Shown here: positions 1 to 64,000 of the stretch, in pieces
Numbering within the stretch: the first letter of the stretch is position 1
How the letters are laid out: the number at the start of each line of letters is the position of its first letter
Origin: Fimbriimonas sp.
Lineage (GTDB): Bacteria > Armatimonadota > Fimbriimonadia > Fimbriimonadales > Fimbriimonadaceae
NCBI GenBank assembly: GCA_031292555.1
Contig: JARLGV010000103.1
Span: 1 to 64,000 of the forward strand
Direction of reading: 5' to 3'
Length of the DNA stretch: 64,000 bases
Notes under the pieces: model-generated
Told to the model about the DNA's origin: nothing
Seen by the model: the letters and a program-made list of their open reading frames with translations, nothing else
The model's database searches: none
Made by a program: the position numbers and the translations under genes

Positions 1-389
1 ATGTCTTCGCCATAGCTCTTCATGCCGTCGACCTGGTTCTGAAGGGCGGTCAGGGCGTCGCGAACGTTCTGAACGTCGGACGTCGATGCAACGCCGTTCA
101 GCTTGTCGCCGAGGGCCTTGATCTGCGAATCCAGACCGTCAGTGACGCTCTTGAGGTTCGTGTAGACCGCGTGAATCGCAACCGCCAACTCGTAGCGGGA
201 TGCGGGGCGACCGCCTCGGAAGAGGCCGTCGGGGTAACCGACGAGAAGGCCGTCCTTCTTCAGTCGCTGAAGGGCTTCAAATGCCCAATGGTTTTCCGGA
301 ACGTCCGGAAAGTTGTCCTGAGCGACTGCCGGGAGAACGATCGCGGCGGTCAGGACAGCTGATAGAGCGTACTTGAGGGTTCGCTTCAT
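1..389 (-). CDS. SLH-domain outer-envelope protein (OmpM/SlpA-like), 3' end cut by window edge
   Basis: Reading the minus strand from the ATG at 389 gives a signal peptide (basic MKRTLK, hydrophobic core, cleavage near AVAQ/D). One S-layer homology domain follows at residues about 25-75 (FPDVPENHWAFEAL, then GYPDGLFRGGRPASRYE). A heptad-like stretch (SQIKALGDKLNG, NVRDALTALQNQVDGM) comes next, and the frame then leaves the window. An N-terminal SLH domain followed by a coiled coil is the layout of OmpM/SlpA-type proteins, which in diderms bind peptidoglycan-linked polymer through SLH and sit in the outer membrane as a C-terminal porin barrel. The barrel is outside the window, so that part is inference. 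An AAGGAG ribosome site lies upstream of the start. The SLH and signal-peptide call is firm; the porin assignment is moderate. Confidence 0.85.
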   Translation of the reverse strand, partial: MKRTLKYALSAVLTAAIVLPAVAQDNFPDVPENHWAFEALQRLKKDGLLVGYPDGLFRGGRPASRYELAVAIHAVYTNLKSVTDGLDSQIKALGDKLNGVASTSDVQNVRDALTALQNQVDGMKSYGED

Positions 390-947
390 GCTTAGTCAGT
401 GCTCCTTGTCTACTAGATTTGGCGAATCACATTAACTTGACTACAGGCTCTCTATGGATCCGCAACTGTCCACTAGTTTCGTGCGGGGGCCTGATTGAGA
501 TGCTTGGCGATTAGGTCAACGTAACCTGCGAGTGCGTGACTTGCCTTCAAAGCGAGATGGACTCAACTATCTTCTGAGGCGATACTAATTGCGCCATATG
601 TCGCAATTAGTGAGGTCGGCAATTTGAAGCAAGCCTTCCCTGTGAAATACGGTATAGACAACTCCTCGCTGGAAAAACGGGCGAGAGGAGATCGGGCGTG
701 CCGAGATCGGGCGTGCCGATGGAAGGCAAGAGATTCGTTCGTTCTGGAGACCTGAGTGTGGTTTACATCCACGTTATTGAGGTCGTTCTGGAACGATGCT
801 CAACCCAAGAAGCAATCGCAGCATCCGCCTTGATGGCTCTAGTCCTTTGGCCGACTGCCAGGCCAAAATGGTGCAGTCAGCCGGTTAGCGTCTGCGAAGA
901 TGCAGACAATGAAGAGCGCCCCTAGGTTCGAAGAATGAAGAGTTGCG
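390..947. other. Intergenic region; holds the SLH gene promoter side, no convincing gene
   Basis: This 558-bp stretch separates the starts and ends of two minus-strand genes. Short open frames exist on both strands, but none has a ribosome site or recognisable product. It contains a perfect inverted repeat at 585-610 and a 15-bp tandem duplication near 690-719 (gagatcgggcgtgcc twice). Confidence 0.5.
585..610. promoter_or_regulatory. Perfect 9-bp inverted repeat, candidate operator
   Basis: CTAATTGCG at 585-593 and its exact complement CGCAATTAG at 602-610 are separated by 8 bases. The symmetry and spacing fit a dimeric repressor site. It lies about 200 bp upstream of the SLH gene start. No regulator has been linked to it; the role is inferred from symmetry only. 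Confidence 0.35.
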
Positions 948-1568
948 TCATTTGCCGACGCTGTTCAGGATGCTGATGCATCCCATGACCTCGCCAGTCT
1001 CGTCGATCAGCGGGAGAACCCGAAGGAACATATTCGCGAATTCGCCAACCAAACGTACTTCGGACTCAGTGCCCGTAAGGGCCGCAAGGTGAGCAGCCAC
1101 TGCCAAGTCCTTGGGATCTTTGGTCTTGAATATCTCGTAGACGCTCTTGCCGACTTCCCAACGAACTCCGAAGTGGGTGGTCGGAAGCTCGCCGTTTGCG
1201 AGGATGTGAATCGATAAGTCGTTGTCGGTTGCCCAGACCACCGACTTGATCTGGTCCATCGCCATCTGGAGAAGAGCAAGCGCTGCCCTAAGTTCGAGAA
1301 CGCCATGCTCTTTCACCGCAATGATGTCAGTCAGTTCTTTGCGCTCGATGTTGGCATCGCGAAGGGCACGTTCCGCCCTTTCCTTGATGACCTTTACGAC
1401 GGTGTCGGTCCGGCCTTGCCCACCGACCTTCAGTTTGATCCGCAGCCAGTACGTGTTTACGGTGCCCACGCTCAGGCCCAAGCGGATGGCGATTGCATCG
1501 TTGGTGAGCCCTTCGACGCACAGTTCGACGACCTCTTCTTCACGGGGAGACAATTCACGCGTTAGCAT
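948..1568 (-). CDS. LuxR-type HTH regulator with C-terminal PAS-like domain
   Basis: 206 aa. Residues about 5-65 form a GerE/LuxR-type HTH: LSPREEEVVELCVEGLTN, then LGLSVGTVNTYWLRIKLKVG. A short coiled-coil linker (about 65-95) leads to a PAS-like sensor region (VVWATDNDLSIHILANGE, then GKSVYEIF, and a closing LPLIDETGEVMGCISI). The HTH is N-terminal and the sensor C-terminal, the reverse of most LuxR regulators. The gene start overlaps the end of the upstream receiver gene by 14 nt, so the two are probably translationally coupled. HTH call firm; PAS call based on the spacing and typical closing strand. Confidence 0.8.
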   Translation of the reverse strand: MLTRELSPREEEVVELCVEGLTNDAIAIRLGLSVGTVNTYWLRIKLKVGGQGRTDTVVKVIKERAERALRDANIERKELTDIIAVKEHGVLELRAALALLQMAMDQIKSVVWATDNDLSIHILANGELPTTHFGVRWEVGKSVYEIFKTKDPKDLAVAAHLAALTGTESEVRLVGEFANMFLRVLPLIDETGEVMGCISILNSVGK

Positions 1569-1977
1569 TTTGATTCACTACAATCCAGTAATAGAGCACC
1601 AACCTAAGCCGGGTCTCGTAGCACTCCACGTCTGGGTCCTTATGGACATAGCCGTTGGCATGGAGATCGAAGCACCGATGTATGTCGACGGGCTCTTGCG
1701 ATGCTGAGAGCATCACCACGGTCAGCCTTTTCGTCTTGTCGCAGGAGCGGATACGAGTCAGAACCTCGAATCCACTCAGTTTGGGTAGGTTGAGGGCGAG
1801 CAGGACCAAAGTCGGTGATTGTGTTCCATCGAACAGCAAATCGCACGCTTCAACTCCGTCTCGGGCTACGACCAAATTGCATTTGATGCCTGCCTTCGCT
1901 ATAGCATCGCGAGCCAGCTTCTCTGCAGGTCCATTGCCCTCCACCAAGAGCACTTTGGGATGACGTTCCATGCCCAT
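1555..1977 (-). CDS. Degenerate response-regulator receiver domain (no phosphoacceptor Asp)
   Basis: A stand-alone CheY/Rcp1-like receiver of about 140 aa. I prefer the ATG at 1977 because a GAGG lies 5 nt upstream; a TTG at 2013 would lengthen it by 12 aa. The fold signatures are present: KVLLVEGN, VARDGVEACDLL, LNLPKLSGFEVLTRIR, VVMLSAS and the conserved Lys in YVHKD. The phosphoacceptor position, normally LLDLNLP, reads LLALNLP (Ala61; codon GCC on the minus strand at 1797-1795). The acidic pair is reduced to EG. It should therefore not be phosphorylated in the usual way and is probably a pseudo-receiver acting by protein contact. It is coupled to the downstream HTH-PAS gene. Confidence 0.85.
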   Translation of the reverse strand: MGMERHPKVLLVEGNGPAEKLARDAIAKAGIKCNLVVARDGVEACDLLFDGTQSPTLVLLALNLPKLSGFEVLTRIRSCDKTKRLTVVMLSASQEPVDIHRCFDLHANGYVHKDPDVECYETRLRLVLYYWIVVNQNANA

Positions 1978-2142
1978 ATGATCCTCTGTGCAGATAGTCG
2001 ATGAGAAGTGCAAATTTCTTGCACATAGTTATCTGACGGGCCTTGTGCGAACGGACAAGTATGCCGAAGCGAATGGTTACAGCAAGTCTCGTCCTAGGAA
2101 ATACGGCTATACTTCTAGCGTCACAGAATTGGAGCCAGCCTC

Positions 2143-2472
2143 TTGAAAGCAGATCTTTCGGCACGGGAGCATTCGGTACTTAGCTTTGCCGCCCAAGGCT
2201 ATACGGATGACATGGTTGCGAACGAGTTGGGCATAAAGTGCGGCACCGTGAACAGCTACTGGGTGCGCATCCGCGGCAAGTTGGGAAACCTCAGCCGTTC
2301 TGAGCTCGTGGCTAGATTCGTGCAGCAGAATGCCGACACCATGCACGCGAAAAGCGTGGCGATCAGCGATGGCGAAGCAGCGTCGCTGGCCCAGGAGAAC
2401 CGGGTGATCCTCGCCAAAGCAAACGACGAAATCGAACGACTCAGGCAGCTTCTGGCCAACCGAAAAGACTAG
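2143..2472 (+). CDS. Small LuxR-type HTH protein with C-terminal coiled coil
   Basis: 109 aa from a TTG start with GGAG 8 nt upstream. Residues about 4-62 are a GerE-type HTH (LSAREHSVLSFAAQGYTDD, then LGIKCGTVNSYWVRIRGKLG). The C-terminus, about 75-109, is a Leu/Glu-rich helix likely to dimerise (LAQENRVILAKANDEIERLR). The recognition helix TVNSYWVRI closely matches TVNTYWLRI of the HTH-PAS protein at 948-1568, so the two are paralogues and may share sites. It is divergent from the receiver/HTH-PAS pair, with the promoters presumably in 1978-2142. A short GC hairpin at 2480-2496 follows the stop. Confidence 0.75.
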   Translation: MKADLSAREHSVLSFAAQGYTDDMVANELGIKCGTVNSYWVRIRGKLGNLSRSELVARFVQQNADTMHAKSVAISDGEAASLAQENRVILAKANDEIERLRQLLANRKD

Positions 2473-2617
2473 CTTTTGTCGCCCCCAAGTGGGGCGGTCC
2501 TGAATCGATCGGCGCAGATCGGTATTCGTTGTTTGGGTCAAGACGTCACCCGTAGTGTTTTGGGTCAACCAAAAAAACTCGGAACCCTGGGCTAGAAACG
2601 CGGGTCAGACCGGCACC

Positions 2618-4912
2618 ATGCTATCAAACGCCAGGCTCTCAATCTTGAGGGCTGCGGGATTCTGGACCGTCGGTGGTTCGTTGCTTATGGCAACTGCCTC
2701 GGCCCAGGATGGGTACCGCGTCACTCAAGAGAATACGAACGTCTCCGATACAGGAGGGAACTCCGGACCTGTCCGGATGGCCCGCGTCGCCTACATCCAG
2801 GGCAGCGCCAGTTGGCGAACGGATGCCAACTCCGACTGGTCGGCTGCCTCAACCAATCTCCCATTACGAGAAGGAGCGTCGGTTTCGGTAAATAGCGGTG
2901 GACGGACGGAGATCCAGTTCGACGACGGCAGCCGGTTGCGTTTGGGAACGGGAACTGTCGTCACGCTACACACGCTTTACAGCGACAGCAACGGCGAGTT
3001 CACTGAACTAAAGCTCAATACCGGTTTGGCGTCTCTGACGCTGGTAAGCAAGATGTCGGTGTTTCAAGTTGACACGCCTTTGACATCGATCAAAGCTCAA
3101 GGGCCGGCGAACATCCGCATTGGCATTTCGAGCGGAGTCGAGGTCGCGGTACGAAAGGGACGCTGTGACTGTGCCGGAAGCCAAGGCGCCACGACCCTCA
3201 ATGGCGGCGACTATGTAAGCATGTCGAGCGGGTCATCCGCCATGCAAGTCGGGGCGCTGCCTCACGCCGACAACTGGGATCAGTTCAACGACAACCGCGA
3301 CGCCTCATACAACCAACCTGATCCTTACGTTCCTTCCAGTGTGGCGATCATGGCCGGCAACCTCAACAGCTTCGGCAGTTGGCACGCCAACGCTCGATAC
3401 GGGCATGTATGGCGACCGCGCGGCATGTACGCCGGATGGCGACCGTATCACGACGGCCACTGGGTTTGGGTCGATCCGTTCGGCTGGACCTGGGTCGGCG
3501 CCGAGTCATGGGGCTGGGCTCCTTACCACTACGGCAGTTGGGTTCACGACGGCGGCGGTTGGGGCTGGGCGCCCGGCCCCCGCCAGCAGTATTGGTCACC
3601 GGCCGTCGTTAGCTTTAGCACCTACAACGGCGCGGTTGCATGGGTCCCGCTGGCGCCAACTGAGATGGTCTATCCCGCGCAGATATCCTTCGGTTTTCGG
3701 AGCGGAGATTGGTCTCTCTCGTTCGCCATCGGCGGAGCCGCGGCTTACTACCCGGGTGGCCAGGGCTATGTTGTCGGCCGGCCGTGGAGAAACGGGTATC
3801 TGAATCGATCTTACAACGTGTACGACGGCAATCGAATCTCCGCTCTCTATGCAGGCGGGTACTCGGGCGCCGATAACCGATTCCAGCCGATCTATGGCCG
3901 CAGCGCCTTTGCGATCACAAGGACGACAAATGCCGGCTTCTCTGGTTCAGGCAGGTACCTTTCCGGGACCACGGTCGACGCGACCAATTTCCAGAGAGGG
4001 CACTCGTTTGGCGCAGGAAGAGGTGCGCCAAACGTCTTTGGACCGGCGAATGTCAGGCCGTCAAGGGCTTCTTTCACATCGTCAAGGTCGTTTGGCGCAA
4101 GACGTCCTTCGGCCACCATCATGGAACGATCCATCGTTCGCGCACGGATTCCTGCCGAGGTATCAAGGAACAGCAGGCCGATGGCACGCTCTGTCGAGCC
4201 ATCGAATCGAGCGGCGACGGTGACTCGCGTTCCCCGGGGCGGGAACTTCCGGCCGGTCGGAAGGTCGACACCTGCGAATTTGGCAAATGGCAGAGGCAAC
4301 CTTGGCAGGTCTGGCGGCATCGCACGGGCAATTCCCGGCAAGCCAGTCAACTCCGGCCCAAGGAACGTAAGGCGTGCCAACCCGACGAGAACCAGCAATC
4401 CGGGTAGGACAAATGCGGTGAGGCCGCCTAACGCCGGAAACAGGAACCGTTCGGGCGGGACCATTCGCAAGGATCAGTCGGCCCCCAAGCAACAGCGTTC
4501 AGCACCCCGGCAGCAGCGCAATACTCTCCAGCATCGCTCCGCACCGCGGCAACAGCGCGCCGCTCCCCAACAGCGCTCGGCGCCCCGGCAGCAGCGCGCC
4601 GCTACCCAGCAGCGCTCGGCACCGCGACAGCAGCGCGCTGCTAGCCAACAGCGCTCGGCGCCTCGGCAACAGCGCGCTGCTAGCCAACAGCGCTCCGCAC
4701 CGCGGCAACAGCGCGCCGCTCCCCAGCGTCGCTCCGCACCGCGGCAGCAGCGCTCGGCGCCCCGGCAGCAGCGCAATGCTCCCCGGCAGCGCTCCGCTCC
4801 TCAGCAACGTTCCGCTCCCAAGCAGCAGCGCGCCGCGCCGCAGCAGAAACGGAGCACCGGCGGGAACCAAAAGCGCTCCGGCGGCGGGAACAACCAACGC
4901 CGTGGCGGCTAA
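2618..4912 (+). CDS. Secreted FecR-domain protein with DUF6600 Trp-rich repeats and Q/R-rich tail
   Basis: 764 aa from the ATG at 2618, chosen because it directly begins a signal peptide ending at ATASAQ; a GTG at 2555 is possible. A FecR-type beta-jellyroll follows (VAYIQGSASWR, then LREGASVSVNSGGRTEIQF and DGSRLRLGTGTVVTLH). Next is a Trp/Gly/Tyr-rich DUF6600 region with repeated motifs such as DGHWVWVDPFGWTWVG and WGWAPYHYGSWV. The last third is low-complexity and very basic (Arg, Gln, Pro, Ser, Ala), ending in Gly/Asn/Arg-rich sequence. In this FecR-plus-DUF6600 group the function is unknown; an envelope or extracellular matrix role is an inference. Confidence 0.8.
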   Translation: MLSNARLSILRAAGFWTVGGSLLMATASAQDGYRVTQENTNVSDTGGNSGPVRMARVAYIQGSASWRTDANSDWSAASTNLPLREGASVSVNSGGRTEIQFDDGSRLRLGTGTVVTLHTLYSDSNGEFTELKLNTGLASLTLVSKMSVFQVDTPLTSIKAQGPANIRIGISSGVEVAVRKGRCDCAGSQGATTLNGGDYVSMSSGSSAMQVGALPHADNWDQFNDNRDASYNQPDPYVPSSVAIMAGNLNSFGSWHANARYGHVWRPRGMYAGWRPYHDGHWVWVDPFGWTWVGAESWGWAPYHYGSWVHDGGGWGWAPGPRQQYWSPAVVSFSTYNGAVAWVPLAPTEMVYPAQISFGFRSGDWSLSFAIGGAAAYYPGGQGYVVGRPWRNGYLNRSYNVYDGNRISALYAGGYSGADNRFQPIYGRSAFAITRTTNAGFSGSGRYLSGTTVDATNFQRGHSFGAGRGAPNVFGPANVRPSRASFTSSRSFGARRPSATIMERSIVRARIPAEVSRNSRPMARSVEPSNRAATVTRVPRGGNFRPVGRSTPANLANGRGNLGRSGGIARAIPGKPVNSGPRNVRRANPTRTSNPGRTNAVRPPNAGNRNRSGGTIRKDQSAPKQQRSAPRQQRNTLQHRSAPRQQRAAPQQRSAPRQQRAATQQRSAPRQQRAASQQRSAPRQQRAASQQRSAPRQQRAAPQRRSAPRQQRSAPRQQRNAPRQRSAPQQRSAPKQQRAAPQQKRSTGGNQKRSGGGNNQRRGG
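4530..4850 (+). repeat. Coding tandem repeat (12-aa unit) in the FecR/DUF6600 protein tail
   Basis: Roughly nine degenerate copies of a 36-nt unit encode QRSAPRQQRAA plus one of P, T or S. Copies differ mainly at third positions and at the variable residue, which implies expansion followed by drift. The same DNA read backwards gives Cys-rich frames, which are artefacts. Confidence 0.75.
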
Positions 4913-4962
4913 CCGGTAGGTTCATTGACAACGGAGGGCGCTCTTGCCGGCGCCTTCGGTTT

Positions 4963-5010
4963 GAGCGTTCGAGGGATTCAGAGGCAATCCTGGATTACCC
5001 TCGGACGCTC
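4963..5010. other. Long imperfect hairpin downstream of the FecR/DUF6600 gene
   Basis: GAGCGTTCGAGGG (4963-4975) pairs with CCCTCGGACGCTC (4998-5010) over 13 bp with a single wobble, and the loop holds a nested GGATT/AATCC pair. There is no T-run, so it is not a clear intrinsic terminator. It could stabilise the upstream message. The rest of the 4913-5204 gap shows no gene. Confidence 0.35.
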
Positions 5011-5204
5011 GACCATTGCGAGCTCTATGGCAGGGCGTCTGACTCAGGTCGTCGGTTACCGAGCCACGCAACGGCTACGATGCAGGCGCCATTGGGCCGG
5101 ACCGGCAGACGTGGAAGGGCTGTCAGCCTAAGCATGGACGCTTAGAAGGAGACTTGTGTCTACTATGATGCGCGTAGCATCCTGAAGAACAAGAAGGCAC
5201 AATT

Positions 5205-5873
5205 ATGAAGTTCACCCTACGAAATCCCACAACACTGATCGCTTGTCTGGCAATGACTGCTTTGGCGGTACCCTCCATAGCCACGCGCCATTCGTCTGTG
5301 GCGCGAGTCATCAAACAGACCGATAGCCAGGGCATGGTGGTCGCCTATCCGTGGGCATTCCAGAACGGAGACAAGACCTCTCGGCAGACGGCAATCTCAA
5401 CTGCGGAAGAGATCGGTCGCAAGGCCGGCTTTGCGTCGGTTCCCAAAGGCGTCGCGAAATCCACGTGGGCATCGAGCAGCTTCCCCGTTCGGCGATTTGG
5501 CCGCTTGCCTTCGAAGGCCACGCTTGAGGCCTTTGGTCGCTCCGTCCACGCGTCGAAAGTCATTTACGGTTCGGTGACGTGGCATACGCGGAGCATTTGG
5601 GTCAGCTTGGGCCCGAAAACGATCTCCACCGCAACCGTCGATGCGTACGTCTTCGACGTGGCATCCAACAAGGTTGTCTTCCGGAATCTTGGAGTCACCG
5701 GCCGGAGCGATGAACGTGAAGACATCTACAAGGTCGCCGCAGACATCCTGATTACTCCGCTCGTCAGCGCCGTTAGCGGGGGGCCCGCCACGCCGCGTGA
5801 GCAGCGAGCGGTGCAGATCGCGCTAGGCACTGCCTATCATCACTGGGTGCGGCACAACGTCTCAATGAGATAG
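5205..5873 (+). CDS. Exported protein of unknown function
   Basis: 222 aa with a strong AGAAGG ribosome site 8 nt before the ATG. An N-terminal signal peptide (MKFTLRNPTTLIACLAMTAL, cleavage near PSIA) is followed by a soluble domain with alternating beta and helical stretches. These include ASKVIYGSVTWHTRSIWVSL and ATVDAYVFDVASNKVVFRN. The pattern (periplasmic, a beta strand describing a 'variable X in tissue of function Y') resembles CsgG/GNA1162-like outer-membrane accessory proteins only loosely. I do not recognise the family. It is probably monocistronic, 136 bp before the BON lipoprotein gene. Confidence 0.65.
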   Translation: MKFTLRNPTTLIACLAMTALAVPSIATRHSSVARVIKQTDSQGMVVAYPWAFQNGDKTSRQTAISTAEEIGRKAGFASVPKGVAKSTWASSSFPVRRFGRLPSKATLEAFGRSVHASKVIYGSVTWHTRSIWVSLGPKTISTATVDAYVFDVASNKVVFRNLGVTGRSDEREDIYKVAADILITPLVSAVSGGPATPREQRAVQIALGTAYHHWVRHNVSMR

Positions 5874-6008
5874 CGAACTCCCTGGGGCTTGCCCGACCGG
5901 TGCTTGGAATAGCGGGTCCCAACCGATCATTTACGCAGCAAAGCAGCGTTCCCCTTTGCTTGAACCCCATTCGAGGCTCGGGATCTACATCCGCGACAGA
6001 GAATTCAT

Positions 6009-6431
6009 ATGGATACGAGAATTGCAGGTTGGGCTTTCATTATGGCCTTGGCAGTCATCACTGCGGCGGGATGCACCCATTCAGCCAGTGACCACTATGG
6101 CTCGACCCGCTCCAACGCGACTGACGCCATAGAGGACACTGGGAAGGGGATCGCCTCCGACCCGAAGGCGGCCGGGCACACGATTTCCGAGGTTGCGAAC
6201 ATTACGTCCTACGACATCGATCAAACCTCGGCGAGAGTCGAACGGGCCATCCTCGGCGCACCGGACATCCACACCTGCGACTTGACGGTGAGTACGGACG
6301 ACGATGACATCGTTCTTCGTGGCAGAGTCGCTACCGAAGTCGAGAACGAGAGCGCTGAGCATCTCGCGAGGGCAGTCGCAGGCCCCGAATTTGCTGTCGA
6401 TGACCAGCTCAGAGTCCATTCCCAAGACTAA
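6009..6431 (+). CDS. BON-domain lipoprotein
   Basis: 140 aa. A lipoprotein signal ends in ITAAGC (Cys22), predicting lipidation. A linker rich in Asp, Ser and Thr follows, then one BON domain at about 75-138 (SARVERAILGAPDIHTCDLTV, then DDIVLRGRVATEVENESAEHLARAVAG). BON domains bind phospholipid or envelope surfaces and occur in osmotically induced proteins (OsmY, DolP). Its position at the head of a run of small membrane proteins, and the presence of two further BON proteins at 10.8 and 13.7 kb, suggest an envelope-stress role. Confidence 0.8.
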   Translation: MDTRIAGWAFIMALAVITAAGCTHSASDHYGSTRSNATDAIEDTGKGIASDPKAAGHTISEVANITSYDIDQTSARVERAILGAPDIHTCDLTVSTDDDDIVLRGRVATEVENESAEHLARAVAGPEFAVDDQLRVHSQD

Positions 6432-6539
6432 CCCCAAGGTAGGTGCCAGATCAAAGCTCAACATGTTGCTCCTAAGGAAGAGGAAGTTCCGGCAGACAGG
6501 GAGCCGTGCTCCCAAGACCTGCTAGACGCACTGCGCCGC

Positions 6540-6752
6540 TTGACCGAAGTGACTGAAAGGCAACTCGCTCAACAGCGAAGTTGGAAACTCGCTCTTCGGA
6601 ACGGACTGCTCGCGGGCCTGGGTGGAGTCATCGGCGCGACGGTGGTCGTGAGCGTCATTATCGCCATCACTCAACCATTCCGGAGGCTGGATGCGATAGG
6701 GCCGATGATCGACCACTTGGACACGACCTTGCAGCAATCAAGCAGGCGCTAA
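6540..6752 (+). CDS. Small membrane protein, DUF5665-like; start uncertain
   Basis: 70 aa if it starts at the TTG at 6540. A single long hydrophobic segment (NGLLAGLGGVIGATVVVSVI) is followed by a short amphipathic tail (FRRLDAIGPMIDHLDTTLQQ), the layout of DUF5665 proteins. No ribosome site precedes the TTG. The frame is open and protein-like (EEEVPADREPCSQDLLDALR) back to the stop of the BON lipoprotein, without any ATG or GTG, so the true start may be a rarer codon. Function unknown. Confidence 0.5.
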   Translation: MTEVTERQLAQQRSWKLALRNGLLAGLGGVIGATVVVSVIIAITQPFRRLDAIGPMIDHLDTTLQQSSRR

Positions 6753-6808
6753 ATCATTCAGGCCAGAGGGGTTGACGGTGGCTAAGGGCCATCGGGGCCC
6801 AATCGAAC

Positions 6809-7216
6809 ATGAAACCAAAATCGAGAATTGCAACAACACAGAAGAAGGGAATTGCGGCTTGGATACCTTGGATCCAGGCTCCCAAATCGTTGGCCGAGAG
6901 GGCGCGAGATCGCCGCGAACTTGCCAATATGAGGCAGGAAATGGAGGCCACAGTGGCCGGTCTCAGCCCCGAAATGCAGACAGAAATTAGGGACCTGTCG
7001 GACTCAAAGGAACCCCGGGCCGCAGAGCGGGAACTGCTTGATTACGTCGTCACAGACGATCACTTTACGCAATTGAGGAAGGACTCTCGCCGCGGCGACT
7101 ACAAGAAGGAAGGATCCATGCGCGATGGAGTCTATTGGATCGCCATGGTCCCCGTTCTCATCGTGTTGTACTTCATCTTCTCATGGCTGTCATCTGGCCA
7201 TGTTTCGACTCATTGA
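6809..7216 (+). CDS. Uncharacterised protein with C-terminal membrane helix
   Basis: 135 aa. A basic N-terminus is followed by a charged helical region (ERARDRRELANMRQEMEATV) and a single C-terminal transmembrane segment (VYWIAMVPVLIVLYFIFSWL). The product would be a cytoplasmic domain anchored at its C-terminus. No clear ribosome site is seen. I do not recognise the family. It lies between two small membrane protein genes of the stress-like cluster. Confidence 0.5.
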   Translation: MKPKSRIATTQKKGIAAWIPWIQAPKSLAERARDRRELANMRQEMEATVAGLSPEMQTEIRDLSDSKEPRAAERELLDYVVTDDHFTQLRKDSRRGDYKKEGSMRDGVYWIAMVPVLIVLYFIFSWLSSGHVSTH

Positions 7217-7302
7217 CTCAAATCAGTGCCGCTTGAACCTCCTTCATGTGGCGACTGACCTATGTCTCAAATCGAGGATGTGCCTCGAAGAAGGGAGATC
7301 CT

Positions 7303-7449
7303 ATGCTCGAACTTATCATCATCGTACTCGTCGTTTGCTGGCTGTTTGGGATCAGCTTGCATATCGGAGGCGGCCTCATTCACATCCTGCTTGTCATCGC
7401 CTTGATCGCCATCATCTTGCGCTTGGTGCGAGGCAGAAGCACCTCCTAG
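7303..7449 (+). CDS. lmo0937-family small membrane protein
   Basis: 48 aa. I start at the ATG at 7303, which has GGGAG at -9 and matches the short family length. The protein is two hydrophobic helices with a Gly-rich turn: LVVCWLFGISLHIGGGLIHI, then LLVIALIAIILRLVRGR. This GG-(L/F)-IH-x-LLVIA-x-I pattern and the RLxRGR end are typical of lmo0937/DUF5670 proteins, which are often stress-induced. Function unknown. Confidence 0.75.
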   Translation: MLELIIIVLVVCWLFGISLHIGGGLIHILLVIALIAIILRLVRGRSTS

Positions 7450-7689
7450 ATTCCGCGGCAACGGGCTCGCCACCGGCCGACAGGACCGCCGCGCTATCCG
7501 TGGACCGTGGGTGCTGCGCCTCAAGTGAACAGAAGCTCGGGCCGTGGGCTACCGGATACATAGCAATGTTGTACGTCATTCAGACGACAGCCAAGGTGTG
7601 GACTTGCGTCTACGCCGACGATTCACTGAGACTGAAAGGCATGCTCCGCCGTCGACGCTGGTGCGCGACCATGGGGCGAGAAGAACACC

Positions 7690-8304
7690 ATGGAAAACCC
7701 TCAACCTATCACCATCCAGATCCACTTGGCCAACGGGCAAACGAGGGTGTTCAGTCAAGACATCCCAGAGTTCGTCACCACGATCTGCAACGACCTTGAT
7801 GGTCGGGTCTTTACTCAACCGACTCTGATCATCCAGGCCGAGGATAACGTCGTCGCCTTTTGCGGTCCCGCATTGATTGGCATTTCCATCCTCACCGACC
7901 AGATACCGAATTCCTTCAGCCTTCGCGAAAACAGGTCGAAAACCGTGGTTTCGCAGATCACGCAGGAGAACTTCCTCCTTCGGCGTCATCAGAACCGACC
8001 GAAAACCGAAGGCATTCGGAGCAGCATCCTTTCCGAAATCGTCTTTGTCAGTGGAGAGCACCTGTACCTGGAGTTTAGCGAAATCGCGATCGGCGGGATG
8101 GGGGAGCGAGCCGAGATGCATCACCTATTCTCGAATCCGTCCTTGGCATGTCGCAAGTTGGGAGGGGGATTTAGCCTCTGGAATACTGCCCAAATGGTGT
8201 CTTGGTCACACGCTCCCAAGTTGGAGACGCCGGACAACTCCTGGCACGCGGTCGAGGTCCTCGGAACGTCGAATGCGCCAACCAAGATCCTCAGCGTGGC
8301 CTGA
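7690..8304 (+). CDS. Uncharacterised protein
   Basis: 204 aa, with GAGAAG upstream of the ATG. No signal peptide or membrane segment. It begins with beta-rich sequence (ITIQIHLANGQTRVFSQDI) and has a His/Asn-rich C-terminal half. No motif that I recognise. It ends 75 nt before the oleate hydratase gene on the same strand and may be co-transcribed with it. Confidence 0.55.
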   Translation: MENPQPITIQIHLANGQTRVFSQDIPEFVTTICNDLDGRVFTQPTLIIQAEDNVVAFCGPALIGISILTDQIPNSFSLRENRSKTVVSQITQENFLLRRHQNRPKTEGIRSSILSEIVFVSGEHLYLEFSEIAIGGMGERAEMHHLFSNPSLACRKLGGGFSLWNTAQMVSWSHAPKLETPDNSWHAVEVLGTSNAPTKILSVA

Positions 8305-8379
8305 CGTCGGGCTGTCGGATAAGAACTTGACCTACCTGGGAGGCAACAAAACGCCCAGGAACCCCTTCGCGAGCATCCT

Positions 8380-9942
8380 ATGAATAAATACTATTTTGTC
8401 GGCAGCGGCATCGCTTCGTTGGCCGGTGCGGCCTACCTGATCAGAGACGCTGAGGCGCTCGGGAAGGAGATCACCATTTTCGAAGCGGCAGACGACGCCG
8501 GCGGCGCACTGGATGCCCACGGTTCTCCTCAATTGGGTTACTTCATGAGCGGGAGTCGAATGTTTGAGCACCACTACAATGCGACGCTCGATCTTCTGTC
8601 GTTCATTCCCTCCGTTAGCGATCCGCTTCTGTCGATCAAGGAAGAGACCGAACGGGTTGAGAAGGATGCCGAATGGCACAACAAGGCTCGCCTGATCAAT
8701 CTGGACGGTGTAACCGTCGACTTCCATCAGATGGGTTTTAGCGAGAGGGACCGCCTGGATCTGTTTGCCCTAATGGCGAGGACGGAGCACTCACTGGATT
8801 CAAAGCGCATCACGGATTGCTTCGATGAGCATTTCTTTCAGACCAACTTCTGGTTTGAGTGGTGCACGCTCTTCGCATTCGAGAGTTGGCACAGCGCCAT
8901 TGAGTTTCGCAGATATCTTCTGCGATTCATCCACCATTTCTCGACCATCGATACTCAAGAGGGCATCTTCCGCACGCGCTATAACCAATACGAGGCCATC
9001 GCCATGCCCATCGTGAAATGGCTACGCGACAAGGGTGTGGAATTCCGCATGGGCACGCGCGTTATCGATCTGGGTTTTGCCACCGACCCTGACTCGATCA
9101 CCGTGAACTCGCTGACAACGGTGAGCGGAGGGGTGACCCAAGAGATCCCGGTCGGAGAGGAAGACCTGGTGTTCGTAACAAACGGATCGATGACCGCCGA
9201 CAAGAGCTTTGGATCCATGACTATGGCGCCGACGCAGGCGGTAGGTGGCGAGGCCTGGAAGCTCTGGGAAGTCATGGCCGCCGGCCGCCCGGATTTCGGC
9301 AATCCAACAGTCTTCAATGGCCACATCGATGAATCGGCATGGGAGTCTTTTACCGTCACCGTCAGCGATCCGAAGTTCTTTCGACTGATGGAGGCTTACA
9401 CCGGATCTGCGCCCGGAAGGGGTGGGCTGCTAACATTCAAGGACTCTCAGTGGCTCCTCACTCTCTCGATCTTCAAGCAGCCGTTTTATGTCGATCAGCC
9501 GGCAGATGTATCGGTTTGGTGGGGTTATGGCCTCTACCTAGACAGGCCGGGAGATTATGTAAAGAAGCCGATGAAGGAATGCACGGGCATGGAGATCCTC
9601 GAGGAGGCTCTCGGGCATCTGCACTTCGACGACGATAGGGAAGCCATCCTCGCATCCTCGATCTGCATTCCGTGCATGATGCCTTACATCACCAGCCAGT
9701 TCCTGGTGAGGAAGCACGGCGATCGTCCGCAGGTCGTCCCCCCAAAATCCAAGAATCTGGCGTTCATCGGCCAATTCGCCGAATTGCCCGACGATGTGGT
9801 GTTCACGGTGGAGTACTCGGTTCGGTCGGCACAGATGGCCGTCTACACGCTACTCGATCTCGAAATGGAGCCTTCCACCTTCTATAAGGGGCAGTATGAC
9901 CTGGGCGTCCTGTGGGACGCGTTCAAGACGATGCTGCGGTGA
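8380..9942 (+). CDS. ohyA: Oleate hydratase (FAD-dependent, MCRA family)
   Basis: 520 aa. The N-terminal Rossmann motif (YYFVGSGIASLAGAAYLI) and the adjoining AGGALDAHG and SGSRMFEHHY segments are diagnostic of the myosin-cross-reactive-antigen/oleate hydratase family. Also present are RTRYNQYEAI and, near the C-terminus, FIGQFAELPDDVVFTVEYSV. These enzymes add water to the cis-9 double bond of unsaturated fatty acids to give 10-hydroxy acids, using FAD structurally. This copy is somewhat shorter than the usual 550-650 aa. Within a stress cluster it may detoxify or remodel unsaturated fatty acids. A terminator-like hairpin follows it. Confidence 0.93.
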   Translation: MNKYYFVGSGIASLAGAAYLIRDAEALGKEITIFEAADDAGGALDAHGSPQLGYFMSGSRMFEHHYNATLDLLSFIPSVSDPLLSIKEETERVEKDAEWHNKARLINLDGVTVDFHQMGFSERDRLDLFALMARTEHSLDSKRITDCFDEHFFQTNFWFEWCTLFAFESWHSAIEFRRYLLRFIHHFSTIDTQEGIFRTRYNQYEAIAMPIVKWLRDKGVEFRMGTRVIDLGFATDPDSITVNSLTTVSGGVTQEIPVGEEDLVFVTNGSMTADKSFGSMTMAPTQAVGGEAWKLWEVMAAGRPDFGNPTVFNGHIDESAWESFTVTVSDPKFFRLMEAYTGSAPGRGGLLTFKDSQWLLTLSIFKQPFYVDQPADVSVWWGYGLYLDRPGDYVKKPMKECTGMEILEEALGHLHFDDDREAILASSICIPCMMPYITSQFLVRKHGDRPQVVPPKSKNLAFIGQFAELPDDVVFTVEYSVRSAQMAVYTLLDLEMEPSTFYKGQYDLGVLWDAFKTMLR

Positions 9943-9972
9943 ACTAACTGAAGTCTATTCAGCTTCTAACTC

Positions 9973-10007
9973 CGGGTCCACAGGAGCATTCTGCTCCTGC
10001 GGGCCCG
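9973..10007 (+). terminator. Hairpin after oleate hydratase
   Basis: A 16-bp stem (arms 9973-9988 and 9992-10007, with wobble pairs) closes on a 3-nt loop TTC, 31 bases after the stop. Its stability fits a transcription terminator, though only a weak T-containing tract follows. Confidence 0.6.
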
Positions 10008-10773
10008 TCCTACATTCTGTAGCCTGGAATCGGGCATCGCATTGCGACGGCGAGGCCGGACGTCGTGTCGTTTATGTGGCAACCACGTGACAGGCAGTCA
10101 CTCTAGTCCGTGTTGGAAGGCAAATTTGCATTGGCTGGCATGTTCGTCTCTATCGGGACAGCAAGTCGGCAATCAGAGGCTACGCCGGAAGCCAGAAATG
10201 CCCGCTGTTGCTTCGGCCAACGTTCTTACGACGCAGGAACGAAGACGACAAGGCTGTAGACCGGTAAGGAACACAGGGTCCTTTGAGTGGCCAGGTGAGA
10301 TGACTTGCCTACCTGTCGCACGGCGCCCGATCGAAGAAGGCATTGCAGAACTCTTACCGGAAACTCGTTCGGCAGGCTGTCCCCTCGTCGTAGCCAATAT
10401 CCTTCGACACAAACATCCTTCGAGATGATGACGAATTCGTATTGACTAGACTGGGTCACATTGAAACCATACAGGATTTCTTTCGTAACGAATAGTCTGC
10501 TGATTTGTTGTCAGTAAATGATCTATGGAGAGCGGGACTAATACGCCTAGCGACTCAACTCATGTGCGGTTGCCATCCTTGTCGTCTCTGGAATATGGCT
10601 TGACCCTAAGCGGGAAGTCTCTAAGACACGGTAGTCGAAACCGATCGATTGCGGTAAGTTTCTGCCCAACATGCACCCCGCAGCAACATTGTATAGTCGC
10701 TACCGGGCGCATGATGGATCGCGCAGTATGCGAGATCTCGTTTACGAACTCGCATTGGTGAGGGGCCGAGAAG
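10008..10773. other. Long intergenic region with one doubtful small frame
   Basis: No gene is well supported here. The only protein-like frame is on the minus strand at 10226-10459 (77 aa, GTG start, containing GYWLRRGDSLPNEFPVRVLQ). It has no ribosome site and its C-terminus looks random. Other open frames on the plus strand have unnatural composition. Confidence 0.4.
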
Positions 10774-11463
10774 CTAGACGGCTACCAAGGACCATAGGAC
10801 CGTGAGTTCGTTGATCACCAACACGACTCCCGGTGCGGCCCAAGCAACCCGGTCGGCCTCCTCCCTCTCCGCAATCGTCCGCACTTTTCCGCTTAGCGTC
10901 ACCGTGTTTCCTGAGGTCTCGACGGTTACTTTGTCGGCATCGAGCATCGAGTTGCGCCTAAAGGCGGCATGGATATCCGATTCGATCGTTACGGCCGAGA
11001 GCTTTGGTTTGATGGCGATCAGATTGGAGACGCCTTTCACTCCCATTAGGTAGTGAACTGCCTGCTCCGCAGCGTTCTTCTGATTCCACCATTCGACATC
11101 ACCCTCTAGCGTAATCCAACCATCGCGAACGGTTACCTTGACTGCATCGTCTGGAACCGCAGGCGACAACTTGATTTGGTGGCCAGCGGAAGCGGCAATG
11201 TCCCCATCGTTTCGGGTCATCGATCCCGGTAGTCTGACTTGAATGGCGTCGGCGATGGAATGGACTCCTGTAACTCGCTTAGCCGCGCGAATTGCATTCG
11301 CTTTCTCCCAATAGGTAGACGTATAGCCATTGAGGGTAACAGTTCCGCCTTTTACCAAGACCCCAATATCGCTGGTCTTCACGCCTGGCTCATACTTGAG
11401 CTCAGATAGAATGTCGTCCTTTAGGTCAGCATCGCTGGTGCCTCTATTCATTGAAGTGTTCAT
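10774..11463 (-). CDS. Triple-BON-domain protein (paralogue 1)
   Basis: 229 aa from the ATG at 11463, which has AGAAGGA upstream; the longer frame is not supported. Three BON domains follow one another at about 12-75, 85-150 and 158-225. Typical strands are [38 protein letters not shown] and VETSGNTVTLSGKVRTIAER. There is no signal peptide, unlike OsmY, so it may be cytoplasmic. It has the same length and layout as the protein at 13699-14388. In the family such proteins are linked to osmotic and general stress; the exact ligand is unknown. Confidence 0.85.
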   Translation of the reverse strand: MNTSMNRGTSDADLKDDILSELKYEPGVKTSDIGVLVKGGTVTLNGYTSTYWEKANAIRAAKRVTGVHSIADAIQVRLPGSMTRNDGDIAASAGHQIKLSPAVPDDAVKVTVRDGWITLEGDVEWWNQKNAAEQAVHYLMGVKGVSNLIAIKPKLSAVTIESDIHAAFRRNSMLDADKVTVETSGNTVTLSGKVRTIAEREEADRVAWAAPGVVLVINELTVLWSLVAV

Positions 11464-11616
11464 CTGGGTCCTTCTTCCTTGCTGAGATATTCTCGGCATG
11501 CGAATAGATGGCTTGTCGAGAACCCCATTTGTTCCACCAAATTGCCAGACTTCCGGCACCCGGCATAGGAGGTTTGAATTCACGGTCGGGCGCCAGTCCA
11601 AGGACGCGATGCAGAG

Positions 11617-11859
11617 CTACTCGACGATATCTCGGAAGCTCGGATTGTCGTCCAGGATTTCCGAGACTACATGGTTCATCGGAGGATTCTGGGTGTCAAG
11701 TCCGTCGGAACCCGATACGTGCTGAAAGCGAAACTGCTCAGGCGTGATACCCCGCATATAGGCCTCTCGAAACGAGGTTTCGGGCAAGTCGTGGATCGTC
11801 ATGTCGATATCGGATTGGCAAGTGCCGTCCAGGTCGTCCATCCACTTGGCAAGGTTCAT
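11617..11859 (-). CDS. Small uncharacterised acidic protein
   Basis: 80 aa, with GGAG about 10 nt before the ATG. Acidic and Met/Asp-rich at the start (MNLAKWMDDLDGTCQSDIDM), with no signal, membrane helix or known motif. Supported by the ribosome site, the protein-like composition, and its place between two minus-strand stress-type genes. Confidence 0.5.
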   Translation of the reverse strand: MNLAKWMDDLDGTCQSDIDMTIHDLPETSFREAYMRGITPEQFRFQHVSGSDGLDTQNPPMNHVVSEILDDNPSFRDIVE

Positions 11860-12033
11860 GGTCTGCTGCTCCGTGCGACTCCTCTGGCTTCCGTGTGATC
11901 TGGATTCGGGAGGGATCGCCTAGTTCAGTGTTGCCGGAATTGCGCACTGTAATCCTGTCTTATAAATCCATGACAGCCTATTGTGAGACAGGGAGATGTC
12001 GGGCGCAGAAGCGCCCGATCTCGCGTGCATCAG

Positions 12034-12690
12034 CTATGCCGTTAAGTGCTCCCTTGCTTTCGCCAGGATTTCGCCCTCTGTCATGTGGTTTAGGTCTATC
12101 TTTACGACGCCGATCACGCGCTTGGCGAGGTTAGGGTCGTGCTTCAGGAGGTCCTGGAGAAACTCGTCGGATTCCCGGCTGGATCCGCTGCCGTCGCCAA
12201 GCACGAGTACTTCCTCGGCGCCTGCCAGCGCGTTTGCGATCTTCTCGAAATACTCGTGGTGTAGCCCGCTAGCGGAAGGGCGGGCATAGACATGATGAGT
12301 GTGAACGTGTCTCTCCCAGCCGTGCGGGTCACTCGGCTCGATGTGGATGGACTTCGATTCCGGCGACTCCGTTCGATAGATGCGTGCCTCGGCGTGGTCG
12401 AGCACCAGGAGACATTTGGCAGCCCCTTGCCGGATTTCGCTTTGAGTCTCCGAAGTCCGAAGGAACTTGCGTATGTCGGCGACCATGTCTTTGTCCGCTT
12501 CCTTGCCTTGAGGATCCAAAGTAACGGCATGCCCGTTTCGAATGAACTTCAGCTTTCCGTTCGGCTCGTCGACAACTTCTCCGAGGTGCCTGAACAGGGC
12601 CAGCAGGCCTCGCCACTCGATGTTGCCTGAGGTGGGGTGTCGGAAGACAGCATCGTAAGTGTGTTGGTCTTGTCCGGTAAGTTCTACCAT
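12034..12690 (-). CDS. HicA-like domain fused to bacterial release-factor-like (baeRF) domain
   Basis: 218 aa from the ATG at 12690, which has AGGAG 7 nt upstream. The N-terminal 70 residues resemble a HicA-type double-stranded-RNA-binding fold (YDAVFRHPTSGNIEWRGLLA, then GKLKFIRNGHAVTL). The C-terminal part resembles the third domain of archaeo-eukaryotic release-factor relatives found in bacteria: KCLLVLDHAEARIYR, then a glycine-rich EEVLVLGDGSGSS, and VIGVVKIDLNHMTEGEILAK. If so, it may act on stalled or hibernating ribosomes or on RNA. The domain calls come from pattern recognition and are moderate. It is next to Dps and BON genes, which fits a stress role. Confidence 0.6.
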   Translation of the reverse strand: MVELTGQDQHTYDAVFRHPTSGNIEWRGLLALFRHLGEVVDEPNGKLKFIRNGHAVTLDPQGKEADKDMVADIRKFLRTSETQSEIRQGAAKCLLVLDHAEARIYRTESPESKSIHIEPSDPHGWERHVHTHHVYARPSASGLHHEYFEKIANALAGAEEVLVLGDGSGSSRESDEFLQDLLKHDPNLAKRVIGVVKIDLNHMTEGEILAKAREHLTA

Positions 12691-12956
12691 TGGGAATCTC
12701 CTGTTTGCGTTCTCCCGCAGCGCTCGCGGGCCAAATGGGCGCCCCACCCTTTGGCTGGACCTCACCCACGATGTTTTGTGTAACGGTTACCCATCAGTCT
12801 TGTCGATGCGCGCAGACAGTGCCAGTCCGGCTCAGCACCGTCATCCGATACGTGTCCTCAAAAGGTCATGCACGGGCAGGCAGACACAAAAGAGCGGACT
12901 CGCGTCAATCTTGGCCGCAGGCTAGCCTTTCTTGTAACCGCTAGGGGGGGGTCTGT

Positions 12957-13460
12957 ATGGCTATCGCCGAACAAAACGAATTATTCAACGCTACGCTCGC
13001 GACGGTGGACGGCCGCCAGCGCGAGACGAATCACAAGGCTCTTCAACCGATCCTTTACGACTTGATCGCACTTGGCCGTGTACTCAAGCAGCTTCACTGG
13101 AACGTCGTGGGTCCCAGTTTCAGGTCGATTCATTTGCATCTGGATGAGATCTATGCGACCGTCGATGGAGCGGTCGACGAGGTCGCAGAAAGGATTGCCG
13201 CGACAGGGCATAGCCCTAACGGCCGGATGCGTGACGTTTTTGACAACACGGAGATCGAGGACGTACCTGTAGGCTTTCTGCGTGATTCGGACGTACTCGT
13301 CTTGGCCGAACACGCGGTCCGGCGAGTCGTGGATTTCGTTCGCGTTCGTACGCAGGAGATCGAGCAGATCGACACTGCGACGGCCGACATGCTCCACAAG
13401 ATCGCTCTGGATTTGGAGAAGCACCACTGGATGCTTGCCGCTCAGCGCATAGATGGATGA
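12957..13460 (+). CDS. dps: Dps-family DNA-protection ferritin
   Basis: 167 aa with a strong GGGGGGG ribosome site. The four ferroxidase ligands have exactly the Dps spacing: His47, His59, Asp74 and Glu78 (H-12-H-15-D-4-E), within LHWNVVGPSFRSIHLHLDEI and VDEVAERI. Dps proteins form 12-subunit shells that oxidise Fe(II) with hydrogen peroxide and often bind DNA. The N-terminus has only modest positive charge, so DNA binding is not certain. It ends just before a strong intrinsic terminator, so it is probably monocistronic. Confidence 0.93.
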   Translation: MAIAEQNELFNATLATVDGRQRETNHKALQPILYDLIALGRVLKQLHWNVVGPSFRSIHLHLDEIYATVDGAVDEVAERIAATGHSPNGRMRDVFDNTEIEDVPVGFLRDSDVLVLAEHAVRRVVDFVRVRTQEIEQIDTATADMLHKIALDLEKHHWMLAAQRIDG

Positions 13461-13496
13461 TCTTTCGCACGAGTGGTTAGGTTTCTCAAAGGCGCT

Positions 13497-13535
13497 GACG
13501 AAGCCGACAAGTTACTTGCCGGCTTCGTCGTTTTC
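13497..13535 (+). terminator. Intrinsic terminator after dps
   Basis: GACGAAGCCGACAAG (13497-13511) pairs with CTTGCCGGCTTCGTC (13515-13529), with one mismatch and a 3-nt loop, followed by GTTTTCC. It lies 37 nt past the dps stop. Confidence 0.85.
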
Positions 13536-13646
13536 CGTCCCGGTTCTTGCTCGCCGTGTTCGGCCATTGGCCGACGAGGCGAGGGGGGCGATTCGCAGGC
13601 GGCAGCGTCACTCATTACGCCACCGGTCGCGGCTGTCCACAGAGGT

Positions 13647-13688
13647 CCTCAACCTTAGCTTCCCTTCCATGGGTCGCTAAGGTTGAGG
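13647..13688. terminator. Perfect 13-bp hairpin, probable terminator of the minus-strand BON gene
   Basis: CCTCAACCTTAGC (13647-13659) and GCTAAGGTTGAGG (13676-13688) are exact complements with a 16-nt loop. It sits 10 nt past the stop of the triple-BON gene and faces the dps terminator. No T-run follows on either strand, so a protein site is an alternative. Confidence 0.5.
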
Positions 13689-13698
13689 AGCCTGTTTG

Positions 13699-14388
13699 CT
13701 AGGCGCCCAACCAGCCCCAGTGGACGGTGAGCATGTTGTCAACGGAGGTTACGCCCGGTGCAGCCCAAGCCGTTCGTCCCGCTTCCTCTTTCTCGGCATA
13801 GGTTCGCACCTTGCCGCGCAGCGTTACGCAGTTTCCCGACGTCGAGACGGCGACCTCGTTGGAATCCAGCATGGCGCTTCTCCTGAATGCGGCCTGAATG
13901 TCCGATTCGATCGCCATAGCGGAGACCTTGGGTTTGATGCATATCTCGTTGGAGACCCCCTTGACTCCCGAGAGGTAGTGAACCGCGCTCTCGGCGGCGG
14001 TCTTCTGATACCACCACTCGACGTCGCCCTCCAACGTGATCCAGCCTTCGCGGACGGTTACCTTGACCGCATCGGCGGGGACAGAGGGAGACCATTTGAT
14101 TTGCTGGCCTGCCGCCTCTGCAACGTCTCCATCGGTGCGGTTCAGTGAGCCGGGCAGCTTGACTTGAATGTCATCGGCAATGGCGTTGACGCCAACAACA
14201 CGCTTGGCCGCGCGTACGGCATGCGACTTCTCCCAATAGCTGGTCACGAACCCATTGAGGGTTACTGTTCCATCCTTTACGAGGACTCCGATATCGCTGG
14301 TTTTGACGCTAGGCTCATACTTGAGCTCGGATAGGATGTCATTCTTGAGGTCAACGTCGGTGATGCACTTACTGGTCGTTGAGTTCAT
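13699..14388 (-). CDS. Triple-BON-domain protein (paralogue 2)
   Basis: 229 aa, exactly the length of the protein at 10774-11463, and alignable along its whole length. Shared stretches include [28 protein letters not shown]-type helices and [20 protein letters not shown] lies about 11 nt before the ATG. Three BON domains occur in the same places. The pair arose by duplication, and the genes between them (HicA-baeRF, dps) have no duplicates. No signal peptide. Confidence 0.87.
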
Positions 14389-14682
14389 GGGTGGGTTTGC
14401 TCCTTTGCTGCGTTCGTCGCGGCATGCCAGCTTTGGGCGTCGAAAGCGATCCTTGTTCCACCCGAAGCCGGCGTTACGTTCCCAGCATGGGAGGCTCTTG
14501 AGCCGATGAACAAGTCCACCTCTGCCCTGTCAGCGCAACGGCTGTCAGCCCTCCAGAGACAGCGACCAGCGTCAAGGCATCAGCAAGGGCGCATGTTATC
14601 TGAGACTCGCCGAAACTCGGTATCGTGGGGGCATGTGGCAACGCGCGAAGGTGATCCGGCAGACCTCGCTACGAGGTCGGTG

Positions 14683-15774
14683 ATGAAGATCGTCAAAGCC
14701 CCCGAAAGCATGACGTCCAAGGAGCGCGTCATGGCCGCCTTCGCCCATTCGAAGGTCGATCGCGTCCCGATCGATTACTTGTGTAATTCCGGCATCGATG
14801 CGCGCCTTAAGTCGGCATTGGGGATCGGCGCTGACGACCACGAATCGCTTCGCCAGGCCCTTGGTGTCGACTTCCGGGGGACCGGGCCGTGGTTTGCCGG
14901 GCCGAAGCGGTTCGCAGACATCCTCGGCCGGCATATCGACCCGGTGTACGGGATTCGCACTTGTTGGATCGAGCACGAATCCGGCGGCTATTGGGATTTC
15001 TGCGACTTTCCGCTGCGCGATGCCTCGCAAGAGGAAGTCGACGCATGGCCGTTGGCGAGCGCCGACGACTTCGACTATTCGACGCTTGAGGGGCAGGTGC
15101 GCCGCTACGAGGGGTACGCCCTCTATTACGGCGATGCCGGGCTTGGCGACATTATCAACTCCACGGGCATGCTTCGTACGATGGAGCAGGTGCTGGTCGA
15201 CCTTATCACGGACGATCCGGCCGGTCTGCGACTGATCGACCGAAAGATCGACCTGCAGCTAGAGGTCATGCGCCGGTCGCTTGAGCGCATCGGTGGGCGG
15301 ATCGATTTTGTCTGGATGGGCGAAGACCTCGGCACCCAGATTGCGCCTCTCGTAAGCGTCGACCTGTTCCGCAGGCATATCCGGCCGCGGCACCAGAAGA
15401 TCATCGACCTGGCCCACTCGTTTGGCTTGCCCGTCATGACGCACACCTGCGGATCGAGTTCTTGGGCATACGAAGACTTCATCGAGATGGGTGTGAGCGC
15501 CGTCGACACGCTTCAGCCGGAAGCCCACGACATGAGCCCCCAGTATTTGAAGGAGCGATTCGGATCAAGGCTGATGCTGCACGGCTGTATCAGCACCGCC
15601 GGGCCGGTGGCGTACGGAACTGTCGAAGATGTGCGCCGCGACGTCAGCGAGAAACTGGAGATCCTGATGCCGGGTGGAGGCTATTGCCTCTCACCCACGC
15701 ATCAGCTGCAAGACAACTCTCCGGTCGAGAATGTCATCGCGATGTACCAAACCGCCCATGATCTCGGGCGCTAG
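14683..15774 (+). CDS. Uroporphyrinogen decarboxylase/MtaA-family protein
   Basis: 363 aa from the ATG at 14683, which has GAGGT 6 nt upstream; the extra 59 residues of a longer frame look unlike a protein. The start MTSKERVMAAFAHSKVDRVP is typical of the family. The zinc-type His-X-Cys (MTHTCGSS) and a later Cys (LMLHGCIS) match MtaA/MtbA-type corrinoid methyltransferase relatives rather than HemE. So it is probably a methyl-transfer enzyme, but no corrinoid protein gene lies nearby and the substrate is unknown. A short CCTGGG/CCCAGG hairpin (15791-15813) separates it from the convergent ankyrin gene. Confidence 0.8.
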   Translation: MKIVKAPESMTSKERVMAAFAHSKVDRVPIDYLCNSGIDARLKSALGIGADDHESLRQALGVDFRGTGPWFAGPKRFADILGRHIDPVYGIRTCWIEHESGGYWDFCDFPLRDASQEEVDAWPLASADDFDYSTLEGQVRRYEGYALYYGDAGLGDIINSTGMLRTMEQVLVDLITDDPAGLRLIDRKIDLQLEVMRRSLERIGGRIDFVWMGEDLGTQIAPLVSVDLFRRHIRPRHQKIIDLAHSFGLPVMTHTCGSSSWAYEDFIEMGVSAVDTLQPEAHDMSPQYLKERFGSRLMLHGCISTAGPVAYGTVEDVRRDVSEKLEILMPGGGYCLSPTHQLQDNSPVENVIAMYQTAHDLGR

Positions 15775-15813
15775 CCGTCGCGCCTCGAATCCTGGGTTGC
15801 CAATCCGCCCAGG

Positions 15814-17271
15814 CTAGCCTATCTCGATGCCGTGCCTCTGGAGGACGGCGTTCACCTCGGGACTGCCCCGCAGGTTTTTGTGGGTGCGTGAACCTGCGGC
15901 CAGAAGCAACTCGACGCTTCGGGGGAAGTTGCCGTCCTTTCGCCACGAGTGGAGTGAGCCGTGGACACAGGCGGATAGAGGGTTTCCGCCGAACTCGTTT
16001 TGGATCTCCAGCGACGGTCCGAACTTCAGGATCAGTTCGATGACATCGTCAAACCCATGAAAGGCGGCCCGATCGAGCGGGGAAGAACGATGGATTCCGG
16101 TCGCATCGGGATCGAACCCAAGTTCCAGCATCAGCTTGACCGCGTCGATCCTTCGACCCCATGCCGCTTCGGCAAGGATGGCTTGGTCTCTGGCCGAGAG
16201 TTCGGGAACCAGATTTGCCAGCTCCTTGGCAACGCCTTCGTTCCCGCCCCAGCACGCCGAGAGCAGCCTTTGAACGGGCGATGACCGGCTCTCGATGACG
16301 TGGCTAGCTTCCGATTTGCTATGTGCGATCGCGACTTGAAATGGCCGTCCAAGGCCGATGTTGTACGTATAGATCGGCATACCCGGCGCTTCGGGGATCA
16401 TCGGGTTGCCGGCGTCGGATGGCGTTCGGCCCAGACATTCTGGATCGTCGTCGATCAGTCGCTCCAAGAGAGGGAGATCCTCGAGCATGATGGCGATATA
16501 GACATCCGCCGTGGCGCCCACCTCGATGAGCTTCCGGCACACATCGGTTTCCATGATCCGAAATTGGGCGGCGGTGCTAGTGTGGTCAAGGTCCCGGGCA
16601 TCAAGTTCGGCTCCAGCCCCAACGAGGATCTCCACGATTTCTGGAGTCTTGGAAAAGTGGAGTGGATATTGCCCATCGCCACCCCGTTCAAAGACGACCT
16701 CCGGGCTCTCACGGATGATCTCTCTGAGTTCCTTGACCAGTCCCAAGCGCGCCGCGGCGTGAGCGGTAAGCGTGGCACCTCGAGCGAGCAAGTACTCCGA
16801 CATAGAGTCGCTTGCCGTATCGATCGCTCCGAAGCTTCCCGCCCACCAAGTGCTGCGGGAATCAATATCGGCGCCCCGCTCAAGGAGTAAGTCGACCAGC
16901 GGACGGTCGTCGCGCTCGGCGGCGATCATGATCGCGGGACTCCCGAATGCCTCTTCGTCGTAGGAATGGATAAGAGCGGGGTCGGTATCCAAAAGGAGCC
17001 TGACGGCATCCCGGTCTCCTCCGCGCAACGCCCGGAGGAATAAACTGCGCCGACTGGGGACGTCTTCGACGTGGCGTTTGAGTTTGGACCAACTCGCAAA
17101 GCCATATTCGCGAGCGAGAACCCGCTGGGCATCGGCCAGGCGATACGACGCTTTGGCTTCGCCTGCACGAGCAAGAGCGTCCGGATCGCCGGATCGTAGT
17201 GAAAGAAGGAGCGTCTTGGCCTGACCTTTGAGATGCTCAAGATCGGCGCGCTCAGGCAATTGCTTATTCAT
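15814..17271 (-). CDS. Ankyrin-repeat protein
   Basis: 485 aa from the ATG at 17271, which has GGAGG upstream. The N-terminal about 75 residues hold a helical segment seen in many bacterial ankyrin proteins (ADLEHLKGQAKTLLLSLR, then LAREYGFASWSKLKRHVE). At least eight ankyrin-like units follow, such as SPAIMIAAERDDRPLVDLLL, ERGADIDSRS and SPLDRAAFHGFDDVIELILK. It should be a soluble protein-binding scaffold. Its partner is not evident from the neighbourhood. Confidence 0.85.
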   Translation of the reverse strand: MNKQLPERADLEHLKGQAKTLLLSLRSGDPDALARAGEAKASYRLADAQRVLAREYGFASWSKLKRHVEDVPSRRSLFLRALRGGDRDAVRLLLDTDPALIHSYDEEAFGSPAIMIAAERDDRPLVDLLLERGADIDSRSTWWAGSFGAIDTASDSMSEYLLARGATLTAHAAARLGLVKELREIIRESPEVVFERGGDGQYPLHFSKTPEIVEILVGAGAELDARDLDHTSTAAQFRIMETDVCRKLIEVGATADVYIAIMLEDLPLLERLIDDDPECLGRTPSDAGNPMIPEAPGMPIYTYNIGLGRPFQVAIAHSKSEASHVIESRSSPVQRLLSACWGGNEGVAKELANLVPELSARDQAILAEAAWGRRIDAVKLMLELGFDPDATGIHRSSPLDRAAFHGFDDVIELILKFGPSLEIQNEFGGNPLSACVHGSLHSWRKDGNFPRSVELLLAAGSRTHKNLRGSPEVNAVLQRHGIEIG

Positions 17272-17649
17272 ATGAACCTCCATGCGTTCAGCCCGAGGTC
17301 CGCGATCAGGCCGCATAAAGGGTCGGTTTCGTATTCTGATGTTTCGGTGGGTTGAACCCTTTCCGCGGACCCGGTGGCATCCGATGCGCCTAAGCGGAGA
17401 TTATACAACGAATTGCCGGTAATTAAACGGATAAGGCCTCGGAGAGAATAATGCGCGGCAAGGGCCGTTTCGGCAGGTCGGACGACCACTATCGGCCTAG
17501 CCGCCGCTGCCGGGAGTGCTCGCGTAGACGGTGCAGTCCTTGAATCCTAACCGATGGTTACGTTCGGGCGCCCGCGATACGGTTGGGACGATGTTCTCTA
17601 GGTGGCGTCGTCACCAGAAGGTCTCGCCGAGGGCTTGGCACAAGCACAC
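17272..17649. other. Intergenic region, no gene seen
   Basis: This 378-bp stretch lies upstream of the ankyrin gene start and past the end of the DUF1579 gene. The open frames in it lack ribosome sites and natural composition. It presumably includes the ankyrin gene promoter. Confidence 0.4.
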
Positions 17650-18114
17650 CTAAGCCTTCTTGTAGGTTGCCTTAACCGCCCAGGTTGCCTCTCCGCTTGG
17701 TGTGACGTTCTCCATGATCATCGACAATTGACTGCCGTCGTACTCAAACGCGATGGTCCAGCCCCACGTCTCTTTTCCGGCAGGATAGGTTCCCTTAGCT
17801 TTGACCGAACCCGTTTCGGATTCCTCACCGGTGAGGTGCAGGACCGAAGTGTTCTGGTGCCAAGAGTCCACCCAACCCATGTCGAGATGCTTTGTTTTGG
17901 CGGCCTGACACAGCAGCAACGTGCCCTCTTGCGGCTTTCCTTCGTGCGCCCACGTGTAAGTGATCGTGGCAAAGCTATCGTGCTTGTCCGTGTCGACGTG
18001 GAACGAGGACTGGGACTCCGTCACCTGCTTGTCAGGAGGCAGCCACGACAGATTGAGCAAAGATTTCCCTTGCCATAAACCTTTCGCTGCATGAATCGAC
18101 TTCGGTACTGCCAT
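17650..18114 (-). CDS. DUF1579-like protein
   Basis: 154 aa, cytoplasmic. The sequence has the beta-barrel pattern of DUF1579 proteins: GLWQGKSLLNLSWL at the start, repeated Trp-rich strands, and a late EYDGSQLSMIMENVTPSGE. The family is thought to be lipocalin-like, with no known function. Confidence 0.6.
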   Translation of the reverse strand: MAVPKSIHAAKGLWQGKSLLNLSWLPPDKQVTESQSSFHVDTDKHDSFATITYTWAHEGKPQEGTLLLCQAAKTKHLDMGWVDSWHQNTSVLHLTGEESETGSVKAKGTYPAGKETWGWTIAFEYDGSQLSMIMENVTPSGEATWAVKATYKKA

Positions 18115-18193
18115 AAGCTGCCATTATATCACTGCCTCGAACGCGCACCCAGTTGACGCGCCCGACGTACATTCACGATGCCAGGGTTGCGAC

Positions 18194-19816
18194 CTAGTTC
18201 AACCGGACAAGCTGGCCCGTTTTCGAGTTGATCGTGATCGACGAGGCCCCGTTTGGCGCAAGGCTTCTCCCTTGGCCGTCCACTACACTCGATATCGAGC
18301 CGCGATAGGTGACCTCATCGCCGTTGACTTCGGGAGTGGCATTGGCGGCTCGGATCGTGTTGTAAGTGAATGCCAGGGCGACCGTGCCGGTCGTGCCATT
18401 GAAGGAGAGGACAGCCGAGGTGGCCCTGCCAACCGACCCTCCCGACCCGATGACGGTCGTGATTCCGGCTCCGGAAGTGCCCTTGGTGTACTTGAGCGAC
18501 GTGAGCCCATCACTGCTCGTCAAAGTGAAGATCAGGTTCGTCGGAGGATTGCCGGGCAACCCCGTTTGGGTGGTTACGCGTGCAGCGTTTCGAGAAGCGG
18601 TCGTGGCATGGCCGGTATCGAACGTCACGACCGTGTTCACGGTGTCGCCGCTCTGGCTGAGCAAGCAACCTGCTGCACTGGACCCCATGATTCCGCCCGG
18701 CCCGATCAGAATCGCTGGCGGTGTCGACAGGTAGGGTGAGCAGGACGGCGAAAAGGGCTGCTTCCCGCCACTTGGAAGCTGGACAGTCAACCCGGTGCTA
18801 ACGGACAGCAAATACATGCCTGACACTTCCAGCGAATCATATCCGGCAAAAACCATGTGGGCGCCATCTGCCGCCCAGCTAAGGCTCGTGATCGAAGAAG
18901 GCACCCCTGCATTAGAGATCTTAACGGCAGGACCCCCGTTTGCCGGCATCGTGTAGATTGCTGGCCCCCCCTGAGTGTCATAGGTAACGAAGGCGATCGT
19001 CGACCCGTCCGGTGACCAAGCGGGGTAGTAACCTCCCCCCGTCGAACTGGTCAATTGGGTGGGAGTTCCGCCCGAAGAAGGGACCATGTAGAGTTGGAAG
19101 GCGAATTGACTATTCGGACCGTTTCCTGAAAAGCAGATCTGAGTCCCGTCGGGTGAAACGCAAAACCAGGCCGGCGTGTACGACGATGGCGTTACGGCCG
19201 TAGAGACGCCGTTGACCAATGAGAACAACTGAGTTGTCCCTGCGCCCTGCATGTAGTATATGGTCGTGCCATCGGGTCCGTATTGCGGATGGGAAAGGAG
19301 GTTGGTTCCTGTGGTCAATTGGGTTGGCTGACCCGTGCCATTTGAGTTGATCGAGAAAATCTGGGAACTTCCTGATCCCGTCGTATTGCTGTAGAGTAGC
19401 TTGGAGCCGTCAGGAGACCAACATGGAATCTGCCCACCCTGGCCTCCCGTGACCAACGTAGGGGTTCCGCCTGTGATTGGGACAGTATAGATCTGTCGAC
19501 TCGATGACCCATCTGACGCGGTGAAGGCGATCTTGGTTTTTGCGACGTCCTTGGCTCCTCCGCTGGATAAAGTGATGCTGTTGAACGTGGTTCCTGCAAT
19601 GCCGGTCACAGTTGCCCCGGCTCCCGCACTGACGACAGGCGGTTGCGCGGTTCCTGATCCAGCGGCCACCAATGGACCAACCTCGATATTCGTCGTTTTG
19701 GGGGCAGACGGCGTTGCGGCGCCCCCTCCACCGCAACCGGTCTGGCTGCAATACGCAGCAACCAGCATCAGTCCCCAAACTGCACTGTTTCGAGATCGGA
19801 TCACATTTGGTTTCAT
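18194..19816 (-). CDS. Secreted lipoprotein-like TolB/PD40 beta-propeller
   Basis: 540 aa. A Cys-containing signal sequence (VAAYCSQTGCGGGG) suggests lipidation at Cys23 or Cys28. Residues about 90-360 carry five to six PD40 units of TolB-like propellers: CWSPDGSKLLYSN, PQYGPDGTTIYYM, CVSPDGTQICFSG, AWSPDGSTIAFVTYD and SWAADGAHMVFAG. The C-terminal 180 residues form a separate beta-rich domain (LSFNGTTGTVALAFTYNTI). It is probably a surface or periplasmic protein; ligand unknown. A symmetrical element lies about 70 bp upstream. Confidence 0.8.
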   Translation of the reverse strand: MKPNVIRSRNSAVWGLMLVAAYCSQTGCGGGGAATPSAPKTTNIEVGPLVAAGSGTAQPPVVSAGAGATVTGIAGTTFNSITLSSGGAKDVAKTKIAFTASDGSSSRQIYTVPITGGTPTLVTGGQGGQIPCWSPDGSKLLYSNTTGSGSSQIFSINSNGTGQPTQLTTGTNLLSHPQYGPDGTTIYYMQGAGTTQLFSLVNGVSTAVTPSSYTPAWFCVSPDGTQICFSGNGPNSQFAFQLYMVPSSGGTPTQLTSSTGGGYYPAWSPDGSTIAFVTYDTQGGPAIYTMPANGGPAVKISNAGVPSSITSLSWAADGAHMVFAGYDSLEVSGMYLLSVSTGLTVQLPSGGKQPFSPSCSPYLSTPPAILIGPGGIMGSSAAGCLLSQSGDTVNTVVTFDTGHATTASRNAARVTTQTGLPGNPPTNLIFTLTSSDGLTSLKYTKGTSGAGITTVIGSGGSVGRATSAVLSFNGTTGTVALAFTYNTIRAANATPEVNGDEVTYRGSISSVVDGQGRSLAPNGASSITINSKTGQLVRLN

Positions 19817-19885
19817 GTTTGTTAGGCCTCAACCTAGACTGGTCGTCGTATCCGACACCATCTAGAAGGCACATCATACAATAAA

Positions 19886-19918
19886 CCATTAAGTTAGGCA
19901 ATTCTAACCTTTTAATGG
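19886..19918. promoter_or_regulatory. AT-rich inverted repeat upstream of the PD40 gene
   Basis: CCATTAA, GTTAG, six bases, CTAAC, CTT and TTAATGG form a nested inverted repeat 70-100 bp upstream of the minus-strand start at 19816. It may be an operator or leader hairpin. The rest of 19817-20345 (529 bp) shows no convincing gene; a 67-aa minus-strand frame at 20086-20289 lacks support. Confidence 0.35.
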
Positions 19919-20345
19919 CGTAGCCGTGGTCAGTCGCTCAGGTCAAGAATAGAACGCTTGCGGCGCCATTCACCGTTGAGCGTGAGCCCTTCCATCCGAG
20001 GGAGAAATGCTGGATTCATATAAGATGTCGGGTGGCCAATTTGGTGAAGGAAGTGAACCCAGGCAGTAAGATGTCCCAAGGGACCTTATTGACATAGTAT
20101 ATCACATATCGCATTGCGAATAAAGAAGTAGACGCAAAAAATCAGGCTATACTTGATCGCAAAGTGAGACAGGAATCCATCGATTTTCTTCGTAGCTGAA
20201 TTGCTTGCCCGTGCAAATGAGGCAATTAGGTCGGTAGCGGCGGCGACAACGTCCCAACTCGCAGTTTCAGGTATCCGCTTATTGCGCATTCGCAGGTCAG
20301 GCGAACTGAATAGGAGGCTCTGCCCCCCGGGGATCGACCCACATC

Positions 20346-23330
20346 ATGAATTCAATAACGACTTCCGAGGCATCTCGGCTTGACAGTCTAGTTCTTGCAT
20401 CCCGGCAAAACCGCTCGCCCGTTCGACTTGTACTGCTCCTTCTTCTGTTACTTGGCGCCGTAAGTGCTCAGGCCCAGCTCTCAAATTCCGCTTGGGCGAA
20501 GTTTCGGGGCAACGCTCTCAACAATGGCCAAAGCTCCGGTTCGGCGGTGACGAGCACATTCCGATTTACTACACCCATAACATCTGCCTTCTACTCCTCG
20601 CCGTGCGTTGCTAACGGTTTGGTGTATGTTGGAGCCGGTTCAGATCTGGTTGCGATCAACAGCGATACCGGGGCGATTGAGTGGACATTCAATGCAAATT
20701 CGGTGATCTACTCGTCTCCTGCCGTTAGCGCCGATGGGACTGTCTACGTTGGAGCCATAAATGCGCTCTTTGCCATAAACGGATCGACCGGCCAGCAGGT
20801 GTGGACTTTCCCGGTTCCAGGCCAGATTTTCTCGTCTCCGGCAATCGGGCCCGATGGCACGATCTACGTCGGAGATTTTGAGACATACAGCGGCTTCGGA
20901 CACTTCTACGCTCTATCCAGCGCAGGAGCGCAGAAGTGGTCTCTTCAAACGGCGGCTATCGTTTCGTCAGCCGCGATTGGAACCGACGGGACGGTCTATG
21001 TTGGGGCCGACGATTCAAATGTCTACGCCCTCGATCCGGCAACGGGATCGACAAAATACAGCTATAAGACTGGCGACTACGTGCAAGGTGCCCCCGCTAT
21101 CGGACCCGATGGATCGGTGTACGCGGTCTCGAACGACGGCTACCTCTATGCCCTCAGTTCGAAACTGGAATTCAAGTGGTCATCTCTCGTCGGTATCCCC
21201 CATACGTATTCACCGGAATATGTTTCGTCGCCTGCCGTTTCGTCGAACGGAATTGTCTACGTTGGGTCTGCGAACGGCCATCTCTACTCCTTCGCCAGCG
21301 ATGGAACGCTGAATTGGACCTTCACGACTGCCCTTGACCCTTACAATAATCCCTATTCGATCCAGTCCTCGCCGGCGCTCGGATCGGACGGGACGGTCTA
21401 CATCGGTCCCTCCGATGGCAACGTCTATGCACTGAATCCGGCGGGTTCGGTGAACTGGGTGGCTAACGTCACCAACCAGACAGTCTCTTCGCCCGCGCTT
21501 GCACAAGACGGGACTCTCTATGTCTGTGCGGAGACAGCGCTTGTCGCCTTCAAGAACGTTCTACCTGCGTCGCTGACGGTGAGTCCGACTATGTTGATCG
21601 GTGGCACGGCAGCGTCTGGAACGATTACGCTTTCGACCCCGGCTCCGGTCGGAGGCGCGGTTGTCACCCTGACCAGCAGCAACTCAGCCGCCTCAGTGCC
21701 CCCCACCATAGCAATCGCCGCAGGATCGACCTCGGGCGCCTTTGCGATAGCGACCACGTCGGTGAGCCAACAGACTCCAGTCACGATATCTGGCAGTTTG
21801 AATGGGCAGTCGGTCACCGCATCGCTAACGGTCAACCCTCTCATCGTTGTTTCTGCCGTGAGCGTTTCTCCCACCACCGTCGTGGGGGGGAGTTCCAAAG
21901 ATGCAGTGCCGGTGGCAGGAACCGTCACTCTCTCTGGGCCGGCATTGCCTGGCGGGACTTTGGTGACTTTGGCAAGCGGCAACTCCGCCGCTTCCGTGCC
22001 CTCAACGGTGACAGTAGCCGCCGGCTCGACGACGACGACTTTCGCGGTCAAGACCTCGGTCGTCTCCCAGCCAACTCCGGTTAAGGTATCCGCGAGTCTC
22101 AACGGGCAGACTGTGTCGACGACGCTTACAGTCACCCCATCTCTGTATATCACGTCCCTCACGTTGGATCCATCTTCGGTGGTTGCGGAAAACAACGTCA
22201 CCGGCAAGGTGACCCTAAACAGGGCAGTTGTGAGGTCGGATGAGAACTCGGATGCGAGGGGCGCTGTATGGGTGTCGTTAACTAGTAATCGCAAAAGCGG
22301 GATAAGTATGCCGAAGGGCTTGCTTGTTCTTCGTGGTCAGAACGTCGGAACCGTGACACTCAAAGTTGACAAATCGTTCACTCCCCCAGTAACCGCTGAC
22401 ATCACCGCCACGTTCCACGGCTCGGCAACGGCAACTCTCACTGCGGCCTATTTGAGAATCTCCTCAATCACGCTAAGGCCCTCGACGGTGGTTGGAGGCT
22501 ACTCTTCTACTTGCACCATAACGTTGAATGGGAAGGATGCGAGGGGAGCTGTCGCAAAGCTAGAGTGCAATAGTCCTTCCGTGGTATTACCCAAGAGTGT
22601 GCTGATAGGGGCGAATCAATCTGTGACCTTCACAGTCAATACTAAAGTGGTGTCATCTCTGACCACGGCAGTTATAAGCGCTAGAGCAGACGACGCCTTA
22701 GCGGGACCTGGAGGTTCAGCACAAGCAACACTTACCATTGAGCCATATGAATTGATGTCGGTTAGGCTGGGACCTGCGTCGGTGCTTGGCGGTCAGACCT
22801 CCCTCGGTACGGTGATTGTATCCCCAGATGTTGCACGTGGCAGCACTGTCGACGTTATGCTTGCTAGCGATAACAGGGAAGCATCGGTTCCCTCCAAGGT
22901 CACGATTCGAGGAGACAGTCAGCGGGCGACTTTCAATGTCCAAACACTTGGATTTTGTCTTTCTCCGACTTACGCGGTCATCACGGCGACGTTGAATGGA
23001 TCGAAGAGTGCGAGACTCACCATAGACCCAGATGTTTGCTTGACCTCGGTTACCGTCAACCCTTTGCAGGTTAATGGCGGCGATACCGTGACCGGTAAAG
23101 TGTATCTGAACAGGAACCGGCCCGCGACCGGACAGATTGTCGTAACGCTCCGGAGCAGCGACACGAGCATTGTGCAGGTTCCCTCGACGGTCGAGGTTAG
23201 TTTCGGTCGTTTGACGGCCACCTTCCAGATCCATACCAGCAAGGTTCAGAGAACGGGCTCTGCCATCATCACGGCCACGTTCAACAAGTCGGCAACGGCG
23301 ACGCTCAGGGTCGTCGTACCGAAGAAGTAA
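20346..23330 (+). CDS. Secreted PQQ-type beta-propeller plus six Ig-like repeats (paralogue 1)
   Basis: 994 aa with a signal peptide ending at VSAQAQ. Eight propeller blades follow (about residues 75-400), each with a core like SSPAIGPDGTIYVG and an ALNP/AINS-type strand; no PQQ-dehydrogenase catalytic residues are visible. Then come six Ig-like units of about 90 aa, each with VGG near the start and VPS in the middle (SVSPTTVVGG, ASVPSTVTVAAGST). Such proteins are cell-surface or secreted adhesion or matrix factors. The only AGGAGG lies about 27 nt before the ATG, an unusually long spacing. It is a paralogue of the protein at 57416-60292. Confidence 0.85.
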   Translation: MNSITTSEASRLDSLVLASRQNRSPVRLVLLLLLLLGAVSAQAQLSNSAWAKFRGNALNNGQSSGSAVTSTFRFTTPITSAFYSSPCVANGLVYVGAGSDLVAINSDTGAIEWTFNANSVIYSSPAVSADGTVYVGAINALFAINGSTGQQVWTFPVPGQIFSSPAIGPDGTIYVGDFETYSGFGHFYALSSAGAQKWSLQTAAIVSSAAIGTDGTVYVGADDSNVYALDPATGSTKYSYKTGDYVQGAPAIGPDGSVYAVSNDGYLYALSSKLEFKWSSLVGIPHTYSPEYVSSPAVSSNGIVYVGSANGHLYSFASDGTLNWTFTTALDPYNNPYSIQSSPALGSDGTVYIGPSDGNVYALNPAGSVNWVANVTNQTVSSPALAQDGTLYVCAETALVAFKNVLPASLTVSPTMLIGGTAASGTITLSTPAPVGGAVVTLTSSNSAASVPPTIAIAAGSTSGAFAIATTSVSQQTPVTISGSLNGQSVTASLTVNPLIVVSAVSVSPTTVVGGSSKDAVPVAGTVTLSGPALPGGTLVTLASGNSAASVPSTVTVAAGSTTTTFAVKTSVVSQPTPVKVSASLNGQTVSTTLTVTPSLYITSLTLDPSSVVAENNVTGKVTLNRAVVRSDENSDARGAVWVSLTSNRKSGISMPKGLLVLRGQNVGTVTLKVDKSFTPPVTADITATFHGSATATLTAAYLRISSITLRPSTVVGGYSSTCTITLNGKDARGAVAKLECNSPSVVLPKSVLIGANQSVTFTVNTKVVSSLTTAVISARADDALAGPGGSAQATLTIEPYELMSVRLGPASVLGGQTSLGTVIVSPDVARGSTVDVMLASDNREASVPSKVTIRGDSQRATFNVQTLGFCLSPTYAVITATLNGSKSARLTIDPDVCLTSVTVNPLQVNGGDTVTGKVYLNRNRPATGQIVVTLRSSDTSIVQVPSTVEVSFGRLTATFQIHTSKVQRTGSAIITATFNKSATATLRVVVPKK

Positions 23331-23386
23331 CTAGCACGGGAGGTCGGCCATCAGGGTCCGCACGTGGTCAGCGGTCTTTGGTGGCT

Positions 23387-24607
23387 TTACCTTGTGAAGT
23401 GCAGGACCGCGTCCGCAAAGGCCTTCCCGATCGGAGCTAGGATCTTGGCGGCGCCGAGATAGTGGTAGCCACCGTTGGAAATACCTTTCAGTCGCGTCAG
23501 CTCGTCTGACGTGAAGCTCTCCGCCATGGCCTTTCGCCGGGCCTCCGCCTTTTCGTCCTCCGTCCAGGCCGGGTTCTGTTTGGCCACCTGGTCGATGCGA
23601 CCGTTCAGCCGTTCGAGCCGTTGCTGAAGTGCATCCAAGTCGTCGTCCCAGAATCCCGCCGTCTGCACCGCAACCACGTTGCCCTTAAACTCCTTGAGCT
23701 TCGAAGGCGCCACCTGAGCCTCTCGAAAGTTGGATTGAGGCGGTTTCGCACCCTCCTTCATTCCGCCGATTCCCATGACACCGATGACGAACGGCAGCTT
23801 CGGCGCCGAAAGGTCGTTGCGGACGTCTCGGATGAGATCTTCCAGCAATCGGCTGTAATCCGCGTAGCCCCCGGGTTGCATTCGGCCGGGATAGGACCAG
23901 TCGTCGATCATATCGTTGAAGCCCTGGAACCAGACGAAGCCCCCGAGTTTGTATCCCTGCTTGGGATCGTAGTCCGGCACGATCCGCTTGATGTCTCCCA
24001 GCGCCATCTTTATGTGATCGATCATGTGGCGATAGAACACGCCGCATTGGGCGTCCGTCTTGGCCGCTTCCTTGTCCGGGTCGAGTCCCCGTTGCTTCCA
24101 GCGGGCTCGGATGCCGTCGCCGTAAACACGCGGCCCCGCGCTCGGCGGGCGGAAGTCGGTCATCAGACTGCGGCCGCCCCACGACGTCTTGATGATCAGC
24201 ACGGGTTGCCTAAGTGCTTTCGCGGTGTAGAGGCCGAACGTGAACTCCGGTCCGATCTCCGAAGGCGAAGCGCCAAAGCCGGCCGTCAGCTTGCCCGTCT
24301 GCTCGATGACATCGGACCATCCGTCCCCCGCACAGCCGACCGATGAGATCCAGACGCGGTCGCAGACAACTGGCTTGCCATTTGCGTCGCGCATGTCTTT
24401 GAGGATGGCCGCCGTTTTCGGGTCCGCCGCCATCGAGTCCATCGTCGACACATTCGCGTGCCCTTGCATGTTCGATTGGCCGGCAAGGATGAACACCATC
24501 AGCGGGCGCCTGTGAGTCGTGTGAGTGCCGAAGGCCGAAACCTGAACGCACAAACAAATGAGCAGTGCTGAGGTTTTGGCGACCGAAGCGCGACTTCGTG
24601 AATGCAT
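23387..24607 (-). CDS. Secreted SGNH esterase, sialate O-acetylesterase/CE6-like
   Basis: 406 aa with an N-terminal signal peptide. It has block I with the nucleophile Ser (FILAGQSNMQGHA), a later GFVWFQGFNDMIDD corresponding to the GxND block, and GGYHYLG with the catalytic His. These place it in the SASA/carbohydrate esterase 6 group that removes acetyl groups from xylan or sialic acid. The C-terminal helical region (LERLNGRIDQVAKQNPAWTE) resembles planctomycete-type homologues. It is convergent with the propeller-Ig gene. Confidence 0.85.
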   Translation of the reverse strand: MHSRSRASVAKTSALLICLCVQVSAFGTHTTHRRPLMVFILAGQSNMQGHANVSTMDSMAADPKTAAILKDMRDANGKPVVCDRVWISSVGCAGDGWSDVIEQTGKLTAGFGASPSEIGPEFTFGLYTAKALRQPVLIIKTSWGGRSLMTDFRPPSAGPRVYGDGIRARWKQRGLDPDKEAAKTDAQCGVFYRHMIDHIKMALGDIKRIVPDYDPKQGYKLGGFVWFQGFNDMIDDWSYPGRMQPGGYADYSRLLEDLIRDVRNDLSAPKLPFVIGVMGIGGMKEGAKPPQSNFREAQVAPSKLKEFKGNVVAVQTAGFWDDDLDALQQRLERLNGRIDQVAKQNPAWTEDEKAEARRKAMAESFTSDELTRLKGISNGGYHYLGAAKILAPIGKAFADAVLHFTR

Positions 24608-24696
24608 AAAGTGATTCTGGCCTCTCGACGAGGCAGGTTGTCGACATTGTATTCCCGAAGCGACCCAACGACTCCGCTCGCTGTAGACTTCAAGAG

Positions 24697-25212
24697 ATGC
24701 TCATCATATTCGCCGGCCTACCTGGAGTTGGGAAAACAACGATCGCGAAAGATCTGGCGCGATGTTTGGGCGCGGTCTACCTCAGGGCAGATACGATCGA
24801 ACAACCGATGAGGGTAGCCGGTATGACGAACGAACAGATTGGAGGGTTGGGTTATTCGATCGCATGTTCCCTCTCATGTGAGAACCTACGGCTGGGTAGA
24901 ACCGTCGTGATCGATTCTGTCAACCCGTGGTTGGTCACGCGCGAGATGTATCGCAACGCGGCGATCGAAGCGGGGACGCGTTACCTAGAGGTCGAAGTCG
25001 TTTGCTCAGATCGGAGCCTTCATCGATTTCGGGCAGAGAGTCGGACAACCGACGTCGTCGGCCTCTGCCACCCTTCGTGGCAGGAAATCGAGGAGCGGGA
25101 ATACCACCCTTGGGATGTCGCTCCACTTAGGATCGACGCAGCCAAAACTGAGCCGACGGAAGCAGTCAGTTCGATCTGCCGCGTCATGGCCGCGATCGGC
25201 CAGGGCGAGTGA
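24697..25212 (+). CDS. P-loop kinase (AAA_33, zeta-toxin/phosphotransferase-like)
   Basis: 171 aa. Walker A is near the N-terminus (IIFAGLPGVGKTTIAKDLA), followed by LRADTIEQ and VVIDSVNPW, the second acidic motif of this group. The C-terminal half has the basic lid region (SLHRFRAESR). Relatives phosphorylate small molecules such as antibiotics, nucleosides or peptidoglycan precursors; no substrate can be assigned. Divergent from the esterase gene. Confidence 0.8.
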   Translation: MLIIFAGLPGVGKTTIAKDLARCLGAVYLRADTIEQPMRVAGMTNEQIGGLGYSIACSLSCENLRLGRTVVIDSVNPWLVTREMYRNAAIEAGTRYLEVEVVCSDRSLHRFRAESRTTDVVGLCHPSWQEIEEREYHPWDVAPLRIDAAKTEPTEAVSSICRVMAAIGQGE

Positions 25213-25485
25213 AAGGCAACATGCCTGTTCATTCGATCCACAACATCGAGTAATAGAGGTCCGTTCCACACCGCCGAATCCTTCCATGTCCGTATCCGCC
25301 AGACGTTTTGCGTGCTCGATGTCCCGTGACAACGGATTACTCATACCACGGCTTTACGGTGAAAGGATTCCCGAAGCGCTAACTGAATCTGTTCGGAACC
25401 ATGCGGTTCGAGGTTACAGGCTCTTCCACCAGGGGGTGAATTGCGGCATTCTATATGGTGTCCGGTATCCAATCAGGTCAAGAGA

Positions 25486-27405
25486 ATGAGCGGTTTGATC
25501 GTCGTGTGCGGATTGCTTGCCATGGGCGGTGCGGGGAAGGCGGAGATGATTCCAAGCGAAGTTGAGTTGACGTCCCCGCCGAACAACTCGGTGGTGAGTA
25601 CACCTCTCAGCGGGTCGTTCAATTGGTTGACATGCCCTGGCGCGTCGCGGTACGAACTTATGCTTCAATTGGCCGGAAAGAACAAGCCGGTCGCCGAGAT
25701 TGGCGATATCAAGGGGACGGCTTGTCGGGTCGCGCTGTGTCCCGGGACCGAATACGACTGGAACGTTTTCGCCTTTGACGATCACGGTAACCCTTGCGGG
25801 AAGTCACCGACCTATGCCTTCACCACGACTTCGCCAGTTCCCAAAGAAATCACGGACGCCGGTGTTATGTTTGCCGGAGTACATCCTGAGTCGCACTGGC
25901 TGAGTATGGATACGATTGCCGCCGACCCGGCCGCAGTTGTGTCTCCCTGGTTCTACAAGAAGGGCTACTTTGGCCCGCCGCCTCCCACATTCGACAGCGT
26001 CAAGAATCGGCTTCCCCGGCCGGTATGGGACGGACACGAAGACCTCATCGGCATGTACTGGTACGCGTGGAAGACGCTGTTCTCCGTCTGGGTCTTCGCG
26101 CCTCCAGTGACGAATCAGATGGCCGTTTCGAACCCGATCGGCATCCAAAGCTGGGGCGCGTGGGGCAGCACGATGGTTTGGGACTCGGCGTTTATCCTAC
26201 AGTTCGCGCGATATGGCGAAGGTGCGTATCCATTTATAACTGCTTTGGATAACTGCTACGCCAGGCAGCATGAGAATGGCTTCATCTGTCGAGAGTCAGA
26301 CAGCAGTAACCGGGAAGTGTACGTCATCTACCCCGTGAATCCTCCCTTGCTTGCCTGGGCCGAGTGGAGCTACTTCCACGTCACAGGCGACACAAGTCGC
26401 ATCAAGCAAGTGTTTCTACCCCTCGTCAAGCAATACGAGTGGTACATGCTGTACCAAAGGCGAGCAAACGGCTTGTACTGGACCGACGGTTTCAACGAAG
26501 CCGATGACTCGCCGCGAAATGCACTCGCCCATGACTATGTATCGACCACGTCGATACAGGCTCTGTCGGCGGACATCCTCTCGAAAATGGCCAAGATCTG
26601 TGGGCGCGTGGACATGGCTACGTGGTTCAGCAAGGATGCTCAGAAGCTCAAGGGCATGGTGAACGCCAGCTTTTGGGACCCCGAACACCGGCTGTACAAC
26701 GATCTTGGCGCCGATGGCAAGTCGATTACGGTTACCAAGGAGGGCGGCGTGTGCAAGCACTGTCACATGTTCTGGCCACTTCTTGCCGGGTTGACGACAC
26801 CGCAAAGAGCTCAGTCCATGGCCGCCCTTTTGGCCGATCCGGTCTTTGACCGGCCCAGTGGCATAGCCTCGCTATCGATGGACAGCGACGGATACAACAA
26901 GGAGACCGGATCCTATTGGCGGGGATCTGTTTGGCCACCCATCCAGTACATGGCGGTCAAGGGCCTCGAGACCGCCGGCTTCGAAGACCAGGCAGGTTCG
27001 CTTGCCGAGAAGTATGTCAACGCATCTCTTACTGCTTACAAGAAATCTGGGGATATCACTGAATACCTGACTCCTGAACAACCTGTGGGAGCCGGTGTCG
27101 GAAAGTTCGTCGGCTGGGGAGGGTTGGCTCCAATCGCGCTATTCATCGAGGACATCATCGGCCTGCGAGTGGACGCGCCCTCGAACACGATCGTCTGGCG
27201 ACTTCGCAAGCTAGACCGAAACGGCGTCGAAAATCTTCACTTCGGCGCCAAGAACGTCTCGCTCGTCTGCGAGAAGCGAGCCCGTATCGACGAACCATGT
27301 GTGATCAAGGTGACCAGCGACGGAGACTTCAAGCTAGTCGTGGATCTTCCGTCCCGTGATGTCCAGAGGATGATTCACCCGGGAAGCACTACGATTAGGC
27401 TATAA
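25486..27405 (+). CDS. Secreted (alpha/alpha)6-barrel glycosidase, GH63/GH37-like, with N-terminal Fn3-like domain
   Basis: 639 aa from the ATG at 25486 (AGGTCAAGAGA upstream), which starts a signal peptide. An Fn3-like domain (SPPNNSVVSTPLSGSFNW) lies at about 20-125. The catalytic barrel shows GTMVWDSAF-type sequence (GSTMVWDSAFILQFARY), DGFNEADDSPR (general acid Asp) and TGSYWRGSVWPPIQYM. ITEYLTPEQ supplies the candidate catalytic base Glu. This set is that of trehalase/alpha-glucosidase-I-like enzymes. The sugar substrate cannot be told from sequence alone. Confidence 0.8.
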   Translation: MSGLIVVCGLLAMGGAGKAEMIPSEVELTSPPNNSVVSTPLSGSFNWLTCPGASRYELMLQLAGKNKPVAEIGDIKGTACRVALCPGTEYDWNVFAFDDHGNPCGKSPTYAFTTTSPVPKEITDAGVMFAGVHPESHWLSMDTIAADPAAVVSPWFYKKGYFGPPPPTFDSVKNRLPRPVWDGHEDLIGMYWYAWKTLFSVWVFAPPVTNQMAVSNPIGIQSWGAWGSTMVWDSAFILQFARYGEGAYPFITALDNCYARQHENGFICRESDSSNREVYVIYPVNPPLLAWAEWSYFHVTGDTSRIKQVFLPLVKQYEWYMLYQRRANGLYWTDGFNEADDSPRNALAHDYVSTTSIQALSADILSKMAKICGRVDMATWFSKDAQKLKGMVNASFWDPEHRLYNDLGADGKSITVTKEGGVCKHCHMFWPLLAGLTTPQRAQSMAALLADPVFDRPSGIASLSMDSDGYNKETGSYWRGSVWPPIQYMAVKGLETAGFEDQAGSLAEKYVNASLTAYKKSGDITEYLTPEQPVGAGVGKFVGWGGLAPIALFIEDIIGLRVDAPSNTIVWRLRKLDRNGVENLHFGAKNVSLVCEKRARIDEPCVIKVTSDGDFKLVVDLPSRDVQRMIHPGSTTIRL

Positions 27406-27564
27406 GCCCCAGCTGTTGGAGTTGCCAGACCGTGGGAAGGTAGAGCGCAGCCCTACCGCTCAGATACCGCGAGCGTTGGTCGATCGAACACTTTTGGGAT
27501 ATGGCAGGCATATCGGTGAATGAAGCGGAACATTGCCATCGGTTTGGTGCTCTACTCTCCGATC

Positions 27565-27831
27565 ATGAAGTTTACTAACCTCAAATTGGGTTCGATTGCC
27601 CTTCTGGCAATCTGTCTTGCCGGCTCCATACCGGCTGCCGCACAGTCCATACGTCACAATCGGATGGACGCCAAAGCGGCGCGCGCCGACATTCGCAGGC
27701 TCAAGGTCATTCGCCGCCGCTGCGTGAAATACAAGAATTGGGGCAAGTTGATGCAGACCGATCGCCTCATTGCCGAAGACAAGAAGTTCATCCATCGGGA
27801 CAGCCACAAGATCCACAACGCCGGCGGCTAG
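27565..27831 (+). CDS. Small secreted basic protein
   Basis: 88 aa from the ATG at 27565; the upstream ATG at 27520 would place 15 residues before the signal peptide. The signal (MKFTNLKLGSIALLAICLAG) ends at AAAQ. The mature part is rich in Lys, Arg and Asp (RRLKVIRRRCVKYKNWGKLM), probably helical. Unknown function. Confidence 0.6.
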   Translation: MKFTNLKLGSIALLAICLAGSIPAAAQSIRHNRMDAKAARADIRRLKVIRRRCVKYKNWGKLMQTDRLIAEDKKFIHRDSHKIHNAGG

Positions 27832-27944
27832 CACGGTGCGCTGGAGTAGGCTCAATATGGTGTGGCCGTGACCACCGCGTCAAATGAAGGGTAATCGTAA
27901 AAAACACGACGGCGCGAAATGGAATCTGCGTGACGGAAAGCGTT

Positions 27945-28256
27945 CTAAGGCCTTTCTGAAGTGCTTGTGGGGCCGGCCCGTGACGAAGCTAGTGCTGCGA
28001 TCATCGGGCCCACTGTATCTACAATCACTTGGCACGTCCCTCTGAGGTCGTCCAATGGCGAAACGACTCCGTGCTTTCTTACAAATGCGTTCCATCGGAC
28101 TGCAACCGTTGGGTCGCCCCAGTAGGCTCCCGTTAGCCCCAGAGGAATCTCCCGGGGGAGTTCGGTTCCTCGCCTGTTGAACGTGGCGTGAATGGCACGA
28201 CCATGTGTCTCGTGGTTGAGATCGGCATCTCGCATGGGAAATATGTTTGCAAGGTC
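27945..28256 (-). pseudogene. C-terminal relic of an AbiEii-type toxin gene
   Basis: The minus-strand frame encodes about 100 residues that align without gaps to the C-terminus of the intact AbiEii at 37390-38295: HETHGRAIHATFNRRGTELP, WGDPTVAVRWNAFVRK, LRGTCQVIVDTVGPMIAALA. The DNA also matches. The first about 200 residues, including the nucleotidyltransferase motifs, are missing. Homology stops about 50 bp before a copy of the 3' half of tRNA-Pro at 28304-28341, the same order as in the intact island. Confidence 0.85.
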
Positions 28257-28303
28257 AGTTTGAGCCCAGGTTGGCCGGTGGAACGCACGATTACTGAATT
28301 TGA

Positions 28304-28341
28304 TCGTGGCGACACGATTCGAATGTGCGGCGCCTTCCACA
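28304..28341 (-). repeat. Partial copy of the 3' half of tRNA-Pro (putative attachment-site scar, copy 1)
   Basis: TCG-GGCGACACGATTCGAA-GTGCG and a trailing CTTCCAC match the acceptor, T-arm and start of the anticodon arm of the tRNA-Pro gene at 39081-39157 with few changes, in the same orientation. The 5' half of the tRNA is absent, so it cannot make a tRNA. It marks the left side of the MoxR operon. Confidence 0.8.
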
Positions 28342-28568
28342 GCACGGACGAAGCAAGGTGGCATGGACTGAGTTCGGAATGGCCAGGGCTTCTCGAACTC
28401 GTGCTTCAGTTCAACAGGACAGAGGGATGGGAAGCCAGTACTGGATCTAGGCCGATAGCATGACGTCAAAGAGCTGGTCCCACGCATCGCAAAAGTCTTG
28501 GTTACTTTTCCTCAGAAAAGGGGCAAAGCAAGTACATCTTTCAGGGCGGTTTGATGTAAAACATTGCA

Positions 28569-29855
28569 ATGGGAGATTGGACGGCTGAGCGTGTTCTGGC
28601 GCTGGCTCCCGACCCTGCTTCCGTTGGCCCGGCACGCGAGTTGTCCAGCCCCGCCAAATGGGTGACGAGCGGGGCGTCGAATGTGGCGGTTTGGGGAGAG
28701 GCGAAGGGCAGCGGGGCCAAGCCGTACCAAGTCGCCGTCGATTTCAACGGCCCGGCCTTCAAGTGCTCTTGCCCAAGCCGGAAAATCCCGTGCAAGCATG
28801 TTCTGGGTCTGATGCTGCTCTTTTCCAGTGGCATCGTGCCGGCCGCCCCGATGCCCGAGTGGGCAAGCGAATGGCTGGAGAAGCGGACCGAAAAGGCAGC
28901 CGTTCAAGCGGCGAAAGCGACAAGCCCCAAGGTGGACGCCAATCCTGAGGCGGCCGCCAAGCGGGCGGAAGGGAGATGGGAGAAGGTCCTGACCGGTCTG
29001 GATGAGTGCGAAGCGTTCCTCATGGATATCGCCGGCCAAGGGTTGCTCTCCGCTCATTCCACTCGAAGTTGGGACCAGATGGCTGCCCGCATGGTCGATG
29101 CCCAAGCTCCCGGAGTTGCGCGGCGCCTCAAGCGAATCGGGGAGAAGGTAGGGATCGGCTCCGACTGGGGTCTGGAGGTGGCGGGAGAACTCGGGAGGCT
29201 TGAACTCCTGATCGAAGGATCCCGTCGCATCGACGCCTTACCGCCAGAACTGAGTGCAGATTTACGTTCCACGCTTGGCATCCCGGTTCGAAAGGAAGAT
29301 CTGGACGGAGAACGGGTCTCCGACGTTTGGGATGCACTGGGTCAGGCAACCGAAAGGGAGGATCGAGTCACGACGATTCGAACCTGGCTGCGGGGTCGAA
29401 CTTACGGACGATGGGCGATGCACCTCGGGTTTTCCGTCGCGGGGCAACCGCCGGAACAACAGCTCCTCTCGGGTGTTTCCTTCACTGCGGAGTTGGTGTT
29501 CTACCCGTCGGCTTGGCCGCTGCGCGTTCAGATCGGCCAAACCACGCCGGCGAAGTTCGAACCTCTTCATCGAGGCAGATGGGCAGATTCGGTTGAAGAC
29601 ATGGCATCCGCCCTTTCCGCGCACCCTTGGATCGAGCAAATTCCTGCTTGCTTGAGTCAGGCTCGTCTGGGGCGGACAGACTCCACGTTGTGGGCGATCG
29701 ATGGGGAAGGCGCCGCCATGCCGATTCGGGCCGGCGATCTGTGGGAGCTCTTGGCGCGGACAGGCAATGAGCCTTGCGAGTTGTTCGGCGAGTTCGACGG
29801 AACGATGTTTCGCCCCCTCGGCGCATGGGGCGATTGGGGTTACTTACCGATATGA
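28569..29855 (+). CDS. SWIM zinc-finger protein of the MoxR-DUF5682 operon
   Basis: 428 aa. A SWIM-type zinc site occurs at about residues 64-77 (FKCSCPSRKIPCKHVLGLML, a CxC...CxH arrangement), a fold used for DNA, RNA or protein binding. The long C-terminal part is Trp-rich and of unknown fold. It is the first gene of a tightly packed operon; its stop overlaps the next start by 4 nt (ATGA). The start has no clear ribosome site. Confidence 0.85.
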   Translation: MGDWTAERVLALAPDPASVGPARELSSPAKWVTSGASNVAVWGEAKGSGAKPYQVAVDFNGPAFKCSCPSRKIPCKHVLGLMLLFSSGIVPAAPMPEWASEWLEKRTEKAAVQAAKATSPKVDANPEAAAKRAEGRWEKVLTGLDECEAFLMDIAGQGLLSAHSTRSWDQMAARMVDAQAPGVARRLKRIGEKVGIGSDWGLEVAGELGRLELLIEGSRRIDALPPELSADLRSTLGIPVRKEDLDGERVSDVWDALGQATEREDRVTTIRTWLRGRTYGRWAMHLGFSVAGQPPEQQLLSGVSFTAELVFYPSAWPLRVQIGQTTPAKFEPLHRGRWADSVEDMASALSAHPWIEQIPACLSQARLGRTDSTLWAIDGEGAAMPIRAGDLWELLARTGNEPCELFGEFDGTMFRPLGAWGDWGYLPI

Positions 29856-31174
29856 AGGCGTTTACCGACTTGGCGGCAGCCTTGCAGATCGGAGTTCGGC
29901 GATCTCCTTTTGTCGCATCGGGTTACTTGGGCGAATGGCATGGCGTGTCCGGCGAGCAATCTGCCCTTGCCGAGGCGGGAGCGCTCGACCTTATGCGACG
30001 TGCAGGCACATGTTCCCGCACGTCGATCCTTCCGCTTCTGGCTTCTCCCCGACAGGAACAAGGTATCGCAACGAAATCTGAGGGTGTGCTGATGGCTGCG
30101 ATCGACCTAGGCTTACGTGACGTGGTGCTGGAGTGGGCACGGGCAGCCGCAGAGAAAGGCTTGGTAGCACCGCCCGCCGCATTGGTGAAGCTTATTGAGT
30201 GGACGCCCAAGCACCCCAGGGCATTGGGGCCGATTCTGGGGGCCCGGGGCCAGTGGCTTGCGGCATGGATGGACGTGGAGATCGTTGCGCCCGAAGCTCT
30301 CCCCGACCCGGCCGAGCTCCGGGACAAGCTCCAATCCGATTGGGGCGATCTGGACTGGAAGCAGCGGGCCGAAGGCATTGTGAAGCTCAGGGCGTCGCTT
30401 GTGCCGTCCGACGAAGCGCTTCTCACGGTGGCACTCGCCGATCGACGTAAAGAGGTGCGCGAATCGGCGGCCGAATGCCTGGCAAACCTGGAGGAGAGCA
30501 AGTTCGCCCGCGAGTTGCGCGCCTTCGCAAAGGGCCGGCTACGGGTGGAGCGGAAGTTTCTCTCAAAGTCGCTCTTGGTAATCGCCCCAAGCGCGGAAAG
30601 ACTGCCCAAGGAACTTCCCCGGACCGTTCAGCCCGGGTCATTTGGGGCAAAGGCCCACGCGCTGTACGACCTGTTGAGAGCTATTCGCCCTTCCTTCTGG
30701 GAGGAGGAGACGGGCCTCTCCCCGGCCGAGCTGATCGAATTGGCGAAGCAAACGGACTACTCGGGCGCAGTGATCGCGGGTTGGCAAGACGCCGCCTCGT
30801 CGGTCCTATGGGATCAGAAGTGGGTCGATGCGCTTTTTCAGCACGCCATCGCTCTAAACACCCGCCCAATGATTCGAGTCTTGGCGCCGATGGCATCCCA
30901 TTCGGTGTATGAAGCGGCCTTTCGAACCCGACTGAAGGCCAACGAGTACATGCCGATGCGACCGAATCGATTCTCGCCTGAGTTCTCGAAACTCGTAGTG
31001 GACGCGGTGAAGCAGCAAAGCGTCGTGGTCGACCCTGAGATGTCGCGCTGCCTCGATCGATCCGTGCTTCCCCTGCTGCGAGACCCATGGGACAATTCTG
31101 CGGATGCCATGCGCGAACGCTGGTTCCGGTCCCTCGACCTTCGAACAAGACTTCTAGACAGCCTCGATCCGTGA
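29852..31174 (+). CDS. DUF5691 protein of the MoxR-DUF5682 operon
   Basis: 440 aa from the ATG at 29852, which overlaps the SWIM gene stop (ATGA). All-helical, with HEAT-like pairs such as LLTVALADRRKEVRESAAEC and LANLEESKFARELRAFA. The family DUF5691 recurs next to SWIM, MoxR and VWA genes in other genomes; no biochemical role is known. Probably a scaffold for the ATPase; this is an inference from the repeats. Confidence 0.8.
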   Translation: MKAFTDLAAALQIGVRRSPFVASGYLGEWHGVSGEQSALAEAGALDLMRRAGTCSRTSILPLLASPRQEQGIATKSEGVLMAAIDLGLRDVVLEWARAAAEKGLVAPPAALVKLIEWTPKHPRALGPILGARGQWLAAWMDVEIVAPEALPDPAELRDKLQSDWGDLDWKQRAEGIVKLRASLVPSDEALLTVALADRRKEVRESAAECLANLEESKFARELRAFAKGRLRVERKFLSKSLLVIAPSAERLPKELPRTVQPGSFGAKAHALYDLLRAIRPSFWEEETGLSPAELIELAKQTDYSGAVIAGWQDAASSVLWDQKWVDALFQHAIALNTRPMIRVLAPMASHSVYEAAFRTRLKANEYMPMRPNRFSPEFSKLVVDAVKQQSVVVDPEMSRCLDRSVLPLLRDPWDNSADAMRERWFRSLDLRTRLLDSLDP

Positions 31175-31181
31175 GTCAACA

Positions 31182-32264
31182 ATGAGCCAACCCGTAATGC
31201 GCGCGCACGCCGAACAGGCGTTCCAACATGAATTGGCGGAGCTAGCCAAGTCCGACACTCGTCCTCGTCCGCCCAATTGGAAGCTGTCTCCCTGGGCCGT
31301 TGCCGATTACGTCTCCGGCTGCACCTTGCCCAACGGCTTCGTCGTCAGTCCGAAGTACATCGGCAAGCGGACGATCATCGAAATATCGGTCGCTACCCTT
31401 GCCACCGATCGTGCGCTTCTGCTGTTGGGAGTTCCGGGGACCGCAAAAACTTGGCTCTCTGAGCACCTGGCAGCGGCGACCTCCGGCGATTCGACGTTGT
31501 TGATCCAGGGCACCTCCGGGACCAGCGAGGAGACGCTGAGATACGGCTGGAATTACGCGAAGCTATTGGCTGAGGGGCCGTCGAGGGCGGCTCTCGTGCC
31601 GTCGCCGATCATGCGGGCGATGGAGCAGGGCAAGATCGCCCGGGTGGAAGAACTCACCCGCATCCCATCCGACGTTCAGGACGCGCTCATCACGGTGCTC
31701 TCGGAGAAGACGCTGCCGATCCCGGAGTTGAACGACGAAATGCAGGCGAGCAAAGGGTTCAACGTCATCGCCACCGCCAACGATCGAGACCGGGGCGTCA
31801 ACGATCTCTCCTCGGCATTGAGGCGCCGATTCAATTCGGTGCACCTTCCGCTGCCGGAAACCGTCGAGGAAGAGACCGAGATCGTGCGCCAACGCTCCGA
31901 GGCGATTGGACGGGCTTTGGAACTGCCGGCCGAGCCGCCCGCGCTGCACGATATCCAGAGAATCGTCACGATCTTCCGCGAGTTGAGAGACGGGATGACC
32001 CTGGACCGAAAGTCGAAGCTGAAGGTTCCCTCCGGCACTCTCAGTACGGCGGAAGCGATCTCGGTGGTTAACAACGGCTTGGCGATGGCCGCCCACTTCG
32101 GCGACGGCAGACTCCGTGCTTCGGATATCGCGAGCAGCCTGACCGCCGCTGTCGTCCGGGACGCCACCCAGGACGGCTTGGTTTGGAAGGAGTACCTGGA
32201 AGTCGTGGTCAAAGAACGCGACGGATGGAAAGACCTATACCGCGCATGCAGAGAACTCCAGTAG
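31182..32264 (+). CDS. MoxR-family AAA+ ATPase
   Basis: 360 aa. Walker A is GVPGTAKTW at about residue 85, Walker B is IARVEELTRIPSDVQDAL, sensor 1 is NVIATANDRD, and the arginine finger lies in LRRRFN. MoxR ATPases pair with VWA proteins to remodel or load metal into partner proteins. A VWA partner occurs two genes downstream. It starts 7 nt after the DUF5691 stop and overlaps the next gene by 19 nt, so the order is fixed and the operon is translationally coupled. Confidence 0.95.
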   Translation: MSQPVMRAHAEQAFQHELAELAKSDTRPRPPNWKLSPWAVADYVSGCTLPNGFVVSPKYIGKRTIIEISVATLATDRALLLLGVPGTAKTWLSEHLAAATSGDSTLLIQGTSGTSEETLRYGWNYAKLLAEGPSRAALVPSPIMRAMEQGKIARVEELTRIPSDVQDALITVLSEKTLPIPELNDEMQASKGFNVIATANDRDRGVNDLSSALRRRFNSVHLPLPETVEEETEIVRQRSEAIGRALELPAEPPALHDIQRIVTIFRELRDGMTLDRKSKLKVPSGTLSTAEAISVVNNGLAMAAHFGDGRLRASDIASSLTAAVVRDATQDGLVWKEYLEVVVKERDGWKDLYRACRELQ

Positions 32265-34492
32265 GCGATCGAGTCCGGCTGTTTGGGATACGGCACCACG
32301 GGCCGGGTTCTGCCCGGTCGCTGGTGGCGGCCCTTGAAGAATGGCGCCCACAACTCCTAATCGTGGAAGGTCCGGTAGAGGCGACGGACGTGGTTCCGCA
32401 CCTTCTCGACGAGTCTGCGGCCACCCCGATCGCGATGCTGTTCTACGCGGTCGATACGCCCCGTTGGGCCTCGTACTACCCGTTGGCCGAGTTTTCCCCC
32501 GAGTTGCAGGCGTTCCGCTGGGCCGGCCGCAACCAATGCCCGATCCGGTTTATGGACCTGCCCGCGAGCGCCACCCTTGGGTTTTCGGAAACCGGCGGGA
32601 GCCGGTCCGACGCTCTGGATCAGGTCGCGGAGGCTTCGGAGTTCGATACGGTGGAGGAATGGTGGGAGCACTTGGTCGAGCGACGGTCAGACCCGTGTGA
32701 CCTCTTCGCGGGAATCGAATCCCTGATGGGCGCGCTTCGAGGTTCGGACGCGTCTGATACGCCGGATGCCGGCGAAAACGAATCCGAAGAGGCCGACGGA
32801 AGAAAGCCGATATCTCATGCCAGATATGAGGCGTTGCGCGAGGCACACATGCGGCGAACCGTTCGCGAGGCGCTGGCGGAAGGTTTTGAGCGGATCGCCG
32901 TCGTTTGCGGCGCATGGCACGTGCCGGCTCTGCGATCGCTTCCGCCGGAGAAGTTGGATAACGCCCTTCTGAAAGGTCTGCCCAAGCTCAAAATCCGCGG
33001 CACGGTCGTCCCCTGGACATTCGACCGCCTGACTTACGAGTCGGGCTATGGCGCCGGCGCAACGTCTCCCGCTTACTTCGACCTTGTCTTCCGAACGCCT
33101 CATGCCGACGTGCCGACGGCCTGGCTGCTCTCCGTTGCCCGTCTCATGCGAGAGGAGGATCTCGACGCATCGCCCGCATCCGTCATCGAAGCCGTAAGGT
33201 TGGCCGACGCGCTCGCCGGGCTGCGTGGCCGGCCACGTCCGGGACTCAGGGAGCTTGGCGAGTCGGCCGCATCGGTGCTAATTCGCGACCAAGCGATCTG
33301 GAGCCTCATCAATCGACGCCTCGTCGTCGGCGAGCAGATGGGCTCCGTGCCGGAGAACGCCCCTCAGACCTCCTTGCAGTCCGATTTGGCCGCCCTTCAG
33401 AAGCGGCTGAGATTGACGGTCGATGGAACCGATCGAAGGCTCGAACTCGATCTCCGCGGCGACATCGACCTCCAGCGAAGCCAACTCCTTCACCGGCTCA
33501 ACCTTCTCGGCGTCCCGTGGGGCTCTCACGAGCGGGTTGGAGGGAAGAAGGGTACGTTCCACGAGCACTGGCGCATCCGATGGGAACCGGAGTTGACGAT
33601 CTCGCTGATCGAAGCGGGCATCCACGGTAACACGGTCCTTGCCGCCGCCTCGAACTGCGCCATCGGTAAAGGGCAGATCGCCACCGACTTGTCGGAGATC
33701 GCGAACCTCGTCGAATGGGTGCTGACCGCCGACCTACCCGATGCGATCTCGCCTACGATCGCCAAGCTTGAGGAAATCGCGGCGACCCACGCCGACGTTG
33801 CCGGGCTGGCCGATGCGCTGCCTCCGCTGGCCGCCGTCGTACGATACGGCACGGTGCGCCGGACGAATGCCGACCAAGTGATGACGGTGCTCGATGCGAT
33901 CTTCACGCGGCTATGCGTAGGATTGCCGGGCGCTTGCGTTTCGCTGGACGATGACTCGGCCCATGTGATGGGCAAACGGCTGGACAGCGTGAACGTCGTC
34001 GTCGGACTCTTTGAAGACTCGGAGAAGCGGACTCAGTGGCTCGTCGCCCTGGCGGCCATCGCGCACCTTCAAGGAGGTCATCCGTTTCTCGAGGGCAAAG
34101 CGGAACGGCTGCGGTTCGACCTTGGCGAGGTTGACGGCAACCACTTGAGCCTGCGGCTACGTCAGGCGGTGTCTTCGGGAGCCGAAACAAGGGAAACCGC
34201 CGCCTTTGTGGAAGGGCTCCTCGACGGCCCCGGCGCGATTTTGCTTCACCAGGAACACCTGTTCCGGGCCGTGGACGAATGGATCGTGCAGATTGACGGA
34301 TCTGTCTTCGATGAGGTCCTGCCCTTGATTCGAAGGTCGGTTTCGCTGTTCACGAAGGCCGAACGGCGACAGATCGGCGAACGGGTTGCCGGGCACCTCC
34401 CTGGGCAGATTCAAACCGGGGAGTTCGACGCGGAGAGGGCGAAGCGGGTTCTTCCGGTTGTTCGCCAGCTATTGGGGATACCTCATGAGTGA
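32246..34492 (+). CDS. DUF5682 protein
   Basis: 748 aa from the ATG at 32246 (19-nt overlap with MoxR). The N-terminus reads VRLFGIRHHGPGSARSL with His17/His18, then LLIVEGP (Glu41), and later VVCGAWHVPAL (His225). This spacing of a His-His-Gly start, an acidic residue and a late G-x-x-H resembles the EreA/ChaN/TraB-TIKI class of metal-dependent or esterase-like enzymes, so I infer a catalytic domain; this has not been tested. The rest is helical. No transmembrane segments. Confidence 0.85.
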   Translation: MQRTPVGDRVRLFGIRHHGPGSARSLVAALEEWRPQLLIVEGPVEATDVVPHLLDESAATPIAMLFYAVDTPRWASYYPLAEFSPELQAFRWAGRNQCPIRFMDLPASATLGFSETGGSRSDALDQVAEASEFDTVEEWWEHLVERRSDPCDLFAGIESLMGALRGSDASDTPDAGENESEEADGRKPISHARYEALREAHMRRTVREALAEGFERIAVVCGAWHVPALRSLPPEKLDNALLKGLPKLKIRGTVVPWTFDRLTYESGYGAGATSPAYFDLVFRTPHADVPTAWLLSVARLMREEDLDASPASVIEAVRLADALAGLRGRPRPGLRELGESAASVLIRDQAIWSLINRRLVVGEQMGSVPENAPQTSLQSDLAALQKRLRLTVDGTDRRLELDLRGDIDLQRSQLLHRLNLLGVPWGSHERVGGKKGTFHEHWRIRWEPELTISLIEAGIHGNTVLAAASNCAIGKGQIATDLSEIANLVEWVLTADLPDAISPTIAKLEEIAATHADVAGLADALPPLAAVVRYGTVRRTNADQVMTVLDAIFTRLCVGLPGACVSLDDDSAHVMGKRLDSVNVVVGLFEDSEKRTQWLVALAAIAHLQGGHPFLEGKAERLRFDLGEVDGNHLSLRLRQAVSSGAETRETAAFVEGLLDGPGAILLHQEHLFRAVDEWIVQIDGSVFDEVLPLIRRSVSLFTKAERRQIGERVAGHLPGQIQTGEFDAERAKRVLPVVRQLLGIPHE

Positions 34493-35609
34493 GAACGAGA
34501 GGCTTCGGAGGTGGCGTTTGGTGCTGGGCGGCGGGGAATCCGACGGCACCGGATATGGTCTCGAAACAATCGACCTCGCCAAGGACTCGGCGCTGGAAGC
34601 CCTGTACGATCAGCAGCGGAAGGGCGGGCTCGGGCCGTCGTCTCCGAACGTCTCCCGCTGGCTTGGCGACATCAGGACCTACTTTCCGCAATCGGTCGTG
34701 CAGGTGATGCAGAAGGATGCGATGGACCGGCTAGACCTAAAGAGCATGCTGCTCGAACCAGAGAGCCTGCAGGCGGTTCAGCCCGATGTCCATCTTGTGT
34801 CAACGCTGCTCTCTTTGAGCCGGGTTTTGCCGGCAAGAACTCGCGACACCGCACGCCAGGTCGTGCGCGCCGTCGTGGAGGATCTTGAGAAACGACTCGC
34901 CAGCCCTTTGCGCCAAGCCGTTTCCGGAAGTCTGGCTCGAAGCGTCCGGAACCGCCGTCCGAAGTTGCGGGAGGTCGACTGGAACGCGACGATCAAGGCG
35001 AACCTGCGCCACTATCAGGCTGAACTCGGAACGGTGATTCCCGAAACGATGATCGGTTTCGGCCGACGCGGGCAATCGCTCAAGAACGTCATTCTGTGCC
35101 TCGACCAGAGCGGTTCGATGGCCTCGTCGATCGTTTACGCAGGGGTCTTCGGCGCTACGTTGGCTTCGATCCCGGCTCTCAAGACCAGCGTCGTTTGTTT
35201 CGATACGTCGGTCGTGGACTTGACTGGCCTCTTGTCCGACCCCGTCGAACTGCTGTTCAGCGTGCAGTTGGGCGGCGGGACCGATATCGAGCAGGCGCTC
35301 CGATACTGCCAGTCGCTCGTCCGCTCCCCGAGCGATACGATCCTGCTCCTGATAAGCGACCTGATCGAAGGAGGCGACAACGACAAGTTCCTCAAGCGAG
35401 CCGCCGATATCAAGCAATCGGGAGTGAACTTGGTCTGCCTCCTCGCGCTCAGCGATGAGGGCCGTCCGATGTTCCACGCCAAGAACGCGGCCCACCTGGC
35501 ATCCCTCGATATCCCCGCCTTTGCCTGCACTCCCGAGCACTTCCCGGAACTGATGTCCCGGGCCATCAAGGGGCAAGTCCTGGATCCGGAGCAATTGTCA
35601 GGCAAATGA
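34485..35609 (+). CDS. VWA-domain protein of the MoxR operon
   Basis: 374 aa from the ATG at 34485, overlapping the DUF5682 stop by 8 nt. A helical N-terminal region of about 195 residues precedes a von Willebrand A domain with an intact MIDAS: DQSGSMASS (DxSxS), a later Thr/Asp in GGGTDIEQAL and ISDLIEGG. The canonical MoxR-VWA pair suggests that the VWA protein presents a substrate to the ATPase. It is the last gene of the five-gene operon. No hydrophobic segment, so it is cytosolic. Confidence 0.9.
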   Translation: MSENERLRRWRLVLGGGESDGTGYGLETIDLAKDSALEALYDQQRKGGLGPSSPNVSRWLGDIRTYFPQSVVQVMQKDAMDRLDLKSMLLEPESLQAVQPDVHLVSTLLSLSRVLPARTRDTARQVVRAVVEDLEKRLASPLRQAVSGSLARSVRNRRPKLREVDWNATIKANLRHYQAELGTVIPETMIGFGRRGQSLKNVILCLDQSGSMASSIVYAGVFGATLASIPALKTSVVCFDTSVVDLTGLLSDPVELLFSVQLGGGTDIEQALRYCQSLVRSPSDTILLLISDLIEGGDNDKFLKRAADIKQSGVNLVCLLALSDEGRPMFHAKNAAHLASLDIPAFACTPEHFPELMSRAIKGQVLDPEQLSGK

Positions 35610-35688
35610 ACCGGTTCGGGGCGAGAAGATTGCGAACCTACTCCATTTCCTACTCGTTGCGCTCCATGGTCATGCTAAATTACAATAG

Positions 35689-36198
35689 ATGAAAAAGTGC
35701 CCATCGTGTAATAACTCTCTGCCCGACAGCTCTGTCCGCTGCCAGTTTTGCGGCACGGACGTAGCGGGCGCGCCTCGGGTTCAGGGAGTGACTGACATTC
35801 CCCAGAGGCAGAGCTACAGCTGGGGGCCGGCAAAGTGGCTGGTGGTCGCGTACTATGTGATCTCCGGGTACTACATTCTTAGTGGTGGCTTTGGCATTCT
35901 CGCGAGTTCCGGGCTGTTAACGGGCGGCAAGCCTAACATGCTAGGAATCGGGTCGGGGGTCTTTACCGCGCTGGTGGGGTGCGGATTGGTCTTTAAGTGG
36001 GACCTGCTTCGCAGCGTCATCGTTTTCTTCCTTTGCGCCCAGATCGCATGCGGACTGCTTTCGATGCTGATGTTCTCCGCCATGCTGGCCTTGGGCCCAG
36101 CTATAACGGTCATGATGATTCTGTATGGCCTAAACGTAGCCGTGTCCGCGTTCATGTTCTATCTCTTCCACGCGATAAACGAGGACACCTATGGCTAG
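35689..36198 (+). CDS. Zinc-ribbon integral membrane protein
   Basis: 169 aa. The N-terminus is a zinc ribbon of two CxxC pairs (MKKCPSCNNSLPD, CQFCGTDV). Four hydrophobic stretches follow (LVVAYYVISGYYILSGGFGI, GIGSGVFTALVGCGLVF, SVIVFFLCAQIACGLLSMLM, ITVMMILYGLNVAVSAFMFY). It is a membrane protein of unknown role. It begins 79 bp after the VWA gene and may belong to that unit; the tRNA-Pro-like repeat follows its stop by only a few bases. Confidence 0.7.
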   Translation: MKKCPSCNNSLPDSSVRCQFCGTDVAGAPRVQGVTDIPQRQSYSWGPAKWLVVAYYVISGYYILSGGFGILASSGLLTGGKPNMLGIGSGVFTALVGCGLVFKWDLLRSVIVFFLCAQIACGLLSMLMFSAMLALGPAITVMMILYGLNVAVSAFMFYLFHAINEDTYG

Positions 36199-36203
36199 CT
36201 ACC

Positions 36204-36246
36204 GGTTCAATTGAACCTGGTCGAGGCGACACGATTCGAACGTGCG
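36204..36246 (-). repeat. Copy of tRNA-Pro 3' half and flank (putative attachment site, copy 2)
   Basis: Positions 36215-36246 match 39078-39109 over 32 nt with one mismatch (acctggtcg-ggcgacacgattcgaacgtgcg). The similarity extends leftward to 36204 with a few changes and rightward weakly to the anticodon region (acccatgg). GGTTCAATTGAACC at 36204-36217 is also a perfect 14-bp palindrome. The tRNA 5' half is missing. It flanks the AbiE/TA island on its left. Confidence 0.85.
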
Positions 36247-36395
36247 GTGTCTTTGGACCCATGGTGAGACTTACGGGCACAACCGCACAACTTTGAGCCT
36301 ACGGTTGTCCCCAAACGTCCCAGTTTGTGCCTACCGGTTGAGAGGCCGTTGAGAGTCCACCTACACTCCGACCACGGAACTTCTCTTACCAAGTT

Positions 36396-36773
36396 ATGTT
36401 CCAAATATGGAACAGTATAGGCGCGAAGCAGAGGCCACGGGGACAGTGGATTAATTTCGACGACGCGATTCTCGTCGCAGAGATGAGGGCCATTCCGCAA
36501 CCTGATCGTGGCTTGCTTTTCTTCGCAATGCAGCGATTCGCTCAAGGAGACGACGCCGGATTTACTCTGAAGGATTATGGCGATGATCTATTGATGCTGA
36601 AATAGAAGGGCCGTTCCGGGCGAAGTCTCTTCGTCGCGCACGACGAGAAGGATAGGACGAAGCTGGTGTTGCTCGTTGCCTACAAGAAGGAGTCTGGTGA
36701 AGCACTGGAGAGCCTTTTTCGAACCGCTCGCGAGAGACGTGGGCGCTACATCGAAAGGCGGAAAGAGAAGTGA
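36396..36773 (+). pseudogene. RelE/HigB-like toxin gene broken by an in-frame TAG
   Basis: The frame opens at 36396, is interrupted by TAG at 36603-36605, and continues in the same frame to TGA at 36771. Together it encodes a Gp49/HigB-like toxin: PDRGLLFFAMQRFAQGDDAG, LKDYGDDLLMLK, (stop), then KGRSGRSLFVAHDEKDRTKL and LLVAYKKESGEALESLFRTA. The second half carries the typical FVAHDE-(K) and AYKKE strands. A single-base change creating TAG explains the break. It is followed by its presumed antitoxin. Confidence 0.8.
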
Positions 36774-36810
36774 GGTCGCAAGATCGACCGTGCCCAAAGG
36801 ACGACGATAG

Positions 36811-37213
36811 ATGAACAAACAAAGTGAACCATCAAGACTGTCTGCCCCCTCCAACGCTTCGGAGAATGGAGAGGATGGTCTTGCCCTGCTGATTCAGGAC
36901 AGCCTCGACAACGCCCCGGGATTCACCGACGTTTGGGCGCCCCTGGCACTGCTGAGCAGACTGATCGATGAGCGAAATTCGCCTGGGCCTTTCACAAGCC
37001 GAGATAGCCAACCGGATGGGTGTGGCTCGGTCCGCTGTCGCGAAACTTGAGAACGATCCGGGCGGTGTCGCCTTTACCCGCATCCTTTCCTACGCTCGAT
37101 CTCTCGGCGTCGAACTGGTTCCGGTGGCAAGCAGGCAGATACCGAAACCGGCAAGAAGCGGACGAGGACGTCCAATCACCTCGATCGCTGCCAGCGCACG
37201 AAAAGCCCCTTAG
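36811..37213 (+). pseudogene. XRE-family antitoxin gene (HigA-like) broken by a 1-nt frameshift
   Basis: Frame 1 from ATG 36811 encodes LALLIQDSLDNAP ... LLSRLIDER, and frame 2 continues LGLSQAEIANRMGVARSAVA, a typical XRE HTH, to the stop at 37213. Removing one A from AAA at 36975-36977 joins them as LIDER-IRLGLSQ. The lesion is thus a one-base insertion in a homopolymer and may be natural or a read error. The gene begins 37 bp after the toxin stop. Confidence 0.75.
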
Positions 37214-37249
37214 GGAACTGGCGAGGAAGTCGGGGCGTGGTTGGCTGGA

Positions 37250-37393
37250 CGAGAATGGCTGCCCTCGATCGGTGCGAATCGCTCTGCTCGGGCAATCGCA
37301 GATATTGCTCGCGGCTACGGTGTCCACCGAAGAACCATCGAAAAAACCCGAGATGGCGAGATCTGGAAGACCGCCAGACAACGAGCCTCCTAG
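37250..37393 (+). pseudogene. Remnant of an HTH DNA-binding protein
   Basis: A 47-codon frame ends with ARAIADIARGYGVHRRTIEK and TRDGEIWKTARQ, a pattern common at the C-terminus of HNH-type and related DNA-binding proteins (arrays like 'IA-YGV--RTI--I--G-IWK'). There is no start codon, and its end overlaps the AbiEii stop by 4 nt. Only the pattern supports it. Confidence 0.4.
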
Positions 37394-38295
37394 AGCTCTT
37401 CAGCGTAGCTTGCAAGTCCTTTCTGACCCGAAGCCAGTGCAGCGAGAATCGGACCCACGGTATCTGCAATCACTTGGCAGGTCACGCTGAGATCGTCCAC
37501 GGGTGGAATGATTTCGTTCTTTCTCACAAATGCGCGCCAACGAACTGCAACCATAGGGTCGCCCCAGAAGGTTTCCGTAAGCGCCACGGGAATTTCTAGG
37601 GGGAGTTCACTTCCTCGCCTTTTGAACGTGGCTTGAATGGCGCGCCCAAGCGTCTCGTGGCTGAGATCGGTATCACGCACCAGTTTTGACAGGTCGAAGA
37701 AGTCCTTCATTCGACTGTTTGCCAAACCCAGTCGAGCCATTGCTTCAAGCTTTTCGGCGAAGGAAGTCTCCATGTTGTAGCATTTCATTTTTGCCCCCGG
37801 AACATCGCGTATCATCCCTGGCAATTCGACTTCGTTTGGTTTGGGGGTGACCGCGTCGCCGAATCCGATATCGATCTGTAGAGGAATTCGGGCCTTGCCG
37901 ATGTATCCGAGCAGAGTTACGCGTACTCCGCCGTATGACTGTTCCTCGCGGATTGCCTCTGCGACAATTGAGTCGGGATCAAAGATCACGCCGTCTTGTT
38001 CGCAGGCTATATTCGCAATTTCTGTGAAAATACTGCGAAGCTCGTTTGCGTCGGCGCTTGTACCGAGCAGATCGAAATCTTTGGTTGGACGGTGCATTTC
38101 ACCGAGCCAGAACAAGAACATCGTTGCGCCCTTGAGAAGAAAGCCGTCTGCATGGCGAGACTGAGTGAGCCGATAGAGGAGCCGGAATCCTACGTAGCGG
38201 ACGAGAACCGTGTTGTATGTTTCGCCAGTGCGTTTAGCCTCGTTCAGAAGCCGAGCCAGGATCGACTTCGTGGCTGGAGTCTCGACCGAGATCAC
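37390..38295 (-). CDS. abiEii: AbiEii nucleotidyltransferase toxin
   Basis: 301 aa. Motifs of the AbiEii/AbiGii family occur in order: GFLLKGATMFLFWLGEMHRP, TKDFDLLG (the D-x-D catalytic pair), PLQIDIGFGD, NMETSFAEKLEAM and SRMKDFFDL. AbiEii is the toxin of a type IV toxin-antitoxin and abortive-infection system that targets tRNA acceptor ends or other NTP-dependent processes. Its start overlaps the end of AbiEi by 4 nt. A C-terminal relic lies at 27945-28256. Confidence 0.92.
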   Translation of the reverse strand: MISVETPATKSILARLLNEAKRTGETYNTVLVRYVGFRLLYRLTQSRHADGFLLKGATMFLFWLGEMHRPTKDFDLLGTSADANELRSIFTEIANIACEQDGVIFDPDSIVAEAIREEQSYGGVRVTLLGYIGKARIPLQIDIGFGDAVTPKPNEVELPGMIRDVPGAKMKCYNMETSFAEKLEAMARLGLANSRMKDFFDLSKLVRDTDLSHETLGRAIQATFKRRGSELPLEIPVALTETFWGDPMVAVRWRAFVRKNEIIPPVDDLSVTCQVIADTVGPILAALASGQKGLASYAEEL

Positions 38296-38891
38296 GAAAT
38301 CAGCGCCTCGATGTAAGGGCGCATCACCTTGTCCACCCGATCAATCTTCGCGTAATGCATCAGCTCTTCTGCTGTGAACTTGCGCTCGCGCCATCCTTCT
38401 CTCAGCGCCTCCACGGCCACGTCATACCCGACCTTCGACCTCATGCGGAAGCAGTCGGCTACTGTCTTGGCTGCATTGTAAATCTTCACCCGCACTCCTT
38501 CGACTTCGTGCTCTTCCACACCCTCGGAGTAGTAAGGTTCCGTCAGGTGCGTGAGGCGGAGACGCGGATTCGTTTTCGGTTTCCAGGCCCCCGCGGGAAG
38601 TGCTACCCAGGTCTGGTAGGGAAGTTGGGTGCCGATTTGGTGATAGGCGAGTGCAGAGATGAGATTCACAACAGCGAGAGGCATAGCCTTTGATATTTCG
38701 GCCAGATCATGCCAGGGCGTGAGCTCGTGCTGAGGCACGGCGTACAGGCCACGACCGAACCGCTCCAGCTTCTGTGCGGCGACTAGACGCGTGACCTCCT
38801 GCGAATGGAAGCCTTCCGCCGTTAGCTCGCGTGCCCGTGTCACGCCGTGCCTTCGGACGAAATCAAGTATAAGGTCGTCGCGTCGCTTCAT
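38292..38891 (-). CDS. abiEi: AbiEi-type antitoxin with N-terminal winged helix
   Basis: 199 aa. The N-terminal winged helix-turn-helix (LILDFVRRHGVTRARELTAE, then RFGRGLYAVPQHEL) matches AbiEi_4-type antitoxins, which bind an inverted repeat in their own promoter. The C-terminal domain carries AAKTVADCFRMRSKVGYDVA and EALREGWRERKF, the usual toxin-neutralising helices. The stop overlaps the toxin start (ATGA), so the pair is coupled. Confidence 0.9.
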   Translation of the reverse strand: MKRRDDLILDFVRRHGVTRARELTAEGFHSQEVTRLVAAQKLERFGRGLYAVPQHELTPWHDLAEISKAMPLAVVNLISALAYHQIGTQLPYQTWVALPAGAWKPKTNPRLRLTHLTEPYYSEGVEEHEVEGVRVKIYNAAKTVADCFRMRSKVGYDVAVEALREGWRERKFTAEELMHYAKIDRVDKVMRPYIEALIS

Positions 38892-39008
38892 GTGTGAAAC
38901 TCTGCATGATTATACGTGATATTAGAGAAAATCACACAAACTAGTAAATCGATTGCGGCGAAAAAATCAACCGCAAATCGAGCGGGAGACAAATGTCTAC
39001 GAAAATCT

Positions 39009-39025
39009 GTCGTAAAGTTTACGAC
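39009..39025. promoter_or_regulatory. Perfect palindrome upstream of abiEi, candidate operator
   Basis: GTCGTAAA and TTTACGAC flank a single G. A second pair, GTGTGA (38891-38897) and TCACAC (38934-38939), lies closer to the abiEi start. AbiEi antitoxins are known to repress their own promoter through inverted repeats. Which element is used cannot be told here. Confidence 0.4.
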
Positions 39026-39080
39026 AAGCCTTCAATGGTCGCGCCCCCCTGCCGGGACTACCTTTAGGTTCAAAAAGACC

Positions 39081-39157
39081 TGGTCGGGGCGACACGATTC
39101 GAACGTGCGACCTCTTCCACCCCATGGAAGCGCGCTACCAAACTGCGCCACGCCCCG
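39081..39157 (-). tRNA. tRNA-Pro (anticodon GGG), CCA encoded
   Basis: On the minus strand the acceptor arms CGGGGCG and CGCCCCG are complementary. D arm GGCGCAGTTTGGTAGCGC, anticodon arm CTTCC-ATGGGGT-GGAAG with anticodon GGG, and T arm with TTCGAATC are all present. The 3' end A-CCA is encoded in the DNA. It is 77 nt long. Two truncated 3'-end copies occur at 28304 and 36204. Confidence 0.95.
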
Positions 39158-39435
39158 CGACCGGGATTGATGATACCAGAGGTTCTACGCTAGAATTGAC
39201 GCTCGCCTTGGCCGGCGACCAAATATGGTGTTCGAGGAGAATACGCGCCTGGTCGTACGTCCGAGCCCGAAGCAACCTCTTCTCATTCCCTGTCGTCGAG
39301 CGGCAAATTGAGTTTCCGCATTTCAATAAACTCCCTGAACCGGACGGTTGCTCACATGACCTCGGTAAGCCATCGGGGTTTCCTTGCATTTGTTAACAAA
39401 GATAGCGCCCGGCACGCGTTGGGTAGATTGACGCA

Positions 39436-39966
39436 ATGATCGCCTCAATCAAATCGGGGCCCCAGTGGAGGCGCTACTGCCAGGGTGGACCCACTCAGTC
39501 CATCGCCATCTTTGCCGCCGTGCTCATCATCGGCGTATGGTTTCTGCGACCGCCTACGGTCACCTGGGCGGTAACCATCGGATTTGCCGCGTTTTGCCTT
39601 GTCGCGATGCTTATCGGATCATTTGTTCGGCAGGATGTCTTCATCGATGTGTCCGGGGGCTGTGTCTCAGAGACAATGGGCATCGGATCGATAACCAATT
39701 GCCGCCAACGGTCGCTTGATGACTTTGATGCCATCGTGTGCGACGCTATCGACCTGCCTTCAGGGAGATACCGATACAGCGGGTCGAAGTTCGACCGCGA
39801 GTTTCGGTTAAGCCTACGATTATCCAGCCAACGAGAAGGGGAACAGTTCGTGGTGCTTTCGACCTTCCTCTACCATAGCGAGATTCTAGATGAAACTGCG
39901 AACCTCGTCGGGCTCATCAACAAGCCAGTCATCGGCAACGCATACTCTGGCGAGCCATATCTTTGA
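39436..39966 (+). CDS. Uncharacterised membrane protein
   Basis: 176 aa. Two membrane segments near the N-terminus (SIAIFAAVLIIGVWFLRP, AVTIGFAAFCLVAMLIGSFV) are followed by a soluble beta-rich domain (FDREFRLSLRLSSQREGEQF). This resembles small PH-like membrane-associated proteins in architecture, but I do not recognise the family. The preceding 39158-39435 holds no gene I can support. Confidence 0.55.
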   Translation: MIASIKSGPQWRRYCQGGPTQSIAIFAAVLIIGVWFLRPPTVTWAVTIGFAAFCLVAMLIGSFVRQDVFIDVSGGCVSETMGIGSITNCRQRSLDDFDAIVCDAIDLPSGRYRYSGSKFDREFRLSLRLSSQREGEQFVVLSTFLYHSEILDETANLVGLINKPVIGNAYSGEPYL

Positions 39967-40202
39967 CGCACAGTTGTGAGACTATGCGGCTCTCGCCACC
40001 CTACGTACGCTTGCATCCGGACTGCCGCACGCCCTGCGACCGCTAAGAAATCGACAGCCGGTGTCTCGGACGGTGTGCTTGATGCGGCCGGTCGCGTTCG
40101 ATCCGGACCTATATTGGGCGCGACGGGACCTCGGGCGGTATGCAAACGTATGGTTAAGATGGCCGGTGAGTGCTTGACGTGGCTAAAACAAGGGTATAGC
40201 AT

Positions 40203-41696
40203 GTGGCCATGGCTTTCGATCCTAGGTATATGGCGGATGTGGTGGAGGGGAGATTCTGCGGGTCGACTCGGACTCAGCTCTCCCAGGTCTTTAGCGAGTT
40301 CAAGGGCTCGCCTAACCGGTATTTGATTCTGCATTTTCATGGTGGGCTGGTGGATCGCGACACGGCGATTGACGAGGCGGTGAAGCTGAACGACGTCTAT
40401 TCGCCGGTGGCCTCGGTGCTTTGCCCGATATGGGAGACTGGGCTCTTCGAGGTGCTGAGGAGGAACTGGGAGTCGATTGCGGCGGATGCGCTGTACAAGA
40501 TCCTGATCCAGCGGGTCAGCGGCGCCGTACACGAGAAGGCGACGAGCGTCGTCGGGACGTCCAGCACGACGATTCCGCAGTTCAACCTCGGAGAGATGCG
40601 GGACAGCGCTCAGGGGCCCGGCGAATTCGCCAACGTGGACACGACGGACTGGCACAAGGTCGGCGGGCTCACTTCGATCGACAGCAAGACGGTTCAGCAT
40701 CAGTTCCAAGGGGATCACGAACTGATCTCGGGGATTCGGCACATCGCTGCGGCACACCACGCGGCGAACGCCGGCGACGGGCTAAGAGGACTGCTCGACG
40801 AGGGAGTCGCGCTCGCCGAAGCGTTCGTGGCGGACGTCATCGATGCCGCCCGCGATCTGGTCGGCTTTCCGTCGAAGTTCATCCTCGAAATCGTCGAGAC
40901 GGTCGATGCAGTGCTGCAGCGCTTTGCTAGCAAGACCGACCACGGGTTGCACGCCACCGTCACCGAGGAGATCCTGCGGAAGTTCTACGTCGATCTGCTC
41001 GGCTTCGAGATCTGGCAGCAGATGAAGGTCTATACCGAGGAGGCGTTCGGCTCTGACCAGTCGGTGTTCTTCGGAACGGCACTCTTGGAGGAGATGGCGG
41101 CGCTGGACTCGGCTAAGAAGTGCGTCCTCCTGGTGGGGCACAGCGCGGGGTCGATCTACGCCTGCAACCTGCTCCAACACGCGAGGGCCCGAAAGGTCCA
41201 GGTACCGATCCAAGTCGTGTTCCTCGCGGCGGCGGTGCACGACGATTTGTTCGCCGAGACGCTCGATGAGGTCGGTCCGATTAGCGACTTCCGCCTGTTC
41301 TCGATGAGCGACCAAATTGAGCAGGAGGACAACCTGCTTGGCGGCTTCGGGGACGGCACGCTCGACTGGGTCTATCCCCGGTCGCTGCTCTATTTCATCT
41401 CCGGATGCCTCGAGGCGACGGTGGACGCTCCGATCGCCGGATTGCAGCGCGACGTAGATCCGACATGGCAGGGAGCGGGACTGCCCTCGGTCGCGACCGT
41501 GCGTGGTTTCCTGACCAGCGGGACCAATCGGACGGTTTGGACGAAGACCGAGGCGCCCGGTCAGAATCGGCTATCGGCGAATGCGATCGACCACGGCGAT
41601 TTCGGGCATCCGGAGTTGACCAGTGGTGTGACCAAGGGGCAGCCGAATCTATCTGTTCACGGGATTACTCAGATTGCGGCGACGGGAAATTTCTGA
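40203..41696 (+). CDS. Alpha/beta-hydrolase-like protein
   Basis: 497 aa. A GTG at 40203 has AGGG 8 nt upstream and is preferred to the ATG at 40209. LILHFHGGLVDRDTA gives an oxyanion-type HGG, and CVLLVGHSAGSIYACNLLQH holds the nucleophile elbow GHSAG. Asp and His of the triad are not pinned down; candidates are in FRLFSMSDQ and LSVHGI. A large insertion of about 200 residues separates the two core motifs. The substrate is unknown. It is next to the tRNA-Pro island but outside it. Confidence 0.7.
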   Translation: MAMAFDPRYMADVVEGRFCGSTRTQLSQVFSEFKGSPNRYLILHFHGGLVDRDTAIDEAVKLNDVYSPVASVLCPIWETGLFEVLRRNWESIAADALYKILIQRVSGAVHEKATSVVGTSSTTIPQFNLGEMRDSAQGPGEFANVDTTDWHKVGGLTSIDSKTVQHQFQGDHELISGIRHIAAAHHAANAGDGLRGLLDEGVALAEAFVADVIDAARDLVGFPSKFILEIVETVDAVLQRFASKTDHGLHATVTEEILRKFYVDLLGFEIWQQMKVYTEEAFGSDQSVFFGTALLEEMAALDSAKKCVLLVGHSAGSIYACNLLQHARARKVQVPIQVVFLAAAVHDDLFAETLDEVGPISDFRLFSMSDQIEQEDNLLGGFGDGTLDWVYPRSLLYFISGCLEATVDAPIAGLQRDVDPTWQGAGLPSVATVRGFLTSGTNRTVWTKTEAPGQNRLSANAIDHGDFGHPELTSGVTKGQPNLSVHGITQIAATGNF

Positions 41697-41705
41697 GGGC
41701 GGGGC

Positions 41706-41896
41706 GAGGGTCGCGGGGATGGGGGAGCGGGTCTCGGACAGGAGTTTCGGAGTATTGGAGTGGTGCCGGAGGGTTGGGCGGGCACGATGCCCGATCCTCT
41801 TGTTGGGTTGCGTTCGGCCTTTGTCGTTCAGAGGTAACCACGGGGTAGCGGGCCGGAATCCGACCCGCTACCCCCGACCCTGGCCCCGCGACCCTC
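41706..41896. repeat. GC-rich interspersed inverted repeat, copy A
   Basis: Left arm GAGGGTCGCGGGG ... GCGGGT (41706-41732) and right arm ACCCGCTACC ... CCCCGCGACCCTC (41863-41896) are complementary. An internal GGGGTAGCGGG/CCCGCTACCCC stem is also present. It fills the gap between two convergent stop codons. Confidence 0.7.
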
Positions 41897-41898
41897 TG

Positions 41899-43749
41899 CT
41901 ACGGCATCGGGAGGACGGGGACTCGTCCGCCTACGTTGAAGTAGCGCCAAGCGTACTTGGCTTTCGTCAGCTCGCTTCCTTGGATCTTCTTGTCTAGCTT
42001 TTGGCCCTTGATAAGCGCGTCGTTGGCTTGACGGGCGAATTTCTGGGCGAGGGCCTCGGCGGCTCGGGCTTTGAGCTCGTTCTCTTGCCGCTCCGAGTTG
42101 GTGTCCAGTTTGAGGCCGGCTTGGCGGATGACGTAGGCTTGGTTAGTCTGATTGGCGGATGCCAGCGTGTAGGCGCAAGACAGAGCGATGTAGCCGGGAG
42201 CGTAATCGACTTCTGCGGCCACGGCGGCTTCTCCCCACTTGACGGCGGAGTCTGACTTATCCTCAAACGACTCGACAAGCGAGAGGCCGGTGAGGGCGGC
42301 AGCCGACGACGGGCGGCCGGCGAGGGCGGCGTTGAACATGACTCGCGCATTCTCGTACAAGAACGTCGTTTCATCCTTTGCCAGCTTGCCGCGCATGCTG
42401 ATCGTGATCGACTTGTTCGCCTGCTCGATGAACGCATCGTAGTTGGCGGGCTCGGTGAGCACCGCCTTCTCGAAGGACTGGCGAGCGGCGTCGTAGTTCT
42501 CCAGCTTGTTGTTCAACGCACAGATATAGTAGTTGACCTCGGACTTCTCGCCGCGATCTTTGGCGAGTTGGCGGAGAATCTGGGAGAGCGTATTGCGCGC
42601 TTCGATCTTGCCGGGGGTGTCCTTGCCGGTCAGGTCGTCGTAGTTCAGGCCGATCGAGTCCATACCGACCACTCTCGCCCGGACGAATTTGAGGGCGATA
42701 TAGGCTTGCGAGGTCGAGACGATTGGGTTGTCGGCGTCGGAGAGAATCGCTTCGCGGATCGAGTCGTCAGATGCCTTCACGTCACCCGCTTCGGCAAATA
42801 GTACGCCGTTCAGAGCCTGCGCATACACGTCGAGGGTGCCGTACTTCTTGAGCTGGACCAGGGTTTGGACGGCATCCGAATACTTGCCCAACCGGATCTG
42901 AGCGTAGGCGAGGCGGTTGGCGATGTCGTTGCGGCGGTTGTCCTTGAGGAACGCGGGGGTCAGGTAGTTGATCGCGAGGGAATAGCGTCCGGCCCGGATC
43001 GCCGCGTCGACATACGGGATCAAGGTCTGATCGGTCGGGGCAGGCATCGAGTCGACGACGATATCGAGAGCCTTCTTGCGGCTCTCGACGGCGGCCTTCA
43101 TTGCGTCGCCGATTTCCTTGAGGGTGTCGTTCCGGTCACCGGAACCACGGTTGAACGTGGTGAACGCCTTCTGCAAGTTGATCACCGACAGGATGTCCAA
43201 AGCGGCGGGATTGTTCGGATCGGAAGCAGTGACGTCCTCGGCGAACTTCTGGGCCTTATCGAAGGCCGACTTGTGCATGTAGGCTCGCGCGACGATCAGA
43301 CGAGCGGCGTTCGACTTGTCATCGATCTTGATCGCAATGCGCCCTTCGTTGATCGCAACGTCCCACTTGCCGTCTTCAAGGGCGGTCTGGCCCTTCTTGA
43401 TGTGGACATCGGCGCCTTGCCCCAGGCCGTTGTCGATGGTGACGCTGACGGTTGCCTCGCCGGTCTCTCCTTCGGACGTATAGGCTTTGAACTTCAGCTT
43501 GGCAGGGCCGTCCGACTCGTTCAACGTGTCGACCGTGAACTTGTACGGGGTGCTAGTGGCCTTGTCGCGAAGGTCGTCGTTATAGTAGAACTCGACCTGC
43601 GTGACCAGGTTCTGCGCGTCGACCGTTACTCTAAAAGTGTGTTCGCCGGTGATCGAATCACCGTTTTTGGCGTCCACATGGACGGTCACGGGGGCCTTGA
43701 TCGGCGAGATCAGGGCGAGATAGGCGGTGGCGAGAAGAAGGGCATTCAT
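41899..43749 (-). CDS. Secreted or periplasmic Ig-like plus tetratricopeptide-repeat protein
   Basis: 616 aa from the ATG at 43749, with AGGAAG upstream. A signal peptide (MNALLLATAYLALISP) is followed by an Ig-like domain (VTVHVDAKNGDSITGEHTFR). TPR-type helices span the rest (AINEGRIAIKIDDKSNAARL, RQSFEKAVLTEPANYDAFIE, VKWGEAAVAAEVDYAPGYIA). It should be an envelope scaffold; partners unknown. Convergent with the hydrolase, with a GC-rich repeat between them. Confidence 0.8.
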   Translation of the reverse strand: MNALLLATAYLALISPIKAPVTVHVDAKNGDSITGEHTFRVTVDAQNLVTQVEFYYNDDLRDKATSTPYKFTVDTLNESDGPAKLKFKAYTSEGETGEATVSVTIDNGLGQGADVHIKKGQTALEDGKWDVAINEGRIAIKIDDKSNAARLIVARAYMHKSAFDKAQKFAEDVTASDPNNPAALDILSVINLQKAFTTFNRGSGDRNDTLKEIGDAMKAAVESRKKALDIVVDSMPAPTDQTLIPYVDAAIRAGRYSLAINYLTPAFLKDNRRNDIANRLAYAQIRLGKYSDAVQTLVQLKKYGTLDVYAQALNGVLFAEAGDVKASDDSIREAILSDADNPIVSTSQAYIALKFVRARVVGMDSIGLNYDDLTGKDTPGKIEARNTLSQILRQLAKDRGEKSEVNYYICALNNKLENYDAARQSFEKAVLTEPANYDAFIEQANKSITISMRGKLAKDETTFLYENARVMFNAALAGRPSSAAALTGLSLVESFEDKSDSAVKWGEAAVAAEVDYAPGYIALSCAYTLASANQTNQAYVIRQAGLKLDTNSERQENELKARAAEALAQKFARQANDALIKGQKLDKKIQGSELTKAKYAWRYFNVGGRVPVLPMP

Positions 43750-43808
43750 CGATATTGAGACTTCCTGTTGCGACAAGTATGACGGAAGTTGCGCGGCAAG
43801 AATTCGAT

Positions 43809-44147
43809 CTAGATTGCAGGTTCCCCTCGTTCTTGGGTCCTAATCCTGATCGCATCGGCTACTTTTTCCACGAAGATCTTGCCGTCGCCGTCTTCGCCCG
43901 TGCGCGCGTTCTCTAGAATAGCGCTCACAATCTCGTCGGTCAAGTCATCGACGGCAACCACCTCGACGCGCGATCGGATCGGAAGTGCAACCAGACCCTC
44001 TTCGCCTCCGAACCAGTCGGATTTCTCCGGCGAGTTGCCGCGTCCGCGCACGTCCGAGACGCTCATCCCCGTCACACCCAACGCCGCAATCGCCGACTTG
44101 ACCTGTTCAAGCCGATGCGGGCGGATAAAGCAGACGATGCGATTCAT
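43809..44147 (-). CDS. PII-like signal protein (GlnB/GlnK family) with atypical T-loop
   Basis: 112 aa from the ATG at 44147; the longer frame would add 113 unnatural residues. The family's ends are present: NRIVCFIRPHRLEQVKSAI with GVTGMSVSDVRG, and the C-terminal TGEDGDGKIFVEKVADAIRI with RTQERGEPAI. The T-loop region reads NSPEKSDWFGGEEGLVALP and lacks the uridylylated Tyr normally near residue 51. So covalent modification is unlikely; 2-oxoglutarate/ATP sensing may persist. No glnA or amt neighbour. Divergent from purC. Confidence 0.85.
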   Translation of the reverse strand: MNRIVCFIRPHRLEQVKSAIAALGVTGMSVSDVRGRGNSPEKSDWFGGEEGLVALPIRSRVEVVAVDDLTDEIVSAILENARTGEDGDGKIFVEKVADAIRIRTQERGEPAI

Positions 44148-44167
44148 CTGGGGAGGTTGTACCGCAT

Positions 44168-44411
44168 CGGGGGGCGCGGGTTGCGGGGCCCCGGTCGGTT
44201 TTAGTTTTGAGTCAACACGGGGCCCGGGGCGGGATTCGTGGCTGCGGGCGCCGGCGAAGATGTCGGTTGGTTCGTGCCGGTTGGTTGTTGGCAGGTTCAA
44301 GGTGGTATTGGGCACGTCCAAAAATTCCCATTTCGTGCCTAAAGGAGCGGAGCGCAAGAGGGGGCCGTCGCCTACTCGGCTTCGCCGCGCCCCACTGCCC
44401 ACGCCCCTCGA
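44168..44411. repeat. GC-rich interspersed inverted repeat, copy B (degenerate)
   Basis: GGGGGGCGCGGGTTGCGGGG with CGGTCGG near the PII start and CGCGCCCC, CACGCCCCTCGACC near purC are imperfectly complementary. It lies between two divergent genes and resembles the other copies, but is the least conserved. Confidence 0.4.
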
Positions 44412-44440
44412 CCGCCAATCTGATGCCATACTCCCTTCAA

Positions 44441-45334
44441 ATGGCTGAGTTGCTGCGTACGGCTTTGGTGGGGATGCCGCCGGCAAAGGTGGGGAAGGTT
44501 CGGGAGGTCTACGATTTGGGGGACGAGGTGATGATCGTCGCGACGGATCGGATCTCGGCGTTCGATTGCGTGATGGCGAACGGAATTCCGGACAAGGGGC
44601 GCATTCTGAACCAGATGAGTTCGTTTTGGTTCGAACTGTTCGCCGACGTCTGCCCCAACCACGTGATCTCGGTAGACGATGCGGAAGTGCAGAAGCGATG
44701 TCACCAGCCGGAACCTGAGCTCAGCGGACGCACCACGATCGCCCGAAAGGCAAACCCGCTATCGATCGAGTGCGTGGCACGGGGATACATCTCGGGGTCG
44801 CTGTTCAAGGAGTATCGAATGGCTGGCGGTTCGGTCCACGAACTGGCGCTGCCGGAAGGATTGATCGAATCGGCGATCCTGCCGGAACCGATCTTTACCC
44901 CCGCCACCAAGGCCCAGGCCGGACACGACGAAAACATCTCGTTCCAGCAGGCGGCGGACCTGGTGGGGCGGGAGACGGCCGACTTCGTGATGATGAAGAC
45001 GCTCGAGATCTTCAGCCGGGCGTCGGCTCATGCCGCTTCGAAGGGTCTGATTCTGGCGGATACCAAATTCGAGTTCGGAACCACCGAAGACGGCATTCTT
45101 TGGATCGACGAGGCGCTCACGCCGGACAGCAGCCGGTTCTGGGATGCTAACCTCTACGAGCCGGGGCACGCCCAACCAAGCTACGACAAACAATTCGTCC
45201 GGGACTACCTCGAGACCCTCGGGTGGGACAAGCGCCCGCCGGGGCCGACGTTACCAACCGAGATCGTCGAGAAGACGCGGGCCAAGTACGTCGAAGCCTT
45301 CGAGCGGGTTACCGGAAAGACCTTCCAGAGTTGA
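44441..45334 (+). CDS. purC: SAICAR synthetase (phosphoribosylaminoimidazole-succinocarboxamide synthase)
   Basis: 297 aa from the ATG at 44441 (an ATG 18 nt earlier is also possible). The ATP site region KVREVYDLGD, then DRISAFDCVMANGIPDKGRI, and the signature IECVARGYISGSLFKEY are characteristic. It makes SAICAR from CAIR and aspartate in purine synthesis. purE, the preceding step, lies 1.5 kb downstream on the same strand, with waaA between. Length is normal for the long form of the enzyme. Confidence 0.97.
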   Translation: MAELLRTALVGMPPAKVGKVREVYDLGDEVMIVATDRISAFDCVMANGIPDKGRILNQMSSFWFELFADVCPNHVISVDDAEVQKRCHQPEPELSGRTTIARKANPLSIECVARGYISGSLFKEYRMAGGSVHELALPEGLIESAILPEPIFTPATKAQAGHDENISFQQAADLVGRETADFVMMKTLEIFSRASAHAASKGLILADTKFEFGTTEDGILWIDEALTPDSSRFWDANLYEPGHAQPSYDKQFVRDYLETLGWDKRPPGPTLPTEIVEKTRAKYVEAFERVTGKTFQS

Positions 45335-45448
45335 CCGACTCTTTGCCGCGATCCTCCGCGCTTCCGCCGCGTCCTCTGCATTGAGATGCGGACTACGTGC
45401 TAATGCGCCAATCCCAAACTTGCTCCCAACTCCACCGTACTAACATCG

Positions 45449-46708
45449 ATGTTCCTGCTTTATAACTTCTTGCTGACGCTCCTGTCGCCGTTCTGGGCGC
45501 CTTGGGTTTACTTCAAGTCGTTGAGGCGAAAAGAGCGGCCGAACTGGGCGGAGCGGATGGGAAGTATGAGCCTGCCGCCGCGCGGTGACACGCGCCGAAT
45601 ATGGGTTCACACCGTGTCGGTCGGCGAGTTTTTGGCCGCGTCGCCGATCCTCAAGGAGTTGCGAAGAGCGCTGCCCAAGCACGAGATCGTTGTCAGCGTG
45701 ACTACGAGCAGCGGACATCAAACGGCCCGAGAGGCGAAGGGCAATTTATTCGATCACCTCGTCTATTTCCCGATCGACGTGGCCCGGTTCCAACTCTCGG
45801 CGATGCAACAGATCCGGCCGGACGTGGTCGTCGTCATGGAGACCGAGTTGTGGATGAACTTCCTCTGGGCGGCCAACGTGTTCGGCGCACGGACGATGGT
45901 CGTGAACGGCCGTATCAGCGACCGCAGTTTCCCTCGGTCCATGAGGTTTCGGTTCTTCTATCGGAGCCTGTTCAAGAACGTCGACCGATGCCTGATGCAA
46001 AGCGAAACCGATCGCGAGCGGGTGATGGCACTGGGAGCAAAGGACGCCGCGGTCGTTGGTAACTGTAAATTCGATCAGGCCGCAGACGAGATGGGGGCGA
46101 ATCGGGCGGAGTGGATCAAGAAACTGGGCATCGATACCGACAAGGCGACGGTCGTCATCGGATCCACCCGTGGGGAAGAGGAGGAGATGTTCGTTCTCGA
46201 TGCCTTGGAGGGCGTGGGATTCGAACGGTTCAACGTCGTCCATGCGCCGCGCCACCTGGAGCGCGTCGAGGCGCTTGCAGATACGGTGAAGCGCCGGACC
46301 GGTTCGGTCGCCCTCCGGTCGAAGGGTGAATCTGGCCCCTACTTGATCCTAGATACCTATGGAGAGCTTAGCTCGGCCTACTCGGTTGCCGACTTCGTGA
46401 TTGTGGGCGGAGGGTTCTCCAATCTAGGGGGGCAGAACATCATTCAACCCCTCGCCCAGGGCAAGCCGGTTCTACACGGCATTCACATGCAGAACTTCCG
46501 CGACGTCACCGCGATGGCGGACCGGGCGGGAGCCGCTCTTGCCTGCGCGACGGAAATCGAATTGTCCGATGCGATTCGCAAACTGCTCCAAGATTCGATC
46601 GCCCGGTTCGAGATGGGCGCCGAGGCGAAGGAACTGGTCCAGCGCAACCTGGGAGCGAGCAAGCGCTATGCCGTCGAGATTGCCCTCGAGTCCAAGAAGG
46701 CGCGCTAA
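45449..46708 (+). CDS. waaA: Kdo transferase (3-deoxy-D-manno-octulosonic-acid transferase)
   Basis: 419 aa. A hydrophobic N-terminal anchor (MFLLYNFLLTLLSPFWAPWV) is followed by the GT-B fold. The catalytic Glu lies in VHTVSVGEFLAASP, METELWMNFLW follows, and the C-terminal donor-binding part contains IVGGGFSNLGGQNIIQPLAQ. It adds Kdo to lipid A precursors at the inner membrane, implying lipopolysaccharide in this organism. Its place between purC and purE suggests a locally mixed operon. Confidence 0.95.
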   Translation: MFLLYNFLLTLLSPFWAPWVYFKSLRRKERPNWAERMGSMSLPPRGDTRRIWVHTVSVGEFLAASPILKELRRALPKHEIVVSVTTSSGHQTAREAKGNLFDHLVYFPIDVARFQLSAMQQIRPDVVVVMETELWMNFLWAANVFGARTMVVNGRISDRSFPRSMRFRFFYRSLFKNVDRCLMQSETDRERVMALGAKDAAVVGNCKFDQAADEMGANRAEWIKKLGIDTDKATVVIGSTRGEEEEMFVLDALEGVGFERFNVVHAPRHLERVEALADTVKRRTGSVALRSKGESGPYLILDTYGELSSAYSVADFVIVGGGFSNLGGQNIIQPLAQGKPVLHGIHMQNFRDVTAMADRAGAALACATEIELSDAIRKLLQDSIARFEMGAEAKELVQRNLGASKRYAVEIALESKKAR

Positions 46709-46798
46709 CCCTGGATTGTTAACGGTCATGCCGCCGGGCGATCGATTACCGGCTTCACCCGCGCAAGTTGAGTAGATCGGCTCGGTAGGATGGGGAAT

Positions 46799-47296
46799 AT
46801 GAAACCGATCGTAGGCATTATCATGGGCAGCAAGAGCGACCTGGAGCCGATGGAACTTGCGGCCAAGGCGCTTGATGAATTCGGTGTTCCATACGAACTT
46901 CGCGTGGTCAGCGCGCATCGAACGCCCGACGCGATGTTCGATTACGCCAAGACGGCGCGCGAGCGTGGACTGAAGGTGATCATCGCGGGAGCAGGCGGGG
47001 CGGCACATCTTCCGGGCATGGTCGCCTCGCTCACGACGCTTCCGGTGATCGGCGTCCCGATCCAGACGCGCGCCCTTGGCGGTGTCGATTCGCTCTATTC
47101 GATCGTTCAGATGCCCGCCGGCATACCGGTCGCCACCGTCGCGATCGGCAACGGCCGAAATGCCGGCCTATTGGCCCTCCGCATCCTATCCACCCACGAC
47201 GACACGATCGCCCACCATCTGGAAGCCTACGCCGAAGAGCTCAAGGAAGTGGTCGCGGGGATGAATGAGGAAGTGGCGAGGGACAGCGAACCCTAG
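46799..47296 (+). CDS. purE: N5-carboxyaminoimidazole ribonucleotide mutase (class I PurE)
   Basis: 165 aa from the ATG at 46799, with AGGA 8 nt upstream; an ATG at 46790 overlaps the ribosome site. [18 protein letters not shown] and [12 protein letters not shown] are the class I motifs for binding N5-CAIR and moving its carboxylate. It ends in an acidic tail. purK is not in the window. Fits with purC upstream. Confidence 0.96.
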
Positions 47297-47414
47297 GGTC
47301 GCGGTGCGAGGGGGCGGGTCGGATGCATGGATTGGTGGAGTTGTGAATTAATCGGGCCGAGGTGAAGCAGGAAGTGAGCGTCCGCCCCCCGCGCCCCTGG
47401 CCCCACGACCCTCC
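47296..47414. repeat. GC-rich interspersed inverted repeat, copy C
   Basis: GGGTCGCGG ... GGGGGCGGGTCGGA (47296-47325) faces TCCGCCCCCCGCGCCCC ... CCACGACCCTCC (47380-47414). It lies between the convergent stops of purE and the next gene. Confidence 0.65.
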
Positions 47415-47417
47415 AGA

Positions 47418-48014
47418 TCAACTGCTCGCCTTCGCTAGCTTCTTCAATACCTCGTAGACCATCGGGTCGAGGAAGACTCGGCGGACGAAGAAGTTCATCT
47501 TGGCTTCGTCGCTCATCGATTCGGGCTTGGCGGCGGGGTCGATGAATTTGGGGTCGAAGGAGTTGATGAGGGCCTTCTTCTGACCTGAATTGAGGGTCTT
47601 TTCCAGCATCGCGGTCAAGACGCTGACCATATTCAATTCGGTAATGAGGCGCTTGTTGGCGTAGGTCTTGGTGGTTTTGGCGACCTCGTCGATCATCGTT
47701 CGCGAGGGATAGGCGCCTTTGGCGTAGGCATCGGCTAGCGCTTGGTCGACGATCGGTTCCATCTTGGCGAGGGCATCGTCTTCGGCCTGCAGTTCCTTCT
47801 TGGCGATCGCCCGGGCCTGCTCGACGGCGGGAAGTACGTCGTTGTTGAGTTGATCCTTCGTGAGCAGCAGGGGAAGTATCTGGAGGAGCAGGTCCACCTC
47901 GTGGATCTTGAGGTTGATCTCGTCGCTCTTGCTTCCCTTGTCGGTCGTGATCTGGGCGCTGGCGCCGGTGACGAGAGCGAGGCAGAGGCCAAGGCTAAGA
48001 AGAAGGTGCTTCAT
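47418..48014 (-). CDS. Secreted helical protein of unknown function
   Basis: 198 aa. A signal peptide (MKHLLLSLGLCLALVTGASA) is followed by a helical body with no known motif (NLKIHEVDLLLQILPLLLTK, KTYANKRLITELNMVSVLTA). The start overlaps the upstream membrane protein gene by 20 nt. Confidence 0.65.
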   Translation of the reverse strand: MKHLLLSLGLCLALVTGASAQITTDKGSKSDEINLKIHEVDLLLQILPLLLTKDQLNNDVLPAVEQARAIAKKELQAEDDALAKMEPIVDQALADAYAKGAYPSRTMIDEVAKTTKTYANKRLITELNMVSVLTAMLEKTLNSGQKKALINSFDPKFIDPAAKPESMSDEAKMNFFVRRVFLDPMVYEVLKKLAKASS

Positions 48015-48387
48015 GGTGATCGATTTCCTGATGGTGTTGAGTCCTAGACGAGTCGAGACGCGCCGCCGTTACCGATTCCTGGACGGTGGCGATCAATAGC
48101 GCGGTAGCCATGGTTTGTCCATGCACGAAAAAAGCCCCAAAGACGGTCACGACTATCCATACGAATGGCGTCATTCCGTTGCTTCCAAATCCGCCGATTC
48201 GAAGGCACGCAGTGAGGGCGGCAAAGACGATCGATATCGACCCCAGCATCCACACAACCGCGGTTGCCGTTCTTCGTTTTTTCGGCACGGAGAGCGCCCA
48301 TGATCTGACTGACTCGGAGCGTCTGTTCTGAATCGCCCCATAGGCGATCCAAAGCAGAAAGCTCATTCCACCTTGAAGCCAGATCAC
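47995..48387 (-). CDS. Small integral membrane protein
   Basis: 130 aa with three hydrophobic stretches (LQGGMSFLLWIAYGAI, AVVWMLGSISIVFAALTACL, TPFVWIVVTVFGAFFVHGQT) and a soluble C-terminus ending in a His-rich region. No family recognised. It overlaps the next gene and is divergent from the PfkB gene. Confidence 0.55.
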   Translation of the reverse strand: MIWLQGGMSFLLWIAYGAIQNRRSESVRSWALSVPKKRRTATAVVWMLGSISIVFAALTACLRIGGFGSNGMTPFVWIVVTVFGAFFVHGQTMATALLIATVQESVTAARLDSSRTQHHQEIDHHEAPSS

Positions 48388-48446
48388 ATTTTCATTATGG
48401 CGTCCCGCGGACGGGCTGTCGTAGCGGGGCCGGTCGGTCGGCGTGT

Positions 48447-49385
48447 ATGCTACGCGAGTTGATTTTCGTATTTGGCACGATTTGTCTAGATCGTCTCCGT
48501 AGGGTTCCCCGGCTTCCTCCGCTCGGCGGCTATACGGAAGTTGAGGATGAGTCGATCATGCTGGGCGGAGAAGCGGCCAACACCGCGAACGCTCTCGTCA
48601 AATGGGGCGCCGAGGTCACTCTGTGCGGAAACCGCCTCGGTAGCGGACCCGACTCGGATTTGCTGCGCGAACTGCTCTATGAAAAGGGGCTTCGAGAGGC
48701 CTACCTCCGCTCGTCTCATTGGATCGGCGAAGACAGGGACGACCTGACCCCGGTGTGCGATATCTACGTGACGCCGGACGGTGAGCGGACGATGTTCGGA
48801 CGGGGTTTCTCCGCGATGGAACTCGGCCTCGATCCCCTGCAAATTCCGTTTCAAGCCGGGGGCCTATTCACCGCCGAGCCAAACATGGAGAACGCATCGC
48901 GTATCGTGGCCCGTGCGGCGGCCGAAGCCGGCATGCGGTGCTATCTGATGGACTTTCTTCGAAGCGACGATCCGATTGTGCCAGGCTCGTTCTGGCAGAG
49001 CAGCACGGATTGGGCGGGCTACCGGAACAATATGCAGAAAAACGTGCGATGGGTCAAGGAATGGGTCGAAACCCACGGTTGCTTCACGATCCTTAGCGAC
49101 GGGCCCAACGGGTTCATTGCGGGCTCTCCCGACATGGAAGCCCGTGCATATCCCCCATATCCGGCTGCCACCGTGGTCGACACGACCGGCGCGGGCGACA
49201 TGTTTCGAGCCGGCATGCTTTTCGGCCTTGAGCAAGACTGGAGCATGACCAAGTGCCTCCAGTTCGCCGCCGCCGCCGGCTGCCTCAAATGCTCGTCCTA
49301 CGGCGCCACCACCCTGGTCCCAACGGTAGCCGAGGTTCTTGCATATGTCGAGCACCACAAGCAAGTGAGTAGGCATTACGAGTGA
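48447..49385 (+). CDS. PfkB-family carbohydrate kinase
   Basis: 312 aa. The first motif MLGGEAANTANALVKWGAEV and the second, VVDTTGAGDMFRAGMLFGL, are the two PfkB signatures; the Asp in DTTGAGD is the catalytic base. In between lie the sugar-binding strands (DIYVTPDGERTMFG). The sugar is unknown, but an ABC sugar transporter lies 0.8 kb downstream on the same strand, so they may act together. Confidence 0.9.
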   Translation: MLRELIFVFGTICLDRLRRVPRLPPLGGYTEVEDESIMLGGEAANTANALVKWGAEVTLCGNRLGSGPDSDLLRELLYEKGLREAYLRSSHWIGEDRDDLTPVCDIYVTPDGERTMFGRGFSAMELGLDPLQIPFQAGGLFTAEPNMENASRIVARAAAEAGMRCYLMDFLRSDDPIVPGSFWQSSTDWAGYRNNMQKNVRWVKEWVETHGCFTILSDGPNGFIAGSPDMEARAYPPYPAATVVDTTGAGDMFRAGMLFGLEQDWSMTKCLQFAAAAGCLKCSSYGATTLVPTVAEVLAYVEHHKQVSRHYE

Positions 49386-49389
49386 GAGG

Positions 49390-49513
49390 CGCGGGTCGCG
49401 GGGAGCGGGTCGGTCCTGAGCCACCAAATGCAAAACGTCGGAGTAGCCGACGCCTACCCTGCTTTGCCGCAATCCGACTCTCTGCCCCCGCCCCGCGCCC
49501 CCCGACCCTCCGC
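49390..49513. repeat. GC-rich interspersed inverted repeat, copy D
   Basis: GCGGGTCGCGGGGAGCGGGTCGG (49390-49412) is complementary in blocks to CCGACTC ... CCCCGCGCCCCCCGACCCTCC (49475-49511). An internal GTCGGAGTAGCCGAC hairpin occurs between. It starts 5 nt past the pfkB-like stop. Confidence 0.65.
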
Positions 49514-49589
49514 TCCGCCCAGCAAACTTTCTTGTGACATTCCCGCGATGGGCATGTCACAATAACTCACTCACTCGTCTGGTAATCCA

Positions 49590-50138
49590 ATGGACATTCT
49601 CCGTTTGCTCGATGACCTCTCCCAATTGATCGATCGGACGCCCTCGTTTGGGCCCCTTACCTGGAAGTTGGATCGGGATGAGATCAGCATGCAGATCGCG
49701 AAGATCCGGGCATCGCTTCCTCAAGAGCTCAAGACGGCAGTGAACACCGTCCGGGAATCGGAGAGGATCATCGATACGGCGAAGGAAGACGCCACGATGA
49801 CGCTCGAAAGCGCCAAAAAGGAAGCGGAGCGGCTCGTCACCGAAGCTCGAAAGGAGGCGGAGCGGATTATCGAGCAGGGCAAACTGCAGCAGGAGCGGAT
49901 GGTCGCAGAAAGCGAGATCCTCAAGCTGAGCAAAGCTCAGAGCGAGGAAATCCGGAATGCCGCCGACCGCGAGGCCGTCAATATGCGCAGGGGCGCCGAG
50001 CGGTACGCGTACGACGTGCTTTCCCAGTTGGAAGGCGTCGTCGGCAAGGTGATGACCTCCATCGAAAAGGGCAAGCAAGAGGTCTATCGCGCCGATCCTC
50101 CGGCCCAGCAGACACCTCGCGAAAAAGCCCGACTCTGA
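49590..50138 (+). CDS. Coiled-coil protein (DivIVA/ATP-synthase-b-like)
   Basis: 182 aa. Short N-terminal region (MDILRLLDDLSQLIDRTP) and then a long charged coiled coil (about residues 45-130) with KEDATMTLESAKKEAERLVT and ARKEAERIIEQGKLQQERMV. No transmembrane segment is visible, so it is not a b-subunit. Its cellular role is unknown; a cytoskeletal or scaffolding part is possible. Confidence 0.6.
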   Translation: MDILRLLDDLSQLIDRTPSFGPLTWKLDRDEISMQIAKIRASLPQELKTAVNTVRESERIIDTAKEDATMTLESAKKEAERLVTEARKEAERIIEQGKLQQERMVAESEILKLSKAQSEEIRNAADREAVNMRRGAERYAYDVLSQLEGVVGKVMTSIEKGKQEVYRADPPAQQTPREKARL

Positions 50139-50209
50139 CCCCGGAATTACCCTCAGGGCTCTGTCCTTCGGACCAGTTAGGCAGGTAGTCTGTCACACTG
50201 AGTAACAAC

Positions 50210-52621
50210 GTGATTTACCATTCAATCAGCAAGGTAGCTGGTCGCTTGGGCCTCGTCCTGGCCGCCCTGTTTTGCGCATCCATCGCGTTCGCCAAAGAAC
50301 CGGTGGTCCTCCAGTTCACCGTCTGGGACGGCGACATTTCGCTCAAGGTCATCCAAGGCGTTTTGGACCGATTCGAGCGCGAAAACCCCGACATCAAGGT
50401 CAAACTTGAGCCCATTCCGGACTACAACGTCTACCACCAGAAGATGTTGACGTTGTACGCGGCCAACGTACCGCCCGACGTGGCGATGATGGACCCAGGG
50501 CACTTTCAAGCCCTTGCCGCAAAGAACGCTCTCCTACCGCTTAACCCGTTCTTCGACAAGACGCCCGGATTCGACCTGAAGGACTATTACAGACCGATCG
50601 TCGACGCCCACAGCTATAAGGGCCAACTTTACGTTCTTCCTCGCGATATTGCGCCCATCGGACTCGTTTACTACAACAAGCGGGCTTTTCGCGAAGCGGG
50701 CATCCCTTACCCGGACGGAACTTGGACGTGGGACTACAAAGTCCGCCCCGAACTTAAGGAGAAGGACTTTGTATGGGTTTGCCAACAGCTTACGAAGAAG
50801 GATTCCGCCGGCAAGGTCGTGCGGTGGGCTTTCTCGTCTGACTATCCCGAGTTGCTTGCTCGGACCTTTACGTATTCGAGCGGCGGCGGTTACGCCAACG
50901 ATTCCGAGCATCCCACTCAAGTAACGAACGCACAACCGAAGACGGTCAGGGCTTATCAGTACGCCTCCGACTTCATGAACCTGTACCACTACATGCCGAA
51001 CTCCACCGAGACGAGCGGCGTGTTGATGGCGACGGCACAGCAGTTGTTCTCGTCGGGGAAGATCGCGATGTATCAGAACGGCATCTGGGTCGTTCCGCAA
51101 ATGCGAAAGGACCTGGTGCCCGGCAAGGAGGGGTTCTTTGACTGGGACGTGACGCTGTTTCCCGCGTTTTCCGACGGAACTCGGGCGGCGCCAACCGGCG
51201 GATCCGGATACTGCATTTTCCGAGGCACGCCCCATCCGGACGAGGCGTGGCGACTCACGCGGTATATGGCCGGTCCGGTCGCGATGGAGGCGATGGCGCG
51301 AGCAGGAATCGCCCAGCCTGCGATTAAGCGGATCGCCCTCACTCCCGGAATCTGGGCTCACGGTCCAACGACGCCGAAGGAACAGGAATATCCGGCCAAC
51401 ATTGTTGTGACCGATACGGCGGTCCCGTTCGTGCGATTCGAACCGTCCGCCTACTATTGGCCCAGCGTTTCGGATCGTCTAAGTGCGGGGCTGGACCTGG
51501 TTTGGAGCGGTCAGAAGCAGGCGGAACCGGTCCTCAAGGAAGCCCAGAAGAACGGTCAGGCCAGGCTCGACGCTTTGCTCAAGGACGAGGAGCTTTCGCC
51601 CTTCAACTGGACGTTTGGCGTGCTCGCCGGGTTGGCGGTCATTGGGCTGATTCTCGGTTGGACGTATTGGCCGGAGCGGGGAATCAAGTACTCGATCCGC
51701 GAGCGGACCGAGAACATCGCCGCCTACAAGTTCCTGCTGCCCTGGATCATCGGAATCGCCGTCTTTACGCTCGGCCCGATGATTCTGTCGCTCCTGATGA
51801 GCTTTGCCGACTGGGACATCATCACCCCTGCCAAGTGGCGCGGCCTCGAGAACTACACCGAGGCGGGCGCGGTGGATCCGCTCTTCTGGAAGAGCATGAT
51901 GGTCACCCTCATATACACCGCTTTCTCGGTGCCTCTGGGAGTCATGGTGGCGCTGCTGCTGGCCTTGCTGTTGAACCAGAAGGTCCGTGGAATACCACTC
52001 TTCAGGGCGGTCTACTATGTACCGTCGCTTGCTAGTTTGGTGGCTTCTTCGCTGATCTGGCGCAAGATCTTCAACCCTGAAAACGGGTTGCTGAACGCGG
52101 TGATCTATGGAAGTCACGGAAGCTGGCTCGGCACCAAGCTGAGCGAGATCGCGGGCACGCCGGACAAGCGGCTGGACTGGTTGGGGAGCGAGAAGTTCGC
52201 GCTTCCCGGTCTGATCATCATGTCGATGTGGTTTGCCGGTGGCGGGATGATCATCATGATCGCCGGCCTGCAGAACATTCCGCAGCACTACTACGAGGCG
52301 GCCACTTTGGACGGCGCGGGGGTATGGGGCAAGTTCAGAGCGATTACGATACCGCTCCTGACACCGACGCTCTTTTTCTCGCTGGTCACCGGGTTTATCG
52401 GCAGCTTCCAAGTGTTCACCCAGGCGGTCGTCATGACATCGGGCGGACCGAACGACAGCACGCGGTTCTATATGTACAAGCTGTACCAGAACGCTTTCGA
52501 ACAGCTTAGGATGGGATATGCATCCGCCGGCGCCTGGATCCTTTTCGCAATCATCATGGTGGTAACGCTCGTTCAGTTCAGGGCGAGCAAGTGGGTCTAT
52601 TACGAGGCGGATACGAAATGA
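50210..52621 (+). CDS. Fused sugar-binding protein and ABC permease (MalE-MalF-like)
   Basis: 803 aa. A signal peptide (GLVLAALFCASIAFA) opens a family-1 extracellular solute-binding domain (about 30-440; VLQFTVWDGDISLKVI, LYAANVPPDVAMMDPGHF). A transmembrane segment at about 470-490 (TFGVLAGLAVIGLILGW) leads to a MalF-type permease with six helices. The permease carries an EAA loop, YEAATLDGAGVWGKFRAITI. Normally these are separate proteins. The partner permease is next at 52659. No ATPase is here, so it may use a shared MsmX-type ATPase. Confidence 0.93.
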   Translation: MIYHSISKVAGRLGLVLAALFCASIAFAKEPVVLQFTVWDGDISLKVIQGVLDRFERENPDIKVKLEPIPDYNVYHQKMLTLYAANVPPDVAMMDPGHFQALAAKNALLPLNPFFDKTPGFDLKDYYRPIVDAHSYKGQLYVLPRDIAPIGLVYYNKRAFREAGIPYPDGTWTWDYKVRPELKEKDFVWVCQQLTKKDSAGKVVRWAFSSDYPELLARTFTYSSGGGYANDSEHPTQVTNAQPKTVRAYQYASDFMNLYHYMPNSTETSGVLMATAQQLFSSGKIAMYQNGIWVVPQMRKDLVPGKEGFFDWDVTLFPAFSDGTRAAPTGGSGYCIFRGTPHPDEAWRLTRYMAGPVAMEAMARAGIAQPAIKRIALTPGIWAHGPTTPKEQEYPANIVVTDTAVPFVRFEPSAYYWPSVSDRLSAGLDLVWSGQKQAEPVLKEAQKNGQARLDALLKDEELSPFNWTFGVLAGLAVIGLILGWTYWPERGIKYSIRERTENIAAYKFLLPWIIGIAVFTLGPMILSLLMSFADWDIITPAKWRGLENYTEAGAVDPLFWKSMMVTLIYTAFSVPLGVMVALLLALLLNQKVRGIPLFRAVYYVPSLASLVASSLIWRKIFNPENGLLNAVIYGSHGSWLGTKLSEIAGTPDKRLDWLGSEKFALPGLIIMSMWFAGGGMIIMIAGLQNIPQHYYEAATLDGAGVWGKFRAITIPLLTPTLFFSLVTGFIGSFQVFTQAVVMTSGGPNDSTRFYMYKLYQNAFEQLRMGYASAGAWILFAIIMVVTLVQFRASKWVYYEADTK

Positions 52622-52658
52622 GGCACGGGACGATTGATCCGAAGCGAGGTCGAGCACG

Positions 52659-53576
52659 ATGAGGGCAAACCAGAACATCGTTGCCGATCCGCAGGCACAG
52701 GCGATCGACTATGAGCGGTACCGCATCGCCGCAAAACGTGCGGAGAAGGTCACGGCGGCCGCGCGCGTGCTATTGTGGTGCGTCCTGCTGGCCGGCTCCG
52801 TGCTGTTCATGCTTCCGCTGTACATGATGGTTGTGATGTCCCTCAAGTCCAGCCAGGAGATCGCCGCCAGTTCCGTCTGGTCGTGGCCCAGGCATCTCAC
52901 TTGGGAGAACTTTCAGACGGTGCTTTCGAACCCGAACGCGCCGTTCTTTCTGTTCTTCAGGAACTCCGCGATCATCGCGACGCTGACGACGGCCGGCGTA
53001 ATCGTTTCGTCCAGCCTAGTTGCCTATCCGTTCGCCCGGCTCCGTTTCAGGGGCCGAGATCGCCTGTTCATCCTGCTTCTGAGCACGATGATGCTTCCCG
53101 GCTTGGTCGTGATGATCCCGACGTTCATCATGTACAAGTACCTGCACTGGGTGGATACGTGGAACCCGTTGTGGGTCCCGGCGTGGTTCGGCGGAGGCGC
53201 CTTCAACATTTTCCTTATGCGCCAGTTCATGATGGGAATTCCGCGTGAATTGGATGAAGCGGCGTTTATCGACGGCGCGACGCATTCGACGATCTTCTGG
53301 CGGATCGTCATGCCCAACTCGGGTGCGGCGCTCGCCACGATCGGCATCTTCTGCTTTGTGTACACGTGGAAGGACTTTATGGGCCCGCTCATCTACCTGA
53401 GCTCGCCCGACAAGCAGACGCTAGAACTGGGTCTCCGCACCTACCAAACGCTTCACAACGAGGAGTGGCACCTGCTGATGGCCGGTTCTGTCCTCATCAT
53501 GATCCCCCTGATCGTGATGTTCTTGCTGGGCCAGCGCTATTTCGTGAAAGGCATCGTAATGAGCGGGATCAAGTAG
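52659..53576 (+). CDS. ABC sugar transporter permease (MalG-like)
   Basis: 305 aa with about six membrane helices (LLWCVLLAGSVLFMLPLYMM and so on) and a typical EAA loop, PRELDEAAFIDGATHSTIFW. The N-terminal 40 residues are hydrophilic. It starts 37 nt after the fused protein and forms the transporter's second permease. The ligand is probably a sugar, by the family. Confidence 0.93.
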   Translation: MRANQNIVADPQAQAIDYERYRIAAKRAEKVTAAARVLLWCVLLAGSVLFMLPLYMMVVMSLKSSQEIAASSVWSWPRHLTWENFQTVLSNPNAPFFLFFRNSAIIATLTTAGVIVSSSLVAYPFARLRFRGRDRLFILLLSTMMLPGLVVMIPTFIMYKYLHWVDTWNPLWVPAWFGGGAFNIFLMRQFMMGIPRELDEAAFIDGATHSTIFWRIVMPNSGAALATIGIFCFVYTWKDFMGPLIYLSSPDKQTLELGLRTYQTLHNEEWHLLMAGSVLIMIPLIVMFLLGQRYFVKGIVMSGIK

Positions 53577-53577
53577 C

Positions 53578-53711
53578 GGGACGCGGGGCGGAAAGCGGGT
53601 TGAGGGTCGGACTTGGAATGGTGCCCATAGGATAGGCGCCTTTGACTCGGAATGAGCCGCAATTGCCTCAACGCTCAACGCCCCGTTCTAACCCGCTCCC
53701 TTCAACCCTCC
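53578..53711. repeat. GC-rich interspersed inverted repeat, copy E
   Basis: CGGGACGCGGGGCG ... GCGGGTTGAGGGTCGG (53578-53610) faces CCCCGTTCTAACCCGCTCCCTTCAACCCTCC (53681-53712), an imperfect inverted repeat. It occupies the whole gap between two convergent stops. Confidence 0.65.
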
Positions 53712-55640
53712 CTATGCCTCCACCAAATACTCTCTCACCTTTTCGGCGAGGGCTTTGGTCATGGTCGGGACGGCGGCTATTTCGTCTGCGGTGGCCCGGC
53801 GGACGCCTTCGAGGGAACCGAAGGTCCTGAGGAGCAGGCGTTTACGGCGGGGGCCAACGCCAGGGATTTCCTCCAGGGCGGAGCCGCTGATCCGCTTGTC
53901 TCGGAGCTTGCGGTGGAAGGTCAGGGCGAAGCGGTGTGCCTCATCGCGAAGCTTGCGGAGGAGCATGAGGCCGGGAGAGTTAAGCGGGAGTTCGATCTCG
54001 CGGTAGGTGTACTCGCGGGGCGCCGGCCGGTCATAGGAGTACTCGGCGGGAGACGATACCGGCAATGGTTGAACGCCCGAAAGCGGTTCGGAGGGCTCGT
54101 TGGGGACGTAGATGAGTTCGTGGCGCTTGGCGAGGCCGATCATCGGGATCGATAGCCCAAGTTCGTCCCTGGCTTTGAGGGCGGCCGCCAACTGGCCGCG
54201 ACCGCCGTCGATCATGATCAGATCCGGGAGCTTCTGGAACTTCTCGTCTCCATCGACATAGGCGCGCAGACGCCGCGTCAGAACCTCGTGCATCATCGCA
54301 AAGTCGTTCGGGCTCTCCGGATGGTAACGAACTTTGAACCGGCGGTACTCGGCTTTGGCTGCCTCGCCGTTTTCGGTCACGACCATGGATCCGACCGGTG
54401 AAGTGCCTTGGATGTTCGAGATGTCGTACCCTTCGACTCGAACGGGGGGATTCTCCAGTCCGATGGAATCCATCAACTGGTTCATGGCGTCCTCCGCCCA
54501 CTGTTCCTTCTGGGCTAGTTCGGTCGATATCTGATTCAGCGCTTGTTCCGCGTTGTCAGCAGCGAGATCTACAAGCTTCGCCTTCTCGCCCTGTTGCGGA
54601 ACCTCTAGCGTTACGGCGCTGCCGCGCTTCTGGCGCAGCCATGTTTGGACAATGTTCCGTTCCTCTATCTCGACAGGCAGCAGGATCTCCCTTGGCACCT
54701 CGGCGGCTTCCGAGTAGTACTGCTTCACGAATTCCTGCACCGCGAGGGCAGGGGGAGCGTCTCCTGCTCCATCCAAAACGTACTGGCGTTGGCCAATGAG
54801 CTTGCCGCTACGGATGTAGAGCATCTGGATCGCTGCCCCGCGATCATCCTTGACTACCGCGATCACGTCCTGATCGACTTGGTCGCTGGAGAGAACTTTC
54901 TGGCGCTGGAGGACGCTGTCGATCGCCAAGACTTGGTCGCGTATCTTTGCCGCTTTCTCGAAATCGAGCTGTTCGGCGGCCACTGCCATGTCCGCCTTCA
55001 GGTCGTCAATGATCGATTCCTCTTTGCCGTTCAGAAATCGCTCAACCTTGTCGATCACTTTGGCATATTCGTTTCGATCGCTCAGCCCGGCACACGGGCC
55101 CATACAGCGCCCCAGATGATAGTAGAGGCAAGTGCGTTGCTCCGCCTCGCCGCTCCAACTCTTGCCGCACGGTATCAGGGGGAATATCTTGTGGAGAAGC
55201 TGAAGCGAATCTCGAACGTGAAACGCGCTGGAATAGGGCCCGAAGTACTTCGCTCCGTCTTTGCGAACCTTGCGAGTGAACAGGACTCGAGGAAACCTCT
55301 CGTTCGTGATCGTTATATACGGATAGCTCTTGTCATCGCGCAAGCGGACGTTGAACGGAGGACGGTGCTGCTTGATCAGGTTACATTCGAGTACCAGCGC
55401 CTCTAGCTCCGAGTCGACCACAATCCACTCGATGTCGTGGACCTTGCCGACCATGCGGGCGATTCGAACTCCGTGGCGAGTGGATTCCTGAAAGTAGCTG
55501 CGAACCCGGTTCTTCAGCGAGATGGCTTTGCCGACATAGAGGACGCTTTGCTTTTCGTCCCGGTATATGTAGCACCCCGGCTTCGAAGGAAGCTGCTTGA
55601 GCTTCTCCTGAATGTGTTCGGCGAGTGACGATTTTCCCAT
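53712..55640 (-). CDS. uvrC: Excinuclease ABC subunit C
   Basis: 642 aa. Order: GIY-YIG nuclease (PSKPGCYIYRDEKQSVLYVG, residues about 15-95), UvrB-binding UVR motif near 205-240, RNase-H-like second nuclease with GYDISNIQGTSPVGSMVV and MIDGGRGQLAAAL, and tandem HhH at the C-terminus (LEEIPGVGPRRKRLLL). It makes both incisions in nucleotide excision repair. Length is close to normal. It is 9 nt from the coaD stop, so they may be co-transcribed. Confidence 0.97.
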   Translation of the reverse strand: MGKSSLAEHIQEKLKQLPSKPGCYIYRDEKQSVLYVGKAISLKNRVRSYFQESTRHGVRIARMVGKVHDIEWIVVDSELEALVLECNLIKQHRPPFNVRLRDDKSYPYITITNERFPRVLFTRKVRKDGAKYFGPYSSAFHVRDSLQLLHKIFPLIPCGKSWSGEAEQRTCLYYHLGRCMGPCAGLSDRNEYAKVIDKVERFLNGKEESIIDDLKADMAVAAEQLDFEKAAKIRDQVLAIDSVLQRQKVLSSDQVDQDVIAVVKDDRGAAIQMLYIRSGKLIGQRQYVLDGAGDAPPALAVQEFVKQYYSEAAEVPREILLPVEIEERNIVQTWLRQKRGSAVTLEVPQQGEKAKLVDLAADNAEQALNQISTELAQKEQWAEDAMNQLMDSIGLENPPVRVEGYDISNIQGTSPVGSMVVTENGEAAKAEYRRFKVRYHPESPNDFAMMHEVLTRRLRAYVDGDEKFQKLPDLIMIDGGRGQLAAALKARDELGLSIPMIGLAKRHELIYVPNEPSEPLSGVQPLPVSSPAEYSYDRPAPREYTYREIELPLNSPGLMLLRKLRDEAHRFALTFHRKLRDKRISGSALEEIPGVGPRRKRLLLRTFGSLEGVRRATADEIAAVPTMTKALAEKVREYLVEA

Positions 55641-55649
55641 AAGCGGATT

Positions 55650-56147
55650 TCAGCTTCGGTCTTGGCGGGCCGACAATACGCGCTGCATGACTACATTTAC
55701 GGCTTGAGGCACCAGTCCGGCGTAATCGCCTCCAAGGACGGCTACTTCACGAACGATCGAACTGCTCAGGTAGCTGTGCTCCCATTTTGTCATGAGGAAT
55801 ACGGTGTCTACATCGTCGCTCAGACGCCGGTTGATCATCGCCATCTGGAACTCGTACTCGAAATCGGCCGTTGCGCGCAGCCCCCTGACAATAGACTTTG
55901 CGCCCTTGTCGAGTGCGTAGTGGACCAGAAGGCCGGAGAACTGCTCGACGCGCACATTCGCAAGGTGGCGCACGCTGTTACACAGCGCCTCCATCCTTTC
56001 GTCGCTTGAGAGCATTGGGTTCTTCGATGAGTTGACTCCAACGGCGACGATCAAGTCGTCGAACAGCTTGGATGCCCGTTCGATGACGTCGAGGTGGCCC
56101 AGAGTCGGCGGATCGAATGAACCGGGATAGATCGCGAGTCGATTCAT
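55650..56147 (-). CDS. coaD: Phosphopantetheine adenylyltransferase
   Basis: 165 aa from the ATG at 56147; the longer frame adds 24 residues before the conserved start. AIYPGSFDPPTLGHLDVIER carries the (H/T)xGH nucleotide-binding motif, and LSSSIVREVA is the second motif (SSxxxRE). It makes dephospho-CoA from ATP and phosphopantetheine. Typical length. Confidence 0.97.
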   Translation of the reverse strand: MNRLAIYPGSFDPPTLGHLDVIERASKLFDDLIVAVGVNSSKNPMLSSDERMEALCNSVRHLANVRVEQFSGLLVHYALDKGAKSIVRGLRATADFEYEFQMAMINRRLSDDVDTVFLMTKWEHSYLSSSIVREVAVLGGDYAGLVPQAVNVVMQRVLSARQDRS

Positions 56148-56261
56148 ATAGGCGGAATATAGCAGGCGAATTCGATGCGGAACCTTGTTTTCGGAGGAGA
56201 TCGACGCGAGCCGGTACAATTCCGAAGCATTCGACGGCAGTAGCCGTCGTACTCCACTTAT

Positions 56262-57122
56262 ATGAATACGATTGTCGGAGTCGATATCACCGGAACCTAT
56301 GAGTCTGCCCTACGCATTCTGGCGAGACTCAAGATCGATTCCACCACGCTCAAGCTGGTCCACGTGGACGAACCTCCGCTGTTCTCTCACGACGAAGGGC
56401 TATCGTGGACGCCCGAATTTCTGGAATTGCGCGATCGTTTCGACGAGGGAGCGTTGAACGACGCCGGTGCGGTGGCGACCGATCTCGGGTTCAAACACGA
56501 GACCTTGGTCACTGCCGGTTCCCCGGCGGAGGCGTTGATGGGACAAGCTGACGAGGCAAAGGCTGACCTTATCGCAGTTGGGTCGAGTCCTGAACCGAAG
56601 GTCACCGCGCTGTTCTTCGGCAGCGTGGGCCGGGCGCTTGCAATCGGTTCGCACCAATCGGTACTCATTGCCAAGGGAAGCGTCGAGAAAGAAGGTCCGT
56701 TGACTATCCTGGTTACTACCGATCACTCCAGATACTCCGACTATGCGATTGGGTTGTTGGCCAGCCTTCAACCTAAAGGCATCGGCCGGCTAGTTCTGTT
56801 GACCGCGATAGACGATGGCATGGTCGGCGGCGCGGACCCGGCGCACATCGAGAAAGTTCGCCAGCACATGGAAGCAAAGAGCAAGGAGATCGTCGACCGA
56901 TTTGCTGCGGTCGGCATTCCGTCCGAGTACCGGGTGGTCGAGCAGGACCTGGACGGTGCGATCGAGGCTCAGATGAAGGAACTTGGCGCCGAGCTTCTCG
57001 TGATGGGCGCCCAAGGGCACGGTTTCATTCAGCGCCTCTTTATTGGAAGCGTATCTCTAAAGCAAGTGGTTGCCTCGCGTCACTCGATCTTGATACTCCG
57101 ACCTCAGGCGGTGCCGGAGTAA
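56262..57122 (+). CDS. Universal stress protein with two UspA domains
   Basis: 286 aa, two tandem Usp folds at about 1-140 and 145-283. The ATP-binding loop of the second is GAQGHGFIQRLFIGSVS (G-2x-G-9x-G-S), and the first has GSSPEPKVTALFFGSVGRAL. So it may bind ATP in one or both halves. Divergent from coaD, with promoters in the 114-bp gap. Confidence 0.9.
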   Translation: MNTIVGVDITGTYESALRILARLKIDSTTLKLVHVDEPPLFSHDEGLSWTPEFLELRDRFDEGALNDAGAVATDLGFKHETLVTAGSPAEALMGQADEAKADLIAVGSSPEPKVTALFFGSVGRALAIGSHQSVLIAKGSVEKEGPLTILVTTDHSRYSDYAIGLLASLQPKGIGRLVLLTAIDDGMVGGADPAHIEKVRQHMEAKSKEIVDRFAAVGIPSEYRVVEQDLDGAIEAQMKELGAELLVMGAQGHGFIQRLFIGSVSLKQVVASRHSILILRPQAVPE

Positions 57123-57415
57123 GGGCCTCGTCGATCGGCGGCTATTTACTTCCTTCGATATCTGAATCGTATTGAGCCATCCATGGGGCGCGTCCGACTG
57201 GAATAGGCATCTCGATACGCGTCAATCTGGGGCCGTTCTTTCCAATCCGGCGAGTGCTCCTTGGGCTGAGGTCACGGATTTGCGCTACGTCACAATAACA
57301 GTATGTCGCCGTACACTGGAATGGGTGGCCAGCAAATTCAGCCTCGCCGTTGGCGACGCAAATGCGGCTTGGGTAGAACATCACCGGGCGGGCCCCTTCT
57401 TTCCAGGGAGTTTTA

Positions 57416-60292
57416 TTGAGGTTTCGAATTCGCATCTCGTTGTGTCTAGCGGTTTTGGCATTGTTCTGCATGGCGATTGCCCGTGGGACAGCGCCTGTCC
57501 AGTCCAACGCGATTGGTCAACGCGAAGCTGCCAACAGTTTCCGGCCGGCAGACTATCAGAGCGGTTCACCGTGGCCCAAATTCCGTAACAACAGGCTCAA
57601 TACTGGTGTCGGCTCGGGCGGTGGCTCGAATGGAACGCAGAAGTGGCGGTTCGCAACAGGCTCTTTAATCGGCTGCTCCCCTACGATCGCGGCCGACGGA
57701 ACGGTCTACATCGGCTCGTTCGACCAGAGCTTGTATGCGGTGAATTCGGATGGGACGAAGAAGTGGAGTTTCCCGACCGGCAGCGTTGTTTGGTCCTCGC
57801 CGGCGATCGGCAAGGACGGCACGGTCTACGTTGGGTCAGAAGATAACAACCTCTACGCGCTGAACCCGGACGGAACCAAGAAGTGGAGCTACACGACAGG
57901 TGGCCCGATCTCTTCGTCGCCGAACATCGGGTCGGATGGGACGATCTACGTTGGATCGTGGGACAACAATCTATACGCGATCTCGTCTGCCGGCGCCAAG
58001 AAGTGGAGTTTTGCGGCGAAGAACTACGTCGGCTCGTCGCCCGCTGTTGGCTCGGACGGGACTGTCTATGTGGGATCGACGGACGGGAACGTGTACGCCG
58101 TAGGTGCGAATGGTTCTCTGAAGTGGAGCTTCGCGACCGGGGCACAGGTTTCGTCTTCGCCGGCGATCGGAGCGAACGGCACCATCTATATCGGCTCGAA
58201 TGACTTCAACCTGTACGCCATCAATCCGGATGGAACCAAGAAGTGGGCCTTCAAGACCGGCGATTCTGTGGTTTCCTCTCCCGCAGTCGGAACGGATGGA
58301 ACGATATATGTTGGGTCATCTGACTTCAACCTGTATGCGCTGAACCCGGACGGAACGCTCAAGTGGAGCTTTGCCGCCAACAACGGCGTAACATCATCCC
58401 CCGCCATTGGGTCGGACGGCACTATCTACTTTGCCTCGTCCGATTTCCACTTGTATGCCCTTGGAGCCGACGGGTCGGAGAAGTGGGCATTTCAAACCAA
58501 GAGCTATGTCGTTTCGTCTCCAGCGATTGGAGCGGACGGGACGGTTTTCATCGGGTCCAACGATGGCAGCCTGTATGCGGTCGGAACAGAGGGGAACAGT
58601 GTAAAGGCCAGCAAGCTGACTGTCAATCCTACGTCGGTCACGGGTGGCGCTTCCGCTACCGGGACGGTGACGCTCGTTTCGGCAGCGCCCGCCGGCGGCG
58701 ACGTTGTCAGTCTGTTGAGTGGAAGCACCAACGTCATGGTTCCACCCTTCGTGACGGTTCCGTCCGGCGCCACGAGCGCGACATTCACGATCGATACGAC
58801 CCTTCCGAGTACCACTACGAGCGGCGTGATTACGGCATCGTCCGGAGGCGTGAACGTCACGGCAACTTTGACGGTCGTCGGAGGGGCGATCGCGGGCGTT
58901 ACGTTGAACCCTGTGTCCGTCATCGGTGGATATGCTTCGGTTGGGCAAGTGAACCTTACGTCCGCTGCGGGAGCGGGAGGCGTGGTCGTGAACCTGTCGT
59001 CGAGCAGCAAGAACGCCACGGTGCCCCAGACCGTTACAGTCGCCTCGGGGAGCAAGACTGCGACCTTTACGGTTTCGACAAACGCGGTCGCCGCCACCGG
59101 TCAAGCCACTATCTCGGCGTCTGCAGGCGGTTCGACTCAGACAGCGGTCTTAACTCTGAACCCGTTCCTCGTGTCCTCGCTTTCGCTCAGTCCAGCCTCG
59201 GTGGTCGGAGGAAACTTGGCGACTGGAACAGTTACTCTGAACGGCAACGCACCCCAATCGGGCGTGACCGTCGCTATTTCCAGCAGTTCTGTCTCTGCCA
59301 GCGTGCCCTCAAAGGTGATCGTTCCGTCCGGCTCTTCGTCGGTGACTTTCACCGTTTCGACGATAGCGACCTCGACGTCGGTGGCCGCCTCGATTGTCGG
59401 GAGCTTGAACGGAACCAGCAAAGGGGCGACGCTGACGATCTCGCCGATCTCGGTTTCAAACGTCACCTTGAGTCCCTCCACCCTTTTAGGTGGCGCTCAG
59501 TCCACTGGTACGGTGAACCTGAATTCCGGCGCCCCGAAGGGCGGGACGATCATCCATCTGTCGAGCGGCGATAGATCTGTGACCGTTCCGGCTTCGGTGA
59601 CGATTCCGGTCGGCAAGACGAGCCTTGGGTTCTCGGTCAGGACGACTGCGGTGTCTACGCGTGCAACGGTGGCGATCACGGCGAAAACGGGAAGCGTGTC
59701 GGTCTCGGCAACCCTGACGATCAACCCTCCAAACCTGTCGTCTTTCTCGATCGCTCCCACAGCCGTCGTCGGAGGCACTTCGGCCACCGGTGCCGTGTCG
59801 ATCGACAATCCGGCTCCAACCGGCGGGATGGTCGTTCACCTCTTCTCGGCATCCAGCTCAGTGACGGTTCCCGCCACGATGACAATAGGTGCCGGGAAGA
59901 AGAGCGGGACGTTTATCGTCAAGACAGTGCCGGTAGCGAGTCAGGCGACTGTGACGGTTACGGCCGCCCTGAACGGCACAAACCGGACCGCCACTGTCGT
60001 CGTGAATTCTCCCGCCCTGAAATCGCTCTCTTTGACTCCGACCTCGGTGACCGGCGGTAAGACCTCGACCGGGACGGTGACGATCTCGTCGCCTGCGCCT
60101 TCCGGAGGATTGTCAGTTTCACTTTCAAGCAGCCTATCGTCGGCTACCGTTCCATCCAGTGTGACGATTGCAGCGGGAAAGACTACTTCGACGTTCAGCG
60201 TCAAGACCGCCAAGGTCACGTCGAAGTCGTCTGCAACGATCAGCGCGAACCGAGCCGGGGTGACGAAGACTGCCAAGCTGACCGTCTTGTAA
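57416..60292 (+). CDS. Secreted PQQ-type beta-propeller plus six Ig-like repeats (paralogue 2)
   Basis: 958 aa from a TTG start with AGGGAG 6 nt upstream. After a signal peptide (ISLCLAVLALFCMAIARG) come eight blades of about 40 aa, nearly identical in layout (SSPAIGKDGTVYVG, NLYALNPDGTKKWSF). Six Ig-like units of about 90 aa follow, each with VTGG or VVGG and VP(A/S)SVTI. It matches the protein at 20346-23330 in domain order and repeat number, so the two are paralogues. The catalytic residues of PQQ dehydrogenases are absent. It is convergent with the GH16 gene, with only 4 nt between them. Confidence 0.88.
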   Translation: MRFRIRISLCLAVLALFCMAIARGTAPVQSNAIGQREAANSFRPADYQSGSPWPKFRNNRLNTGVGSGGGSNGTQKWRFATGSLIGCSPTIAADGTVYIGSFDQSLYAVNSDGTKKWSFPTGSVVWSSPAIGKDGTVYVGSEDNNLYALNPDGTKKWSYTTGGPISSSPNIGSDGTIYVGSWDNNLYAISSAGAKKWSFAAKNYVGSSPAVGSDGTVYVGSTDGNVYAVGANGSLKWSFATGAQVSSSPAIGANGTIYIGSNDFNLYAINPDGTKKWAFKTGDSVVSSPAVGTDGTIYVGSSDFNLYALNPDGTLKWSFAANNGVTSSPAIGSDGTIYFASSDFHLYALGADGSEKWAFQTKSYVVSSPAIGADGTVFIGSNDGSLYAVGTEGNSVKASKLTVNPTSVTGGASATGTVTLVSAAPAGGDVVSLLSGSTNVMVPPFVTVPSGATSATFTIDTTLPSTTTSGVITASSGGVNVTATLTVVGGAIAGVTLNPVSVIGGYASVGQVNLTSAAGAGGVVVNLSSSSKNATVPQTVTVASGSKTATFTVSTNAVAATGQATISASAGGSTQTAVLTLNPFLVSSLSLSPASVVGGNLATGTVTLNGNAPQSGVTVAISSSSVSASVPSKVIVPSGSSSVTFTVSTIATSTSVAASIVGSLNGTSKGATLTISPISVSNVTLSPSTLLGGAQSTGTVNLNSGAPKGGTIIHLSSGDRSVTVPASVTIPVGKTSLGFSVRTTAVSTRATVAITAKTGSVSVSATLTINPPNLSSFSIAPTAVVGGTSATGAVSIDNPAPTGGMVVHLFSASSSVTVPATMTIGAGKKSGTFIVKTVPVASQATVTVTAALNGTNRTATVVVNSPALKSLSLTPTSVTGGKTSTGTVTISSPAPSGGLSVSLSSSLSSATVPSSVTIAAGKTTSTFSVKTAKVTSKSSATISANRAGVTKTAKLTVL

Positions 60293-60296
60293 GGGA

Positions 60297-61097
60297 CTAG
60301 TTTTCGGCTCGTTTGTAAGCCCGGACGTAGTCGACGATCATCCTTTGCGGGAATTGGGTAGTGGCGTCTGGGTAACCGGGCCAATACCCGCCGATGGCTA
60401 GATTCATGATGATGAAGAACGGCTGGTCAAAGACCCATTTTTGCTTCCGGATCTCGTTTGGAGTGACCGTGAAGTAGCGCCTGTCGTCCACGAACCAGCG
60501 GATCCTGTTCGGTTCCCACTCGACGGCATAGGTGTGAAAGCCCCTTGAAAGCGAGGAAGGGAAGTCGATATGCCCTCCCACCGCGTTCTGCCCGGAGTAC
60601 CCCGGTCCGTGCACCGTGCCGTAGGCGGTCTTGACCACCTTGTCGACCGACTCGAGGATGTCGATCTCGCCGCACTGGGGCCAACCTACCGAGTCGATGT
60701 TGTCACCCATCATCCAGAAGGCAGGCCAAATGCCCTTTCCTTCCGGCAGTTGGATTCGTGCCTCGATCCGGCCATATCGCTGAGAGAACTTGCCTTTGGT
60801 CAGCAGTCGGGCTGAGGAGTACGCGCACATGATCCCATCTGGTCCCTTGGTCTTCTCCTTCCTCGCCTCGATCACCAAGTGCCCCTTGCCGTCAAGAAAC
60901 GCATTGGCGTTTCCCTTGGTATAGCTCTCTTTCTCGTTGTTGCCCCATCCGTCGCCACCCACGTTTGCGCTCCACAGCTCTTGGGACGGCGCTCGCCCGG
61001 CGGGGCCATCGAACTCATCGTGAAACGTTAGCGACCAACCAGGGGAGTGCAGGCCGGTTGCCATCATCGCCAAAATCGTCACTTGGGTTAGCATCAT
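60297..61097 (-). CDS. Secreted GH16-family endo-beta-glucanase-like enzyme
   Basis: 266 aa with a short N-terminal signal peptide. The GH16 active site ExDxxE is intact as GEIDILE (Glu144, Asp146, Glu149), with typical SLTFHDEFDG at the start and FFIIMNLAIGGYWPG late. The family cleaves laminarin, lichenan and related glucans; the sugar is unknown. No carbohydrate-binding module is present. Confidence 0.93.
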   Translation of the reverse strand: MMLTQVTILAMMATGLHSPGWSLTFHDEFDGPAGRAPSQELWSANVGGDGWGNNEKESYTKGNANAFLDGKGHLVIEARKEKTKGPDGIMCAYSSARLLTKGKFSQRYGRIEARIQLPEGKGIWPAFWMMGDNIDSVGWPQCGEIDILESVDKVVKTAYGTVHGPGYSGQNAVGGHIDFPSSLSRGFHTYAVEWEPNRIRWFVDDRRYFTVTPNEIRKQKWVFDQPFFIIMNLAIGGYWPGYPDATTQFPQRMIVDYVRAYKRAEN

Positions 61098-61115
61098 AGT
61101 CGTGGCCTGCCAGGG

Positions 61116-62855
61116 CTAAGGCGCCGGATCCAGGTTCTGGCGAGACCTTCGCTTGGGGAGTGTCTCGTCTCGATTCTTTTGGAAGAACGTTGTCTCTTCA
61201 GGGAGATCATCCAGTAGTAGCTCTGACGACTTATATCGTCTACATTCGACCCATCCGTCCCGGATGAGCGCTTCAAGGCACTGCAGAGCTCCACCGTGGA
61301 TTGCATGATCGTAAGTTATTCCCACTTGACGGAGTTCGTTGGCCATCGCGGCGAATGCCTTGGTGACCTGAGGATTCGCTTCAAGACCTTTCACCAAGTA
61401 CCCAATCAATCCGCTGAGCGGCAGGATCTTGCCGTCTCGCGTCCATGCGGGAATGGGCAGCACGCGTCCTGACTCATAATGCGGCACCTTGATTCGCCTG
61501 GCACCCTCGAAATTCAAGACGAAGCCGTTGTATCCCGAGTATGCGTGCTTCGACGGGGCATCTGAGAGGCGATTGGCGACTTGCTGAAGTGCGGAGAAGC
61601 TAAGCGTTCCGAAGCCTCCGATTCCTAGATCCTCTTCGATGAACCCGCCCGTACCCAACCAGCGGAACGCATTTTCTGCGTCCAAATCTAGCCCGGCGTC
61701 GCGGGCGATCTCACGCGTGTATTCCTTGAGGTCGCTGAAGTGTCGGTTTCCGGCATACCAGTAGTCCGCGAAACGAATATGCTGAAGGACGCGCCTCGCG
61801 TTTCGTCCCCCGTATTGCTCGTCGATCCACTGTTTGTCGCCGCCCCGGTCGACCTCGAGAATCGAGAAGGCGGCCTCGCGCGCCGAAGCATGGGTCAGGC
61901 TTAGCCCAGCAGAAAGTATTGGATCGGCGAACCCAGCCGATTCGCCGACGAGAATCCAGTTTGCGCCGGTCAGTCGCTCCGCCAGGAACGACCAGTCCTT
62001 GGTGGTTGCGAACTTGTCCTCGCATGTGGCGTTCTGGACTAGGTCGCGAATGCGTGGTTCGTCTTGAACGGCCTTCCGATAGAGGTCTTGCGGCTTCAGT
62101 CCGCTCTTCTTGTAGTAGTCGGCCGGACAAACGAAGCCGATCGAGGTGCGGCTAGGGCTTAGGGGGATGAACCAGAGCCAGCCGTAACCGACGGACATCA
62201 CCTGGATGCGCGTACCGCCAATGCCCAGTTCGACGGCCCACTCGGCATTCTGCCAGTAGTCCCAGAATGCCACGTTCTTGAGCGTGCTAGGCTCATCGAC
62301 CTTGACTCCAATCGAACGGCGCAAGAGTCCGATGTGCCCGGAGGCATCGACAAAGTGTCTTGCTTCGACGTCGTCGCCATTATCCAGAATGAGCTTCGAC
62401 ACGGTGTCGCCTTCGTGGACGACCTCTCGAACTCCCGTTCCTTCAAAGACATCGCAACCCAACTCGCGTGCATAGTCCAAGAGGATTTTGTCATAGACGG
62501 CACGATCCACTTGGAAAGCCGTTTCCAGACGTTGCCCCCGGTATTTGCCTGGGCGTGGTTCGTCATGAAACTCACCGTTGGGCAGGAAGTGGAAATCCCA
62601 TAGATCGTCGGAGCGTCCCCACTTATAGGTGCCTCCGACTTTGATCGGAAAATCGGCGGCCTCGATCCGATCCCAAATGCCGAGTTCGTTGAGGACCTTG
62701 CCGATCGCCGGCAATTGGCTCTCCCCGACATGGTCGCGGGGGAAGGTCTCTCTTTCGAAAATGCCGACCTTCAGCTTCGGCTTGTACTTACGCAGGAAGG
62801 CCCCGCAGGTAGAACCGCCGGGGCCTCCGCCAATGATGGCGACATCGAATCTCAT
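61116..62855 (-). CDS. Flavin-dependent halogenase-family oxidoreductase
   Basis: 579 aa. FAD motif VAIIGGGPGGSTCGAF at the start; HVGESQLP; KVGGTYKWG with the Lys72 equivalent to the catalytic halogenase Lys; and GYGWLWFIPLSPSRTSIGF, a version of the halogenase WxWxIP signature. These place it nearer the CmlS/PltA-type halogenases than to geranylgeranyl reductases. No obvious biosynthetic gene cluster surrounds it. The C-terminal about 200 residues are a separate region. Confidence 0.8.
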   Translation of the reverse strand: MRFDVAIIGGGPGGSTCGAFLRKYKPKLKVGIFERETFPRDHVGESQLPAIGKVLNELGIWDRIEAADFPIKVGGTYKWGRSDDLWDFHFLPNGEFHDEPRPGKYRGQRLETAFQVDRAVYDKILLDYARELGCDVFEGTGVREVVHEGDTVSKLILDNGDDVEARHFVDASGHIGLLRRSIGVKVDEPSTLKNVAFWDYWQNAEWAVELGIGGTRIQVMSVGYGWLWFIPLSPSRTSIGFVCPADYYKKSGLKPQDLYRKAVQDEPRIRDLVQNATCEDKFATTKDWSFLAERLTGANWILVGESAGFADPILSAGLSLTHASAREAAFSILEVDRGGDKQWIDEQYGGRNARRVLQHIRFADYWYAGNRHFSDLKEYTREIARDAGLDLDAENAFRWLGTGGFIEEDLGIGGFGTLSFSALQQVANRLSDAPSKHAYSGYNGFVLNFEGARRIKVPHYESGRVLPIPAWTRDGKILPLSGLIGYLVKGLEANPQVTKAFAAMANELRQVGITYDHAIHGGALQCLEALIRDGWVECRRYKSSELLLDDLPEETTFFQKNRDETLPKRRSRQNLDPAP

Positions 62856-62873
62856 TTCAGAACCTAATCGTCG

Positions 62874-63077
62874 CTATTTCCCGGGCTTGGCGGGAATACC
62901 CATCGCGCGTTTGGCGCTGTCCGGAATGTTCGGATTGTTCTGGATGGCTTCCTTGTAGGAGCCTTTGGGAGGTGGCGCATTGGCCGGCTGGGTGGTGACG
63001 GGTTGCATGTCGGACTTGCAGCCATAGATGACAAGGCCAGCAACGACCACCAGCAGGGAGCAGAATATCTTCTTCAT
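62874..63077 (-). CDS. Small lipoprotein
   Basis: 67 aa. Lipobox VIYGC with Cys20 after MKKIFCSLLVVVAGL. The mature part is short and Pro-rich (TTQPANAPPPKGSYKEAIQN). Unknown function; 18 nt upstream of the halogenase start and probably co-transcribed. Confidence 0.75.
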   Translation of the reverse strand: MKKIFCSLLVVVAGLVIYGCKSDMQPVTTQPANAPPPKGSYKEAIQNNPNIPDSAKRAMGIPAKPGK

Positions 63078-63146
63078 ATTGATCGACCTTTAGGATTGCC
63101 GCACCCGACGTAAAACGCTGGATGCGGCAAGTTATCGGGTCCGGGC

Positions 63147-64000
63147 TTACTTGTACTCGGGATATGCGTTTTGGGCAATACCGATTCGGTCTGCCTGGGT
63201 AGGCATTTGGGTTGTACTGTTGTTGATTGGGTTGTAATGATAGTACATCGTTCCCCAGTTGTCGAAGTTGACCTGGCTTGTCTGAAGGGTCTGAATGATG
63301 TTCATCACCTTCGCGTGACCGTCGGCCCATACAAACGCCGCCTGTTTGGCGATCGCGTTGATCGGACCATCACCGGCTGCCGGGCACTGTTGGTTGCTCG
63401 CGTTCTGGTTGATCGTGTCGCACCAACCGGGCGTGCCACCGTCATAGACCGGGCTAATGAACAGGAATTTCAGGTCATGCCACTGGCTGCGATTCGGGAG
63501 AATCGTAATCGTTGAAGCAGGATCCGCGACGCCATCAAGAGTATCTAGTCCAGCCGGGCAGTACTGACTGCTCGCACAAGGTCCGTTGGCAAATCCGATT
63601 ATCGCGTCATTGACCGCGTAGTTCTGCGGAAGAGTGACGGTATCGGCGCTGTTCCCATCGCTAAACCCGTTGAGGTAGTACTGAGGGCCTTGGAACTGGT
63701 TCGTCGGGTCAAGCAAGAGACCATTGCTCTTGGCGAGGTAGGGCTGCAGTGCATATTTCCAGCTGTAATAGGTGTTACCCCAAGCTGAACATGGCGGGGC
63801 CGGGAAGCCGAAATAGGACTTGACAAGGTGGTCGTCATAGTCGCCCATGTACATAAACTGGGCCAGTCCGATCTGCTTGGCGTTGCTGAGAGCTACTGTC
63901 TTCTTCGCGGCGAGCTTGGCTTGCGCGAATACAGGGAAAAGGATTGATGCGAGAATTGCGATGATGGCAATCACGACAAGAAGCTCAATGAGGGTGAATC
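63147..64000 (-). CDS. Prepilin-type secreted protein, 5' end cut by window edge
   Basis: About 284 residues are visible; the start is beyond 64000. The frame carries [18 protein letters not shown], the type II/IV prepilin helix and cleavage signal, followed by [10 protein letters not shown] and [19 protein letters not shown], then a pilin-like beta domain. [11 protein letters not shown] near the C-terminus corresponds to the H-X9-DG motif of DUF1559-like proteins in Planctomycetes and Armatimonadota. It is processed by prepilin peptidase and exported. Confidence 0.88.

What the first reader, a model, noticed from the sequence alone, without database searches (positions are those of the whole stretch)
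12034..12690. Possible fusion of a HicA-like RNA-binding domain to a release-factor-like domain
The N-terminus looks like a HicA fold and the C-terminus like the eRF1-type domain of bacterial baeRF proteins. A fusion of these would suggest a ribosome-directed stress or defence factor. It sits next to dps.
Basis: inference. Interest (0 to 1): 0.5.

Follow-up and report, generated by a model that had tools for sequence, protein, structure and literature searches.

The report
Domesticated toxin fused to release-factor domain
This gene joins a toxin-like domain that has lost its cutting residue to the ribosome-core domain of a release factor, a conserved and apparently undescribed pairing that may put ribosomes to sleep under stress, and in its phylum it occurs almost only in bacteria that lack the usual sleep factor HPF.

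Summary
The gene (window 12034-12690, minus strand, 218 aa) is an N-terminal HicA-fold domain (residues about 1-88) joined to an aeRF1-type domain (about 89-218). The second half matches eRF1/Pelota/Balon domain 2 (middle, RNase-H-like), not domain 3. It is not a chance fusion: 34 full-length members were found in Armatimonadota, Verrucomicrobiota, Alphaproteobacteria and one Nostoc plasmid. The HicA half is kin to HicB-partnered HicA toxins in sequence and fold, but has no HicB beside it, has lost the catalytic His (kept in 5 of 32) and its basic charge; GGQ stands in the loop in 1 of 33. BON (OsmY-like) genes lie within 5 kb in 6 of 29 genomes (0.17 expected). Most telling, 17 of 19 Armatimonadota genomes with the fusion lack detectable HPF/RaiA, which 219 of 291 genomes of the phylum have. 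I read it as a non-catalytic, Balon-like ribosome-silencing factor built on a domesticated HicA; the architecture is secure, the function is inferred. I found no description of this pairing in the papers searched. New variant of a known kind.

The parts
12034..12690 (-). whole gene of the HicA-like / aeRF1 middle-domain fusion, 218 aa plus stop
12427..12690 (-). N-terminal HicA-fold domain, residues 1-88 (H-H-E-E-E-H); Lys46 stands where HicA has its catalytic His
12037..12426 (-). C-terminal aeRF1 domain-2-like (RNase-H-like) domain, residues 89-218
12274..12336 (-). low-confidence His-rich loop, about residues 119-139, at the place of the eRF1 GGQ loop; no GGQ
12697..12702 (-). Shine-Dalgarno-like AGGAGA before the ATG
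12957..13460 (+). dps-like gene (Ferritin 3.3e-17), divergent neighbour
13699..14388 (-). three-BON-domain (OsmY-like) protein
10774..11472 (-). three-BON-domain (OsmY-like) protein, read from an inner start
11617..11859 (-). small ORF (80 aa) between the fusion and the BON gene; weak DUF5419, under cut-off

Best explanation
A stress protein made from a HicA-type domain that has left the toxin-antitoxin context (no HicB, catalytic His lost, basic charge lost) joined to a single aeRF1 middle domain without GGQ. Most likely mechanism (inferred): under stress or energy shortage the protein binds the large-subunit side of the ribosomal A site through the middle domain, as Balon and eRF1 do, without releasing the peptide; the HicA-like domain takes the place of the aeRF1 N-terminal domain as a second contact (rRNA, a ribosomal protein or a partner). 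It thereby silences or protects ribosomes. In Fimbriimonas-type genomes that lack HPF/RaiA it could be a main hibernation factor. Shown: architecture, predicted folds, conservation, loss of HicB and of catalytic residues, BON neighbourhood, rarity of HPF in the carriers of this phylum. Inferred: ribosome binding and silencing.
For: Fold of residues 88-218: Foldseek best E 2.0e-5 (eRF1-eRF3 complex); VIA Z 12.0 to Pelota 3oby, 10.6 to Rv2629 (Balon) on the M. smegmatis ribosome, 10.4 to Psychrobacter Balon. Fold of residues 1-88: top three 1whz, 6hpb, 6g26 (HicA), Z 5.9, 5.3, 5.2, next 4.5. PHROG toxin 2.6e-5; hhalign 7e-11 to HicAs of which two scanned pass PF07927, with HicB beside them. GGQ in the loop in 1 of 33; catalytic His position His in 5 of 32. 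HicB: 0 hits at E <= 1 in 33 fusion loci and in the first 26 kb of the window. BON within 5 kb in 6 of 29 genomes, expected 0.17. HPF absent from 17 of 19 fusion genomes against presence in 219 of 291 genomes of the phylum. Balon genes lie in stress operons with OsmY, DnaJ, Hsp20 and RaiA, and Balon lacks GGQ (PMC10901736, passages).
Against: No functional data. Both domains are acidic (N about -2, C about -5 net on average; HicA toxins about +5), which does not suggest RNA binding, though two three-domain baeRF-like proteins (net -5, -11) and 15 HPFs of the phylum (net -6 to +2) are also neutral to acidic. The C-domain profile has no sequence match to solved eRF1 or Balon, and the positively charged helix after the loop that PMC6514570 describes for baeRF proteins is not evident. 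Nine of ten Verrucomicrobiota/Alphaproteobacteria carriers tested do have HPF, and 55 of 72 HPF-less genomes of the phylum lack the full fusion. HPF was not near the fusion in any genome that has both (other contigs, or 183 kb away in G100). The HPF correlation is not corrected for kinship.
Confidence: 0.5

Rival explanations
1. A ribosome-targeted RNase: the HicA domain still cuts mRNA or rRNA and the aeRF1 domain carries it to the A site.
For: HicA toxins are RNases (PMC7180214, passages); a ribosome-docking domain would give it a target; fold kept.
Against: Catalytic His position is His in 5 of 32, Lys in the window protein; basic charge lost; no HicB to restrain it. HicB-partnered relatives lack that His too (5 of 5 Arg), so the column alone does not exclude activity.
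Confidence: 0.12
2. A toxin held in check in cis: the RNase-H-like C-domain acts as a built-in antitoxin, as HicB (also RNase-H-like) does in trans.
For: HicB has a degenerate RNase-H fold (PMC7180214, passages) and no separate HicB is found.
Against: C-domain does not match HicB by profile (E 0.19) and the rows that match it best in fold are eRF1/Pelota/Balon; HicA-only relatives without C-domain and without HicB exist.
Confidence: 0.08
3. A ribosome rescue or quality-control factor (Pelota-like), freeing stalled ribosomes rather than silencing them.
For: Best single fold match is archaeal Pelota, Z 12.0; Burroughs and Aravind propose a rescue role for baeRF-1 proteins (PMC6514570, passages).
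Against: No C-terminal domain for a delivery GTPase and no N-terminal aeRF1 domain; GGQ missing; the enriched neighbour is a stress-type BON gene.
Confidence: 0.15
4. No ribosome role: an RNase-H-fold/HicA-fold protein repurposed as a regulatory or metal- or pH-sensing stress protein (histidine-rich).
For: His 7.1% on average over 14 members against 2.3% in 47 window genes; acidic; non-eRF1 RNase-H folds (YqgF Z 8.9, RuvX 7.5) also match.
Against: aeRF1-type proteins fill nearly all rows above them, and Balon shares the stress neighbourhood.
Confidence: 0.15

Closest known systems
Balon (Rv2629, Msmeg1130; PMC10901736)
   Same: aeRF1 middle domain without GGQ; gene among OsmY/BON-type stress genes; VIA Z 10.6 over 123 residues
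   Different: Balon has three aeRF1-type domains; here only the middle domain, with a HicA-fold domain in front. The Balon survey removed sequences under 300 aa, so this family would have fallen out
[quoted passage not shown]
   Same: single core domain, catalytic loop not conserved
   Different: those described as having lost both flanking domains are core-only; the passages read mention no HicA domain, and no paper in the library holds both 'baeRF' and 'HicA'
HicA toxin of HicAB modules (PF07927)
   Same: fold, and sequence kinship through HicB-partnered HicA proteins
   Different: no HicB, catalytic His and basic charge lost, fused to a second domain
HPF/RaiA (PF02482)
   Same: possible role; carriers of the fusion in the phylum mostly lack it
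   Different: unrelated protein; shared role not shown

Membership tests
HicA toxin (PF07927) | Pfam HMM above cut-off | tested here: not met
   0 Pfam families for P0001 and for its N-terminal 80 residues; two sister HicB-partnered proteins reach 40.4 and 40.7 bits against 27
HicA toxin (PF07927) | HicA (dsRBD-like) fold | tested here: met
   top three of 36 rows in VIA are HicA-type entries, Z 5.2-5.9 (1whz as HicA is recalled); Foldseek alone weak (rank 2 is 6g26, E 0.61)
HicA toxin (PF07927) | catalytic His in strand 2 | tested here: not met
   Lys46 in the window; His in 5 of 32 fusions; but 5 of 5 HicB-partnered-type relatives have Arg there too
HicA toxin (PF07927) | adjacent HicB antitoxin | tested here: not met
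   0 hits with two HicB profiles in 33 loci and the first 26 kb of the window
HicA toxin (PF07927) | RNase activity | not testable with these tools
   needs an assay
aeRF1 superfamily / baeRF-1 | RNase-H-like middle domain of aeRF1 type | tested here: met
aeRF1 superfamily / baeRF-1 | sequence model of a described baeRF family above cut-off | tested here: not met
   best E over 14 members 0.16 (baeRF_family12), 0.26 (baeRF_family2), 0.13 (Host_attach)
aeRF1 superfamily / baeRF-1 | GGQ motif (active release factors) | tested here: not met
   in the loop in 1 of 33; most baeRF-1 families lack the Gln too (PMC6514570)
Balon | three aeRF1-type domains | tested here: not met
   218 aa, one aeRF1-type domain
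Balon | stress-gene neighbourhood | tested here: met
   BON enrichment, dps in the window; adjacency to RaiA not seen
Balon | A-site binding, translation silencing | not testable with these tools
   needs an assay or cryo-EM

The most novel reading that the evidence does not exclude
A toxin-antitoxin toxin domain was disarmed and fused to a release-factor core to make a compact ribosome hibernation factor, which in Fimbriimonas and related Armatimonadota stands in for the otherwise very common HPF/RaiA.
Probability: 0.3. Interest if true: 0.8.

Novelty: new variant of a known kind. Interest (0 to 1): 0.6.

Why it matters
It adds a domain architecture to the aeRF1/Balon group that length filters would miss, gives a concrete case of a toxin domain moved out of the toxin-antitoxin context, and offers a testable answer to how a bacterial lineage without HPF might shut down its ribosomes.

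Tried and rejected
Direct Pfam and NCBIfam scans of the protein and of its parts gave nothing above cut-off. phmmer and profile searches of PDB sequences gave nothing meaningful for either half: the structural claims rest on predicted folds, not on sequence. hhalign of the N-domain family against canonical GSH-type HicA was weak (probability 19.6, E 0.0012), and so was that of the HicB-partnered HicAs against the same set (18.2, E 0.0013), so the link runs through the latter. A HicA-HicB fusion reading was rejected for the C-domain. Phage origin: no match in 50,697 phage records nor in a viral-contig scan. Defence island: nothing in PADLOC for the fusion. Two described families sought across 201 genomes of the phylum, baeRF_family12 and Host_attach, matched in 1 and 2 genomes; baeRF_family2 matched in 1 of 30 carrier genomes or records, under cut-off, in a frame unlike an aeRF1 protein. 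Promoter scan of the dps/fusion gap: none. Dps was not counted across other loci.

Limits: the neighbourhood scan lists only the 25 commonest families for each of two sets (92 and 93 proteins, three genes either side in 33 loci), cut from my own simple gene calls; rarer families are hidden. The commonest families there were general ones (zinc-binding dehydrogenase 4 and 4, response regulator 4). One control genome (G168) whose HPF was found with PF02482 was missed with my own HPF alignment, so a very divergent HPF cannot be excluded. The N-domain tree has 89 columns; many forks are open.

Full report
What is there. The minus-strand ORF 12034-12690 encodes 218 residues from an ATG with AGGAGA before it. 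The window lies in a 6.46 Mb genome whose same-genus relatives include a contig titled Fimbriimonas ginsengisoli (G011 = L044); that the window is from a Fimbriimonas-like armatimonadote is inferred from this.

A conserved family. A search of 101 genomes (the window's and its relatives) with the protein found it in 14; the alignment profile found matches in 25 of 291 genomes of the phylum, of which 19 cover both halves, 4 only the C-half and 2 only the HicA half. A scan of named genomes gave 30 loci: 21 with both halves, namely 7 contigs already among the 19, 9 Verrucomicrobiota and 5 Alphaproteobacteria; and 9 with the HicA half alone. A Nostoc plasmid adds one (36.6% identity over 94% of the query, annotated as hypothetical protein). 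In all 34 full-length members including the window; identity to the window protein was 28-57% in the first 14-row alignment.

N-terminal half. The window protein itself matches PHROG 8887 ('toxin') at 2.6e-5 over residues 6-79; a HicB-partnered HicA matches the same model at 1.2e-24. Six HicA-only relatives (A7) align to the window protein over residues 3-81 at 7e-11; two of them were scanned and pass the HicA_toxin cut-off (40.4 and 40.7 bits against 27), and the HicB partners of those two pass the HicB cut-off. In one search, five of the six have a HicB-like ORF directly after them; the sixth shows none in the stretch held. A prediction of residues 1-88 from 46 sequences (pLDDT 84.2) puts 1whz (recalled as a Thermus HicA), 6hpb and 6g26 (HicAB complexes) first, Z 5.9, 5.3 and 5.2, ahead of the next row at 4.5. 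These Z values are modest and Foldseek alone gives no significant hit (rank 2 is 6g26, E 0.61); the claim rests on the agreement of sequence and fold.

Loss of toxin features. At the column aligned with the catalytic His of HicA (role of the His from PMC7180214, passages), 5 of 32 fusions have His and the window has Lys46; HicB-partnered-type relatives have Arg in 5 of 5, so this column alone does not separate toxin from non-toxin. The N-domain is on average -2.25 in net charge in 32 fusions and -2.6 in 9 orphans, against +5.2 in 5 HicB-partnered-type and +4.9 in 16 canonical HicA. No HicB was found with two profiles in 33 fusion loci or in the first 26 kb of the window (the second profile recovered 9 of 11 positive loci, two of which were not used to build it; the first recovered the other two, by construction). 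Canonical HicA genes exist in 12 of 30 carrier genomes or records, elsewhere.

C-terminal half. The whole-protein prediction (pLDDT 77.7, pTM 0.52) matches eRF1 at E 2.0e-5 in Foldseek. In VIA, going by title and residue range and in part by recall, 38 of the first 39 rows are eRF1, aRF1, Pelota/Dom34 or Balon (the other is YqgF, Z 8.9), with Z 8.0 to 12.0, over residues 88-218 and the chain residues of the middle domain. The eRF1 GGQ loop corresponds to a low-confidence, His-rich loop; GGQ stands there in 1 of 33 (L092; L054 has a GGQ outside the loop). Relatives consisting of this domain alone exist (L102, L103, and more distant L104, L105). The C-domain does not match HicB.

Neighbourhood. 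Around the window gene are dps, two three-BON proteins and a third BON gene; these are all the BON genes found in the genome. Over 29 carrier genomes, 6 have a BON gene within 5 kb of the fusion; 0.17 are expected from gene density, and 0 of 200,000 simulated sets reached 6 (the Nostoc plasmid record, without BON, was left out; the simulation ignores kinship). In G100 the BON ORF overlaps the fusion ORF by 14 bases and in G005 it lies about 80 bases before it. Other neighbours seen in two or three of 33 loci are KaiB, PRC-barrel, DnaJ, peroxidase and oleate hydratase; these were not tested against a control. Balon genes are reported beside OsmY, DnaJ and RaiA (PMC10901736, passages); that OsmY is a BON protein is recalled.

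HPF. PF02482 was found in 219 of 291 genomes of the phylum. Of the 19 with the full fusion 2 have it (G100, G107) and 17 do not; Fisher P 1.1e-9, and 8e-4 when the window's genus (20 genomes, none with HPF, 11 with the fusion) is left out. Within one genus (g6) G053 has the fusion and no HPF, G024 the reverse; in family f12 three carriers lack HPF while non-carrier G149 has it. A profile of 15 HPFs of the phylum again found no clear HPF in the 17 carriers without one (best E 0.013), though it missed one control. Against a strict replacement: 55 HPF-less genomes have no full fusion, and 9 of 10 Verrucomicrobiota and Alphaproteobacteria carriers tested have HPF. Kinship is not corrected for, and G053 and G161 are 87% and 75% complete.

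History. In a tree of 47 N-domains the HicB-partnered-type HicAs are one clade (100/99) apart from fusions and orphans; some orphans (L065, L066, L062's second copy, L069) sit among fusions, which fits later loss of the C-domain (few columns). L062 shows a HicA-only ORF that keeps a stretch like the last 18 model positions of the C-domain beside a full fusion.

Literature. No paper in the library holds 'baeRF' and 'HicA'; 'HicA' and 'eRF1' gave one, on Babela massiliensis (listing only); 'HicA' with 'ribosome hibernation' gave two, neither on this by title (listing only); the HicA/release factor/Balon search listed 15 of 25, none on such a fusion by title; HicA, HicB, fused, orphan listed 6, none on this by title. 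Subscription papers and supplements were not searched.

Verdict. Architecture: near certain. Disarmed HicA: likely. Ribosome-silencing stress factor: about even odds. HPF stand-in: a bold but testable reading.

Noticed in passing
window 6009-14388: All three BON genes found in the genome lie in this stretch, around the fusion and dps.
   Followed up: yes
whole genome and genus g1: No HPF/RaiA domain was found in any of the 20 genomes of the window's genus, although 219 of 291 genomes of the phylum have one.
   Followed up: partly
L062:5420-5809: A HicA-only ORF that keeps a stretch like the end of the C-domain, next to a full fusion: a probable copy with an internal deletion.
   Followed up: partly
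window 12034-12690 and family: Histidine makes up 7.1% on average (14 members) against 2.3% in 47 window genes, with an HVH-rich loop where eRF1 has GGQ; a pH or metal switch is conceivable.
   Followed up: partly
L036, L037, L040, L041, L043, L075 (A7): HicA proteins, most with HicB beside them, that have Arg in place of the canonical catalytic His and a conserved HRPHP/HRPYP motif.
   Followed up: no
window 8380-9942; L063, L064: Oleate hydratase (MCRA) lies near the fusion in the window and two of the 93 neighbour proteins are MCRA, by their sequences those in L063 and L064.
   Followed up: no
window 4490-4846: A 39-base tandem repeat inside ORF 2555-4912 encodes QQRSAPRQQR-type repeats.
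   Followed up: no
window 15814-17316: Ankyrin-repeat protein with a PADLOC PDC-M72A match (4.9e-12), probably from the repeats alone.
   Followed up: no
L052, L074: Fusion genes near phosphoketolase and acetate kinase (L052), and on a Nostoc plasmid near AtpZ/AtpI, orange carotenoid protein and DUF1269 (L074).
   Followed up: no

What the first reader, a model, noticed from the sequence alone, without database searches (positions are those of the whole stretch)
28569..35609. Five-gene translationally coupled operon: SWIM, DUF5691, MoxR, DUF5682, VWA
Four of the five junctions overlap or nearly touch (ATGA, 7 nt gap, 19-nt overlap, 8-nt overlap), so the order is fixed. MoxR and VWA form the known ATPase/adaptor pair. 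DUF5682 carries HH-G, E and a later G-x-x-H, which I read as a possible EreA/ChaN/TraB-like catalytic domain. SWIM adds a nucleic-acid or protein-binding module. The set is conserved in other bacteria, but I know of no described function. It looks like a conflict or protein-remodelling system with an enzymatic effector.
Basis: partly seen in the sequence, partly recalled or inferred. Interest (0 to 1): 0.72.

Follow-up and report, generated by a model that had tools for sequence, protein, structure and literature searches.

The report
MoxR/VWA chaperone operon with TraB-like enzyme
A five-gene bacterial operon, related to the unstudied E. coli genes yehL-yehM-yehP-yehQ, pairs an ATP-driven protein-remodelling machine with a protein that has the fold and invariant active-site residues of the TraB/erythromycin-esterase enzyme superfamily, which gives a widespread system of unknown function its first testable chemistry.

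Summary
Five + strand genes (SWIM, DUF5691, MoxR, DUF5682, VWA) lie at 28569-35609, and all four junctions overlap or nearly touch. Of 67 relatives with enough flank, 53 keep all five on one strand; these span many phyla. DUF5691 never occurs without DUF5682 in 291 genomes of the phylum. The unit is the wider form of the E. coli yehL-yehM-yehP-yehQ locus, the uncharacterised YehL subfamily of MoxR, which is present in 5162 of 5426 E. coli genomes.

The main new result is that the DUF5682 N-domain (residues 1-270) has the TIKI/TraB/EreA/ChaN fold. The twelve best structural matches are all members of that superfamily (TraB Z 10.0, ChaN 8.8, EreC 7.5; first unrelated match 5.3). Its signature residues H17, E41, R198, G222 and H225 are invariant in 87 of 87 sequences. 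The rest of the protein is mostly a helical repeat scaffold.

The best reading is a MoxR-VWA remodelling machine that feeds or controls a TIKI-type hydrolase, with SWIM and DUF5691 as client-recognition or scaffold parts. Fold and motif are shown by computation; hydrolysis and substrate are inferred. The 'conflict system' reading is not supported.

The parts
28569..29855 (+). SWIM zinc-finger protein, 428 aa; CxCx6CxH at residues 66-77; C-terminal ~300 aa of unknown fold with invariant R136, D153, R174, D177, R319
   Evidence: Pfam SWIM 1.4e-05; conservation over 62 and 42 homologues
29852..31174 (+). DUF5691 protein, 440 aa; few invariant polar residues, scaffold-like; fused to SWIM in 7 relatives
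   Evidence: Pfam PF18944 3e-48; ATGA overlap with SWIM; fusions
31182..32264 (+). MoxR AAA+ ATPase of the YehL subfamily, 360 aa; Walker A GVPGTAKT, Walker B position occupied by E156-E157
   Evidence: Pfam AAA_5 4.9e-39; phmmer to E. coli YehL 3.8e-69; 79/79 conserved
32246..34492 (+). DUF5682 protein, 748 aa: N-terminal TIKI/TraB/Ere-fold domain plus C-terminal, mostly helical repeat scaffold
   Evidence: Pfam PF18934 1.5e-218; homologue of E. coli YehM; AlphaFold2 pLDDT 88.6
32246..33061 (+). TIKI/TraB/Ere-fold domain of DUF5682 (residues 1-272) with H17, E41, R198, G222, H225
   Evidence: AlphaFold2 pLDDT 90.4; VIA-align to TraB 10.0, ChaN 8.8, HopBA1 7.7, EreC 7.5
34485..35609 (+). VWA protein (CoxE-like), 374 aa, intact MIDAS: D207, S209, S211, T266, D292
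   Evidence: Pfam VWA_CoxE 1.4e-46; phmmer to YehP 1.1e-65; MIDAS 77/77

Best explanation
The operon encodes one protein-remodelling machine of the YehL-type MoxR kind. A MoxR ATPase (probably a hexameric ring) and its VWA co-chaperone bind a protein client through the VWA MIDAS site. ATP hydrolysis remodels the client, or the DUF5682 protein itself. DUF5682 carries an N-terminal TIKI/TraB/Ere-type hydrolase domain on a C-terminal helical scaffold and most likely performs metal-independent hydrolysis (a peptide or ester bond) with H17 and E41 activating water, R198 stabilising the intermediate and H225 completing the site. SWIM and DUF5691, which are fused in some bacteria and so probably touch, most likely recognise the client and dock it. 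It probably serves protein quality control or maturation of a specific protein rather than phage defence. Shown by computation: operon, conserved partnership, fold, invariant residues. Inferred: complex formation, catalysis, order of action, substrate.
For: Five genes kept together on one strand in 53/67 relatives of many phyla; no other recurring neighbour. DUF5691 above cut-off in 22/291 genomes of the phylum, all among the 35 with DUF5682 (Fisher p 2e-24 with no correction for kinship); 7 of 8 sampled genomes, most with DUF5682 away from the operon, carry DUF5691. The top 12 structure matches of the DUF5682 N-domain are all TIKI-superfamily entries; 7w5z_E is named 'TraB family protein'. 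G14, H17, E41, R198, G222, H225 align with PrgY, YbaP and the genome's own TraB; H17-to-E41 spacing of 24 equals H21-to-E45 in PrgY. H17, E41, R198, G222, H225 invariant in 87/87. EreC uses H50, E78, R261, H289 (PMC7979712); RRSP uses 2His/2Glu plus an Arg (PMC6254334). MIDAS and Walker A invariant; in NorQ/NorD the ATPase and MIDAS are both needed to remodel the client (PMC9976466).
Against: No sequence search finds a solved relative of DUF5682, and Foldseek E-values are weak (best 1.3e-2). The residue equivalent to Ere E47 / RRSP E3900 is absent (no acidic residue just before H17); some TIKI-fold proteins are not active hydrolases (PMT lacks the motif). The MoxR Walker B Asp is Glu in all relatives, so ATP hydrolysis is not certain. 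No complex was modelled. E. coli lacks DUF5691, so that part is not essential to every form.
Confidence: 0.55

Rival explanations
1. DUF5682 is not an enzyme but a peptide- or cofactor-binding client or adaptor with a TIKI fold; MoxR-VWA simply assembles a complex in which DUF5682, DUF5691 and SWIM are structural.
For: Some fold relatives bind ligands or lack the site: ChaN is described by its PDB entry as binding haem, PMT lacks the catalytic motif. Ere's first Glu is missing here. Most of DUF5682 is helical scaffold.
Against: The signature residues H17, E41, R198 and H225 are invariant in 87/87 sequences from many phyla, including E. coli at 25% identity, which is more than a binding pocket usually needs.
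Confidence: 0.27
2. It is an anti-phage or other conflict system of the MoxR-VWA ternary type, with DUF5682 as toxic effector.
For: MoxR-VWA pairs occur in described conflict systems (PMC7159879) and as CRISPR-linked ternary genes (PMC10910872). Distribution is patchy: 35/291 genomes of the phylum, 5 of 20 in the genus including the window's own. An AbiE toxin-antitoxin pair lies 1.8 kb downstream.
Against: Effectors vary in those systems, here composition is constant. No PADLOC family fits; few neighbours are defence genes. No viral copies. 5162/5426 E. coli genomes carry it, almost always on the chromosome. The tree clusters by phylum: 17 label changes against 37 when shuffled.
Confidence: 0.1
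3. Cofactor-insertion chaperone like NorQ/NorD or CoxD/CoxE, maturing one metalloenzyme encoded elsewhere in the genome.
For: VWA is CoxE-like; MoxR-VWA pairs commonly mature metalloenzymes.
Against: No metalloenzyme or any other gene recurs beside the operon in about 80 loci; known maturation pairs often lie next to their client, such as norQ and norD beside norCB.
Confidence: 0.08

Closest known systems
E. coli yehL-yehM-yehP-yehQ (YehL subfamily of MoxR)
   Same: Homologous MoxR (3.8e-69), VWA (1.1e-65) and DUF5682 (1.2e-33; Pfam 2.4e-98) proteins in one operon with a SWIM protein.
   Different: E. coli order is MoxR-DUF5682-VWA-SWIM; no DUF5691; the SWIM protein shows no detectable similarity to the window's beyond the SWIM motif family.
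TIKI/TraB/EreA/ChaN superfamily (TraB/PrgY, Tiki, erythromycin esterases, ChaN, RRSP, HopBA1)
   Same: DUF5682 N-domain has the same fold and the GxxH...E...R...GxxH residues.
   Different: Carries a ~475-residue C-terminal part, mostly a helical scaffold, and is tied to a MoxR/VWA machine; lacks Ere's E47 equivalent; sequence similarity is below normal search thresholds.
NorQ/NorD, CoxD/CoxE, RavA/ViaA MoxR-VWA chaperones
   Same: AAA+ MoxR plus VWA with intact MIDAS; presumably the same remodelling chemistry.
   Different: Different subfamily; extra enzyme-like DUF5682, SWIM and DUF5691; Walker B Glu-Glu instead of Asp-Glu.
MoxR-vWA ternary conflict systems (VMAP, iSTAND, beta-propeller) of Kaur et al. 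2020, PMC7159879
   Same: MoxR plus vWA plus further partners in one operon.
   Different: bpMoxR match below cut-off (22.2 vs 27); no variable effectors; SWIM, YehL and DUF5682 are not mentioned in that paper.

Membership tests
YehL-type MoxR locus (E. coli yehL-yehM-yehP-yehQ) | MoxR ATPase closest to YehL | tested here: met
   phmmer 3.8e-69 to YehL; shared EE-[LIV]-T-R Walker B signature in 79/79 including YehL. No tree of all MoxR subfamilies was made.
YehL-type MoxR locus (E. coli yehL-yehM-yehP-yehQ) | Linked DUF5682 and VWA homologues | tested here: met
   YehM is DUF5682 (2.4e-98), YehP is VWA_CoxE (2.3e-72); direct matches 1.2e-33 and 1.1e-65
YehL-type MoxR locus (E. coli yehL-yehM-yehP-yehQ) | SWIM protein in the operon | tested here: met
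   SWIM in both, though the rest of the protein is not detectably alike
TIKI/TraB/EreA/ChaN superfamily | Fold: parallel beta-sheet core flanked by helices, matching solved members | tested here: met
   Top 12 matches all members, Z 10.0 to 5.6, next 5.3 unrelated; AlphaFold2 pLDDT 90.4. Z under 8 is not significant singly; the evidence is the unbroken run.
TIKI/TraB/EreA/ChaN superfamily | Conserved GxxH, E, R and GxxH residues in order | tested here: met
   H17, E41, R198, G222, H225 in 87/87, G14 in 83/87; aligned to PrgY/YbaP/TraB
TIKI/TraB/EreA/ChaN superfamily | Sequence-profile similarity at normal significance | tested here: inconclusive
   hhalign pairwise E 8e-5 over 37 columns, probability 61; Pfam TraB only in 2/56 members at best 0.044
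TIKI/TraB/EreA/ChaN superfamily | Hydrolase activity and side-chain pocket geometry | not testable with these tools
   No coordinates or assays available
MoxR-VWA chaperones (general) | Intact MIDAS in VWA and Walker A / Arg residues in MoxR | tested here: met
   77/77 for MIDAS; 79/79 for Walker A and R216, 78/79 for R215
MoxR-VWA chaperones (general) | Canonical Walker B Asp-Glu | tested here: not met
   E156-E157 in 79/79; shared by YehL itself, so not a reason to leave the MoxR family, but ATP hydrolysis needs testing
MoxR-vWA ternary conflict systems | VMAP, iSTAND or propeller third component and variable effector domains | tested here: not met
   No such Pfam domain in the five proteins; constant composition
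Catalogued anti-phage defence systems | Match to PADLOC models | tested here: not met
   Only IetA at 0.004, an AAA+ cross-match

The most novel reading that the evidence does not exclude
The operon is a previously unrecognised ATP-dependent proteolytic or hydrolytic machine: a MoxR/VWA unfoldase or recruiter coupled to a metal-independent TIKI-type hydrolase (DUF5682/YehM), with SWIM and DUF5691 as substrate receptors. It would be built unlike Clp, Lon, FtsH or the proteasome and would be present in E. coli K-12 itself.
Probability: 0.25. Interest if true: 0.85.

Novelty: new member of a known kind. Interest (0 to 1): 0.5.

Why it matters
The YehL subfamily of MoxR ATPases was named on sequence and gene neighbourhood (PMC3893208), and I found no paper in the library describing a function for yehL-yehM-yehP-yehQ. 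Placing DUF5682/YehM in the TIKI/TraB/Ere superfamily, with its likely catalytic residues identified and invariant, turns a set of 'unknown function' proteins into a testable hypothesis in a laboratory workhorse strain. If DUF5682 is an active peptidase, this would be a new kind of AAA+-coupled protease.

Tried and rejected
PADLOC and NCBIfam scans of the five proteins gave nothing useful. The PDB sequence search with DUF5682 profiles gave only chance matches. Foldseek with the full 748-residue model was dominated by helical repeats, so the N-domain was folded alone. The first TraB profile (3 sequences) was too thin for profile comparison; a wider one worked better. A conserved sixth neighbour was sought and not found. 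Defence-island association was sought by scanning 115 nearby ORFs: few and generic hits, with no matched control set run. A possible link to RtcR was a single case with no pattern and was dropped. A phage location was considered: no viral contigs, and the only 'phage' record is an unverified fragment with RarA-like and Hsp70-like ORFs, read as bacterial. Promoter and terminator scans found no more than chance. Literature searches for yehL/M/P/Q returned author names and genome announcements only.
Full report
What is there. Five genes on the + strand at 28569-35609 encode SWIM, DUF5691, MoxR, DUF5682 and VWA proteins. A pattern scan found no more promoter- or terminator-like sites in the region than chance.

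The window lies in an Armatimonadota genome, judged from its closest named relatives. Profiles built from the window proteins were run on all ORFs of these loci. Among the 67 loci with enough sequence on both sides, 53 carry all five genes on one strand around DUF5682, from Actinomycetota, Bacteroidota, Cyanobacteriota, Pseudomonadota, Chloroflexota and other phyla. Seven carry SWIM and DUF5691 as one ORF (both domains confirmed by Pfam in L036), which suggests that these two proteins act together. No sixth gene recurs. In 291 genomes of the phylum, DUF5682 occurs in 35 and DUF5691 (above cut-off) in 22, all within the 35. In eight genomes picked mostly because the local operon looked incomplete, seven carry DUF5691. 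The genomes with DUF5682 but without DUF5691 are mostly a second, divergent lineage. One of them (L014) has the order MoxR, DUF5682, a 431-aa protein without a Pfam match, VWA, SWIM.

Relation to E. coli. E. coli K-12 has yehL (MoxR), yehM (DUF5682), yehP (VWA) and yehQ (SWIM) as four consecutive genes. Direct matches between the window proteins and YehL, YehM and YehP are 3.8e-69, 1.2e-33 and 1.1e-65. SWIM does not detectably match YehQ outside the zinc-finger family, and E. coli has no DUF5691. YehL gives its name to a MoxR subfamily (PMC3893208). The E. coli operon is present over at least 80% of its length in 5162 of 5426 complete genomes, nearly always on the chromosome. So the locus is a member of a known, uncharacterised kind; I found no paper on its function.

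DUF5682. An AlphaFold2 model of the whole protein has mean pLDDT 88.6 and shows an alpha/beta N-terminal domain followed by a mostly helical C-terminal part whose best matches are HEAT-like solenoids. The N-terminal domain alone (residues 1-272, pLDDT 90.4) gave twelve top structural matches that are all members of the TIKI/TraB/EreA/ChaN superfamily: three TraB entries at Z 10.0, ChaN 8.8, HopBA1 7.7, EreC 7.5 and 7.1, BcR135 and a related entry 6.7-5.9, RRSP-type entries 6.6 and 5.6. The first unrelated entry scores 5.3. That the top entry is a TraB protein was checked by its molecule name. Z-values below 8 are not significant one by one; the weight lies in the unbroken run of one superfamily. 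Foldseek E-values were weak and sequence searches against solved structures found nothing.

Independently of the model, an alignment of the window domain and YehM with PrgY, E. coli YbaP and this genome's own TraB protein leaves only ten invariant columns, and six of them are G14, H17, E41, R198, G222 and H225: the GxxH, E, R, GxxH pattern that I know from the literature on the superfamily. The H17-E41 spacing of 24 is the same as H21-E45 in PrgY. Pairwise profile comparison aligns this stretch at E 8e-5. In 87 distinct DUF5682 sequences, including E. coli and the divergent lineage, H17, E41, R198, G222 and H225 never vary. H18 is invariant in that set but is Leu in a further Clostridia-like sequence (L107), so H17 is the better candidate for the catalytic histidine. 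In EreC the proposed base is H50, with E78, R261 and H289 (PMC7979712); in RRSP two His and two Glu are essential for activity, an Arg is needed too, and no metal is needed (PMC6254334). DUF5682 has counterparts of four of these; the extra Glu beside the first His has no acidic counterpart.

MoxR and VWA. MIDAS residues (D207, S209, S211, T266, D292) are invariant in 77 sequences, and MoxR Walker A in 79; the Walker B Asp is always Glu. In NorQ/NorD the MIDAS site is needed for the client but not for binding the ATPase, and ATP hydrolysis drives remodelling (PMC9976466). The same division of labour is the simplest assumption here.

How it most likely works. VWA (through its MIDAS) and SWIM-DUF5691 (through a zinc finger and a scaffold) hold a client protein, the MoxR ring remodels it, and the DUF5682 TIKI domain hydrolyses a bond in it or is itself switched on by the remodelling. 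The partnership, fold and residues are shown by computation; the physical complex, the reaction and the client are inferred.

Why not a conflict system. Composition is fixed across phyla with no swapping effector. A scan of 115 nearby ORFs gave few, generic PADLOC hits and ordinary metabolic and regulatory Pfam families, though no matched control set was scanned. Viral contigs hold none, and the single 'phage' record reads as a bacterial fragment. Plasmids hold only 36 records with a copy among 72,556. The DUF5682 tree groups by phylum, with 17 label changes against 37 in shuffles, although transfers have happened. The E. coli form is nearly universal in its species. The patchy presence in Armatimonadota and a neighbouring AbiE pair leave the idea possible but unlikely.

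Noticed in passing
window 37390-38891 (-) and 27984-28234 (-): An intact AbiEi/AbiEii type IV toxin-antitoxin pair lies 1.8 kb downstream, and the 3' end of a second, broken AbiEii lies just upstream of the operon; 251 bp at 81% identity in direct orientation flank the operon, as if it had been inserted at or near an AbiE locus.
   Followed up: partly
window 31182-32264: The YehL-type MoxR proteins have Glu-Glu where other MoxR proteins have Asp-Glu in Walker B, in 79 of 79 sequences.
   Followed up: partly
L107 (MT835988.1): A public record named 'Bacteriophage sp.' carries MoxR-DUF5682-VWA with RarA-like and Hsp70-like ORFs; it looks like a mislabelled bacterial chromosome fragment. Its DUF5682 reads GIRHL, so H18 is not universal.
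   Followed up: yes
L014 6917-8212 (-): A 431-aa protein without a Pfam match sits between DUF5682 and VWA in the E. coli-like version of the operon, possibly the counterpart of DUF5691.
   Followed up: no
L001 4475-11912: Upstream of yehL in E. coli lie yehF (PF05406), the pseudogene yehH and yehI (DUF4132); this association was not seen in other loci.
   Followed up: no
window 10826-11501 and 13751-14427; 57626-58578; 4489-4846: Other internal repeats in the window: a 73% identical 680-bp pair and tandem-like repeats inside long ORFs.
   Followed up: no
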